A stretch of DNA of 40,770 nt, taken from Desulfovibrionaceae bacterium. Its GTDB lineage: Bacteria; Desulfobacterota; Desulfovibrionia; Desulfovibrionales; Desulfovibrionaceae. A program made the position numbers and the translations under genes. Under the pieces are notes generated by a model. That model was given only the letters and a program-made list of their open reading frames with translations. It searched no databases and was not told where the DNA came from. The stretch covers positions 1-40,770 of the forward strand of contig JADFXV010000021.1 in assembly GCA_015233395.1 (NCBI GenBank). The letters run 5' to 3'. Of this stretch, positions 1-40,770 are shown piece after piece (positions within the stretch are counted from its first letter, which is position 1; each line of letters opens with the position of its first letter).

Positions 1-328
1 TCTGGTCGTATTCCATGGCCTGGCCCGCGCCCGGGGTTAAGACCAGAAGGCGGCGGCGCTCGGCATCGGCATCGACGGCGGCGCAAGCCCGCTCCTTGGC
101 CGCCTCCAGGGTGCGCCTGGTGCCCACGTCCGGTGCGCCGTGGGCGCGAACCAGCTCGTCGAGCCGGGCGGGATCGATATCTTGTTTGTTGACGAGGGTC
201 TCGACATAGCCGTCCGCACCGGCCAGGGCCACGGCCTGGACCCCGAAGGCGGCGTCTAGTTCGGCCTGGAGCGAGGCGTAATCGACGGCAAAAAGGTCTT
301 TTTCTTGTCCGATTGTGTAGTGGGCCAT
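1..328 (-). CDS. Phage tail-fibre-region protein, 3' end cut by the window edge
   Basis: Reading left from an ATG at 328, the frame stays open to the edge, giving 109 codons of a longer protein. It begins MAHYTIGQEKDLFAVDYAS and reaches a stretch reading LVLTPGAGQAMEYDQ, a phrase I associate with small phage proteins encoded next to tail fibres. It lies 1 base beyond the tail-fibre stop and continues the same operon, so a tail or fibre-assembly role is plausible. The exact function is unknown and the C-terminus is not visible. Confidence 0.7.
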   Translation of the reverse strand, partial: MAHYTIGQEKDLFAVDYASLQAELDAAFGVQAVALAGADGYVETLVNKQDIDPARLDELVRAHGAPDVGTRRTLEAAKERACAAVDADAERRRLLVLTPGAGQAMEYDQ

Positions 329-329
329 G

Positions 330-3326
330 TTATTTTACCTCCACGTTGAGATATCTCATAGCGCCTGCACCAGATATGTTATTGCCAGACGCTCCGTAAA
401 AATCACCCATGACATAGTGCAGCCCGAGATTTTTATTGACATACGACTTTGTTACTGCGTTTAATGCCAATCCGGTACTTGAGGGGGTTATTTCGGCAGT
501 TGATTGGACAACGCCATCTACCATAATATCGATATAAGTATAAAGCGGCGAGCCTGAAACAACATATTGGGTATTTTCATAGTCAATATTGAAGTTTTCA
601 CCAAGTACAAATCTACTCATTTCAGGACAGAGCATACCTGAAGCAATGGAGCTTGTCGCCGGGGCATTCGTTATCCCTTTTTGATAGAAGATATTTGTCT
701 GCGCAATACTCACCGCATTAACAGGCACACCGCATACATCCTTGACGCTCTTGAGCGTCCCGCCGTTGTAGAGCGTGGCGGCAAGCCCGGTCATGTCGGC
801 GGACCAGAAGGCGACTTCGTGCAGGGTCATGCCGGAGAACTCGGGAAGGATCGCGCCAGTGTTGCTGTATTTGGCGTAATCGTACACGATGTCGGAGTTG
901 TTCCCGCTGGTTCCGTCGTTGTCTCCGAGCCATAATTCATTCGCCCCCGCCGCGCTGATCGTGTTGATTCCGGTGCCGTCCAGAAGGAGGCGGCCGTTGC
1001 AGAACAGGAAAGCATCCGACCCCTTCGAGGTAATGACGTGGACGCACTCTTGATCGAATTTCCCCTGCACTGTTTTGAGGAAATCCCCAATATATGGCTG
1101 AACGAAGTACCCGGAGACGCAATTGCAAGCTTGTTTTGTGCCATCGAAGATGCTCAAGTTCACCGTGGAGTTGCCGAAGATGTTGCAGGAGTTCACGGCC
1201 TTGAGCTTGACGGCGTAGACCGCGCCGTTGGCATTGCTAAATCCGGCCGAGGTCTTCCTGTAATAGCCGGTGTCGGTTGCGCCGAAGCCGTTTTTGTTCT
1301 GGTAGAGCTTGCCCCCGGAGGCAGAAAAGGCGTTCGCCTCGGTGGCCGTGCCGGTCCAGGTCCAGCCCTGCGCGGACGGCAGGCTTGCAAACGTCATGGC
1401 CTGCGTCCAGGCCGGAGCCGGGCCGAAGCCGCCGCCGAGCCAGACCGCGCCCAGCTGCGCGAACAATGGGTCCATCGTAAAGGTCTGCCCGGTGAGCGGC
1501 GTCCCCTCGCTGGCCCCGTTGACGCTGAGTTTGAGGAAGTCCGCGCCGTCGCCTTTCATGCGGGCCGAGATCATCACGTCAAACGGCCCGGCTCCGGTGA
1601 CATTGGTGGTGCCGGTGACGATGGCCACCGTGCCGTCCTGGCGATAGAGCCGCACCACGATCACGTTGCTCTCGACCCGGGCGTTAATCCGGTCGTGGTC
1701 AAGGCCATAGAGCAGATCCAGGAAGGTCTTGCCCGTGGTCATGGACCCGGCAGCCAGACGGATCGTCAGGTTGCTTTGGCCGTCGTAGAGGCGGCGAAGG
1801 TCGTTGCACAGGCCACGGCTGTGGTTGAGCGGCGAGCCCGTGCCCGAAAAGACGAGCTTGCCCGCGAACAACCCGCCCGTCTGCTTGAGGCCGGTCGCCG
1901 CCGTGGGCGCGATCATGAACTCGATCAGGGAGCCCGCGTCCTGTCCGGCCCAGGCCGAACCGTTGTAGTAGCCGCGCTTGCCGCAGGGATAGTTCGAGGC
2001 GCTATTGTAGGTGGCCATATAATAGTTGGAGCCGTCCACCGCGCCGGAGCGCCCGATGACCACATGGTATTGCGTTCCAGCGGCCAGAGCGGGCGGCGTG
2101 GCGAAGTTGCAACGCACCCAGACGGGAGCGCCCGTCGCGCCCGTGACGCTCTTTCCCGGCACGGCCGTTGCCGTGGCGTTCGCCACCAGGGCGGACGGAT
2201 TGCCGCCGGAGTCGGAGTAGATCGCGCAGGTGACGTTATCGGCGGGGTTGCCGATTTTCCCGATCCGCAAAAAAACGTTCCCGACCGAAAGGGCCTGGCC
2301 CACCTGGAATCCCTGTGAAACCAGAGTTCTGGCCGAGGCATCCCCTATGCTCATGTTGAACGGACTGCCGCACTGGCAGCCCGTGGCGCACTCGTACTCC
2401 ACCCCGTCCAACTCAAACCCGAAGCCCGTCCCGCCCCATTGCTGGTTGAAAAAGGCCGGGGTCCAGCCATTGCGGTACAGGTCGCGCCAACAGGCCGGAA
2501 CGACAAGCCCGGTCAGGGCGTCGGAATTCAGCGACGCGGCGGGGATGGCGATCGCTCCCCAACTTCCGTCACCCTTCAAGTATTTGACCTGGTCCCCGGC
2601 CGCTGGCGCGGGCACGAGCCCCTTGGTTCCCACCAAACTGGAGGTCGCCCCGGCCATGGCGGCCACGTCGAGCACCAGGGCCTCGTTGCCGCCCGGGCTG
2701 GCCACGGTTTTGGTCAGGGCCGAGCCCGAGGCCAGGGTCAGCTTGGAATTCAGGGTCGCCGCCGTGGTGTCGCCCCCGTCGATCTTGACCGCTCCGCCCC
2801 CGGCCAGGGCCTGGGCCGAAGCGGCGCTGGCGGCCGCCGCCGTGGCGCTGGAGGCTGCGGCGCCCGCCTGGGTGGTCGCCGAAGTGGCCGATGCAGCAGC
2901 GGCAGTCGCCGAGGTTGCCGCCGCGTTCGCCTCGGTGGTGGCCGTGGCAGCGCTGGCTGCGGCCGCGTTCTGGCTGGCCAAACTCGCGGAGGCGCTCCCC
3001 GCCGAGGCTGTCGCCGAAGCTGCCGCCGCGCTCGCCTCGGTGGTGGCCGTGGCGGCTTCGCTCGTCGCGGTACTCGCTTGATCGCTTGCGGATTGGACGG
3101 CGGCCGCAATGGTGGCGGCATCGGCAGCCGCATGATCCTCGCTAATCCTTGCCTGAGTCGCCGAAGCGGCGGCAGCCTGGGACGAAGCATCGGCTTCCAA
3201 GGCGCTGGCTTTTGCCTGCGCCTCGTAGCCCATTGCTTCTTGCGCCGAGGTCGCGGCTTGCTGGGCATGCCGCCCGCTGTCGGCGGCCGCGCTCTGCGAG
3301 GCATCAAGCGAACTGGTGTTACTCAT
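330..3326 (-). CDS. Large tail fibre protein with Ala-rich N-terminus and LamG-like domains
   Basis: 998 residues. Residues 1 to about 175 are an extreme Ala/Ser/Thr repeat (ATSATAAAASAT-type), typical of the extended trimeric shaft of phage tail fibres. Residues about 500-670 and 700-860 each look like a concanavalin-A/LamG-type beta sandwich, a fold often used for glycan binding. The last 130 or so residues (330-722) are encoded by visibly AT-richer DNA than the rest, which suggests an exchanged receptor-binding tip. It lies in the tail-fibre cluster downstream of the DUF4376 protein, with only 2 bases between them. Tail-fibre identity is inferred from length, composition and position; the receptor is unknown. 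Confidence 0.8.
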   Translation of the reverse strand: MSNTSSLDASQSAAADSGRHAQQAATSAQEAMGYEAQAKASALEADASSQAAAASATQARISEDHAAADAATIAAAVQSASDQASTATSEAATATTEASAAAASATASAGSASASLASQNAAAASAATATTEANAAATSATAAAASATSATTQAGAAASSATAAAASAASAQALAGGGAVKIDGGDTTAATLNSKLTLASGSALTKTVASPGGNEALVLDVAAMAGATSSLVGTKGLVPAPAAGDQVKYLKGDGSWGAIAIPAASLNSDALTGLVVPACWRDLYRNGWTPAFFNQQWGGTGFGFELDGVEYECATGCQCGSPFNMSIGDASARTLVSQGFQVGQALSVGNVFLRIGKIGNPADNVTCAIYSDSGGNPSALVANATATAVPGKSVTGATGAPVWVRCNFATPPALAAGTQYHVVIGRSGAVDGSNYYMATYNSASNYPCGKRGYYNGSAWAGQDAGSLIEFMIAPTAATGLKQTGGLFAGKLVFSGTGSPLNHSRGLCNDLRRLYDGQSNLTIRLAAGSMTTGKTFLDLLYGLDHDRINARVESNVIVVRLYRQDGTVAIVTGTTNVTGAGPFDVMISARMKGDGADFLKLSVNGASEGTPLTGQTFTMDPLFAQLGAVWLGGGFGPAPAWTQAMTFASLPSAQGWTWTGTATEANAFSASGGKLYQNKNGFGATDTGYYRKTSAGFSNANGAVYAVKLKAVNSCNIFGNSTVNLSIFDGTKQACNCVSGYFVQPYIGDFLKTVQGKFDQECVHVITSKGSDAFLFCNGRLLLDGTGINTISAAGANELWLGDNDGTSGNNSDIVYDYAKYSNTGAILPEFSGMTLHEVAFWSADMTGLAATLYNGGTLKSVKDVCGVPVNAVSIAQTNIFYQKGITNAPATSSIASGMLCPEMSRFVLGENFNIDYENTQYVVSGSPLYTYIDIMVDGVVQSTAEITPSSTGLALNAVTKSYVNKNLGLHYVMGDFYGASGNNISGAGAMRYLNVEVK

Positions 3327-3328
3327 GG

Positions 3329-4108
3329 CTAGCTCGTTACGGTTGGGGCGTTCGGAGCCGGAGCTGCGGCCGGGGCCGGCCAGCCCTTGGTGATGTCGTA
3401 GCTCTTGACCGTCTCGACGTCGGGGCCCGGCAACGCATCGATGGCGTCTTTGATCTGCCGGGAGGCCGCGTACAACGCCTCTATGGCGGTCTGCACGGCG
3501 GCTCCGAAGGCGACGGCCTGGTCGGACGTCAAGGCATGGGGCTCATTGTCGGCATCCAAGAAAGAGCGGACCTCGCTCGATCCCGAAACCCTTTCCGCCA
3601 AGCCGCGCGCGGCGAAAGCCAGAATATTTTGCATATCCGTGATGTTGCGCGTCTGTACGCTTGCGGGGCCGTCCGGGAACTGGACTATCACGCCGGCCGC
3701 GATCTTGGCCGCGCACAGGGCGTTGACCTCGGCCTTGCGCTTGGCCTTCCACCTGGCAGGGTCTTCGACCCAATCGGAGCCGTTCCAAACGCAATAAGCA
3801 TCCGGCGGCTGCTTGAGCGTATAGCCCGAGATCACCGGGCCGAGCGCGGCAAGATAGGTCCAGGAACCGTCCACGATGGAGTAGATGAGCTTGCCCCGGT
3901 TATTTTCCGTAAGCTTCCAGGCCGTGCCGTCCCAGACGGAAACAAAGCCCTCGCCGGCCTCGGGCGGCGCGACGGCCGTGCTGTAGGCCGGTTCGAGCCA
4001 GTTGGGGGTGCCGTCGTCGTTTTGCGGTCTGGCCGGGGAGAGGTGACAATGCGAAACGCCGGTGTATTCGCCGGTCGCCGGTTCGTAACTATAGCGTAAT
4101 TCGTTCAT
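3329..4108 (-). CDS. Tail fibre-associated protein with C-terminal DUF4376-like domain
   Basis: 259 residues. The N-terminal half resembles tail-fibre accessory proteins (EYTGVSHCHLSPARPQNDDG, then a VWDGTAWKL segment). Residues about 130-245 (KRKAEVNALCAAKI through NITDMQNILAFAARG to ALTSDQAVAFGAAVQ) match the pattern of DUF4376, a helical domain common in proteins next to phage tail fibres. A GGAGATG ribosome site precedes the ATG. It sits between the collar-domain fibre and the large fibre, so a role in fibre structure or assembly is likely but not proven. Confidence 0.7.
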   Translation of the reverse strand: MNELRYSYEPATGEYTGVSHCHLSPARPQNDDGTPNWLEPAYSTAVAPPEAGEGFVSVWDGTAWKLTENNRGKLIYSIVDGSWTYLAALGPVISGYTLKQPPDAYCVWNGSDWVEDPARWKAKRKAEVNALCAAKIAAGVIVQFPDGPASVQTRNITDMQNILAFAARGLAERVSGSSEVRSFLDADNEPHALTSDQAVAFGAAVQTAIEALYAASRQIKDAIDALPGPDVETVKSYDITKGWPAPAAAPAPNAPTVTS

Positions 4109-4114
4109 TTTTTT

Positions 4115-5152
4115 TCATCTCCATTTGATGCAGATCATGACCGCCATGTTGGGCGGCCGGGATTCCGAGCCCGTCCCCGTGTTCGCCGTGTAAAATGGGG
4201 AGCCGGGGTTGGTCCCCATACCCATGGGATAGCCCCGGTCGGTGCCGGCGGCAGCCTGATTCGGGCCGGGCGAATAGTCCGCGAAATAGTGATTGTGGGC
4301 CGGCATTTGCTGGCCCTGGGTCGAGCCGACGACGTCGCCGCCGTTCCGCAGATTTCGGTCGGGATCGAGGCTCGAGCCGTGGGCCCAGGCTCGCGGGAAC
4401 CGGCCGCGCCAATCGGGGATTTGAAAATACAAGCCGTTTCCGCCGTAGTAATAGCCGAGCACGCTGAATAGAGCCGGATAATCGGCGCAGGCCAAGGTGG
4501 CTCCATTGCATTCCAGGTAATCCCCCGGGGGCGTTCCGGTTGCCCAAAACATCAATGCTCCGGCCGGAAGGCCGGGTAAGCTTTGGCCCGAGCCGGTATT
4601 GGCATAGACCGTTACAGTCGGGATGGTCCCGGGTCCGCCCTTGGTGCAGCTAAAAACGCGCATGGAGGAGGCCGAGGAAACACCGCCGCCGGTGCCCGTG
4701 GGGTCTGACTCGGCCCCGTCGACGAGCAGCACGTTGGCGTGGATCTTGCGCTGCAAGGGATCGGCGACCACGCCCGGGCTGGTTTCGTAGGCGACCACGT
4801 CTCCGCAATCGTCGGCGACCTCGAGGCGCACGAATTTGGTGGAGTTGTCCGGAATGACGACGTCGCGGTTATCCAAATCGTGGGTGTTGAAAACCACCCC
4901 GCCCACGGCGAAGACGACGTTGTCGCCGATGGTGATCTTGTCGGCGCTGGCCACGAGCGGCATTTGGCTCGTGGTGGTGCCGATCAGCGGCAGATGGTAG
5001 AGCGTGTGCAGGTCGACGATGCCCTTTGACAAGAGCGCACAATCCTCCATGAACCGATCGAGCGCGGCGCTGGGCAATACGTCGCCCGGGCTATAGTCGT
5101 TGAATTTTTCTTTTACGAATCCTTTTTGGACCGTGGCGGCGACGATCTGCAT
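4115..5152 (-). CDS. Tail fibre / tail-collar domain protein
   Basis: 345 residues from the ATG at 5152, chosen because AAGGAGG lies 8 bases upstream; an in-frame TTG 6 bases earlier has no better site. Residues 1-180 are a beta-rich N-terminal region that probably attaches to the baseplate. From about residue 200 the protein has the phage tail-collar pattern: LPAGALMFWATG, DYLECNGA, FQIPDWRGRFPRAW, then a glycine/histidine-rich stretch with MPAHNH and a final ICIKW. Such proteins form the trimeric tip of short tail fibres. It directly follows gpI, as in P2-type tail operons (P2 gpH position). Confidence 0.88.
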   Translation of the reverse strand: MQIVAATVQKGFVKEKFNDYSPGDVLPSAALDRFMEDCALLSKGIVDLHTLYHLPLIGTTTSQMPLVASADKITIGDNVVFAVGGVVFNTHDLDNRDVVIPDNSTKFVRLEVADDCGDVVAYETSPGVVADPLQRKIHANVLLVDGAESDPTGTGGGVSSASSMRVFSCTKGGPGTIPTVTVYANTGSGQSLPGLPAGALMFWATGTPPGDYLECNGATLACADYPALFSVLGYYYGGNGLYFQIPDWRGRFPRAWAHGSSLDPDRNLRNGGDVVGSTQGQQMPAHNHYFADYSPGPNQAAAGTDRGYPMGMGTNPGSPFYTANTGTGSESRPPNMAVMICIKWR

Positions 5153-5164
5153 GGGCAATCCTCC

Positions 5165-5785
5165 TTAAACTTGGATTAAATCGGTATCGAGCCGGGAGTA
5201 GTCGTGATCGAGCGCAAAGGCGGTGAACCTGACGGCCGCTCGCGCCCTGGCCGGGCGCAACTCCTTGGCCACGGCCAGCATGTCGGCGCGATTGACGCCG
5301 GCGGCGACTGCCTCCTCGCGGTAGAACACGACGTCGAAGTCGAAGATGTTGGGCCCGGGCTGGTGCAATCGGTCTTGATCGGCCAGGGAAAGGCCGAGTA
5401 CGAACGCCGGGCGCGGCGCATCGTGCATGGCGTCCGTGTCGAGCGCGGAATGGCTGACGAGAAAATAGTTTTTTTCGCGGATCTCCGGCCGCACCCCCGA
5501 GACCGCCTCGGCCATGTCGGCCAGGGTTCCGGGCGTCCCCTTGGTTTTGTGCCAGGGGATGGAATTTTTGATCAAAGCGCGCTTCTGGGCGTCCGGCAGG
5601 TCCGGCCGGGCGAAGTCCACGTGGAATTGCTCCATCAGGTGCGGCAGCACAGACGGATGCGCGCGGTCGACCAGGTTGACGATGGTCGCCCCCGGGTCCA
5701 GGGCGCTTTGCCGGTCGAGCAACACGGCGTAGGCGCTGGCGGAAGCGTCGGCGATCCCGGGCGGGATCAGGCGCGGATCAGCCAT
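5165..5785 (-). CDS. Phage tail protein I (P2 gpI-like)
   Basis: 206 residues. It shows the gpI pattern: an N-terminal LDRQSALDPGATIVN, the segment HLMEQFHVDFARPDLPDAQ, then IPWHKTKGTPGTLADMAEA, ending in an alpha/beta region with DMLAVAKELRPARARA. gpI is a baseplate component that joins the wedge to the tail fibres in P2-like tails. The start overlaps the 3' end of the gpJ gene by 8 bases, which implies translational coupling. The order J-I-fibre is conserved in P2-type and several Mu-like tails. Confidence 0.9.
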   Translation of the reverse strand: MADPRLIPPGIADASASAYAVLLDRQSALDPGATIVNLVDRAHPSVLPHLMEQFHVDFARPDLPDAQKRALIKNSIPWHKTKGTPGTLADMAEAVSGVRPEIREKNYFLVSHSALDTDAMHDAPRPAFVLGLSLADQDRLHQPGPNIFDFDVVFYREEAVAAGVNRADMLAVAKELRPARARAAVRFTAFALDHDYSRLDTDLIQV

Positions 5786-6893
5786 TACTCCACCCCACGA
5801 CGTTGACGGTGATGGCGCTCACGTCCGCGAATTGGTTGGGCGCAAGGGATAAAAAGTCCGGGCTTTGCAGCTCCACGCGGTAGACGCCCGAGCAGCCCAT
5901 GACGATGCTCACCAGCCGCGAGGGCACGACCTCCACGCCCAGGCGCGAGCGCAAATAGGCGGCATGGGCCGCGAGCTTGGTTTGGATATCGGCGACCACG
6001 GTTTCGGTCACGGCAGTGGCCAACAGGGTCACGTTGGCCACGATGGAATAAACGATGCGCCCCGGGGGCAGTACCACGACCTGGTCGGTGATCGGCCTGC
6101 GCCTTTCCTGGTTGAGCTCGGCCAGGACGAGGGCGAGGATCTCCGTGGTGATGACCCCGGACGTCGTCAAAGGATAGACGGCCACCAGGCCTGGGGAGGG
6201 GTTGAGCACGGCGGCGTCGATGATATCCTGGTGCGCGCCCATGGCATGGAAGCGATAGGCCCCTTCCGGCCCGGCGGCCGCGAAGCCCTCGGGGGCAAGC
6301 ATGATGCGCTGGCGCAACCGGTCGTCGTCCTCGGGATCGAGGCCGCCAAAGCTGGTGGTGACGCTGGCCGCGCTCTTTATGCCGTCGATCAAGGTGAGCA
6401 GCTGATTGATCTCGCCCGGCAAATAGCCGTTGGCGGCGACGCCCGGGCTCTCGGCCTGGGCGGAAATGTCGGCGTACAGGCTTCCGGCGGGAATCATGGA
6501 GTTGGCCACGGTGGCGAAGACCTGCTTGTTGTCCTTGGTGGCCAGCCTCGTCCCTGCCGGGACAGCCAGGTCGAGGGTGAGGACGGCTCCCAGGGTGAAG
6601 CGGATCGTGGCCAGGGCCGGTGACGCGGGCAGCCGCGCGACGCCCACCAACTCGCCCAGGTAATCCAGGATCGGCGCGCGCGAGTAGCGCACCAGGTTGA
6701 GCATGGCCGCACCCTGCACCCCGATGCGAGTAAGGGTCTCGCGGAAGGCGACCATGTCCACCACCAGCCGCTCGGGCTGCGCCGGATAGAGCGTTTTGCC
6801 GGTCATGGCCTCGTATTGCGAGACCATCTCCTGGGTGATCGCGGCAGGGTCGCGGTCGATGAAGTTCGGATCAGGAAGCGCTGCTAAGGGCAT
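5778..6893 (-). CDS. Baseplate J family wedge protein (P2 gpJ / Mu gp47-like)
   Basis: 371 residues from the ATG at 6893 (MPLAALPDPNFIDRDP). A longer frame begins at 6974 but would overlap gpW by 104 bases; the 6893 start leaves 23. Baseplate-J signatures include the N-terminal DPNFIDRDP, AATIRFTLG followed by DLAVPAGTRLATKDNKQVFA, the conserved GGLDPEDDDRLRQRI stretch, and the region around ALVLAELNQERRRPITDQVVV. The protein forms the wedge ring of contractile-tail baseplates. The order W-J-I matches P2. Confidence 0.92.
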   Translation of the reverse strand: MPLAALPDPNFIDRDPAAITQEMVSQYEAMTGKTLYPAQPERLVVDMVAFRETLTRIGVQGAAMLNLVRYSRAPILDYLGELVGVARLPASPALATIRFTLGAVLTLDLAVPAGTRLATKDNKQVFATVANSMIPAGSLYADISAQAESPGVAANGYLPGEINQLLTLIDGIKSAASVTTSFGGLDPEDDDRLRQRIMLAPEGFAAAGPEGAYRFHAMGAHQDIIDAAVLNPSPGLVAVYPLTTSGVITTEILALVLAELNQERRRPITDQVVVLPPGRIVYSIVANVTLLATAVTETVVADIQTKLAAHAAYLRSRLGVEVVPSRLVSIVMGCSGVYRVELQSPDFLSLAPNQFADVSAITVNVVGWSNG

Positions 6894-7248
6894 ACCGAAC
6901 CTCGGTTGTTTGGACTTGGCCAAGTGTCGCCACCCATTTGAGGGTGAGGGCCACGGTCGAGCCGTCGACCACACAGGTCACGCGTTTGAGGGTCGCCCGC
7001 GGCTCCCATTTTTTGACGGCGTCGGTAGCTTCCCGGATGATGTTGGGCGCGGACACGCTGACCGGATAATCCAGATACCGCCAGGCCTCGCAGCCGAAAT
7101 CCGGACGGTGGGGATCGCTGCCCTTGGGCGTGGTCAGCACGATCCGCATGGCCTGGGCGATGTCGGCGAGCTGCTCGACGATTTCGCCGGGCGCGCCGAC
7201 CTGGGGCGACCAATCGGCCGAGGTTATGGTTGTTACGTCAATGGGCAT
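6871..7248 (-). CDS. Baseplate wedge protein, gpW/gp25 family
   Basis: 125 residues from the ATG at 7248 (MPIDVTTITSADWSPQVG); an upstream ATG at 7299 would extend it into gpV without a clear ribosome site. The core has ADIAQAMRIVLTTPKGSDPH, then FGCEAWRYLDYPVS, and closes with WEPRATLKRVTCVVD, which is the GPW/gp25 layout. In phages with contractile tails this small protein is part of the wedge that triggers sheath contraction. It overlaps gpV by 11 bases and gpJ by 23 bases. Confidence 0.92.
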   Translation of the reverse strand: MPIDVTTITSADWSPQVGAPGEIVEQLADIAQAMRIVLTTPKGSDPHRPDFGCEAWRYLDYPVSVSAPNIIREATDAVKKWEPRATLKRVTCVVDGSTVALTLKWVATLGQVQTTEVRYALSSAS

Positions 7249-7870
7249 GGTGGTTCGTGTTCCCGGTGGTATCGGTGATGCGCCCTCCGGCGGTAACATT
7301 CTGGCCGGCGGCCAGGTTCGCCCCGGCGCTCACGTTCTCGGTGACGCTCGCGTTGCCCTCGACCGTCAGGTTGCCGATCATGTCCAGGTTGGCGCGCAGG
7401 GTGGCCGCCGCGCCGGTCTCGTTCTCGCCGCCGATCAAGATCATCGGCGCCTGGAGGACCAAGGCTTCGGCCGCGCTCAAAATCAAGGTCGCGTCCGAGG
7501 ATATGGTCGCATTGTCCTTGACCGACAGATTGACCTCGCCCTCGACGCGGCCGGTCAGGACGTGATTTTTGCGGTCATAGGAGATCTTCGTGCCGTCCTC
7601 GAAAGCCAGGTAGGCCGTATCGTCGTCCGAGATCGGCGTGGGATCGGCCTCGGAATAGATAGCCCCGAGCACCACGCCCTCCTCGCAATTTGCGTCCATG
7701 AGGCAGGCCACCAGCTCCCCCTTGTCGGGCATGCAGTAAACCTGATCCTTGAGCGTCTTGCGCGAGAGCACGGCCAGCCAATAGGAGATCATGCCTTCGT
7801 CGCTCTCGAACTTCACCCTCGCGCGCTGCGTGGTGTTGTCGATCTCCTCGACCCTGCCGATTTTAAGCAC
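7238..7870 (-). CDS. Baseplate assembly spike protein, gpV family
   Basis: 210 residues from a GTG at 7870 (LKIGRVEEIDNTTQRARV after the start), chosen because GAGG lies 6 bases upstream and the overlap with the preceding gene is only 8 bases; an ATG at 7900 is the alternative. The N-terminal OB-fold region is followed by a PDKGELVACLMD segment and a beta-helix-like C-terminus with many short repeats (NLTVEGNASVTENVSAG). The end is histidine-rich (NTNHHAH), which fits a metal-binding spike apex as known for P2 gpV. The spike pierces the outer membrane during infection. Confidence 0.9.
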   Translation of the reverse strand: MLKIGRVEEIDNTTQRARVKFESDEGMISYWLAVLSRKTLKDQVYCMPDKGELVACLMDANCEEGVVLGAIYSEADPTPISDDDTAYLAFEDGTKISYDRKNHVLTGRVEGEVNLSVKDNATISSDATLILSAAEALVLQAPMILIGGENETGAAATLRANLDMIGNLTVEGNASVTENVSAGANLAAGQNVTAGGRITDTTGNTNHHAH

Positions 7871-8168
7871 GCCGCACCTCGATATCCGTGGTATAGCCAT
7901 GGTCCTTGATGATGGAATGCTTGGACGATTCGATCAGGTAATCGCCGTCGAGTTTGCCCAGGCCGGTGATCTTCACCGTGTTTCCCCCGACTAAGAGCGG
8001 ATTGCCTTCCAGCGTGATATTCCCCTCGAACCGGGCCGAGTTGGCATCTTCCAGACCGGCCTTGGCCTTGAGCTTGGCGTCGGCCGGATTTTCGGCGCGA
8101 TCGGTCAGCTTGACCTCGTCGGCGATTTCGTCTTCGTCCGAGCTGGGAACGCTGGGATCGTCAGTCAT
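7863..8168 (-). CDS. C-terminal part of a gpD-like tail protein in a separate frame
   Basis: 101 residues. After an acidic leader, the sequence EVKLTDRAENPADAKLKAKA and then PLLVGGNTVKITGLGKLDG to KDHGYTTDIEVRRA matches the C-terminal portion of phage late-control D / gpD proteins. In most phages this is continuous with the N-terminal part. Here the ATG sits inside the stop region of the upstream frame (GATGACTGA), an 8-base overlap that permits coupled translation. The two products may assemble as one D protein, or the break may be a recent frameshift in the acidic linker. Confidence 0.75.
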   Translation of the reverse strand: MTDDPSVPSSDEDEIADEVKLTDRAENPADAKLKAKAGLEDANSARFEGNITLEGNPLLVGGNTVKITGLGKLDGDYLIESSKHSIIKDHGYTTDIEVRRA

Positions 8169-8892
8169 CGTCGCCTGCCGCCGGGATCGCGAGATTGTCG
8201 ATCACTTCGCCGGTTTTGGGATCGGAGTAAGCAATGCGGGCCTTTTTGGCCGTGCCCACGCCCTTGTCCCGGATCGAAAAGCGCGTCATGTCCTTGCGGT
8301 CGAGGGTGACTTTCGGCGCGGCCTTGGCCAGCTTCGAGCGCTTGGACATCACCAGCTGGTTGCCCTTGACCGAAAACACGTAGCCGTAGGATGCTGCCAC
8401 GCGTTTGAGAAAGCCCAGATCCTGCTCTTGGTTCTGGGTGATCCGCTTGACCGGCACGTCCTCGATCTCGCCGACCACGGTCAGGCCATGCTTGGCGGCG
8501 ATCGCTCCGGCCACGCCGGCCAGGGTCGTGTCCTCATAGGCCTTGGAGACTTTTGTGCGCATCGGCTTGGACACGCCCGAGGCCAGGGCGCGCACGGTCA
8601 GGGTGTCCGGCGGCCCAGCCAGTTCGATTTCCTCGATCTCGAAGTCGCCGGCGGGGGTCTGGGCCTCGCCCACATACCCGAACGCGAGCGAAACCTTGTC
8701 CCCTTTTTTGGGATACCAGGCGTCCTTCCAGCCGCCCTCGGCGTCCTCGAACACAATCTCCAGCTCGTCGCTCTTTCCGTGGGCGTGGTCGGTGTAGGTG
8801 ATGGAGGTCACAAAAGCCGTCACGTCCTGGCTGATGTCCTTCCCGGCATAGGTGAGACGCCACGAAGGCGTGCGGACGGCTACCGCTTCCAT
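8161..8892 (-). CDS. Phage late-control D / tail protein D, N-terminal part
   Basis: 243 residues. Family features are PSWRLTYAGKDISQDVT, a FEDAEGGWKDAWYPKKGD segment, FDYEI-type EIEEIELAGPPDTLTVRA, and QNQEQDLGFLKRVAASYGY, followed by a basic stretch. In P2 gpD is the hub that links the tail tube and spike, and gpD-family proteins adopt the gp27-like hub fold. The frame stops at 8161 in an acidic GDDD linker and the remaining D sequence continues in the adjacent frame from 8168. The start overlaps gpX by 13 bases. Confidence 0.88.
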   Translation of the reverse strand: MEAVAVRTPSWRLTYAGKDISQDVTAFVTSITYTDHAHGKSDELEIVFEDAEGGWKDAWYPKKGDKVSLAFGYVGEAQTPAGDFEIEEIELAGPPDTLTVRALASGVSKPMRTKVSKAYEDTTLAGVAGAIAAKHGLTVVGEIEDVPVKRITQNQEQDLGFLKRVAASYGYVFSVKGNQLVMSKRSKLAKAAPKVTLDRKDMTRFSIRDKGVGTAKKARIAYSDPKTGEVIDNLAIPAAGDDD

Positions 8893-9113
8893 GGGGGCAG
8901 GCTCGCGCTGTTGGAGGTGGCGGCCGTGGCCTGGTCGATGACCGGAATCAAAAGGCGCAGGCCGGATGGCAGCACCGGATACAGGGCAACGGCCCGGTTG
9001 GCGTCGGTGATGCGCTCATAGCTCAGGGCGTCGCCGTAATAGCGGTAGGACAGCTGGTCGAAGCGCTCGCCCTCGGTGGTGACGTGCAAGACTGCCGTCG
9101 TGGGCGCGTTCAT
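8880..9113 (-). CDS. Phage tail protein X (LysM-like)
   Basis: 77 residues from the ATG at 9113 (MNAPTTAVLHVTTEGERFDQ), which overlaps the stop of the preceding gene as ATGA. It shows the gpX pattern: GERFDQLSYRYYGDALSYER, then ITDANRAVALYPVLPSGLRL and a short tail. P2 gpX is a small LysM-like tail protein encoded between U and D-type genes. The order U-X-D-V is kept here. Confidence 0.92.
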   Translation of the reverse strand: MNAPTTAVLHVTTEGERFDQLSYRYYGDALSYERITDANRAVALYPVLPSGLRLLIPVIDQATAATSNSASLPPWKR

Positions 9114-10174
9114 GCCACCCTCAGTATATGTTTGAGCGAGACACCGAAGAGCGAGGAGTCGGCCGGAACGCGGTCGGCGCTGGCGAGCGAAATTTCCCGG
9201 ACTCGGCGATAGAGCGGCAGGCCCGCAGTCAGGACGCGGGCGAAGTCGCGGGCCTGGGGATCGGCGAAGAGATCCGCGTAGCGCGATTGCGCAATGCCAA
9301 CTGTCTGTGCGATCAGGCTTCCGGCCGCGTCGACGGCGTCGCCGTGCGGGGCCGCGCGCAGGGCGGCCGGGGCGTCCACGCCCAGTCGGGCGAAAGCGGC
9401 CACGGTCTCGGTTCCGGGTAGGTCGCGCAGAAAGTTGGCCACGCTGCCGATCGCGCCGGGGGTGTCCAGGCGCGCCCCGGCCGCGAGCTGCAAGGCCGCG
9501 CCGGTCGAGGCCAGGCCGGAAATTCCGGAGAGCCCCAGGTTTGCAGCGGGGGCGACCACCGAGGGCAGAGCGCCGATTATTCCGGGGAGGGTCATGCGCC
9601 CGAGCTCGGAGATCCGGCACAAGACGTTGACCGCGCCGGTCATCGCGCCCGAGGCGATCCCAAGCGGGGACACGGTCTCATGCAGCCAGGGCAGGTCGCC
9701 GGTGATGACCCGCTGCGTCCCCGCCGCTGCCTGGTTGAGTTTCAGCGCCCCCCTGGAGGGCTTGCCGTCGTCCACCGCCTCGCCGGCGGGCGCGTCAGAA
9801 CCGCCTACGTGCTCCTTGAGGGAGATTTTGGCCACCAGGTCTAAAAGACGTCCTTGGGAGTCCGTGCTCCGGGCGGTCTCGGTGAGGGCAGTCACGACGT
9901 AGCGGCCCTTGTAGGTGCCGTCGCCGAAAATCAAGGGCTGGGCCTTGTGCTGCGCCATCATGTCGCGCAGCTTTTTTATTTCGTCTTCCGGAGTGCAATA
10001 GGTGGCGTGGAACACCAGGTTGATGGTCAGGGTCTCCAAGCCGTCGCCGGTATATTGCAGCTTGGGCTTGCCCTCAATGACCGCATGCTCGGCATAGGTG
10101 CATTCGCGGCTGGCCTCGAGGCCGTCGAAATAGGTGATCAGGTCGAAGGCGACCTCGCCGAGCTGGGCGTACAT
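9110..10174 (-). CDS. gpU-family tail protein with long C-terminal extension
   Basis: 354 residues. The first 125 match P2 gpU: MYAQLGEVAFDLITYFDGLE, YAEHAVIEGKPKLQYTGD, then LVFHATYCTPEDEIKKL and GDGTYKGRYVVTALTETA. gpU is a tail completion protein in P2. The remaining 230 residues are Ala/Gly/Leu-rich and helical, without a family I recognise; similar long forms exist in Mu-like tails where gpU is extended. It overlaps the tape-measure stop (TAATG) and gpX (ATGA), so the genes are probably coupled. Confidence 0.85.
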   Translation of the reverse strand: MYAQLGEVAFDLITYFDGLEASRECTYAEHAVIEGKPKLQYTGDGLETLTINLVFHATYCTPEDEIKKLRDMMAQHKAQPLIFGDGTYKGRYVVTALTETARSTDSQGRLLDLVAKISLKEHVGGSDAPAGEAVDDGKPSRGALKLNQAAAGTQRVITGDLPWLHETVSPLGIASGAMTGAVNVLCRISELGRMTLPGIIGALPSVVAPAANLGLSGISGLASTGAALQLAAGARLDTPGAIGSVANFLRDLPGTETVAAFARLGVDAPAALRAAPHGDAVDAAGSLIAQTVGIAQSRYADLFADPQARDFARVLTAGLPLYRRVREISLASADRVPADSSLFGVSLKHILRVA

Positions 10175-12165
10175 TAATAGACCTTCCGGCCGTTACGGGC
10201 CTGATTGCGCTCAATGATCGCAACCAGCTCGTCCTGGTGGGCGCGCAGCGCGGCCATGAGATCTTCGCGCGCGCCCGGACCGGCCTGCCCCGAGATGGTG
10301 ATTTGCGGAGCGTAATGGACGGTGACGCCGCCGGAGCCCGAACCTCCGTGAGCGGCGAGGGAGGCATAAGCCGGGGCAAGCGAGGGCATGGCCATGGCCG
10401 TGCTCGCGCCCATGGGCGCGAGCACGAGCATGCTTGCGGCGGCCACGCCGGACATGGCCTTGAGCAGCGGGGCCGGGTTGAGCGTCTTGGCCACCTCGCC
10501 CAGGATGTTCACCCTGCTCAAATTTCGCAGGGGGCCTTCCTTGGCCGGGGATTGGGGCCAGAAATTCATGACACCGGTGGCGATCGTCTTCATCTTGTCC
10601 ATGAGCCAAGCGCCCTTGGACTTGATGCCCTCCCAGAGGTTCTCGATCAGCTTCGCGCCGCAATTTTTAAAGTTCTGCCAGACGCCGCTGAGATTGGTGA
10701 TGATGTTGTCCCAGAGGTTTTTGAACCAATCCGAGATGGGGCCCCAATATCTGTAAATCAGGTACACCGCCGCGCACAGGGCGGCGATGCCGGCGATGAT
10801 CCAGCCGAGGGGGCCAAGCAGCACGGCCAGACCGCCAGCCGCGATACCGGCGAACGTGGCCAAGCCGGCCAGAGCGATACCTATTGTGCCAAGCACCGCC
10901 AAAAGACCGCCGATGCCGATGGCAATTAAGCCAAGCCATTTGAAGAGTTCTTTATTTTCATCGACCCATTTTTTGAGAGGACCATCAATGAGCACATTTA
11001 GCTGGTCAATAAGGGGTTTGAGAACATCCAAGGCAGGCTGTATGGCCACCGACCAAAAGCTAGAAATTGTCGTGGTCAGAGCCTTCCACTTGTTTTCAGT
11101 CGACTCCATTGATTGTTCCCCTCGCTGATCCAGCGAGGCTTGATCCCTAAGTTTTTTCTTTCCTTTCTTTACGCCTTCGACATCGAGATCGACCAGGAGA
11201 TTGGCCACTTTGAAGGATACTGAACCGAATAACCGGTCCAAAACTCTTGTCCTCACCTCCTGGGTCAACACCTTCAATTTTCCCATTTGATGCAAGAAAT
11301 TTGTCATACCGGCGAACTTGCCATCCTTGGTGAAAAACTGAAGCTGGACGCCTGATTTTTCCAGATCACCCCGGATTTCTTTCATAATCTTGCTGTTACG
11401 CATCATGCGCGTGTTCAGCGTGGCCGTCCTGAGAAGAATTTGGCTGAACGCCGTGCCGAAAGAAGAACCATCGACATTGAGCTGTCTGGCTGCACCTTGA
11501 ATCGCAAACACGGATTCTGCCGTCTTAGCTCCTTTCATGCCAAGGGCCTGCAAGACAGAACCATAATATCCGGCCGCGTATTTTATTTCCGTGGGGTCAA
11601 GGCCGAAAGCAAACTTGGCGCGTTGCACCAAATCCGCGATTTTAGGGGCTTCTTCTTCCAAAAGTCCGAAACCCTCTCGGAATTTGGCCATCATCTCGCC
11701 CGTGAAGGAGGGCATCACCCTAAGAACCTGGGCCAATTTTACAGCGGACTCGGTGCCTTTTTCAAGAAATTCATGGGGAGTGGCGTTCTCGACTAATGCT
11801 TGGGTAGCGGAATGAATTTGGCCAACGTCAAACATATACATCGTGGCCAACTTTTTATTCTTCTCGATAATGCCGTCGTAAAATTTGCTGACCGCTCCCG
11901 TCTTATCCATCATCCCGGTCTTGAGATCATTACCGGCTTGTTCAATGCTGGCGGCAGCCTTGATAGGACCACTCATAACATCCAAAATCTGGCGCCCGGC
12001 AAAATTCGCGGCCGTCCCCATCAAGGCCATTTGCCGCGAGGTCTCTTTGATCTTCGCCTGGACACGGCCCAGAGCCTGCACGGTATTGCCCAGCGCACCG
12101 CCGACCACCTTGCTCATTTGGTCGTGGGCGACGAGCACAATTCCGAGCTTGGTCATCGTGTCCAT
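10174..12165 (-). CDS. Tail tape measure protein
   Basis: 663 residues. The N-terminal part is coiled-coil-rich (VQALGRVQAKIKETSRQMAL) and contains the TP901-type region around IEQAGNDLKTGMMDKTG and PSFTGEMMAKFREGFGLLEE. A hydrophobic block at about residues 410-465 (IAIGIGGLLAVLGTIGIALA, then GLAVLLGPLGWIIAGIAALC) is typical of tape measures, which end up in or across the host membrane. The coding DNA is clearly AT-richer from about 10.9 to 12.15 kb than in the last third, suggesting a mosaic gene. GGAGAATTA precedes the ATG. The length sets the tail length. Confidence 0.93.
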   Translation of the reverse strand: MDTMTKLGIVLVAHDQMSKVVGGALGNTVQALGRVQAKIKETSRQMALMGTAANFAGRQILDVMSGPIKAAASIEQAGNDLKTGMMDKTGAVSKFYDGIIEKNKKLATMYMFDVGQIHSATQALVENATPHEFLEKGTESAVKLAQVLRVMPSFTGEMMAKFREGFGLLEEEAPKIADLVQRAKFAFGLDPTEIKYAAGYYGSVLQALGMKGAKTAESVFAIQGAARQLNVDGSSFGTAFSQILLRTATLNTRMMRNSKIMKEIRGDLEKSGVQLQFFTKDGKFAGMTNFLHQMGKLKVLTQEVRTRVLDRLFGSVSFKVANLLVDLDVEGVKKGKKKLRDQASLDQRGEQSMESTENKWKALTTTISSFWSVAIQPALDVLKPLIDQLNVLIDGPLKKWVDENKELFKWLGLIAIGIGGLLAVLGTIGIALAGLATFAGIAAGGLAVLLGPLGWIIAGIAALCAAVYLIYRYWGPISDWFKNLWDNIITNLSGVWQNFKNCGAKLIENLWEGIKSKGAWLMDKMKTIATGVMNFWPQSPAKEGPLRNLSRVNILGEVAKTLNPAPLLKAMSGVAAASMLVLAPMGASTAMAMPSLAPAYASLAAHGGSGSGGVTVHYAPQITISGQAGPGAREDLMAALRAHQDELVAIIERNQARNGRKVY

Positions 12166-12201
12166 TAATTCTCCAAGCCGCTTAGGGCGGCCGAAGCCGC
12201 C

Positions 12202-12734
12202 CTACTTGTCGGCCCTATGCATCTCGTTGTGGTACTCGACCGCCGCGCGGACCCAGCGGCAAAGCTCTATCGCTTCCATGTCCATCAGCTCGGCATGCGA
12301 CCAGCCGGTCGTGTGGGCCAGATGGATTATTTCGCGTTCGGCAAGGACAAAAAACCGCCACCGCTGACCTTGGCCAGGAGCTCCATGACGTCGGGAAGAT
12401 CCATTTCCAGGAGTTCCTCGTAGGGCAAGCTCTTGCCGTCAATGGTGGTCAGACCGGCCACCAGGGCGAACATGAGCGCGCTGCTATCATTGGCAACCGC
12501 CCGGGTGGCGTTGAGCAGGTCGAGGCCCTTGCCTTTTTTGAACACGGCCACCCGGCCATCGGACAGGGTGACGGTATTCGCGGCGGGGGGCGCGGGCGCG
12601 GGCGCAGGCGCGGGCGAAGCGGGATAAAAACCGGGGTCGGCAACGCTCTGATCAATGCCCAGGCCGCCGAGACCGGCGGCCAGCCCTTCGGTTCCTTGAC
12701 CCTGGGTGTCGTCTTCGGGGGTGAGATCGTTCAT
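12202..12734 (-). CDS. Tail assembly chaperone, -1 frameshift product (E-E'-like)
   Basis: Predicted 177-residue fusion made when ribosomes slip by -1 at 12348-12354. The first 128 residues are shared with the shorter chaperone. After the slip the frame reads FVLAEREIIHLAHTTGWSHA and continues through ELMDMEAIELCRWVRAAVEY to a TAG at 12202. This downstream frame has no convincing start of its own yet has well-formed protein sequence and ends 37 bases before the tape measure. P2 E/E' and lambda G/GT have the same arrangement: a frameshifted chaperone gene directly upstream of the tape measure. Confidence 0.85.
12327..12734 (-). CDS. Tail assembly chaperone, short form (gpE-like)
   Basis: 135 residues with AAGGAGA 5 bases before the ATG. 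The N-terminus is a flexible Ala/Pro linker; the folded part begins near NTVTLSDGRVAVFKKGKG and continues through ATRAVANDSSALMFALVAGL to YEELLEMDLPDVMELL, the pattern of Mu gp41/P2 gpE-type tail chaperones. The protein ends GGGFLSLPNAK when no frameshift occurs. It is expected to bind and protect the tape measure before tube assembly. Confidence 0.88.
   Translation of the reverse strand: MNDLTPEDDTQGQGTEGLAAGLGGLGIDQSVADPGFYPASPAPAPAPAPPAANTVTLSDGRVAVFKKGKGLDLLNATRAVANDSSALMFALVAGLTTIDGKSLPYEELLEMDLPDVMELLAKVSGGGFLSLPNAK
12348..12354 (-). other. -1 ribosomal frameshift slippery heptamer TTTTTTG
   Basis: On the - strand the zero frame reads GGT TTT TTG, so the heptamer is T TTT TTG, a canonical X XXY YYZ slip site. 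P2 E/E' is reported to use the same heptamer. The -1 frame after it stays open for another 48 or so codons of plausible protein. Confidence 0.85.
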
Positions 12735-12754
12735 GGTTTCTCCTTATTTGGCGG

Positions 12755-13273
12755 CTAGCCGCCGATGTTGGCGCGGTAAGCGGCCATGAGGTCTTCGCCG
12801 GCGACCGTGTAGATGTTGTTCATGACGTCGATCTCGTAGATCACCTCGCCGTTCACCACGCATTTGATGTAGGTCACGGCCATTTTGTTCGGGTATTCGG
12901 CGTTTTCGTGCTGCTTGTGCTTGCCCGCGCCGAACTCCTTGAAGGTGCCGGTCATGAACACCACTGCGGGAACCTGGGCGGTGCGGCCGCTGCCGTCCCA
13001 GGTTTCCAGCGAGCCACGGACCTGGACGGCCACGGACCGAAACGGGTTGGCGGCCAGAATCGCGACATCCCGGTAAAAAGCGTTCCACTTGAAGCTCGCT
13101 TCCAACTTGTCGATACCGTTGGGCAGCTCCAGTTTGCCGACCATCCCCAGGGCCTTGTGGTCGGCCATGGTGTTTTTGATGTCCGGGAGATCGACCTCCT
13201 CGGCGCGGCCCAGTAGCGACGCCCCGTTGAGGTAGACGTTGGCGTTGGTCAGCTGGTTGACTTGGATTCCCAT
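12755..13273 (-). CDS. Major tail tube protein (P2 FII-like)
   Basis: 172 residues. It matches the FII pattern: NANVYLNGASLLGRAEEVDL, then PDIKNTMADHKALGMVGKLE, a central beta region with VRGSLETWDGSGRTAQVPAV, and a C-terminal CVVNGEVIYEIDVMNNIYTV ending in RANIGG. The protein polymerises as the inner tube of a contractile tail. AAGGAGG stands just before the ATG, and the gene follows the sheath gene by 9 bases, as in P2. Confidence 0.93.
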   Translation of the reverse strand: MGIQVNQLTNANVYLNGASLLGRAEEVDLPDIKNTMADHKALGMVGKLELPNGIDKLEASFKWNAFYRDVAILAANPFRSVAVQVRGSLETWDGSGRTAQVPAVVFMTGTFKEFGAGKHKQHENAEYPNKMAVTYIKCVVNGEVIYEIDVMNNIYTVAGEDLMAAYRANIGG

Positions 13274-13282
13274 CTTCCCTCC

Positions 13283-14764
13283 TTAGGCGGCGGCCGGGTT
13301 GCCGAGCTTTTTGAGCATGTTGATGTCCACCAGGGACTCGAAAGTGATCCGCTCGGCCGGGGGCGGCGGCATAAAGGAATAATTGAAGACGATGTGCCCC
13401 AGCGCCAGCTCGGCCGGATCGTTGCGGCCCCGGTCGAACCAGCAGTTCCCGCCGACCAGCGCCCCGCGCCCTACCAGCGTGCGCAGGAAGGCGTTGACCG
13501 ACTCGGTCACGGAGTCGATCCAGGCGTTGGTGATGGGCTGGTCGATGTGCTGGAGCATGGAGTACTCGATCGACTCGGCGATCACGTCGGCCACGCGCCG
13601 GATGCTGATGAAGTTTTTGGGATCGGTCACGGTGGGCCAGGCCGCGCTGCGGTTGCCCCAGGTACGAAAGCCCGTACCGTAGCTGTTGAAGATGGTGACG
13701 ATCCCGGCCTCGTTGAGCAGGTTGACCTCGGATTCGGGGTCGTTAATCATGGCCGTCAAGTTGCGCTCGACGCCGTCGATGCCCTGGATCTCGCAGTTGC
13801 TGGGCGACCACCAGTAGCCCTTGTCTAGATCGCGCGCGGCCATGACCCCGGCCAGGCGCTGCGAATACGGCTCCAGGCGGTCGGCGTTTAAGGCCGTGTC
13901 GAAGACTTTGAGATAGGGGTAGCACAGGATCGTGCGCTCGCTCGAGGTGTTAAAGGCGATCGCGCCGTTCGGGCCGCGCCCGGCCAGGGCCTGCTGGAAG
14001 GTCGTGCCGATGGGCGCGTCGACCATGGCCACGGCCCGCAGAGCCTGGGCGGTGACGTTCAGCTCCGTGGCCACCGAGGCCAGCGGCGAGAAGCCCGGGG
14101 CGATGAGAATCTTGGGATGGAAGCCGAACAGCGAGAAGGCGTTGCGCAGGGCCATCATTCCCGTGCGGTTGCCGGACACGTCGGTCGTGCCGATGATGTC
14201 GGCCGCCGTGACCTTGCTCGGATCGGCGTAGTCGAAGCTGGCCTTGACCGTGGCCCCGGCCGCTATGCCGCCCCCTCCCGCGACCGCGATGCGGGTGAGC
14301 TTTCCGGCCGCCGCGTCCAGGCTGTAGTGCGTGTCCGCGACGTAGGTGGTGGCAAGGTCGGCGCTCTTGACCACCACGGCGGCAGCGCCCGGATGTCCGA
14401 GATCTGCCGTGTCGTCGCCGCCGAAGGTCGCGTCCTGGTTGGCCAGCGAGGACTTGTGCACGGCCGGGTCGAAGACGTTGACCACGACGATCGCGCCGGC
14501 CCCCTGGCCGTTGACCTGCTGTTCCAGGATCGCGTCGATCGCCTGGGGGATGGTGTAGCCCGGCAGCGCCGAGCCGAAGTATTGCGCGGCGGCATTGTCG
14601 TTTAAAATCAAGACCGGCATGTTGAGGGTCCGGTCGGCGGAATCGGCCTGGAAGATCGGCGCGCTGCCGACCAGACCGATGACCGCCGTCTTGACCAGGC
14701 TGATCGGGAGCGGCCCGGCGCTGACTTCGATGGTTTCGACGCCGTGGAGGAAATTAGCCGGCAT
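13283..14764 (-). CDS. Contractile tail sheath protein (P2 FI-like)
   Basis: 493 residues. Sheath features are the N-terminal LHGVETIEVSAGPLPISLVK followed by TAVIGLVGSAP, an inserted domain (about 120-215), and the conserved C-terminal region with RSAAWPTVTDPKNFISIRRV, DVIAESIEYSMLQHIDQPIT and VTESVNAFLRTLVGRGALVG. The protein forms the contractile outer cylinder. It overlaps the preceding small gene by 11 bases and has GGAGG upstream. The gene is P2 FI/BcepMu-like rather than closely Mu L-like, judged by its partner FII and the tail order. Confidence 0.93.
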   Translation of the reverse strand: MPANFLHGVETIEVSAGPLPISLVKTAVIGLVGSAPIFQADSADRTLNMPVLILNDNAAAQYFGSALPGYTIPQAIDAILEQQVNGQGAGAIVVVNVFDPAVHKSSLANQDATFGGDDTADLGHPGAAAVVVKSADLATTYVADTHYSLDAAAGKLTRIAVAGGGGIAAGATVKASFDYADPSKVTAADIIGTTDVSGNRTGMMALRNAFSLFGFHPKILIAPGFSPLASVATELNVTAQALRAVAMVDAPIGTTFQQALAGRGPNGAIAFNTSSERTILCYPYLKVFDTALNADRLEPYSQRLAGVMAARDLDKGYWWSPSNCEIQGIDGVERNLTAMINDPESEVNLLNEAGIVTIFNSYGTGFRTWGNRSAAWPTVTDPKNFISIRRVADVIAESIEYSMLQHIDQPITNAWIDSVTESVNAFLRTLVGRGALVGGNCWFDRGRNDPAELALGHIVFNYSFMPPPPAERITFESLVDINMLKKLGNPAAA

Positions 14765-15005
14765 TGGCGGCCTCCTTGTTGTCCGGCGTGGCCGGAGCCG
14801 GAGTGGCGGGGGCGGCCGGTTTCGGGAAAGGGTTCACCGGCGCGGCCGGGGCCGGAACCGGGAGAAGCAGTCCCTGGGCCACGGCCGAGACCACCCAGGG
14901 ATTGTCCTCGGGCAGATCCGCGGACTGGCCGTCGTGGAGCATGATTTCGCCGACGCCCGCGAGTGTCACGCCGCTTTTGGGGCCTTTGTAGACATAGGTT
15001 TGCAT
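14754..15005 (-). CDS. Small Pro/Ala-tailed protein at the Mu gp38 position
   Basis: 83 residues. The first 50 form a compact beta-type region (MQTYVYKGPKSGVTLAGVGE, then MLHDGQSADLPEDNPWVVSA); the rest is a Pro/Ala tail. It lies between the gp37-like and sheath genes, where Mu encodes gp38 (DUF2635), so it may be the functional counterpart, but I cannot confirm the family by sequence. GGAGGATAGCC precedes the ATG, and its end overlaps the sheath start. Confidence 0.75.
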   Translation of the reverse strand: MQTYVYKGPKSGVTLAGVGEIMLHDGQSADLPEDNPWVVSAVAQGLLLPVPAPAAPVNPFPKPAAPATPAPATPDNKEAANAG

Positions 15006-15007
15006 GG

Positions 15008-15499
15008 CTATCCTCCTACGACGAGCTGCTCGCCGTCACCCTCGAACGTTATTTGCGAGGCCTGCGGGGCCCCGGCGATTTCGGCCAATTCCGGCGACCA
15101 GGTCGCGACCGCCGGGGCGTCGCCGCCAAAGCCCATGGTGTAGATCCACACCGAATTCGCGAACTCCTGGAACTGCTCGTCCACCGGGAAGAGCATCACG
15201 CCCTCGGGATTGAACCCCGTCAGCGCGGCGCGCACGCCTTCGAGCACGCTGTAGGCCCCAAGGTGAGATCGCAGCGACCGGACATAAATCGAGATCTCGA
15301 ACTCCATGCGCCGCTTCTGAACGATGGCGGCCGTGACTTGCGGCTGGGAATACTTGCCGTGCCGGTAATGCACGAGCAGCGCCCCGGCCGCGTGGGTGAG
15401 CCGGAACTCGGCGGCCTTGTCCGGGAAAGGCTTGACGTCCAAGCCCGGGAAGGCCGCCTTCAGGCGTTCGACGATCGCGTTTTCAAGGGCTTCGATCAT
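15008..15499 (-). CDS. Gp37-family neck/tail terminator-like protein
   Basis: 163 residues. The pattern MIEALENAIVERLKAAFPGL, DVKPFPDKAAEF, then GALLVHYRHGKYSQPQ and RMEFEISIYVRSLRSHLGAY fits the Mu gp37 (gpJ) family. Members act at the head-tail junction or tail end. The gene follows gp36 by 3 bases, exactly as in Mu. The ribosome site is weak (AACAGG), which suggests coupled translation. Confidence 0.85.
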   Translation of the reverse strand: MIEALENAIVERLKAAFPGLDVKPFPDKAAEFRLTHAAGALLVHYRHGKYSQPQVTAAIVQKRRMEFEISIYVRSLRSHLGAYSVLEGVRAALTGFNPEGVMLFPVDEQFQEFANSVWIYTMGFGGDAPAVATWSPELAEIAGAPQASQITFEGDGEQLVVGG

Positions 15500-15502
15500 G
15501 GT

Positions 15503-15949
15503 TTAAAACCTGTTTAAAACGTGAGCCGGGAATTCCCGGTCTTCGGGGCGTTTGCTGGTCCGGTACTCGGCCGCGCGCGGCTCGGGATCGGGCGAATCCC
15601 GCTCGCCCAGGGTGAGCTTGCCGGATTGGATCATGCGCAGCATCTGCCGGGCATCCTTCTCATCCTTGACGACGGTTTTTGGGGGTTCCCCGTGGGTCTC
15701 CGGCCGTCTGGCCCAGAGCTTGTAGGCCGCCAGGTCGCAGGCAATGGAGGTGAGCAGGGGAGGCAGCGGCGCAAGCGGCAGCGTGTACCGGCCGCGCAGA
15801 TGCCCGTCGATGATCTCGCCTACCTCGGCGACGACCGCGCCCAGGACGACGCCGTCCACCTGGCTCGGCGGGATGCTGTCGTCGCTGAGCTGGATCAGCA
15901 TTTCCAGCGTGATCCGCGCGGCGATGTCGTCCTGTGTGCAGTAGTTCAT
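15503..15949 (-). CDS. Gp36-family protein (DUF1320), head-tail connector
   Basis: 148 residues. DUF1320 features are MNYCTQDDIAARITLEMLIQ, EVGEIIDGHLRGRYTLPLAP, and the helical SIACDLAAYKLWARR followed by KDARQMLRMIQSGKLTLG. Mu gp36 is in this family and sits between the capsid and gp37 genes, as here. Related proteins are connector adaptors at the head vertex. The ATG follows the stop of the upstream gene immediately. Confidence 0.9.
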   Translation of the reverse strand: MNYCTQDDIAARITLEMLIQLSDDSIPPSQVDGVVLGAVVAEVGEIIDGHLRGRYTLPLAPLPPLLTSIACDLAAYKLWARRPETHGEPPKTVVKDEKDARQMLRMIQSGKLTLGERDSPDPEPRAAEYRTSKRPEDREFPAHVLNRF

Positions 15950-16225
15950 TTAGGCCGCTTCCCCGCCGTCGCCCTGCTTCTTCTCGCCCCCGGCGTCGCC
16001 GCCCTCGGGCGCTGCCGGGCCGTCGCCGTTGTCCTTGCCTTTGGCCGATTTGTCTTTGCCGTTGCCCTTGCCCCCGGTCGCCGGGGTGGCCGGGATATCG
16101 TCCATAGCCTCGAGCACCCCCAGGCCCACAAGGGGGCGGCCCTGGTCTTCGTCGAGTTCGACGCTGTCGCCGGGCTCATACTGCCTGCCATCGTGGTGCA
16201 GCCTGTGTTTGACAAAGTATTGCAT
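15950..16225 (-). CDS. Gp35-like small protein downstream of the capsid
   Basis: 91 residues. The folded part is short (MQYFVKHRLHHDGRQYEPGD, then LVGLGVLEAMDDI) and resembles the compact beta proteins encoded at the Mu gp35 position. The last 45 residues are a charged, low-complexity Gly/Lys/Asp tail. AAGGGAGCCATC precedes the ATG. The role is unknown; position suggests a head or neck accessory. Confidence 0.78.
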   Translation of the reverse strand: MQYFVKHRLHHDGRQYEPGDSVELDEDQGRPLVGLGVLEAMDDIPATPATGGKGNGKDKSAKGKDNGDGPAAPEGGDAGGEKKQGDGGEAA

Positions 16226-16235
16226 GATGGCTCCC

Positions 16236-17165
16236 TTAAGCGGCCACGTCTTGCAGAAAGTAGGCGACGTCCGGGCAGGTGACGAGTTCGCACACGGACT
16301 CGCCGGCCCAGACCCGTTCCCCGCCGCGCAGGCCGATCTTTTCGTCGTATTTCGCGGCGGCTATGGGCGTGCCGTAGGGCACGGTCATGCCGAACGTAAC
16401 CCCGAGTTTCGGCTCCGCCATGGGGTTGAGGTACAGGAGCGCGATGTGCTTGCCCCATACCCTGGCGAGGCTGGCCGCCTGGCCGGGCCTGTTGATGTTC
16501 AAGAACGATTCGCCCACGATGACTTCGTCCAGCTCGAACAGGGCGGCGATTTCCTCGCGCCGGGCGATGCCGGACTGGCCGGGATTGCGCAGGCAGGCGG
16601 ACACGATCTTGGGATGCCGAGCAAGGGCGGAGAAGCCCAAGCGGCCGGCGCACATCTTGTTGGGTCTCGTGATGCAGGCATCCAGCGCGTCGTTGATGAT
16701 GCGGATGGGGTCCGAATTGGGATCGGAGAACTGGCTCGCCCCGGCAAGGGTCATTTTGTTGTTGTCGGGATAGGTGGCGGGGTTAAAGATCATGTTCGCC
16801 ACGCGGATCTCGCGGTCCAGGGCCACCAGGTCCATGATGAATTCGACGCTTTTTCCACGAGGGTCGATGCCCGGGGGGGCATTGTCGATATCCTTCTGCG
16901 GGATGGTGACCTTCAACCCGTGATCCGAGGTGGACGCGGTTTCGTCGGTGGAGGGGAATTCCACTTCGTTCAGCTCGCCCTTGCGGCCGACCTTGGTGTC
17001 CGGAACGGTAAAGCCCAGGGAGAGGTCGTATTTGAAATATTTGAATTCTTCCTTGCTCACGGGGGTGACGCGCGGAAGCACCTGGTCGCCGATGAGCTTG
17101 CGATTCCGGTAGGCGATGGCAATCCCGGTGAGTTCCGGGATAATGGGGAAAGGCGCTTTGGCCAT
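16236..17165 (-). CDS. Major capsid protein (Mu gpT-like, HK97 fold)
   Basis: 309 residues, the usual size for gpT-type capsid proteins. Visible landmarks are the N-terminal IIPELTGIAIAYRNRKLIGD, VTPVSKEEFKYFKYDL, a central ALDREIRVANMIFNPATYPD, and the C-terminal VTFGMTVPYGTPIAAAKYDE followed by ERVWAGESVCELVTCPDVAY. No N-terminal prohead pro-domain is obvious, which fits Mu-type heads built on a separate scaffold. AAGGAGAACAAGCC lies before the ATG. It follows the decoration gene by 12 bases. Confidence 0.92.
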   Translation of the reverse strand: MAKAPFPIIPELTGIAIAYRNRKLIGDQVLPRVTPVSKEEFKYFKYDLSLGFTVPDTKVGRKGELNEVEFPSTDETASTSDHGLKVTIPQKDIDNAPPGIDPRGKSVEFIMDLVALDREIRVANMIFNPATYPDNNKMTLAGASQFSDPNSDPIRIINDALDACITRPNKMCAGRLGFSALARHPKIVSACLRNPGQSGIARREEIAALFELDEVIVGESFLNINRPGQAASLARVWGKHIALLYLNPMAEPKLGVTFGMTVPYGTPIAAAKYDEKIGLRGGERVWAGESVCELVTCPDVAYFLQDVAA

Positions 17166-17177
17166 GGCTTGTTCTCC

Positions 17178-17549
17178 TTAGCCCTGGATTTGGGTGATGA
17201 TGAGCAGCCCGCGCACGATGTCGCCGGGCACGCCGGCTTCGAGAATCCGCCCGGCCACGCTCATGTTGACCCCGGCGCCCGGAGCGGCCTTGATGGCGCG
17301 ACCGTTGGCGTCGGAGGTGAAAAAGTCGCCGTAGGCGAGGTTGCCGCCGCAGACCACTTCGACGATGCCGGTATGGACGATATCCACCAACTCGCCATCG
17401 GCGGCGTCCAGTCGCTCGTTGACGCCGAAGATGGCGTCGGTCGCGGCCGAGGCAGCGGCCATCTTGCCGGCCGCCGAGCCGGCCTTGACGATGGCCCGGG
17501 CAGGAATCGCGCCATCGGCCCCATAGGTTTTGATCAGTCCGGGATTCAT
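17178..17549 (-). CDS. DUF2190-type capsid decoration protein
   Basis: 123 residues. The features IPARAIVKAGSAAGKMAAAS, IFGVNERLDAADGELVDIVH, and GNLAYGDFFTSDANGRAIKA match the DUF2190 family, small trimer-forming proteins found next to capsid genes and thought to decorate or cement heads. The ATG overlaps the protease/scaffold stop as TAATG and has AAAGGAGGGG upstream, so high expression with the capsid is expected. Confidence 0.88.
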   Translation of the reverse strand: MNPGLIKTYGADGAIPARAIVKAGSAAGKMAAASAATDAIFGVNERLDAADGELVDIVHTGIVEVVCGGNLAYGDFFTSDANGRAIKAAPGAGVNMSVAGRILEAGVPGDIVRGLLIITQIQG

Positions 17550-18085
17550 TATTTCCCCTCCTTTTGCTCACGCAGCACTTCGGACTGGGCCTCGGCAAAG
17601 CCGATGACCCGGCCGGACCGGGCGGCGGAGTCCACTTTTTCGGTAATTTTCTTGGCCAGGGCTTGCGCGTCCATGGCACCGGGCTTCTCCCCGGCGCGGT
17701 CCTTGGTGGCGAACTCGCCGAACTCGACCTGGGCCGGCAGGCCGTCCAGGAACTCGCGCAGGAGCGCCTCGACCGTTTTGCTGACCTTGGCGTCGCCTTC
17801 GCCGAATTCGGCGGTCCCGGCCTGGCCGAGCTTGCCCATGACGGCCGCGATCCCCGGGATCTGCGCCGGGGTCAGCTTGCCCTGGGCCCCCAGGCGCTCG
17901 CAGAAGGCCGCGATCTGGACGCGCTTGGATTCGCTGGCCTGGCCGTCGACGCGCGCGGAAAGCGCCTCGATCGTCTTGGCCTGCTCCTTGATGGTCTCGT
18001 CCTTGCTCGCCAGGGCCTCGGCGAACTCGGCCTGCTTCTTCTCCAGCTCGGCAAACTTCGCCGAAACGTCGGGTTCTCCGGCCAT
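17549..18085 (-). CDS. Nested scaffold protein (Mu gpZ-like), in-frame internal start
   Basis: 178 residues read in frame from an ATG at 18085 inside the protease gene (MAGEPDVSAKFAELEKKQAE). The sequence AAGGAGAACGAC directly precedes it, a strong ribosome site inside a coding region, and the start coincides with the protease/scaffold domain boundary. Mu makes gpZ from the same reading frame as gpI in this way, and lambda C/Nu3 is the parallel case. Expression from this start is inferred. Confidence 0.75.
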   Translation of the reverse strand: MAGEPDVSAKFAELEKKQAEFAEALASKDETIKEQAKTIEALSARVDGQASESKRVQIAAFCERLGAQGKLTPAQIPGIAAVMGKLGQAGTAEFGEGDAKVSKTVEALLREFLDGLPAQVEFGEFATKDRAGEKPGAMDAQALAKKITEKVDSAARSGRVIGFAEAQSEVLREQKEGK

Positions 18086-18694
18086 GTCGTTCTCCTTGAA
18101 CAGGGTTTGTTCGTTGTTCTCGTCTTCGTCCTCCGGCTCCTGGAGGACGGCTTCCACGTCGTATTGGTTCATAATGTTGTTGGCCGTGTCGGCACCGAAC
18201 TTCTGAAGGATGAAATCCCGCAGCCGCACGGCGATTCGGGCGAGCGTGTTGATCCGGAAATCGTCCTCGCCGAATTCGACGGTCACCGCTTCGTCCTCGG
18301 AAAAAGCGATGTCGCGCAGGCCTTTGACCGCAGGGGGCTTAGCACCCAAGAAGCCGACGTGACGCACGGTATCGTCGGGGTACAAGCTGATGGAGCGTTT
18401 CTTGAACTTCCCCGACTTCACCATTTCCTCGAATTCCGGCTGAACCTGGGTTGGCGTGGCCAGAAACCTGAGGCCGTCGCGGCGCAGCCCCTTGATCCAG
18501 CCGAAGGCCGGGGCGTTGGTCTCGGGGTGGCCGATGACCATCGGGGCCTCATGCTTGGCGGGATCGTAGGATGCGGCAATCTTGTCGAGTCTCGCCTCGT
18601 CGAAGTGGTGCGTGACGCCTTTGGAATCGACGAACGTGCCGACGCGCAGAACCTCGAATTCCTTGCCTTCGAGGAGGGACGTGGGATTGGTCAT
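17549..18694 (-). CDS. Mu gpI-like prohead protease with C-terminal scaffold
   Basis: 381 residues. The N-terminal half carries gpI signatures: LRVGTFVDSKGVTHHFDE, PAKHEAPMVIGHPETNAPAF, GWIKGLRRDGLRF, and KSGKFKKRSISLYPDD. In Mu gpI processes itself and the scaffold during head assembly. The C-terminal half (from about residue 204) is coiled-coil-rich (FAELEKKQAEFAEALASKDE) and serves as scaffold. An internal start gives a separate scaffold protein, as for Mu Z. The gene overlaps its upstream neighbour as ATGA. Confidence 0.92.
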   Translation of the reverse strand: MTNPTSLLEGKEFEVLRVGTFVDSKGVTHHFDEARLDKIAASYDPAKHEAPMVIGHPETNAPAFGWIKGLRRDGLRFLATPTQVQPEFEEMVKSGKFKKRSISLYPDDTVRHVGFLGAKPPAVKGLRDIAFSEDEAVTVEFGEDDFRINTLARIAVRLRDFILQKFGADTANNIMNQYDVEAVLQEPEDEDENNEQTLFKENDMAGEPDVSAKFAELEKKQAEFAEALASKDETIKEQAKTIEALSARVDGQASESKRVQIAAFCERLGAQGKLTPAQIPGIAAVMGKLGQAGTAEFGEGDAKVSKTVEALLREFLDGLPAQVEFGEFATKDRAGEKPGAMDAQALAKKITEKVDSAARSGRVIGFAEAQSEVLREQKEGK

Positions 18695-19263
18695 GATCCC
18701 TCCTTAAACGGCCCTTTGAGTTCGACGAGGGAGCCCGGCCACCAGCTGGCGATGTCCGAAGGCTGTGGAGCGACCCCGGCCGGGGCAGTCGGCAGCCGGG
18801 GCAACCCGGCGGCTTCGAGCGCGCAGGCGTAGGCCTCGGAGCAGAAGAGCTTGCGTGTGTCCTCCCCGACGTGGCCGCCGATCTGGGCGAACAGGGCCGA
18901 GTAGTCGTAGGCCGTGCCCGCGAACATCTTGTCCAGGAGCCAGGCCGAGAAGGCGGCCTGGATCTCCGGCGTGAGCCCGGCCGGGGTGAAAAGAAAAATC
19001 CGTCCCTTGAATCCCTCGCCGTAATGGCTGAGATAGGTGGGCGTGAGCCCGTGGGCCAAAGCCTCGATCAAGGTGACGCGATCGCGGCTCATGAGCCCGG
19101 CCGGCAGCCGCACCACCGGAGCGGCGTGCGAACACGTGGCCCCACGGCCCTCGAAAAACCGGATGGACTCGCCGAGCAGATCCTCGGCGGCGGTCAGGAT
19201 GCAGCAGCCGGTCTGGCACAGCTCCCGGCCGCCTTCGAGGTAAAGAGCTTCGAGGTCGCTCAT
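18691..19263 (-). CDS. Permuted papain-fold (YiiX/NlpC-P60-like) enzyme
   Basis: 190 residues from the ATG at 19263, which overlaps the upstream stop as ATGA. It has the layout of permuted NlpC/P60-type hydrolases: His46 in a TCSHAAPVVRL motif first, then Cys141 in KLFCSEAYACAL. Known members cleave or transfer acyl/amide bonds of peptides or lipids. It sits between the lysis genes and the head protease, so a role in peptidoglycan or envelope attack at lysis or entry is plausible, but the substrate is unknown. The N-terminal pair of cysteines (CC at 20-21) has no assigned role. Confidence 0.72.
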   Translation of the reverse strand: MSDLEALYLEGGRELCQTGCCILTAAEDLLGESIRFFEGRGATCSHAAPVVRLPAGLMSRDRVTLIEALAHGLTPTYLSHYGEGFKGRIFLFTPAGLTPEIQAAFSAWLLDKMFAGTAYDYSALFAQIGGHVGEDTRKLFCSEAYACALEAAGLPRLPTAPAGVAPQPSDIASWWPGSLVELKGPFKEGS

Positions 19264-20165
19264 TTCACCCCCCCGGCCAAGGCCTGGACCGCCATCGGCC
19301 CGACCACGCCGGCGACCTGGCCGGCGATCTTGACCGCCTCCTCCCAACGGGCCTGGGTTACCTGCGAGGAGCTGACCGACGTCTCGACCACCTGGCGGTA
19401 GGCCGTGATCGCATCTTTGAGCTGGGAGAGCCCCGGCCCGAACTGGGCGTCCAGCGCGGCGGCCTGGGCCGGGTCTTTGGCCTTGACGGCCTGGTAATCG
19501 CCGTCGATGGCGGCCATGGAGCGCAGCAGATAGTTGTCGGCGGCCGCAAGCTTGGCGGCCGTGTCCGGGCTGACGCTTACGCCGGCGCAAGAGACGAGGA
19601 CGAAAAACGCCGTCAAGGCCAAGATGAAGAGCCCCCCGGCAAACAACGGACTGACGCCTCCGGACGACCCTGCTCCGGACGCGGCAGCCTGCGAGGCTAA
19701 CGTGCCTGCCGAAGAGGCCAAGTCGCGAGCCGAGGAGGCCGTGCAATCGGCCGGGGGGGTCGAACAATCGGTCAGAGGGGTCGAACAATCGGCCGGAGAA
19801 GCCATGGCGACAGCCTGAGTCCCGGCCAAAGAAATGCCGCAAGGGAAAATGCCCGTCGCATCCTTCAGCGGCTTGACGATCTCCAACAGCTCCGCGAGCA
19901 CATCCGGGCTGACGGGCGGCAGCAGGGGCACTGGGGGGGCCAGCGGAATCGGCGGCCTGCCGATCTTGCCCGAAGCGAACTTGCGGCCGAAATAGACGAT
20001 GACCGGGCCCACCGTACCGGCGACCACCATGCAGTAGGTCGCCAGCAAATTAACGGTGGGCTCGTCCACGTGCTTGCCGATCAGCGCGAACACGAGCGTC
20101 AGCAAGCAGACGAGCGCGCCCCGGACGGTCTTGCTTTGCAGCTCGGGCTTATAGGTTTCGTCCAT
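19260..20165 (-). CDS. Holin-like membrane protein fused to a lipoprotein-like domain
   Basis: 301 residues. Residues 15-32 and 40-60 are hydrophobic segments, like a two-TM holin. A proline-rich linker and a heptad-like cysteine repeat (DCSTPL, DCSTPP) follow; its DNA repeats with a 21-bp period near 19760-19792. Residues 174-193 form a third hydrophobic segment that ends in LVSC, a lipobox-like motif, followed by a helical domain. A TTG at 19646 with GGAGG about 10 bases upstream could start the lipoprotein part by itself. The gene lies 3 bases after the endolysin. Holin plus outer-membrane lipoprotein (spanin-like) functions are inferred. Confidence 0.65.
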   Translation of the reverse strand: MDETYKPELQSKTVRGALVCLLTLVFALIGKHVDEPTVNLLATYCMVVAGTVGPVIVYFGRKFASGKIGRPPIPLAPPVPLLPPVSPDVLAELLEIVKPLKDATGIFPCGISLAGTQAVAMASPADCSTPLTDCSTPPADCTASSARDLASSAGTLASQAAASGAGSSGGVSPLFAGGLFILALTAFFVLVSCAGVSVSPDTAAKLAAADNYLLRSMAAIDGDYQAVKAKDPAQAAALDAQFGPGLSQLKDAITAYRQVVETSVSSSQVTQARWEEAVKIAGQVAGVVGPMAVQALAGGVK

Positions 20166-20168
20166 CGC

Positions 20169-20600
20169 TTACCCCGCACGGTAAAAGAGTTGCCGCCCGA
20201 TCTGCTTGATAAAGGTATCGGGCGTGGCCCACTTCGGGATCGGCTTGCAGCTCGTCGAGATGTAGGACGTCGCGCCCCCGGTCGGGTCTTGGCTCACGCC
20301 AGCCAAAATATCCCCTGCCAGACCGATGGTGTCCGCAAATTCCGGCGTCGGCGATTTCAGGTCCAAGGCCAGCAGCTTCGGCAGGTTGGGATCGTCGGGA
20401 TTGAAGCACGAAAACTGCCACTTTTTCAGGCAGACCTCGTTTAGATTTCTGCCCCACCAGCCCGGCCTGCCGACGCGGTTGAGCACCACGTGCCCCACGG
20501 CGCGCATGCCTTCCTCGCCTTCGCCGCGCGCCTCGCCCCACATGAGCAAAGCCAGCAAGGCCGTGTCCGACATCTTTTTCAGATCATCCCTGGTTCGCAT
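20169..20600 (-). CDS. Endolysin, SleB/CwlJ-type cell-wall hydrolase
   Basis: 143 residues from the ATG at 20600 (MRTRDDLKKMSDTALLALL), chosen because GAGG is 9 bases upstream; an ATG at 20609 abuts that site and is unlikely. The motif LMWGEARGEGEEGMRAVGHV followed by VLNR is the hydrolase_2 (SleB) signature, with Glu23 as the likely catalytic acid. The later GWWGRN, WQFSCFNPDDPN and YISTSCKPIPKWA stretches also fit. Such enzymes cleave the glycan strand of peptidoglycan. No signal peptide is seen, so it should need the adjacent holin. Confidence 0.9.
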   Translation of the reverse strand: MRTRDDLKKMSDTALLALLMWGEARGEGEEGMRAVGHVVLNRVGRPGWWGRNLNEVCLKKWQFSCFNPDDPNLPKLLALDLKSPTPEFADTIGLAGDILAGVSQDPTGGATSYISTSCKPIPKWATPDTFIKQIGRQLFYRAG

Positions 20601-20766
20601 CGCCACCATCCTCGCGGCGAAGTCTTCGCCGCATGATGCGCGGACGATAGGGGGGATTGTCGGGGGGGATCAAAAGAACCAATCGCTGAACGGTTCACTG
20701 GCGAAGGTTCGGCAATTGTATTCTGGATCGGACGACTGAATTTGTCAAAAGCAAAAAACGAGGGGG
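20601..20766. promoter_or_regulatory. Divergent intergenic region between lysis operon (-) and packaging module (+)
   Basis: This 166-base gap separates genes that point away from each other, so it must hold start signals for both late operons. It contains a hairpin with 8-bp arms (GCGGCGAA, loop GTC) at 20614-20632 in the leader of the endolysin gene, two G-runs (20650-20670), and an AT-richer part from 20710 to 20760. I see no clear -35/-10 pair; late promoters of Mu-like phages depend on a Mor/C activator and often lack a good -35. One edge of the inverted packaging segment lies here. Confidence 0.5.
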
Positions 20767-21039
20767 ATGCCGGTGGACCCACACCTGATTGTCGAGGCCA
20801 TCAAAATAGGCGGTTTGCAATTGTGCCTGTTCGTCCTCTTCCTGATTTACATCAAGTACCAGACGAAAATGGCCGCCAGACAGACCGAAATGGTCGCCGA
20901 GCAAAACAAGCAAAATTACGATGTGCTCAAGGGCTTCATCGAAACGCAGCAACTCATGATCGGCCAACTCGCCCGCCTGGAAAGCAACATCGTCAACAAC
21001 ACATTTTGCCCGCTCGTGCGGGAAAGGGACCGGATATGA
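20767..21039 (+). CDS. Single-TM coiled-coil protein (Mu gp25/DUF2730-like position)
   Basis: 90 residues, with GAGGGGG just before the ATG. Residues 8-30 form one hydrophobic segment (AIKIGGLQLCLFVLFLIYIK), followed by a charged helical region (QTKMAARQTEMVAEQNKQNY). Mu-like phages encode similar one-TM coiled-coil proteins before gp26/gp27. It could also be a second holin-type protein. It starts the + strand module and overlaps the next gene as ATGA. Confidence 0.78.
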   Translation: MPVDPHLIVEAIKIGGLQLCLFVLFLIYIKYQTKMAARQTEMVAEQNKQNYDVLKGFIETQQLMIGQLARLESNIVNNTFCPLVRERDRI

Positions 21040-21284
21040 AAGATGAAATCATGCTGGCCCGGGGCCGCCACGCCCTGCTCGTGCGTGAACGGCGCGAGCT
21101 ATCCCTTGAGGGCAAGGGCCTCGTCCAGGTTATCCGGGCCAAGCTCGACCCCTTTGAACCCGACCTGGCCAAGCTGAACGTCGAGGAGGCCGAGGTCTCC
21201 ATACACCGGCTCAAGGACGTTCAGGCCAAGATCCGCGAGATGGACGCCCAGATCCGCGAAATCACGGAGGCGATCGGTGACTAA
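21036..21284 (+). CDS. Small helical protein (Mu gp26-like position)
   Basis: 82 residues from an ATG that overlaps the preceding stop. The sequence is charged and helical (ARGRHALLVRERRELSLEG, then VQAKIREMDAQIREITEAI), consistent with the coiled-coil gp26-type protein encoded immediately before the small terminase gene in Mu. The function is unknown. It overlaps the next gene by 8 bases. Confidence 0.78.
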   Translation: MKDEIMLARGRHALLVRERRELSLEGKGLVQVIRAKLDPFEPDLAKLNVEEAEVSIHRLKDVQAKIREMDAQIREITEAIGD

Positions 21285-21693
21285 GGAGACGGTTTATGGG
21301 CCGGAAGCCGAGCGGCTCTACGTCTACGAGCAATGCGGCCTGGCCGAAATCGCCTCGCGCCTGAACGTCGCCGAACGCACCGTGCGCAACTGGAAAGAGC
21401 GCGGCGACTGGGACGCCAAGCGCAAGGCCTACATGAGCAGCCGCAAGGCGTTTCACGAGGAGTTGTACGAATTTTCCCGTGAGCTGATGGCCGGAATTCG
21501 CGAAGACCTCCAAGCCAAACGCGAGGTCTCGCCTGGACGCCTCTACGCCTTCACGAAAATTCTCCCCAATATTTTCAAGGCCAAGGAATACGAGGACGTT
21601 TCCAGAGCCAACGACAAGGACGCCAAGCCCGGCGACGGCGCAGCCGACACGGTCGGGCTGATCGAGGATATCCTTGGCATCAAACGAGGTTAG
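21277..21693 (+). CDS. Small terminase subunit (Mu gp27 / DUF1804-like)
   Basis: 138 residues from a GTG at 21277 with GGAGG upstream. The N-terminal region has a helix-turn-helix (YEQCGLAEIASRLNVAERTV followed by RNWKERGDWDAKRKAYM), the DNA-binding part expected of a small terminase. The helical C-terminus (SRELMAGIREDLQAKREVSP) probably drives oligomer formation. Its 3' end overlaps the large terminase gene by 20 bases. In Mu-like phages gp27 works with gp28 to cut host-phage DNA and start packaging from the left end. Confidence 0.9.
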   Translation: MTKETVYGPEAERLYVYEQCGLAEIASRLNVAERTVRNWKERGDWDAKRKAYMSSRKAFHEELYEFSRELMAGIREDLQAKREVSPGRLYAFTKILPNIFKAKEYEDVSRANDKDAKPGDGAADTVGLIEDILGIKRG

Positions 21694-23083
21694 CCGGGGC
21701 TATTTCCTCCCCTACCAGCTGCGCTGGCTGGGCGACGACAGCCGCATCAAAATCTGGGAGAAATCCCGGCGCATCGGCGCGACCTATGTCCAGGCCTTCG
21801 AGGACGTGCGCGACTGTGTCAAGGGCCGCGTCCCCTCGGTCTGGTTCTCTTCGGCCGACGAAACCGCCGGCAAGGAGTACATAAGCTATTGCGAGAAATG
21901 GGCCCTGGTGTTTCACGCGGCCGCCCAGAACCTGGGCGAAACCGTGATAGACCCCAAAAAGGGCATCAAGGCCACCACCCTGGTCTTCGCCAACGGCGCA
22001 AAGATCCACGCCCTGAGTTCCAACCCCAAGGGCTTCCGCTCCAAGGGCGGCAAGGTCATCCTCGACGAATACGCCTTCCACGACGATCCCGACGAGCTCT
22101 GGAAGGCGGCCAAGCCCTGCATCACCTGGGGCTATCCGCTGCGCATCCTGTCCACCTACAACGGCAAGGGCAACCGCTACTACCGCCAGGTCGAGGATTG
22201 CAAGAAAGGCAAACTCAACTGGGGGCTGCACACCACGCCCATCACCCTGGCCGTGGACGAGGGCTTCGCGGACAAAATTTGCGGCCGCCCCCTCGGCCCG
22301 GCCGAACGCCAGGCCTGGCTCGACGCAGAGCGCGCCGATTGCGGCGACGAAGACACCTGGCTCCAGGAGTACATGTGCATCCCGGTGGACGAGTCCACCG
22401 CCTTTTTAACCTACGAGATGATCGCCAAATGCGAGCGGCCGAACATCCTTCTGCCGCTCGACGAGATCGAGGGCGACTTCTACGTGGGCGTGGACATCGG
22501 CCGCAAGAAGGATCTGACCGTGATCTGGGGCCTCGAGCGCGCCGCCACGGTCAAAGCCACCCGCGTACTCAAAATCATGGAGCGGGCGACCTTCGAGATG
22601 CAGCGGCAAGCGCTCTACGAGATCCTCGGCCATCGCAAACTGCGCCGGGCCTGCATCGACGCCACCGGCCTGGGCATGCAGCTGGCCGAAGAGGCGCAAA
22701 AAGACTTCGGTCGCTTCCGGGTCGAGGCCGTGACCTTCACGGCCAAGGTCAAGGAGGCCATGGCCTACGACCTGCGCACCGCCGTCGAGGACGTGGCCGT
22801 GTTGATCCCGGACGAACACCAGGTCCGCGAGGATCTGCACAGCGTGCGCAAGACCGTCACCGCCGCCGGCAACGTCCGCTTCGACGTGGCCTCGAGCGAG
22901 GCCTCGGGGCACGCCGACCGCTTCTGGGCTCTCGCCCTGGCCAACCACGCCGCTTCCGACCCCTCCGGCCCGGTCCAGGTGACAAGCCGCCGCCGGCGCG
23001 AGTCCCTGTCCATTTTGCAAGGCTTCGAGGATTCGCCCCAGGATCGTTTTGGGGCCTCTCGCGGGTCATTGTCCGGATTTTGA
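21674..23083 (+). CDS. Large terminase subunit (Mu gp28-like)
   Basis: 469 residues from a TTG at 21674 (after GAGG), inside the end of gp27. The ATPase region shows an adapted Walker A, WEKSRRIGATY (28-38), and Walker B, GGKVILDEYAFHDD (125-138). The nuclease part carries FYVGVDIGRKKDLTVIW with Asp274 and CIDATGLGMQLAEEAQ, the acidic residues of an RNase H-fold nuclease. It packages DNA by headful cutting from the integrated or replicated phage. It lies on the + strand, opposite to the head genes that it serves. Confidence 0.93.
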   Translation: MASNEVSRGYFLPYQLRWLGDDSRIKIWEKSRRIGATYVQAFEDVRDCVKGRVPSVWFSSADETAGKEYISYCEKWALVFHAAAQNLGETVIDPKKGIKATTLVFANGAKIHALSSNPKGFRSKGGKVILDEYAFHDDPDELWKAAKPCITWGYPLRILSTYNGKGNRYYRQVEDCKKGKLNWGLHTTPITLAVDEGFADKICGRPLGPAERQAWLDAERADCGDEDTWLQEYMCIPVDESTAFLTYEMIAKCERPNILLPLDEIEGDFYVGVDIGRKKDLTVIWGLERAATVKATRVLKIMERATFEMQRQALYEILGHRKLRRACIDATGLGMQLAEEAQKDFGRFRVEAVTFTAKVKEAMAYDLRTAVEDVAVLIPDEHQVREDLHSVRKTVTAAGNVRFDVASSEASGHADRFWALALANHAASDPSGPVQVTSRRRRESLSILQGFEDSPQDRFGASRGSLSGF

Positions 23084-23144
23084 GCCAGGCGCGATTTTAA
23101 ACGGGGTCTAAACCGGTTCTCGCGCGCATTACGAGGTGATCGAC

Positions 23145-24686
23145 ATGGACCAAATCAGCATCTGGGGCACCGCCAACAAATTCGTCTCCTTCGACGAAGG
23201 CGGGAAACCCGTGCGGCTCACCGATGAAATCGCCACCCGGCAGCGTTCCCCGGACTTTTACGCCCTCGGGATGCTGCTGCCGAACCCCGACCCGGTCCTT
23301 CGCAAGCTCGGCCAGAACATCCGCGTCTACCGCGAGTTGCTCTCCGACCCCCGGGTGGGGGCCTGTGCCGAGTCCCGCAAATCGGCGGTGCTCTCGCTCA
23401 ATTGGGAGCTGGAAAAGGGCAAAGCCAAATCGCGCCAGGCCAAATTCGTGGAGGGCGTGTTCCAGGATCTCGACCTGCCTCGGATCATGGGCGAGATGCT
23501 TTCCGCGCCTCTCTATGGCTTCCAGCCGCTGGAAGTCCTTTGGAGGCGCGTCGGGCAAGCCGTCGTGCCGGACAACGTCTGGGGCAAGCCGGTCGAGTGG
23601 TTCGGGTTCGACGAGGAAAACCGGCTGCGTTTCCGCACCAAGGAAAACATCATGCTCGGCGACCTGTTGCCCGAGCGCAAATTTCTGCTCGCCCGGCACA
23701 ATCCCTCCTATCAGTCCCCCTACGGCGAAAGCATCCTGTCGCGCGTATTCTGGTCTGTCGCCTTCAAGAAGGGCGGCATGAAATTCTGGCTGCAATGCGC
23801 CGAGAAATTCGGCGGCGATTTCCTGGTGGGCAAGCATCCGCGCGGCATGGATCAACGCGAGATCGACAAGCTCGCCGACATGCTCGAAAACATGATCCAA
23901 AGCGCGATCGCGGTCGTTCCGGACGATTCCTCGGTCGAAATTCTTGACAGCAAGGGCAAAGCCGCCTCCAGCCTGCTTTTCAAGGATCTCAAGCAGTGCT
24001 GCGACACCGACATCGCCATCGCTCTGTGCGGACAGAACCTGACCACCGAGGTCAAGGGCGGCAGCCTGGCCGCCGCCGAAGTGCATCAGCAGGTGCGCCG
24101 CGAGATACGCGATGGCGACAAAAAAATCGTGACCGGCTGCATGCAGCAGCTCATCGACTGGACGGTGGATCTCAACTTCGGCCCCGGTTCGGAAAAACCG
24201 CAATTCGGGCTTTACGAGGACGAGGAGGTCGACAAGGCCCTGGCCGATCGCGACGGTATCCTGGCGGCAACCGGCCAGATCGAATTCACGGCGGAGTACT
24301 TCAAGAAGGCCTACGGCTTTGCCGACGACGACTTCAATATCAAGTCGCCCCCCCCGGCCGAGGCCACGCCCGCGCCGCCGAGCGCCACGGCGAGAAACGC
24401 TTCCCTGGCCTTTGCCGAGGGCCATGTCCCCTTCCCGGAACAGGCCGCGCTCGACGACCTGGTCGCCTCGCTCGATCCGGAGGCGCTCGGCCGCCAGATG
24501 GACGGCATACTCAAGCCGGTCAAGGAGCTGATCCAGGGCGCGGCGAACTTTGCCGAAATCGAGCAGGGCCTCGCCGCGGCCTATCCCGACATGACCGACG
24601 AGCAGCTCACCGAGCAGCTGGCCCGATGCATGTTCCTGGCCGACATTGTCGGTCGCCTCTCGGCCCAAGGCAAATTCGGTGGCTGA
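23145..24686 (+). CDS. Portal protein (Mu gp29 / DUF935)
   Basis: 513 residues from the ATG at 23145, with GAGG 8 bases upstream; a GTG at 23136 overlaps that site and is less likely. DUF935 features are IATRQRSPDFYALGMLLPNP, RVYRELLSDPRVGACAESRK, VLSLNWELEKGK, GFQPLEVLWRRVG, and PYGESILSRVFWSVAFKKGG. The Asn/Asp-rich C-terminal third carries Pro/Ala linkers. The dodecameric portal is the vertex through which DNA enters. It overlaps the MuF gene by 8 bases. Confidence 0.93.
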   Translation: MDQISIWGTANKFVSFDEGGKPVRLTDEIATRQRSPDFYALGMLLPNPDPVLRKLGQNIRVYRELLSDPRVGACAESRKSAVLSLNWELEKGKAKSRQAKFVEGVFQDLDLPRIMGEMLSAPLYGFQPLEVLWRRVGQAVVPDNVWGKPVEWFGFDEENRLRFRTKENIMLGDLLPERKFLLARHNPSYQSPYGESILSRVFWSVAFKKGGMKFWLQCAEKFGGDFLVGKHPRGMDQREIDKLADMLENMIQSAIAVVPDDSSVEILDSKGKAASSLLFKDLKQCCDTDIAIALCGQNLTTEVKGGSLAAAEVHQQVRREIRDGDKKIVTGCMQQLIDWTVDLNFGPGSEKPQFGLYEDEEVDKALADRDGILAATGQIEFTAEYFKKAYGFADDDFNIKSPPPAEATPAPPSATARNASLAFAEGHVPFPEQAALDDLVASLDPEALGRQMDGILKPVKELIQGAANFAEIEQGLAAAYPDMTDEQLTEQLARCMFLADIVGRLSAQGKFGG

Positions 24687-25899
24687 GATTCCGGACCTCA
24701 AGGCGGTCTTCGGGCTGCCGCCGGAAAAGGCGATCGCATTTTTCCGGTCCAAAGGCCTCGAGATCACCTTCGACTGGCACGATGTCTGGAAAGACGCCCA
24801 CGCCAAGGCCTTCACGGTCGCCAAATGCACCCGCCTGGATGTGCTCAAGGACATCCGCGCCGCCCTGGACAAGGCCCTGGCCCAGGGCCAGACGCTGGCC
24901 CAATTTCAGAAGGAGCTCACGCCCGTCCTCCAGGCCAAAGGCTGGTGGGGTCGCCAGCTCGTCACCGATCCGCGAACCGGCGAACAAATCAAGGCCGAAC
25001 TCGGCTCCCCGCGCCGCCTGGCGCTCATCTACAGCGCCAACATGCAGACTGCCTACATGGCCGGCCGCTACCGCGAGCAGTTGGAGAACGCCGACGCCCA
25101 GCCCTGGTGGATGTATGTGGCCGTGATGGACGCGCGCACCAGGCCAGCGCACGCGGCCATGAACGGCCAGACCTTCCGCTACGACGATCCCTTCTGGGCG
25201 GCCTGCTATCCCCCCAACGGCTGGAACTGCCGCTGCCGGGTCCGGGCCATGGACGGCGACACGGTCAAGACCAAGGGCGTCAAGCCGCAATCCAGCGCCG
25301 GCCGCATGAGCAAAGACGAGGTCGTGGTCTCGCGCCGCACCGGCGAGATCCGCGAACGCACGGTCTACACCGACCCCAAACGCGATATCAGATTCAGCCC
25401 CGATCCGGGCTGGGACTATAATCCGGCCACCTCCTGGATGCAGGGCATGGGCCCGAAGCTGACCGACTCCTTGGCCCAGGGCCCGGCCGGGGCCAGCCAG
25501 ATGGCCCTGCGCGAATTGGTCAAATCGGATGGATTCAAGTCTTTCCTTGAAAAGCCCGAGGGCCTCTGGCCCGTGCTGCGTCTCGAAGAAAAGGCCGCCC
25601 TGGCGATCAAGGCGCAAGATCCCGTGGCCGTGCTGTCGGCCGAGACCTTACTCAAGAACCAGGCCGCCCATCCCGAACTCACCCTGGAGGACTACCATAT
25701 CCTCCCTGATCTGGGTCAGCCCGACCTGGTCATCAAGGACGGCCCGCAAACCGTCGTGCTCATCAAGCGCGGCGACGTCTGGTATCACGGGGTGGTCAAA
25801 TCCACGAAGACCGGCCTGGGGACATTCGTGACGTCCTTCAGGCGCACCGAGGCGGCGGATGTCGAGAGGATCAAACGGCGAGGCGAAATTTTGGAATGA
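24679..25899 (+). CDS. Mu gpF (gp30) minor head protein with C-terminal nuclease-toxin-like domain
   Basis: 406 residues from a GTG at 24679 (AEIPDLKAVFGLPPEKA), with AAGG 8 bases upstream. Residues 1-210 are the MuF/SPP1 gp7 domain; the conserved stretch is YVAVMDARTRPAHAAMNGQT, ending in PPNGWNCRCRVRAM. Residues about 310-406 form an extra domain: LTLEDYHILPDLGQPDLVIK, VVLIKRGDVWYHGVVKSTKT, and FVTSFRRTEAADVERIKRRG. This fits the barnase/EndoU/colicin/RelE-like (PBECR) nuclease domains known at the end of MuF proteins. Such proteins are packaged in the head and may be injected. No immunity gene is evident next to it. Confidence 0.88.
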   Translation: MAEIPDLKAVFGLPPEKAIAFFRSKGLEITFDWHDVWKDAHAKAFTVAKCTRLDVLKDIRAALDKALAQGQTLAQFQKELTPVLQAKGWWGRQLVTDPRTGEQIKAELGSPRRLALIYSANMQTAYMAGRYREQLENADAQPWWMYVAVMDARTRPAHAAMNGQTFRYDDPFWAACYPPNGWNCRCRVRAMDGDTVKTKGVKPQSSAGRMSKDEVVVSRRTGEIRERTVYTDPKRDIRFSPDPGWDYNPATSWMQGMGPKLTDSLAQGPAGASQMALRELVKSDGFKSFLEKPEGLWPVLRLEEKAALAIKAQDPVAVLSAETLLKNQAAHPELTLEDYHILPDLGQPDLVIKDGPQTVVLIKRGDVWYHGVVKSTKTGLGTFVTSFRRTEAADVERIKRRGEILE

Positions 25900-26031
25900 G
25901 GCGGTCGGCGGGGCCTCCCCTTAACCCCGCATGGCGCTCCGGGCGCGAGGCCCGTGCTACGGCCGGGAGAATAACACCGTGTCGCGGCCGCCCTTACTTC
26001 CCATATAAGTGATACGGAGAAAAAAGCAAGC

Positions 26032-26469
26032 ATGATCGAAATCCGCATTGACGACGCCGCCGTCAGGGCCAAGCTGACCGAGCTGATGCGCCGGGGCATG
26101 GACCTGACCCCGGCCATGCGCAAGGCGGCCGGGATCATGGCCGACGCGGTTGAAGAGAACTTCGACCAGGAGGGCCGCCCGAAATGGCCGTCCCTGGCGG
26201 CAGCGACGATCAAGGCCCGTGCCAAGACAGGCAACTGGCCGGGCAAGATCCTCCAGCGCTCGGGCAGCCTAGCCGCCTCGATCACCCGGTCTTCAGATGC
26301 TCACCAGGCCATGGCCGGCACGAATAAGGTCTATGCTGCCATCCAGCACTTTGGCGGCAAGGCCGGGCGCGGCCATAAGGTGACGATCCCGGCCAGGCCA
26401 TTCATGAAGCTCGAAGAGGACGACATGGCGAAGATCGTGAAGATGTTCGAGGAGTATTTGACCAAATAA
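26032..26469 (+). CDS. Virion morphogenesis protein (Mu gpG / gp31-like)
   Basis: 145 residues. It matches the phage virion morphogenesis (tail_S) family: MIEIRIDDAAVRAKLTEL, PAMRKAAGIMADAVEENFDQ, then LQRSGSLAASITRSSD and the C-terminal YAAIQHFGGKAGRGHKVTIP followed by ARPFMKL. Mu gpG is needed for head-tail completion. The ATG has ACGGAG 13 bases upstream, somewhat far. A 132-base spacer after MuF is the largest gap in the module. Confidence 0.92.
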   Translation: MIEIRIDDAAVRAKLTELMRRGMDLTPAMRKAAGIMADAVEENFDQEGRPKWPSLAAATIKARAKTGNWPGKILQRSGSLAASITRSSDAHQAMAGTNKVYAAIQHFGGKAGRGHKVTIPARPFMKLEEDDMAKIVKMFEEYLTK

Positions 26470-26482
26470 ACAGGGAGGGACA

Positions 26483-26659
26483 ATGCCGGAAATGCGCAAC
26501 AACGCCAGCTGCACATGCGGCCAAGCCTTTGTCGTCATCGTCAACTCAATTCACCCGACCAACCGCAAGGATGGGATACGCCTCATTTATCCCGAAGAGC
26601 CCGACGAGGGATGGTGTGCTTTTCGCTGTAAGAATTGCGGCGAGGTATTACCGGCTTAA
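26483..26659 (+). CDS. 58-residue zinc-ribbon protein
   Basis: A short gene with a strong AGGGAGG site 5 bases upstream of the ATG. Cysteines fall as CTC at 10-12 and CAFRCKNC at 45-52, a layout for one zinc ion. The segment RCKNCGEVL resembles the RCKNC knuckle at the N-terminus of Mu Com, the RNA-binding activator of mom translation, but the overall layout differs and no mom gene is nearby. It ends the + strand operon just before a terminator. The role (RNA- or DNA-binding regulator) is inference. Confidence 0.75.
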   Translation: MPEMRNNASCTCGQAFVVIVNSIHPTNRKDGIRLIYPEEPDEGWCAFRCKNCGEVLPA

Positions 26660-26692
26660 AAAAAAGCGGCCCCGGTTTTCCGGGGCCGCTTC
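26658..26692. terminator. Bidirectional intrinsic terminator
   Basis: A perfect 10-bp GC stem (GCGGCCCCGG, 26666-26675; partner 26680-26689) with a TTTT loop, flanked by an A-run on the left and TTCCGTTT on the right. It stands between the converging packaging operon (+) and the early/moron genes (-), so it can end both transcripts. Confidence 0.88.
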
Positions 26693-26720
26693 CGTTTAAA
26701 TCCGTTTTAAACCGCGCCGG

Positions 26721-26948
26721 TCAAGCGGCGCGGTTCTTCAATGCCTCGCCCGCCCGCCGCAGCTCCTGGCCGCACATGCCGACGATCAAAAGCAGCCCCA
26801 GCGCGCCGCTTTGAGACAACGGCTCTTGTCCTGGCTCGTTGCCCACCATGGACAGCCAGTCGCCCAGAAAATCCATCACCGACTCCACCCCGTTGACTAT
26901 GTCGCGCGGTTGATCGCTGCCGGTCAGCCCGGACGCAGCGGCGTCCAT
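26721..26948 (-). CDS. Small hypothetical protein coupled to the BRO-N gene
   Basis: 75 residues from the ATG at 26948, which overlaps the stop of the BRO-N gene (TAATG). One moderately hydrophobic stretch (GALGLLLIVGMC) may bind a membrane or be a buried helix. No family is recognised. It is the last gene before the terminator on the - strand and probably co-transcribed with the BRO-N gene. Confidence 0.65.
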   Translation of the reverse strand: MDAAASGLTGSDQPRDIVNGVESVMDFLGDWLSMVGNEPGQEPLSQSGALGLLLIVGMCGQELRRAGEALKNRAA

Positions 26949-27601
26949 TAACGCACCTCGGGGCAGGAGTCCTGCTGGCACAAGGCGGCCTTGCGGCAGC
27001 TTTGCCCCTGGCCCGCGCCCACTCGGTAGCCGCGCTCGAACATCTCTTGATCGAGCAGCCCGAGCTCCAGGGCTTGGCGCAGGAAGATGCCGACATAGCG
27101 GTCCGAGCGGCCGATGAGCAGGCCTATTTCCTTGGCGTTGAGCCCCTTGGACCGGTAATGCAGGACTTGCTCCAGGTCTTTGCGCTGCGCGTCGGTAAGG
27201 ACCAAAAGCGCCCGCGCCCCCTCGATTTTAGCCTTGGCCAGGGCGTGCCGCCGCGCCCACTTGAGGAAAGCCGCCACCGAGCGCCGGAAGGCCGCGGCCT
27301 TGTCGGTCTGGGCCAGGAAGGAGAGGATGTAGACGCCTTCCTCGGTGAAGACGCGGACTTCGCGGTCCTTGCCGTCAACCGTGGTCAATTTGACCACGGT
27401 TGTATGGTCCTGAACTTCAACTACATTTCTTTGATAAAGGTGGCCGATAGCGTTACGAGGATCGGCATAGCCAAGCTGCTTACCGACCTCTTCGGCGGTG
27501 AAATAGATATCGCCGCCGTCGCGGATGACGCATTCCATGCCATTCAAGGTGAAAATTTCGGGGACATCGCCGGGGACTGCTGGAACATTAGGCTTCGACA
27601 T
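26948..27601 (-). CDS. BRO-N domain protein, antirepressor-like
   Basis: 217 residues, with AGGAG 6 bases before the ATG. Residues about 18-115 form a BRO-N domain: MECVIRDGGDIYFTAEEVGK, QLGYADPRNAIGHLY, and VFTEEGVYILSFLAQTDKAA followed by RRSVAAFLKWARR. BRO-N proteins bind DNA and often act as antirepressors in phages. The C-terminal part has a predicted HTH (GLNAKEIGLLIGRSDRYVGI) and a cysteine-bearing tail. It is placed downstream of the phage early genes with its own leader, as expected of a moron. A role in control of lysogeny is inferred only. Confidence 0.88.
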   Translation of the reverse strand: MSKPNVPAVPGDVPEIFTLNGMECVIRDGGDIYFTAEEVGKQLGYADPRNAIGHLYQRNVVEVQDHTTVVKLTTVDGKDREVRVFTEEGVYILSFLAQTDKAAAFRRSVAAFLKWARRHALAKAKIEGARALLVLTDAQRKDLEQVLHYRSKGLNAKEIGLLIGRSDRYVGIFLRQALELGLLDQEMFERGYRVGAGQGQSCRKAALCQQDSCPEVR

Positions 27602-27849
27602 GATGGACTCCTAGAAGTTTGGTAGTTGAAAACAAAAAAAGGACGACACACAGCGCTACCAAGCCTTCTAGGGGCTCCCAGGGCCTCGCGGACTCCCGGA
27701 CACTGCATGCCGCCCTTGTTACGCCCGGAAAGCTTCCGGTCGTAAAGATGCGGTCTCAAAACGAATCCCCCCTTTCGTGCCCATTTCTGGGTGCGAGGCG
27801 GGAGGCGGCCTCTAGAAGTTTGGTAAAGCCCGGTTAATTCTGTCAGGGA
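27602..27849. promoter_or_regulatory. Leader region with three copies of a TACCAAACTTCTAG-type repeat
   Basis: This 248-base gap precedes the BRO-N gene. CTAGAAGTTTGGTA occurs exactly at 27611-27624 and 27812-27825 (direct, 201 bases apart), and a near copy lies inverted at 27657-27672 (TACCAAGCCTTCTAGG). The first copy overlaps the BRO-N ribosome site on the - strand. The repeats may be operators for an autoregulating BRO protein or the footprints of moron insertion. No clear -35/-10 was found. Confidence 0.55.
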
Positions 27850-28767
27850 CTAATTGTCAAGAGGTTTGTCGACACCCTTCAAACAATCGTTTCCCAATTT
27901 TATTTCGTATGAGATATTCCCCACTTGTGGATATTTTTTGTGTAATTCTTCTTCTATTGCTATTTTCTTGTCAGTTTGTTTCTTTAAAAACTGACGTAAA
28001 TTGTCTGATTTCAATTTAAAAAAAGCTGTATCAACAAAACCAATGACTTCCTCTTCTTGAAATTCACCTTTTTTTGCCTCCGTAATTTGCATATAATTCA
28101 TAAATGTAACTTTCACGGTATTTTTATCGTCACTATCCAGAATGTCAACGTTGCTACGTTTTTTTATCCCAATCCCAGCAACTTTATAAACCATTTCACC
28201 GGGACGATACCCATAGAAATAACGCTTGCCATAGAAATAGCGTTCTAAAATCTTTACCCTTGTTCCCTTGAAAATTTTAAACACTCCCTTACTTTTTTCT
28301 TTATCGACCTGGGGAGTAAGTGTTCCATTTATATCATTTTCCAAAACAATAATTTGGCCTGGTTGCCGTCCTTGTTCAGGAGACAACCCCTCTTTTGCCT
28401 CTAAATCCCTGTTTCTAGTCCAGAGTTCCTTAATAAAGGAACAATATAATTCTCGTTCTTCTGCCATGTTATCTTGCACAAACTCTTGGACCGATGTGGA
28501 AGTTGGCTTAGTCGCGGGTCCGCTCGCAACCGGCGCGGGATTGGGCTGAGATGGCGTCGTCACGGACTGTTCAGCCCATTTGTCGTCGACTTCTTTCTTG
28601 ACGAAGATCGCGAAGGCCACAAACGACAGCAGGATTAGCAGGGAGTAGAATTTGAGTACCTTGACGCGAGTGCGTTCCCCCCTGCGCAGAACAATGGTGG
28701 GCTTCATCAGGCCGAGGATCAGGCAGAGCACCGAGAACAGGCATAGCAGAAAGAAAAACATGGCCAT
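27850..28767 (-). CDS. AT-rich moron encoding a two-TM membrane protein
   Basis: 305 residues with GGGAGG before the ATG. Residues 3-22 and 40-57 are hydrophobic; between them lies GLMKPTIVLRRGERTRVKVL, an N-terminal element I have seen in diverse small membrane proteins. A Pro/Thr linker leads to a soluble, lysine-rich domain. The DNA from about 27.85 to 28.55 kb is strikingly AT-rich and uses AT-ending codons, unlike all neighbours, which indicates recent transfer. The soluble part should face the periplasm or cytoplasm depending on hairpin topology. Superinfection exclusion or defence is possible but unproven. Confidence 0.8.
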   Translation of the reverse strand: MAMFFFLLCLFSVLCLILGLMKPTIVLRRGERTRVKVLKFYSLLILLSFVAFAIFVKKEVDDKWAEQSVTTPSQPNPAPVASGPATKPTSTSVQEFVQDNMAEERELYCSFIKELWTRNRDLEAKEGLSPEQGRQPGQIIVLENDINGTLTPQVDKEKSKGVFKIFKGTRVKILERYFYGKRYFYGYRPGEMVYKVAGIGIKKRSNVDILDSDDKNTVKVTFMNYMQITEAKKGEFQEEEVIGFVDTAFFKLKSDNLRQFLKKQTDKKIAIEEELHKKYPQVGNISYEIKLGNDCLKGVDKPLDN

Positions 28768-28835
28768 AAGCCGCCTCCCTTCCGTTTGGATTTACGTTCG
28801 TTACCGCGATCTGCCTATATCGGCAATGGGCTATC

Positions 28836-28910
28836 TCAATCCCGCCACAACACCATGCGCCGAGCATTGGCCACGGCCAGACGTTTCATTGTGTCCGTGA
28901 GTTCTCTCAT
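28836..28910 (-). CDS. Possible 24-residue peptide gene
   Basis: A short frame from the ATG at 28910 encodes MRELTDTMKRLAVANARRMV and four more residues, forming a basic amphipathic helix. AAGGAG lies about 10 bases upstream. It fills the gap between the small membrane protein and the moron. Such a short frame can occur by chance. Confidence 0.35.
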   Translation of the reverse strand: MRELTDTMKRLAVANARRMVLWRD

Positions 28911-28936
28911 AAGCCTTGCGCTCCTTTCTTTCCAAC

Positions 28937-29161
28937 TTACCCCCGCCCCCAAACCAAAATCGCCCGAACGGTCAGCACGCCGAGGACAACGCACTGGATC
29001 GCCAGGGCGCGGTGGCGCCTGGCCAGGGCAAAGACGAGCCACAGGATCTGCGCGGCGAGCATGAGGTACTGCCCCACGATGTGCTTGTCGCCGACAAGCC
29101 AGACCGCGACCATGGTCACGGCCATGGCCAGCCATTCGAGGGCTTCAATCTTGGATATCAT
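28937..29161 (-). CDS. Small three-TM membrane protein
   Basis: 74 residues, hydrophobic over most of the length: WLAMAVTMVAVWLVG, GQYLMLAAQILWLVFALA, and IQCVVLGVLTVRAILVW give three membrane spans. The start lies inside the end of the upstream gene (17-base overlap). No family was recognised. Early operons of transposable phages often hold such genes; function is unknown. Confidence 0.75.
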   Translation of the reverse strand: MISKIEALEWLAMAVTMVAVWLVGDKHIVGQYLMLAAQILWLVFALARRHRALAIQCVVLGVLTVRAILVWGRG

Positions 29162-29333
29162 CGAACCGCTCGCGCTTGATCTCGTCGGCGATGAAAGACA
29201 TGATTTTGCACGTCAATTCCAATGCCGGGGTCTGCTGGCTATCCTTTTGAAGGGTCGGCATGAACTTGAACGAACAAGATATCTTGGCGCGTTCCAAATC
29301 CTTGTCTTCGATCGTGATGATCGCTTTGGCCAT
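29145..29333 (-). CDS. Small conserved-type phage protein
   Basis: 62 residues with GGAGGTG before the ATG (MAKAIITIEDKDLERAKISC, later IMSFIADEIKRERFDDIQD). The composition is that of a small alpha/beta soluble protein; two cysteines are present. It follows the HU gene after a 72-base gap that contains a 7-bp hairpin (29358-29390). No function can be assigned. Confidence 0.75.
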   Translation of the reverse strand: MAKAIITIEDKDLERAKISCSFKFMPTLQKDSQQTPALELTCKIMSFIADEIKRERFDDIQD

Positions 29334-29405
29334 CGTTCACCTCCCCGGCTTATCTCCGCCCCCGACCAGGTCGCATACCGGGCCGGGGGCTGGAGGAAGG
29401 CGAGG

Positions 29406-29678
29406 CTAGAACTTGAGATCCTTGCCGGGCTTGAAGACCACCTTCTTGCCGGCGGGGATCTGGATGGCCTCGCCGGTTTTGGGGTTGCGCCCGGCGCGGG
29501 CCTTGGTTTCCTTGACCGAGAAGGTGCCGAAGCCGCGCACGGTGACTTCGCCACCGGCGGCCATGGCCTTCTTGATGCGATCCAGGACTTCCTCCACGGC
29601 GGCCTTGGCCTGGGTGAAGGGCATTCCCGTCTTGTCCTTGATTCCTTCCGCCAAATCGTCTTTGCCGATCGTTCTCAT
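29406..29678 (-). CDS. HU/IHF-family DNA-bending protein
   Basis: 90 residues, the standard HU length, with AGGAG 6 bases upstream. The HU signature is clear: IGKDDLAEGIKDKTGMPFTQ, VTVRGFGTFSVKETKARAGR, NPKTGEAIQIPAGKKVVFKP. HU bends DNA as a dimer. Mu transposition depends on host HU for the transpososome and IHF at the early enhancer, so a phage copy could make transposition less dependent on the host. It may also compact or repress DNA. Confidence 0.95.
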   Translation of the reverse strand: MRTIGKDDLAEGIKDKTGMPFTQAKAAVEEVLDRIKKAMAAGGEVTVRGFGTFSVKETKARAGRNPKTGEAIQIPAGKKVVFKPGKDLKF

Positions 29679-29687
29679 GTCTCGCTC

Positions 29688-30179
29688 CTATTGGGGTTTA
29701 CGGCCGCGCGGGGCGCGGCCGGGGTTGACGTCGTCTCCGAAAAATCGCTTGTAGGCCTCGATCCAGTTCCCGAGAAAGATTTTTTGTCCGTCCTCCAGGC
29801 TCAGCGTGCGATCTTTGCACACGAGCTTGAGGACGTAGACCTCAAGCCGGTCCTTTTTGTGGGCGTTCCAGGGCTCGGTCCAATAGCTCTGCGGCCAGAG
29901 GTTCTCGAACTCGTCCGCGCCGCCCAGGCAAAGCGGCACGTCGTGGTCCACCTCATATTCCCCGGGCTCATGCCGGGTGATGCCGTAGGCGGCATAGACC
30001 CGCTCCTTGAGGGCGGCGGGCGTATGCCGGTGCGCCTTGGCATAGCCCGGCCGGCAAACTTCCGAGATGTCCGTGCTGGCGATCGCGCCCGGGGTCAAGC
30101 TCCGGTCCGGCAGATCTCCGGCCAGGGCCACGCTCGCGGCCAGCATGAGCGCGAGGATCGACAGGATGGTCTTTTTCAT
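29688..30179 (-). CDS. Secreted HNH-type nuclease
   Basis: 163 residues from the ATG at 30179, with GGAGAAGG upstream. Residues 1-20 form a signal peptide (KKTILSILALMLAASVALA, cleavage after ALA). The HNH core reads EYEVDHDVPLCLGGADEFEN with His79, then NLWPQ and NAHKKDRLE with His107 as the likely metal ligand. Cysteines 42, 84 and 121 may form a disulfide. The mature enzyme should act in the periplasm, where it could cut incoming DNA. Its start overlaps the stop of an upstream small gene that has been broken by duplication. Confidence 0.82.
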   Translation of the reverse strand: MKKTILSILALMLAASVALAGDLPDRSLTPGAIASTDISEVCRPGYAKAHRHTPAALKERVYAAYGITRHEPGEYEVDHDVPLCLGGADEFENLWPQSYWTEPWNAHKKDRLEVYVLKLVCKDRTLSLEDGQKIFLGNWIEAYKRFFGDDVNPGRAPRGRKPQ

Positions 30180-30456
30180 TGCACCTTCTCCGTTGGGACG
30201 TTCAGAAACAGAAACACCACGGTTTTTTCTCCAATCCGCGCGGGCGTCGGAACTGCTTGCTTGGCAGGTTGCGCTGCCCAGGCTTGAAGCCATTTCGTGA
30301 AACGCCCTAAGGCGACGGCAACCCCGTAAAGCAAATCGGAACTGCTTGCTTGGCAGGTTGCGCTGCCCAGGCTTGAAGCCATTTCGTGAAACGCCCTAAG
30401 GCGACGGCAACCCCGTAAAGCAAACGCGACATTACGGCCACAAGAACCCGTTTCAT
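30176..30456 (-). pseudogene. Small gene broken by an 89-bp tandem duplication
   Basis: The start at 30456 overlaps the upstream stop as ATGA. As sequenced, the frame (MKRVLVAVMSRLLYGVAVAL and on) ends at a TAG at 30307 after 49 residues. Removing one copy of the 89-bp repeat (89 is not a multiple of 3) restores 63 residues ending VVFLFLNVPTEKVQ, whose stop overlaps the nuclease start as ATGA. Both ends thus fit the operon only when a single copy is present. The intact product would be a small basic protein with a hydrophobic stretch; its function is unknown. Confidence 0.8.
30247..30424. repeat. Perfect 89-bp tandem direct duplication
   Basis: Bases 30247-30335 and 30336-30424 are identical by direct reading. 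Each copy starts TCGGAACTGC and ends TAAAGCAAA. The duplication lies inside a small coding gene and shifts its frame. Collapse to one copy by homologous recombination or slippage would restore the gene. Confidence 0.95.
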
Positions 30457-30884
30457 TTCGCCTCGCAATCGTCGACGGCGACCGGCTCTTCGCGGCCGAC
30501 GACGAATACCTTCCAGCGGCCGTCGTGCGCCAGGAAGGGCCGCGAGCTCGTGAAGGTCACGTCGCGCATGCGGCCCAAGCCGAGATCGGTATAGTCATTG
30601 CCGTTGAGCACGGCCACGCGCGTGCTCTTGGGCCAGTCCGGGGGAGGAGGAGGCTCTCCGGCCCCAAACCAGAGCCTGGCCAGAGCGGTGAACGCCCCGG
30701 CGGCATCGAAAAATTCATATCTTGCACCGACCTGCGAGAACCATTTGCCGCAGACCCGAATGCGGTAGAGACCGGCGTCGTCGGGGTCTTCCGAGAACGC
30801 CTCGGCGTTGAAAAAGAATGCTTTCAGCGTCTTGCCGCCAAATTTGAGCAAAACGGCGAATGATTTTTTGCGTTTTTCGGCCAT
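30453..30884 (-). CDS. Hypothetical protein downstream of the Mor gene
   Basis: 143 residues. A basic N-terminus (MAEKRKKSFAVLLKFGGKTL) leads to a beta-rich, aromatic body (RIRVCGKWFSQVGARYEFFD), a proline run, and a final WKVFVVGREEPVAVDD. I recognise no family. It follows the Mor gene in the same direction, so it is a middle gene, and its stop overlaps the start of the broken gene. Confidence 0.75.
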   Translation of the reverse strand: MAEKRKKSFAVLLKFGGKTLKAFFFNAEAFSEDPDDAGLYRIRVCGKWFSQVGARYEFFDAAGAFTALARLWFGAGEPPPPPDWPKSTRVAVLNGNDYTDLGLGRMRDVTFTSSRPFLAHDGRWKVFVVGREEPVAVDDCEAK

Positions 30885-30909
30885 GTTTTTGAAGCAATCC
30901 TGGTTTGGA

Positions 30910-31206
30910 TCAGATAAACGTGTGCTGGTCGCCCTTGACCGCGCCGCCCTCGACGATGTGGTAGACGTGTCGCTCGGTAATCCCGCATTTCAGGGCCAGC
31001 GTCTTGGCGTTGGTGCCGTTGTACTGCGCTCTGACGTAGCGCTCGACGGTCGCCTTGAGCCCGGAGCGCGGAATATTCAGTTGGGTGCCCCCGAGCTTGT
31101 CCACGAGCTTCACGGCCACCTCCAGCCCGCATTCCTGGACGATCAAGCCGAGATCGCCGGTGAAATCCTCGGGCCGGGCCAATTCAAGCAGGTCTTTATG
31201 GAGCAT
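30910..31206 (-). CDS. mor: Mor-type transcription activator (Mor/C family)
   Basis: 98 residues. The Mor/C pattern is visible: an N-terminal dimerisation part (LGLIVQECGLEVAVKLVDKL, GGTQLNIPRSGLKATVERYV) and a C-terminal HTH (YNGTNAKTLALKCGITERHV followed by YHIVEGG). In Mu, Mor activates the middle promoter and C the late promoters. Only one Mor/C family gene is visible here, so it may drive both middle and late transcription. Confidence 0.88.
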   Translation of the reverse strand: MLHKDLLELARPEDFTGDLGLIVQECGLEVAVKLVDKLGGTQLNIPRSGLKATVERYVRAQYNGTNAKTLALKCGITERHVYHIVEGGAVKGDQHTFI

Positions 31207-31208
31207 GA

Positions 31209-31655
31209 CTAGGCCACCTTTTCCGCGCCCATGGCTTCGAGCGTTTTGACCAGGCGCGGCACGTCCTCGTCGGTCAAAAACTCGATTTTGTCCTTCTTGA
31301 CGATGCGCCGGATCAATTTGTTAAGCGCCGCCGCCCGGGCGTCGCCCTTTTCGGCGCGTGCGACCTGGTCAAAGAGCGCCTCTACCAGCCGGAGCTGCGC
31401 CGCCGAGGCCCGGCCGAGCGTAGGCTTGCGGTTGTCGTACTTTTTGCGCCCGCGCGGCTGCTTGAGCTGCTTCCAGACGCCGATGTCGAGGGCCTGGCGC
31501 TCCAGGCCCTCGATAAACCGGGAGGTCTGGGCGTCGGTCAGCTCCTTGCAGCTTTCCGCGCCGTAGCTCTCCAGGCGCAGGCGGTAGGTTGCGTCGTCGA
31601 GCCCAAGCGCCCGCTTGAGGGCGTGGATCTTCTTGATCTGCTCAAGAGTCGGCAT
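31209..31655 (-). CDS. gemA: GemA / gp16-like protein (DUF1018)
   Basis: 148 residues with AAGGAGGGAGG before the ATG. DUF1018 features are LEQIKKIHALKRALGLDDAT, YRLRLESYGAESCKELTDA, and a C-terminal helical LVEALFDQVARAEKGDARA. Mu GemA (gp16) belongs to this family and modulates host gene expression and DNA topology. Its place just before Mor is the same as in Mu. Confidence 0.88.
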   Translation of the reverse strand: MPTLEQIKKIHALKRALGLDDATYRLRLESYGAESCKELTDAQTSRFIEGLERQALDIGVWKQLKQPRGRKKYDNRKPTLGRASAAQLRLVEALFDQVARAEKGDARAAALNKLIRRIVKKDKIEFLTDEDVPRLVKTLEAMGAEKVA

Positions 31656-31854
31656 GGATTCCTCCCTCCTTATCCAACTTGCGCCTCCAGGCGGCGTTGA
31701 GCGCCTCGGCGCTGATCGTGGCCATGGCCACGGCCGCGTCCGGATTGCCGGGGTCTTTGAAGTACAAGGCCACGATCCGGTTGAACTTGCCTTCCAGCCT
31801 ATCCCGGATGGCCGGGCGAAAATGGGCGTTCTCGACGGTGAAGCGGTCAGGCAT
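31642..31854 (-). CDS. Small hypothetical early protein
   Basis: 70 residues from the ATG at 31854, which overlaps the upstream stop by 8 bases. The sequence (VENAHFRPAIRDRLEGKFNR, ATISAEALNAAWRRKL) looks helical and soluble. No family was recognised. It overlaps the GemA start by 14 bases. Confidence 0.7.
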   Translation of the reverse strand: MPDRFTVENAHFRPAIRDRLEGKFNRIVALYFKDPGNPDAAVAMATISAEALNAAWRRKLDKEGGIHADS

Positions 31855-32122
31855 GTGCGATCCTCCGCGCCTTGTCATCCAAGACAAGGCAATCGAAGCC
31901 ATGTTCCTTGGCGCTGCCAAGCTTCAGGCCGCGCCGCTCAAGGTATTTGCTTATGGCGTCCTTGGTTTGATGCAGCCCGGTCAAGCGCGAGAGCTCACCG
32001 GCCACGAAGCTGACCCCCTGGACGCGGCAGCTGTTCTCGAAGCCGCAACGGAGCACCAGCCCAAGGGCCTCGGCCAGACCCAAGGGGGTCTTGGAAGGTT
32101 TGGCCAGCCTGGAGGCGGTCAC
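31847..32122 (-). CDS. Hypothetical early protein, possible helical DNA-associated domain
   Basis: 91 residues from a GTG at 32122 (TASRLAKPSKTPLGLAEALG), chosen because GGAGAGGG lies 7 bases upstream and the start is 4 bases beyond the preceding stop. The frame is open up to a TTG at 32239, but that would overlap the upstream gene by 113 bases. The middle holds a region like a small HTH (AGELSRLTGLHQTKDAISKY) and two cysteines. Function is unknown. A change in the upstream G-tract would fuse it to the preceding gene. Confidence 0.68.
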   Translation of the reverse strand: MTASRLAKPSKTPLGLAEALGLVLRCGFENSCRVQGVSFVAGELSRLTGLHQTKDAISKYLERRGLKLGSAKEHGFDCLVLDDKARRIAHA

Positions 32123-32126
32123 CGCA

Positions 32127-32405
32127 TTACCCTCTCCACCATTTTTCCCAGCCACCAAGCGCGGAGAATCTGCGGGGCCTTGAGTACCCCCCCCCCCGCG
32201 TAACTCCAATGGAATCAAGGCCTTTCCGGTTTTCGACAATAGCCGTCGCCACTGGCTGCGCCGAAATCTCGGCCGCGATCGCGGCGGCCATCACCAGGTT
32301 CGAGGCCGTGACGCACATGAGACAGCCATGCGGACTCCCGTGGCGCCTGGCGTAAAGGTGCCGGATCATGCATTCGCGCGCGGGTTTTGAGGTGCAGCCG
32401 CTCAT
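32127..32405 (-). CDS. Cysteine-bearing early protein with an 11-G tract near its end
   Basis: 92 residues; its ATG overlaps the upstream stop as ATGA. The N-terminal cysteines (SGCTSKPAREC, then GCLMCVTASN) suggest a metal site. As sequenced it ends YSRPRRFSALGGWEKWWRG after a run of glycine codons. With 12 (or 9) G the end would instead read VLKAPQILRAWWLGKM and on to VMR, with the stop overlapping the next GTG as GTGA. With 10 G it would run into the next gene. The intended C-terminus is therefore uncertain. Confidence 0.7.
   Translation of the reverse strand: MSGCTSKPARECMIRHLYARRHGSPHGCLMCVTASNLVMAAAIAAEISAQPVATAIVENRKGLDSIGVTRGGGYSRPRRFSALGGWEKWWRG
32187..32197 (-). repeat. Homopolymer of 11 G (C on the + strand) in coding sequence
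   Basis: An uninterrupted run of 11 C on the + strand sits in the 3' part of the 32127-32405 gene. Runs of this length are prone to slippage during replication and to sequencing error. Each frame beyond it is open for at least 20 codons, so length changes swap the C-terminus. Confidence 0.9.
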
Positions 32406-32641
32406 CGTTTTGCTCCCTTGGCCGGGAGTTGATCCAGGCCGAGCAGCCGCTCCCTTTGCTCACGGATCTCGGAGAGTTCCCCCAAGACGTCTTTGAGGAT
32501 TCCATTTTGGGTATCCTCGACCCTGGCCAACTCTTGGAGCGCAGCGGTCCTGTCCCGCTCCACAAGGCAGAGCCAACCCATAATGACCGGGAGGGAGACG
32601 TACCAAATCACATGGAGGACATTCAGAATTTTTCTGATCAT
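32402..32641 (-). CDS. One-TM protein with coiled-coil tail
   Basis: 79 residues. Residues 5-27 form a membrane span (LNVLHVIWYVSLPVIMGWLC), followed by a charged coil (LARVEDTQNGILKDVLGELS, EIREQRERLL). It starts and ends with ATGA overlaps to its neighbours. Its layout recalls DUF2730-type proteins, but it lies in the early region. Function unknown. Confidence 0.75.
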   Translation of the reverse strand: MIRKILNVLHVIWYVSLPVIMGWLCLVERDRTAALQELARVEDTQNGILKDVLGELSEIREQRERLLGLDQLPAKGAKR

Positions 32642-32847
32642 TTCATGCCCCCCAGGCCGCGCGTGACGACAAAAAGCTCACCCTGGGCCATGTCCGCATT
32701 GAGCTTGCAGGCGTAGCCGCAATCCAGGCAAAACGCGCCGTCCGGGCGCTTGTTGGCCCGGTGCGCGCCCAGCTTCGCGCAACGGTTGTCCGCGACCTGG
32801 AAGACGCGCACATGTACCCCTGTTGCCACAAAAAGTTCATTCGCCAT
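32638..32847 (-). CDS. Small cysteine-containing protein, likely metal-binding
   Basis: 69 residues with AAGGAGG before the ATG. The cysteines in NRCAKLGAHRANKRPDGAFC followed by LDCGYACK, together with a histidine, could bind zinc. The flanks are beta-like (MANELFVATGVHVRVFQVAD; GELFVVTRG). It belongs to the run of small early accessory genes. No family recognised. Confidence 0.72.
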   Translation of the reverse strand: MANELFVATGVHVRVFQVADNRCAKLGAHRANKRPDGAFCLDCGYACKLNADMAQGELFVVTRGLGGMK

Positions 32848-33373
32848 GGGAGCCTCCTTCTTGGCCGATCGCGGCCTGGACCCAAGCCACGAGAAATTCG
32901 CACAGGTCCGCGAACCAGGCCTCTTCGCTCGACGCGTCCATACCCTGAACCGCGTATTTCTCTTCGGCCGAGCAGCGCGCCATGTACTCGCGGATCTCGC
33001 CCGAGGCCCTGGCCAGGGTCAGGTAAACGCGCCGGGGCATGAGGGCGACCGACAGCTTGTCGGCGAGGCAAAGCCGCGAAAACGGCTTGCCGTCCGCCTG
33101 GGCCCGGAAGCGGGAATGGTAGCGGCAAAAATCGCCCCAGGCCGGGCCGAACAGCCGCGCCATTATGCGCGCGCCCAGCTCCACGTGGGTTTCGCCCTCG
33201 GGGCCGTCCATGTCGGATTTGCCCCAGTACCCCCAGTCGTGGACCACGAAGGCGACCCACAGGCGCGGATCGCGGGGGAAGCCGTAGAGCTTGCGCCAGG
33301 CCTTGGCCACGTACCAGGGATGCAACACAACCTGGTGCGCGCCGATTAGGAGGGATTTGGTGCCGATTTTCAT
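32837..33373 (-). CDS. HD-domain-like protein
   Basis: 178 residues from the ATG at 33373 (MKIGTKSLLIGAHQVVLHPW), with AGGA upstream; an earlier in-frame start lacks support. The order of metal-type residues is AFVVHDWGYWG (His45-Asp46), THVELGA (His63), RYHSR (His86) and LADKLS (Asp105), which fits an HD phosphohydrolase fold. Such proteins may hydrolyse nucleotides; a role in nucleotide supply or in countering host signalling is inferred only. It overlaps the next gene by 11 bases. Confidence 0.7.
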   Translation of the reverse strand: MKIGTKSLLIGAHQVVLHPWYVAKAWRKLYGFPRDPRLWVAFVVHDWGYWGKSDMDGPEGETHVELGARIMARLFGPAWGDFCRYHSRFRAQADGKPFSRLCLADKLSVALMPRRVYLTLARASGEIREYMARCSAEEKYAVQGMDASSEEAWFADLCEFLVAWVQAAIGQEGGSHGE

Positions 33374-33381
33374 GGGATGTC

Positions 33382-33798
33382 CTATGGAAGCTCGAACCTG
33401 GTTCGGCCCCAATCGGCATCAATCATGGCCACCATTTCTTCGATGTCAGGCAGTCGCCTTTGCATGCTGCCCGTCCGGGTATTTCGCTTGTGGAACAGGA
33501 GCCTCATGTAACGTGGCCCGCAACCTTGCATGGAAACCCGAATCATTCTCCGGGTGCACTCCACCAATAGGAGGGCCAACTCGCAATGATCCCAACTGGA
33601 CATGGTGTGCTGCCAGACCACCTCAATGCAGTAGGGATCGTCCCATTTGATCTTCTTGACGTTGAGCGGAGCATTGTAGATGCCGCCGCCGACGTACCCA
33701 AGGATATTGGCCACTTCGCGGCCCAACTCGGAGCACTTCATTTTGGTGGCGTCCTCGACCCAGCCAGCATGGTCGAATCGCGCGTAACCATGGTACAT
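33382..33798 (-). CDS. Hypothetical early protein
   Basis: 138 residues from the ATG at 33798 (MYHGYARFDHAGWVEDATKM), which has GGAGG 5 bases upstream. The sequence is an alpha/beta mix with several cysteines and tryptophans (VVWQHTMSSWDHCELALLLV; VSMQGCGPRYMRLLFHKR). Its codon usage is less GC-biased than that of its neighbours. No family recognised. Confidence 0.72.
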   Translation of the reverse strand: MYHGYARFDHAGWVEDATKMKCSELGREVANILGYVGGGIYNAPLNVKKIKWDDPYCIEVVWQHTMSSWDHCELALLLVECTRRMIRVSMQGCGPRYMRLLFHKRNTRTGSMQRRLPDIEEMVAMIDADWGRTRFELP

Positions 33799-33845
33799 AG
33801 TAACCTCCAGGCTGCTCATCAGGCCCGGGCCGCCACGCCCGGACG

Positions 33846-33865
33846 ACCGCCCCGGGTGGGGCGGT
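33846..33865. other. GC hairpin in a gap of the early operon
   Basis: ACCGCCCC and GGGGCGGT form an 8-bp stem around GGGT in the 77-base gap 33799-33875. On the - strand, the direction of transcription here, no U-run follows, so this may be an RNA-processing or attenuation element rather than a full terminator. Confidence 0.45.
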
Positions 33866-33875
33866 TTCGCTGCGG

Positions 33876-34085
33876 TTAATCGTCTTCCTCGGGGTAAAGC
33901 TCACGGTAAATTTCGTCGTAGGCCTCGTCTTCGCCCAGGCATTCATTCTCGGTGTCCCAGTCCTGGTCGAGGAAAACCCTCATGAGTTTGCGGTAGGCCG
34001 CTTTCCGCACTTCTTTGTCGGGTACGGCGTCCTTCACCACCTTGATGATTTCCGAAAATAGTCCCGAACCACTTGCCCATCCCAT
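33876..34085 (-). CDS. Small acidic hypothetical protein
   Basis: 69 residues with AAGGAGG before the ATG. The N-terminal half is basic and helical (IIKVVKDAVPDKEVRKAAYR), the C-terminal half very acidic (DTENECLGEDEAYDEIYREL). No family recognised. It continues the early operon 1 base after the zinc-knuckle gene. Confidence 0.7.
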   Translation of the reverse strand: MGWASGSGLFSEIIKVVKDAVPDKEVRKAAYRKLMRVFLDQDWDTENECLGEDEAYDEIYRELYPEEDD

Positions 34086-34086
34086 G

Positions 34087-34284
34087 TTACGCCTCCTTGT
34101 TTGTGACCGTGATAATGATCCCCGGATTCAGATCGCCCGGGAGCGAGCACCGCTCGGAGCAGCCCGGGCAGTAGGGGCCGTCCGAGCGCACCGCGACCTT
34201 TTGCTTGCCGGGCTTGTTGCAGGCCACCATCGGCCGTTTGTATGTGAGTTTCTCTCCGGCAACGGGTTCGAGTGTCCCGCTCAT
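34087..34284 (-). CDS. Small CPGC zinc-knuckle protein, copy 2
   Basis: 65 residues with AGGAGG before the ATG. The core DGPYCPGCSERCSLPGDLNP parallels the SGPYCPGCKLECRLPAQ core of the gene just upstream, so the two are probably paralogues from a local duplication. A further cysteine (VACNKPGK) could complete a zinc site. The ATG overlaps the upstream stop as ATGA. Function unknown. Confidence 0.75.
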   Translation of the reverse strand: MSGTLEPVAGEKLTYKRPMVACNKPGKQKVAVRSDGPYCPGCSERCSLPGDLNPGIIITVTNKEA

Positions 34285-34502
34285 AATGCCTCCTGCGCCG
34301 CGTCCGCGTTATTGACCCGGAACCGATCACCGCAGCGGATTTGGGCCGGCAACCGGCACTCCAGCTTGCAGCCCGGACAGTACGGTCCCGAGGGTTTCGC
34401 CCTGGCGAAATAATCCCCGGAATTCTGGCATTCCCCGGTTTTTTCCCCTGCGGGCAGCAAAAAACCGCCGCGATTTGTCTTGTGGAGCCTAGAAAACCGC
34501 AT
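34281..34502 (-). CDS. Small CPGC zinc-knuckle protein, copy 1
   Basis: 73 residues. Cysteines lie in KTGECQNSGDYF and SGPYCPGCKLECRLPAQIRC. It shares the GPYCPGC..C.LP core with its downstream neighbour. A role in binding nucleic acid or protein through zinc is plausible; neither has a known family name. GGGGGCAGTT precedes the ATG. It follows Gam by 9 bases. Confidence 0.75.
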   Translation of the reverse strand: MRFSRLHKTNRGGFLLPAGEKTGECQNSGDYFARAKPSGPYCPGCKLECRLPAQIRCGDRFRVNNADAAQEAL

Positions 34503-34511
34503 AACTGCCCC

Positions 34512-35027
34512 CTACGCTGCCTGCTCGCTGACGGCCTGGACCTTGGTCTCGTAGTAGAAATCATCCTTGGGCACCTTGCGGACGCCGATCTGCTCCAGGC
34601 GCTCGTCGGAAAGCTTTTTCAGGGCTTCCTTGTCGATGCTCTCCTTGATCCGGATCACGCCGACGATCTTGAGTTCCTTGATCTTCTCCAAGACCATTTC
34701 CCAGGTCGTCTTAGGCATGGGTTTGAGCTCCACCGACTTGTGGAATCCGATTTTGCCGAACACCAGCGGCATCGAACGGCGCTTCTTGAACACCTCTTCC
34801 TTCCTGGTGACGCCAAACGCTGCCATGGCCGCTTCCAGCTCCTTGATCCTGGCGTCGATCGGCGCGACCTTGAGCTTGGCCTCGGCCTTGATCGCGTCGA
34901 TGCGGGCGTTGGCATCGGCCTTGACCGCCTCTTGCTCGCGCTTGAGCGCCGCCAGCTCGGCCAGGGCGGCGTCGGCCCCGGCGAGGTCCGTAATCACGAC
35001 GCCCTTTTCGGGTTTGAACCTAGCCAT
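34512..35027 (-). CDS. gam: Mu Gam-like host-nuclease inhibitor / end-binding protein
   Basis: 171 residues from the ATG at 35027 (MARFKPEKGVVITDLAGADA), preceded by GGGAGGTGG; longer readings extend into the overlapping gene. The Gam pattern is an N-terminal coiled coil (ALKREQEAVKADANARIDAI), then FGVTRKEEVFKKRRSMPLVF and TTWEMVLEKIKELKIVGVIR. Mu Gam is a Ku-like protein that binds double-strand ends and blocks exonucleases such as RecBCD. It protects phage DNA in the lytic cycle. Confidence 0.93.
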   Translation of the reverse strand: MARFKPEKGVVITDLAGADAALAELAALKREQEAVKADANARIDAIKAEAKLKVAPIDARIKELEAAMAAFGVTRKEEVFKKRRSMPLVFGKIGFHKSVELKPMPKTTWEMVLEKIKELKIVGVIRIKESIDKEALKKLSDERLEQIGVRKVPKDDFYYETKVQAVSEQAA

Positions 35028-35229
35028 GGACCACCTCCCGGGGCTGCCCGGCCGGCAACGCCAGCGGAATGGTGTCCGGCACCAGGTAGCGTTCCAAGTC
35101 CTTGGCCAGGTCGCCGGCATCGCCGAGTTCTTCCAAGGCCCGCTCGATCACGGATTTATGTTCATCCTCGACCCACGGAATGAGCTCGTTGAGCCTTCCC
35201 TTTACCGACTCGATTTTTTGCGACAGCAT
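35020..35229 (-). CDS. Small helical protein upstream of Gam
   Basis: 69 residues with AAAGGAGG 5 bases before the ATG (MLSQKIESVKGRLNELIPWV; ERALEELGDAGDLAKDLERY). It overlaps the Gam start by 8 bases, so the two are coupled. Helical and acidic; no family recognised. Confidence 0.72.
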   Translation of the reverse strand: MLSQKIESVKGRLNELIPWVEDEHKSVIERALEELGDAGDLAKDLERYLVPDTIPLALPAGQPREVVHG

Positions 35230-35566
35230 AACTGCCTCCTTTATGGATTGGCCCCAGCACGGGGCAGTTTAAACAGGATTTAAACAACTTGACCGTCTCG
35301 GGATTGCCCGCGCGAAGGCCGATGGTCCGGGCGCGTTCGCGGGTTTCCGAGCATTCGGCCGGTGCGATTTCGCCCCGGACCGGGCAAGCCACCGAGGTCG
35401 CGCCGAACAGCGCCAGCACCTTGGCCTCGATCCGGCCGGTCTTGGCCGGGTATTTTCCGGCCAGAACCTGGCAGATCGCGGTGCGCGAGATGTCCAAAGC
35501 CTTGGCCACCTCGGCCTGGCTCGAGGCCTCGACCCGGGCGCGCAGGATCTCCAGCCAGGGGGTCAT
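35162..35566 (-). CDS. HTH regulator with C-terminal cysteine motif
   Basis: 134 residues from the ATG at 35566, overlapping the upstream stop as ATGA. The N-terminus (TPWLEILRARVEASSQAEVA, KALDISRTAICQVLAGKYPA) is an HTH. A cysteine region follows: ACPVRGEIAPAEC and later SCLNCPVLGP, which could bind zinc. The frame runs on to 35162, overlapping the next gene by 68 bases; homologues I recall end soon after the last CxxC, so the tail may be an extension. It probably regulates early phage genes. Confidence 0.72.
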   Translation of the reverse strand: MTPWLEILRARVEASSQAEVAKALDISRTAICQVLAGKYPAKTGRIEAKVLALFGATSVACPVRGEIAPAECSETRERARTIGLRAGNPETVKLFKSCLNCPVLGPIHKGGSYAVAKNRVGKGKAQRAHSVGRG

Positions 35567-36114
35567 GACGCGGCCTCGGCCTGTTCGGATTTTTTGACTT
35601 GGCCCGGAGTCTCCGGACGCCGGGGTCCAACGTCCTTGATGAGGGCCCAGACTTTTTCGTGCCCTCGCTTGCCGATCTCTTTGATGTGGTTGGACTTGGC
35701 CAGGATGCCCACGTACTCTTTGACCACGCCTTCGGAGCATTCGGTCAGGCGCACCAGATCGGATTGCGTGAAGCGGCGGCTCACCCGCAACGTGGACCAA
35801 ATCTTGTCGCGGCAGGTGATGTTCTTGAGTTGGTAATCGCGGCGCAGCCGGATATCGCGGATCACGCGGTAGATCGTGTCGCGCCTGTTCCGGCCGTGCT
35901 CGCCTTTCGCCGGAGGCGTCATGTCCTCGGCCACAACTTCCAAATCCTTGTCCTTGACCAGGCGGTCGAGGACTCTCAACACGCGCCTGCGGGCAAGCTT
36001 CGTGCGCTCGGAAACTGCGGACAACCGGACCGTCGCGGGCGAAAAACGGCCGTCCCGGACCGTCAGCGTCGCCAGCTCGACCTTAACCGCGTCGAGCACT
36101 TTGGTTCGACTCAT
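35563..36114 (-). CDS. Winged-helix-type early protein
   Basis: 183 residues with GGGAGCC before the ATG. Two regions look like winged helices: VRLSAVSERTKLARRRVLRV near the N-terminus and RFTQSDLVRLTECSEGVVKE in the second half. It is strongly basic (RNRRDTIYRVIRDIRLRRDY). It directly follows the MuB gene, a place where many Mu-like phages encode accessory replication or regulatory proteins. Precise role unknown. Confidence 0.72.
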   Translation of the reverse strand: MSRTKVLDAVKVELATLTVRDGRFSPATVRLSAVSERTKLARRRVLRVLDRLVKDKDLEVVAEDMTPPAKGEHGRNRRDTIYRVIRDIRLRRDYQLKNITCRDKIWSTLRVSRRFTQSDLVRLTECSEGVVKEYVGILAKSNHIKEIGKRGHEKVWALIKDVGPRRPETPGQVKKSEQAEAAS

Positions 36115-36123
36115 GGTGGCTCC

Positions 36124-36810
36124 CTACGCGGCCAGATCCGCGCCGGTGACGATTTCCAGCTTGCGGGTACGGGCAATGCGCTCGGCCATGGCCGCCCAGC
36201 GGTAGAGCTGGGCCACGGTCGTGATTTTGTTGGCCGCCACGATCGCCTCGACCGCCGAGTCGTCCAGAGCCACCTCGCAGATCTGCGCCAGCACGGCGGC
36301 CACGTCCTTGCGGGTCAGTCCCTCGAAACGCGCCAGCTGGCTGATGCGGCGCTTGAGCGCCGTGTACTTCTTGAGCTTCTCCTCGGCCCAGGGCATGCCG
36401 AGCAGCACGATCGGGCTGCCGGTCATGTCGCCCAGGTCTCGCAGGGTTTCTATCAGCGTGGTCTTGTCGGCAACGTAATCCACCTCATCCAGAATCAGGG
36501 CGCGGTCCGTGCCCACGAGCGCCTCAACGGCCTGGTGGAAGAGGTCGCTAGTGCGACGGAGGGGGATCTCGCCGAGCTCGGCAACGATCTCCTCCAGGAG
36601 CCAGCGGACGCTCATGGCCTTTTTGATGCGCACGAAGGCGCTCTGCGGACTCTGGGTGTTCTTCCACCAGAGCGCGGTTTCGGTCTTGCCCAGCCCGACC
36701 GGGCCGTAGACCAACACGAAACGGTCGATGCCCGGTTGGGCGTCCACGACGGCATTGACGGCCGCCACAAAACGCTTTACGTTATCGGTGATCGCAAACT
36801 GTTTTCGCAA
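36124..36810 (-). CDS. MuB-like AAA+ ATPase, target-DNA activator
   Basis: 228 residues from a TTG at 36810 (RKQFAITDNVKRFVAAVNA), because AGGAGG lies 6 bases upstream; an ATG at 36849 would overlap the transposase by 73 bases. Walker A is GPVGLGKT (36-43) and Walker B ALILDEVDY (104-112). It also has VLLGMPWAEEKLKK and a C-terminal helical domain. MuB forms ATP-dependent filaments on target DNA and stimulates MuA. It follows the transposase as in Mu, with an overlap of 34 bases. Confidence 0.92.
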   Translation of the reverse strand: MRKQFAITDNVKRFVAAVNAVVDAQPGIDRFVLVYGPVGLGKTETALWWKNTQSPQSAFVRIKKAMSVRWLLEEIVAELGEIPLRRTSDLFHQAVEALVGTDRALILDEVDYVADKTTLIETLRDLGDMTGSPIVLLGMPWAEEKLKKYTALKRRISQLARFEGLTRKDVAAVLAQICEVALDDSAVEAIVAANKITTVAQLYRWAAMAERIARTRKLEIVTGADLAA

Positions 36811-38879
36811 ATCTCGCCTCCTTTGTGCTTGGCCTGGATACGATTCCACTCGGCGTCCAGGTCGGCCTCGGACATCCAGCTCAGGTCGGTCGGGTCCACC
36901 ACCCGTCCGGCCTGAGTTGGTTTGAAACCCTCGTCAATTTGCGCCGCCGGCGCGGGCGGCAGATTCACGGCCGGTTCGTTCGCGGCCGCGACCTCCTCCA
37001 GTTTTCCCGGCAGCTTCGGCGCGCCCATGAGCGCGGCCCAGGGGATGGAATCCGCGGCCTCGTCGAGCTTGCCCATTCTGGCCGCCTGAGCCACCAGCTT
37101 TTGCGTCCCGCGCACCAGGGACTTGTGCTCGCGGAGCTGCTCCCGGTATGCGCCGTAGCCGTCCGCGTCCTTGCCTCCGGCCAGCGCGAAAAGCGGGTGG
37201 ACCAATTCGCGCCGGTCCGCCCGGCACATGAACTCGCCGCTCATGGCGTAGATCCACACCTGGCGCAGATCGTGCCAATCGAAGCGCACGCACACCCGCT
37301 CGCGCAGGCCGTAGAGCGCCTCGTGCCAATACTCGCGCCCGAACATGGTGATGCCGTTGTTGCGCGGGGTTTTGACTTCTTCGTGCATCATCAAAAAACG
37401 CAGGCTGCGGTGGTCGAGGCCTGAGCCCTGGCCTGCGCCGAAGACCTCGCCGGGCGTGCGGCCGCGCAGACCGGAATGCACCCGCTGGCGGTAAAAGTTG
37501 TCCAGCCAGGCCTCGAACAGGCCGCAGGCGTCCTCGAGCGCGAACACCCGGTCCGGGGCCAGCTTCTGCATGAACTTTTCGTTGCGCTTCATGCGCGCGG
37601 GCTTGGCTTCGATCGAGCCGCCGACGTAGGAGCCGACCATTTTCTCGAAAGACAGGCCCATGGTCTTGAAAAAGGATTCGATGGGCTTGACCCGGGCCAG
37701 GTACGGCGTGGCGAAGGCGGTCAGAATGTTCAGGCGGCCGTAAAGTCCGGCGCAGCCCGAGGACTCCAGGTCGATGTTCTGGGTGAATACCTTGGCCTTG
37801 AAGGCGCGCCCGTTGTCGAGAAGCACCGCCTTGGGAATTTTGCCCAAGCGCAGAATCGAGCGGTACAGGGCGAGGTGGATGGCGCTGACGTCTTCCGTGA
37901 GCATGTAGGTATAGCCGGCGATGTCGCGGCTGGCCCAGTCCTGGTAAGCGATGAGCACCGGCCGCACCGGCTTTCCGGTCATGGGGTGGATCACGCGGAA
38001 GTTGCAGGGGTGGCCGTCTGCGATCAGCACGTCTCCGACCGAGAGCAGCGAGTCGTCGCGCCGGAAAAAGGGCGCGATCTTGTCGACAAGCGCCTTCTGG
38101 CCGTCGCGAGACAAGGTCCAAACGTCGGCGTGCTGGCGTTTGAAGGATTCGACGTAGTTGCGCAGCGTCGAGACCGAGCTCGGCGAGGCAATGCCCTTCT
38201 GCGCGAGCAACATCTTGGTCATTTCGATGGCCGTGGCTGTCTTGAATTTATGCTGGTGCAGCAGAAGCTTCATGAGGGTCTCGGCCTCGGCCTCGGTGAC
38301 TTTGCTGACGCCCTGGCGGTGGCGGCCGTGGCGCGGGGCCAGGGCGGCGCAATCGTGATCCGCGCGCCGCAGCTCCACGGCCCAGCGCTCCAGGGTCTGC
38401 CAGGAGGTGGGTCCGAGCTCGGCCAGGATGGCGGGATACAGCGCCCCGGAGTTGTGGCCTACGACAAAGGCTTCGCGGGCCTTGGCCACGGTCTTGCCGT
38501 GCTTGCGGGCCCAGTCCTTGGCCTGGAGATAGTTTCGCACCAGATCCGCCTTCAGGGCCGCCCGCGCCAACGCCGCCGGCTTGAGTCCCGGGTCCGGCGG
38601 CGCAGGGGCAACGGGGATGCTGGCGGGGGAGACCGAGGGAACCGGGGCCTGGCTTTGGCCGCCCGGGAGCAGCGTCAGCCCGGAGCGGGCGCGCTTGACG
38701 GCAATGCGGATTGGTTCGGGGAGGGAGGTTAGAGGAAATATTTTGCCGCCGCCCTTGCCGTGGCGCTTTTCGGATGGCCAGGATTCGGACGCTGCGCGCT
38801 TCGATACCGCCTGGACGGAGACGCCCAGAATTTTGGCCAGGTTTTTGGCGGTCAGACGGTCGGTGGGCGCGGTCTGCAT
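36777..38879 (-). CDS. MuA-like DDE transposase
   Basis: 700 residues, near the length of MuA (663). Residues 8-60 form a MerR/Mu-type winged DNA-binding domain (LTAKNLAKILGVSVQAVSKR). After a Pro/Ala linker comes the end-binding region. The catalytic core has Asp288 (DVLIADGHPCNF), Asp355 (AVLLDNGRAF) and Glu401 (RVKPIESFF), spaced as in MuA. The C-terminal region (VCVRFDWHDLRQVWIYAMSG) fits the Mu transposase beta-barrel, followed by an Ala/Pro-rich tail that may contact MuB. It integrates and replicates the phage by transposition. Confidence 0.95.
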   Translation of the reverse strand: MQTAPTDRLTAKNLAKILGVSVQAVSKRAASESWPSEKRHGKGGGKIFPLTSLPEPIRIAVKRARSGLTLLPGGQSQAPVPSVSPASIPVAPAPPDPGLKPAALARAALKADLVRNYLQAKDWARKHGKTVAKAREAFVVGHNSGALYPAILAELGPTSWQTLERWAVELRRADHDCAALAPRHGRHRQGVSKVTEAEAETLMKLLLHQHKFKTATAIEMTKMLLAQKGIASPSSVSTLRNYVESFKRQHADVWTLSRDGQKALVDKIAPFFRRDDSLLSVGDVLIADGHPCNFRVIHPMTGKPVRPVLIAYQDWASRDIAGYTYMLTEDVSAIHLALYRSILRLGKIPKAVLLDNGRAFKAKVFTQNIDLESSGCAGLYGRLNILTAFATPYLARVKPIESFFKTMGLSFEKMVGSYVGGSIEAKPARMKRNEKFMQKLAPDRVFALEDACGLFEAWLDNFYRQRVHSGLRGRTPGEVFGAGQGSGLDHRSLRFLMMHEEVKTPRNNGITMFGREYWHEALYGLRERVCVRFDWHDLRQVWIYAMSGEFMCRADRRELVHPLFALAGGKDADGYGAYREQLREHKSLVRGTQKLVAQAARMGKLDEAADSIPWAALMGAPKLPGKLEEVAAANEPAVNLPPAPAAQIDEGFKPTQAGRVVDPTDLSWMSEADLDAEWNRIQAKHKGGEICENSLRSPIT

Positions 38880-38881
38880 GG

Positions 38882-39076
38882 TCAGGCCGCTTCCTTGATG
38901 CCGAGCAGTTTGGCGGGGCAGCCCAGGCCGGCGAGATGTTTTGCTACCCGCTTGGACTTTTTGCGCCCGCTCAAAAAATGCGAGACAAGGGAGCTGTCAC
39001 AGCCCAGGGCTTCGGCTACATCTTTATTTCTGAGCCCTTTGCGGACCAGCCAAGCACGAACTTCGCGGCTTTTCAT
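38882..39076 (-). CDS. Small HTH protein (Ner/Cro-like)
   Basis: 64 residues from the ATG at 39076, which overlaps the upstream stop as ATGA; an ATG at 39091 is the alternative. One HTH fills most of it: REVRAWLVRKGLRNKDVAEA, LGCDSSLVSHFLSGRKKSKR. It sits just before the transposase, where Mu has ner, a negative regulator of early and repressor transcription. The same role is likely here. Confidence 0.82.
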   Translation of the reverse strand: MKSREVRAWLVRKGLRNKDVAEALGCDSSLVSHFLSGRKKSKRVAKHLAGLGCPAKLLGIKEAA

Positions 39077-39519
39077 CTGATCCGCCCCCATACTTCCCTC
39101 TTGCGCCGGCCATGCTTGCGCTCTTCGACAGTCAAACGCCCAAGTTCAAAGACCGGCACATCGCGCGGATGCAAGACCATGAAGCCCGCGCCGCCCAGTG
39201 CCGCCTCCAGGATAGTGGTGTCGTCGAGGATAACCGCCAAGGCTGCGGCGTATTCCAACGGCAGACGGCGGTCGTTCTTGGCTCCGGACGTCCAATTATT
39301 GATGGTGTGGATGGAGACATTTTCGCCGACCAGGCGGGAAAGCTCGGAGGTAACATATTCGCGGTCCAGACCGGAGCGGGCCAAAGCGGCTGTGAGCGCT
39401 TCTTTGACGGCCTCATGCGTCCGCAGGGCACCGGCCCGCATCCCGGCGGTCGGAAGACTGGACAGCGGGAGGGTCAATTGGACCAACCCCTTGTCAGCCC
39501 CTTCCTGTCTTTTAGACAT
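39073..39519 (-). CDS. First early gene, HTH-type regulator
   Basis: 148 residues with GGGGAG before the ATG. A central helical region (AVKEALTAALARSGLDREYV, SIHTINNWTSGAKNDRRLPL) looks like an HTH DNA-binding domain of the kind seen in phage CII-like regulators, followed by ALAVILDDTTILEAALGGAG. It is the first gene read from the early promoter and faces the repressor. A second Ner-type or switch regulator is inferred. Confidence 0.75.
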   Translation of the reverse strand: MSKRQEGADKGLVQLTLPLSSLPTAGMRAGALRTHEAVKEALTAALARSGLDREYVTSELSRLVGENVSIHTINNWTSGAKNDRRLPLEYAAALAVILDDTTILEAALGGAGFMVLHPRDVPVFELGRLTVEERKHGRRKREVWGRIR

Positions 39520-39709
39520 TGCACTCCCCGGCGAAGGCGTTTAAAAAAGTAAACCAAAGGTCACTTTTGTGAACTATTGGAAACAAGAACTAAAGGCTGG
39601 TTCGTTAGCTGTCAATCAAAAAGTTGGTTTAAAGTTAACTTTTTGAAATATTTTTTAAACCAAATTTAACTAATTGTAATAATTAGATTCTGTCGGGATG
39701 ATAGGAATT
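39520..39709. promoter_or_regulatory. Repressor/early switch region with two operator-like inverted repeats
   Basis: AT-rich gap between divergent early and repressor genes. Inverted repeat 1 is AAAAGT-N12-ACTTTT (39545-39568). Inverted repeat 2 is TCAAAAAGTT-N10/11-AACTTTTTGA (39616-39646). Their centres are about 75 bases apart, close to seven DNA turns. AAACCAA motifs occur at 39551 and 39658 and inverted at 39624. For the repressor a weak pair starting with TTGAAA at 39643-39648 is possible; its -35 would lie in repeat 2, which suggests autoregulation. Confidence 0.7.
39587..39615 (-). promoter_or_regulatory. Candidate early promoter
   Basis: On the - strand a perfect -35 TTGACA (39615-39610) is followed after 17 bases by TAGTTC (39592-39587), a weak -10. 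Transcription would start near 39580, about 60 bases before the first early gene. It lies between the two inverted repeats, as expected for a repressed early promoter. Confidence 0.5.
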
Positions 39710-40534
39710 ATGGCGATTGAAAGTTCAGTTGAAAGTTCGGGTCTCCAACTTTCAACCGAGGAATTCGAGCAGATCTGGGCCAGACTGAAGCTGGCTACTT
39801 CATCTGTTTCAGATGTAGACTTGGCTGAGGCCCTTGAGGTGAAGCAAGGAACTATCTCCGTCACGAAGAAGAGGGCACAAATCCCACCAGTCTGGGTAAC
39901 GAAAATATCTAAGAAATATAAGATTTCCGCCGACTGGATTCTTTATGGCCAGGGCCAGATGGGTATGTGTTACCGGGTGGAGGGAGATGCTGCCGATCAA
40001 CGCGCCCAGGCGCTCGAAAGGGCTTCGCACTTCGCGGGCTACCTCAAGGCACTCCGTCAAGAGCGGCGGCTTTCTCACAGGGACTTGGCTACTCGGATAG
40101 GCGTGGACGCCAATACCATTCAAGCTTTCGAACTAGGCCAAATTCCCACGGAGTCTCAACTCCTCTCCTTGGCTAGGGCCCTGGGCTGCTCCGTCGATTT
40201 ACTTGTTGGGGTGCAAAAAGAAGCGGCTCATAAATCAATCGTGGGCGAGGAAACACGGGAGTTTTTGCCGGCCGATGACGATGTCAAAATTTCCGATCTT
40301 CTGACAAAAACGGCCAAAGTCCTTGAATCGGACACTATCTATCGCACAGCATTGACCAGTAACATCAATGCTTTTCACCAGGCCGTTCTCAGCGAAAAAA
40401 CGTTGGCTATTATGGAAAAGCGCATGTCAGATGTGGAGAAGAGGCTCGAAGGTCTTGAGAAGGAGAATGCAGCATTAAGGTGCGCAGGTGAGGCCTCGAA
40501 CCCATCGTCTAAGGCGGTGGGTGGCAACGGGTAG
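39710..40534 (+). CDS. Phage repressor with two HTH domains and a coiled-coil tail
   Basis: 274 residues from the ATG at 39710, with TAGGA 5 bases upstream; an ATG at 39698 has no site. Residues 20-80 resemble the CI/Bet-type N-terminal HTH (SDVDLAEALEVKQGTISVTK, ISKKYKISADWILYG). Residues 108-168 form an XRE-type HTH (LKALRQERRLSHRDLATRIG, then ALGCSVDLLVGV). The C-terminus is a coil (IMEKRMSDVEKRLEGLEKEN). No S24 peptidase domain exists, so RecA-triggered self-cleavage is not expected. Its place at the phage end, divergent from early genes, is that of Mu c. Confidence 0.85.
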   Translation: MAIESSVESSGLQLSTEEFEQIWARLKLATSSVSDVDLAEALEVKQGTISVTKKRAQIPPVWVTKISKKYKISADWILYGQGQMGMCYRVEGDAADQRAQALERASHFAGYLKALRQERRLSHRDLATRIGVDANTIQAFELGQIPTESQLLSLARALGCSVDLLVGVQKEAAHKSIVGEETREFLPADDDVKISDLLTKTAKVLESDTIYRTALTSNINAFHQAVLSEKTLAIMEKRMSDVEKRLEGLEKENAALRCAGEASNPSSKAVGGNG

Positions 40535-40770
40535 CCTGATTTTCGTTTTTTTCTGCCCAACAAGCTGGCTTTATTTATTTAATTCTGAAACTTCCCCCCG
40601 GGCGGCATCAACTGGCAAAATTCTCAAATTAAACTGAAGAAAAGTGGCATTTCCGGCAAAATTCTCAAATTGAAATTCTCCCTTCCTCTTGCCCTTAACC
40701 TCACAATCCACGCGGCCTCCCGGGATTTTGGCCCTTCGTTCCTATTTCTCAATCTGCCTTAAAAACACTA
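40535..40770. repeat. Phage-end region with 17-bp repeats, likely transposase binding sites
   Basis: No gene is visible here. GGCAAAATTCTCAAATT occurs exactly at 40614-40630 and 40655-40671, and shorter related pieces (AAATTCTC at 40673-40680, TTTCTCAAT at 40745-40753) follow. In Mu the transposase binds several related sites within about 180 bases of the end beside the repressor, and these repeats fit that place. A T-run at 40547-40553 may end repressor transcription but has only a weak hairpin before it. The exact phage terminus and host junction cannot be fixed. Confidence 0.6.

Follow-up and report, generated by a model that had tools for sequence, protein, structure and literature searches.

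An exact 89-bp tandem duplication shifts the frame of a small ORF beside an HNH-type nuclease gene in a Mu-like prophage

Among the genetic systems in which the number of copies of a repeat decides the reading of a gene are the phase-variable loci that change their repeat number by slipped-strand mispairing, which usually contain many short units and for which both states have been seen. Spontaneous short tandem duplications with precise reversion are, in turn, a known class of mutation. The four-base overlap of a stop codon with the following start codon, which is central to the locus described here, is a common arrangement in phage operons. A review consulted on this subject mentions, in its available part, a 209-kb element whose copy number changes reversibly, and no word starting with “tandem” or “duplication” occurs in that part of its main text (PMC11868660). 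Likewise, the publications listed on tandem duplications and their reversal offered no close parallel to the case reported below, where two identical copies of 89 bp lie inside a small ORF that precedes a nuclease gene.

A Mu-like prophage in a draft genome

The window, which is the whole stretch of DNA analysed (40,770 b), corresponds to one entire contig of a draft genome of 158 contigs and 3,372,092 b. Judging from its gene content, the window holds a Mu-like prophage: genes for a Mor-type transcription activator and for GemA occur in one cluster, both with Pfam scores above cutoff (Table 1), the ORFs 36777-38879(-) and 36124-36849(-) resemble by eye a DDE transposase A and an ATPase B, and transposase-, portal-, sheath- and tail-like ORFs were recognised in the window, also by eye. 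Searching with GemA yielded a single viral relative, a weak one. The phage itself had no close relative among the sequences compared. Read along the minus strand, the genes of interest follow the order GemA, Mor, a phrog_18900 gene (hereafter, the upstream gene), the small ORF, the HNH gene and a gene for an HU-like protein.

Other features of the prophage deserve a mention. An ORF of 305 aa (27850-28767, minus strand) shows a low GC of 0.42, a GC3 of 0.44 and only weak PHROG matches, and may be an accessory gene that came from elsewhere. A Type II hammerhead ribozyme (RF02276) maps to positions 33806-33872 of the minus strand, in the prophage early region, with 73.1 bits vs a gathering score of 37. 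According to the part of the source available, bacterial hammerheads frequently adjoin prophage genes and possibly cut long phage transcripts (PMC3088659).

Table 1. Coordinates in the window of the genes, frames and repeat copies discussed in the text
Feature	Position	Strand	Remarks
GemA gene	31209..31655	-	PF06252, E 1.4e-17, above cutoff
Mor-type transcription activator gene	30910..31206	-	PF08765, E 1.8e-9, above cutoff
Upstream gene, phrog_18900 (unknown function)	30453..30884	-	E 8.4e-25
Small ORF, present form	30307..30456	-	49 codons, TAG stop; ATGA overlap with upstream stop
Copy B of the 89-bp repeat	30336..30424	-	5' copy in the small ORF; same sequence as copy A
Second open frame, 68 codons	30176..30382	-	created by the duplication; rest of the one-copy frame
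Copy A of the 89-bp repeat	30247..30335	-	3' copy in the small ORF
HNH-type nuclease gene, open	29688..30179	-	163 aa; N-terminal stretch resembling a signal peptide (by eye)
HU-like DNA-binding protein gene, following the HNH gene	29406..29678	-	PF00216, E 5.4e-30

The 89-bp repeat and its reading frames

An earlier note on this DNA had described two identical 89-bp copies back to back in a small gene, which is what we find: the direct copies adjoin head-to-tail, Tandem Repeats Finder gives an array at 30247-30424 (period 89, 2.0 copies, 100% match), and an independent script finds 89 consecutive exact matches at an offset of 89. Such a perfect repeat is far above chance expectation. In a survey of 1,211,416 bases of the genome (36% of the total, with the window and some N counted in), which considered units of 20-1500 bp and required exact identity over half a unit or more and over no fewer than 18 bases, it was the sole exact tandem with a unit longer than 45 bp, and the weaker matches corresponded to units of 23, 24 and 45 bp, together with a six-base simple repeat adjoining an N run. 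The DNA of the array is found at a single place in its own genome assembly, and an exact match to a 29-base core of the unit is absent from the viral_contigs collection. The two copies are exact, without a single substitution, which fits a recent event. At the boundaries, the comparison of the flank ...GGGCG with the unit end ...GCAAA, and of the flank CGCG... with the unit start TCGG..., gave not one base in common, so that there is no flanking repeat to mark a dedicated site.

We also considered the 89-nt unit as a structured RNA or a mobile unit, a candidate that was rejected after finding that it folds no better than its shuffled versions (z -0.24); a scan of the whole window at the Rfam gathering thresholds places no family over it. 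As a separate observation, a weak terminator-like stem of 6 pairs, 3 of them G-C, occurs directly before copy B (30425-30442, minus strand), with its T-rich tail falling within the repeat. The scan of the region 28500-32000 gave 10 terminator-like sites vs 4.6 expected, and no promoter-like site on the minus strand.

The ATG of the small ORF (30456-30454) overlaps the TGA of the upstream gene (30455-30453), as the earlier note had stated, and a GAGG motif is found 4 nt before it. From this start, the frame crosses copy B, enters copy A out of frame and stops at 30307, so the stop after 49 residues in the presence of two copies is also borne out. The resulting product retains the first 40 of the 63 residues of the one-copy reading, followed by 9 frame-shifted codons. 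The second open frame runs from 30382 to 30176, reads copy A in its proper register and then the unique 3' part, and its terminal TGA overlaps the HNH ATG at 30179 in another ATGA. The peptide of the unit is identical in both frames, and a single unit would therefore give 63 codons in one uninterrupted frame (32 + 89 + 68 = 189 nt), a length that we derived from the two existing frames rather than from spliced DNA and that agrees with the 63 residues, ending in an ATGA on the HNH gene, previously proposed for one copy. A single-sequence model of the 68-aa frame, of low overall confidence (mean pLDDT 64.5), shows one helix at residues 14-36, and this predicted segment would lie mostly within the part common to both products.

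Relatives of the small ORF and of the nuclease

At a limit of E 0.1, neither PHROGs nor NCBIfam contains a match to the frames of 49 and 68 aa, and Pfam gave one match that was far under its cutoff (E 0.034). Across 284 other genomes of the family (whole-genome comparisons used one genome per species), nothing above noise was obtained with the 68-aa frame (best E 0.0024). Weak matches with E up to 1 appear in 160 of 285 genomes (a count that includes its own) and were taken as noise. Several of them have internal stops; among the five such places inspected (L100-L104), L101 and L103 lie, by eye, opposite a long nitroreductase-like frame. Neither in the 80 viral loci with a relative of the HNH protein (best E 0.47, at one locus) nor in a further 31 loci that were fetched (best E 0.14) did the small frames have a relative, and in none of these loci were the small gene or the repeat found to be kept at this place. 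Relatives of the upstream gene are present in 61 of 288 genomes (own included) and in one viral contig, and were not found in phage records. In 30 of the corresponding loci (29 from the genome set, with about 1.5 kb at each side, and the viral one), neither the small frames nor the HNH protein were significantly matched, and the next ORFs, where listed, were other genes.

With respect to the nuclease, a search with the single protein found no match in 38 other relatives, 394 other genomes of the phylum, viral_contigs or phages, and the DNA of the region 29600-31000 had no match in phages either. The same protein search gave one distant relative (L003:5644-6447, a Terriglobia MAG), in which the HNH-like domain forms the C-terminal end of a longer ORF, whose N-terminus looks anti-sigma-like by eye, and has a Y at the position of H79 of the window protein. 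With a two-row alignment as query, 211 relatives were recovered from viral contigs. The 80 best of them were fetched and aligned with the window protein, leaving the Terriglobia sequence outside the resulting 81 rows. All 81 keep E76, D78, H79, N93, L94, W95, P96, K109, D110 and E113, which gives the D-H, N and downstream charged motif of HNH nucleases (DH...N...KDxxE); many rows are near-identical, and the search patterns already contained E76, D78 and N93-Q97, which leaves H79, K109, D110 and E113 as the only residues not fixed by the search. Matches also occur in 34 plasmid records.

The window protein has no match among Pfam or NCBIfam families, its best PHROG match is endonuclease VII (E 0.013), and six of the seven relatives scanned match PF01844 and PF13930, in all cases under cutoff. 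Its structure model has a mean pLDDT of 49.3, too low to be used for the fold, and the comparison with solved structures gave no convincing HNH relative, the best match, at E 0.0013, being a designed helical repeat protein. Given these sub-cutoff Pfam and weak PHROG matches, this secreted HNH-like family may merit a profile of its own. In 27 of the 80 viral loci, an upstream ORF of at least 30 codons has a 4-base overlap with the chosen start of the HNH relative.

Origin and consequences of the duplication

Before any meaning is given to the repeat, the possibility of a single genomic copy doubled by the assembler has to be weighed. The draft state of the genome, in 158 contigs, and 98 consecutive N, either a gap or a mask, in one sampled stretch would be compatible with such an error. 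However, exact matches between contig ends and other sampled contigs (58 ends compared with sampled stretches of other contigs, 3 skipped for N) reach a maximum of 127 bases, whereas the unit has only 89; the remaining match lengths are of 121, 124 and 126 bases at small offsets, or short (19-49). The stop at 127 bases points to an assembler k of 127. Between 30100 and 30560 there are 35 recurring 55-mers and 13 recurring 77-mers, and no 99- or 127-mer recurs, so the array would be unambiguous at that k and not invented through an uncollapsed overlap. Moreover, there is no other 89-bp exact tandem in the 1,211,416 bases sampled. The comparison of the two window ends with other contigs of the genome gave nothing beyond one 33-base match of 91%. 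On these grounds, an assembly artefact behind the duplication is unlikely. A different objection is that the one-copy ORF may never have been a protein gene, but an untranslated spacer in which the duplication broke nothing. Its two halves score -0.14 (40 codons) and 0.05 (52 codons) bits per codon, both below the 5th percentile (0.12) of the 50-codon windows from 29 phage ORFs (mean 0.47), which were chosen by eye and are the very ORFs used to train the codon model. Its GC3 is 0.57-0.59 vs 0.76-0.86 in the phrog_18900, HNH, Mor and HU genes, and no homologue was found, all of which speaks for a spacer. Nevertheless, the small frame is the top of the six frames in each half, and the 305-aa ORF of the same cluster scores equally low (0.00), so that low codon scores occur in this phage outside the small ORF as well. 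The one-copy frame also carries an ATGA overlap at either end and the GAGG motif before its start, which suggest instead a real gene in a translated operon, whose loss might matter. Altogether, we regard the spacer explanation as quite improbable, and the small ORF, as far as its sequence can tell, as probably a real gene and a private accessory ORF of the prophage.

The arrangement of the locus also invites another interpretation, put forward in the earlier note, where the number of 89-bp copies would toggle the small gene in a reversible on/off manner and, by translational coupling, the nuclease as well. Perfect direct copies within an ORF, of a length that is not a multiple of three, and a one-copy reading with ATGA overlaps at both ends are what such a switch could look like, and repeats of this kind can be gained and lost. 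For a switch one would look for both states, for recurrence or for a conserved partner, and not one of the three was found: a single state is seen, that of its own assembly, and the small gene is without a relative in the 80 viral HNH loci or the 30 loci around relatives of the upstream gene. The GGAG motif of the HNH gene, moreover, sits outside the repeat. For these reasons, we rate the switch as very unlikely. Reversibility by recombination does hold in principle for a perfect tandem repeat, this one like any other, although there is no sign of its use; and with no microhomology at the boundaries the duplication should rarely be made again, which would make the loss of a copy far easier than its regain. 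A working on/off configuration is, in contrast, not supported, since neither a second state, nor boundary microhomology, nor a homologue of the small product were found. The idea of a slow heritable switch of a Mu-like phage, in which the amount of a periplasmic nuclease would follow from coupling or uncoupling its translation and a lysogen population would hold both forms, seems to us highly improbable.

The suggestion that a loss of coupling may lower the translation of the nuclease fares differently in its two parts. Read from 30456, the frame now falls short of the ATGA of the HNH gene, but this overlap persists through the 68-codon frame, and an ATG at 30293, 13 nt past the new stop, starts an open stretch that continues into the HNH frame. 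The GGAG motif, 8 nt before the HNH ATG, lies in unique sequence and is present at either copy number. With these three elements, a loss of coupling is possible but not required, and an effect on the nuclease is not supported, with its gene open and its own GGAG motif untouched by the duplication. As read from the sequence, translation of the HNH gene probably continues.

The explanation that we favour, and hold as probable, is that a recent tandem duplication put an accessory ORF, private to this Mu-like prophage, out of frame, and that its loss was probably neutral or nearly so. A single event would have added 89 bp, not a multiple of three, to the small ORF, shifting its frame after codon 40 and ending the product at residue 49 instead of reading through. 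The near-neutrality of this loss is suggested by an ORF that is private as far as searched and atypical in its codon use, while the neighbouring HNH gene, open and with an RBS-like motif downstream of the repeat, would probably still be translated. The extra copy could be lost again by slippage or recombination, a capacity whose regulatory use is without support. The locus may thus serve as a calibration case, where a tidy repeat and its ATGA overlaps can pass for a switch without the comparative support that a switch needs. If both copy numbers were present, it would offer a small natural readout of how unstable a tandem repeat is in a phage, and would allow a test of whether the start-stop overlap sets the nuclease dosage.

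Among the secreted HNH-like proteins of phages and plasmids, the window copy is an ordinary member, and only the small ORF before it is broken. With phase variation by slipped-strand mispairing, the locus has in common a frame-shifting direct repeat within an ORF, whose copy number could change, but it consists of two long copies in one state. Nothing was found that sets the 89-bp array, with its boundaries free of microhomology, apart from the spontaneous short tandem duplications with precise reversion, with which it shares an exact head-to-tail copy, a frame shift and a reversibility in principle.
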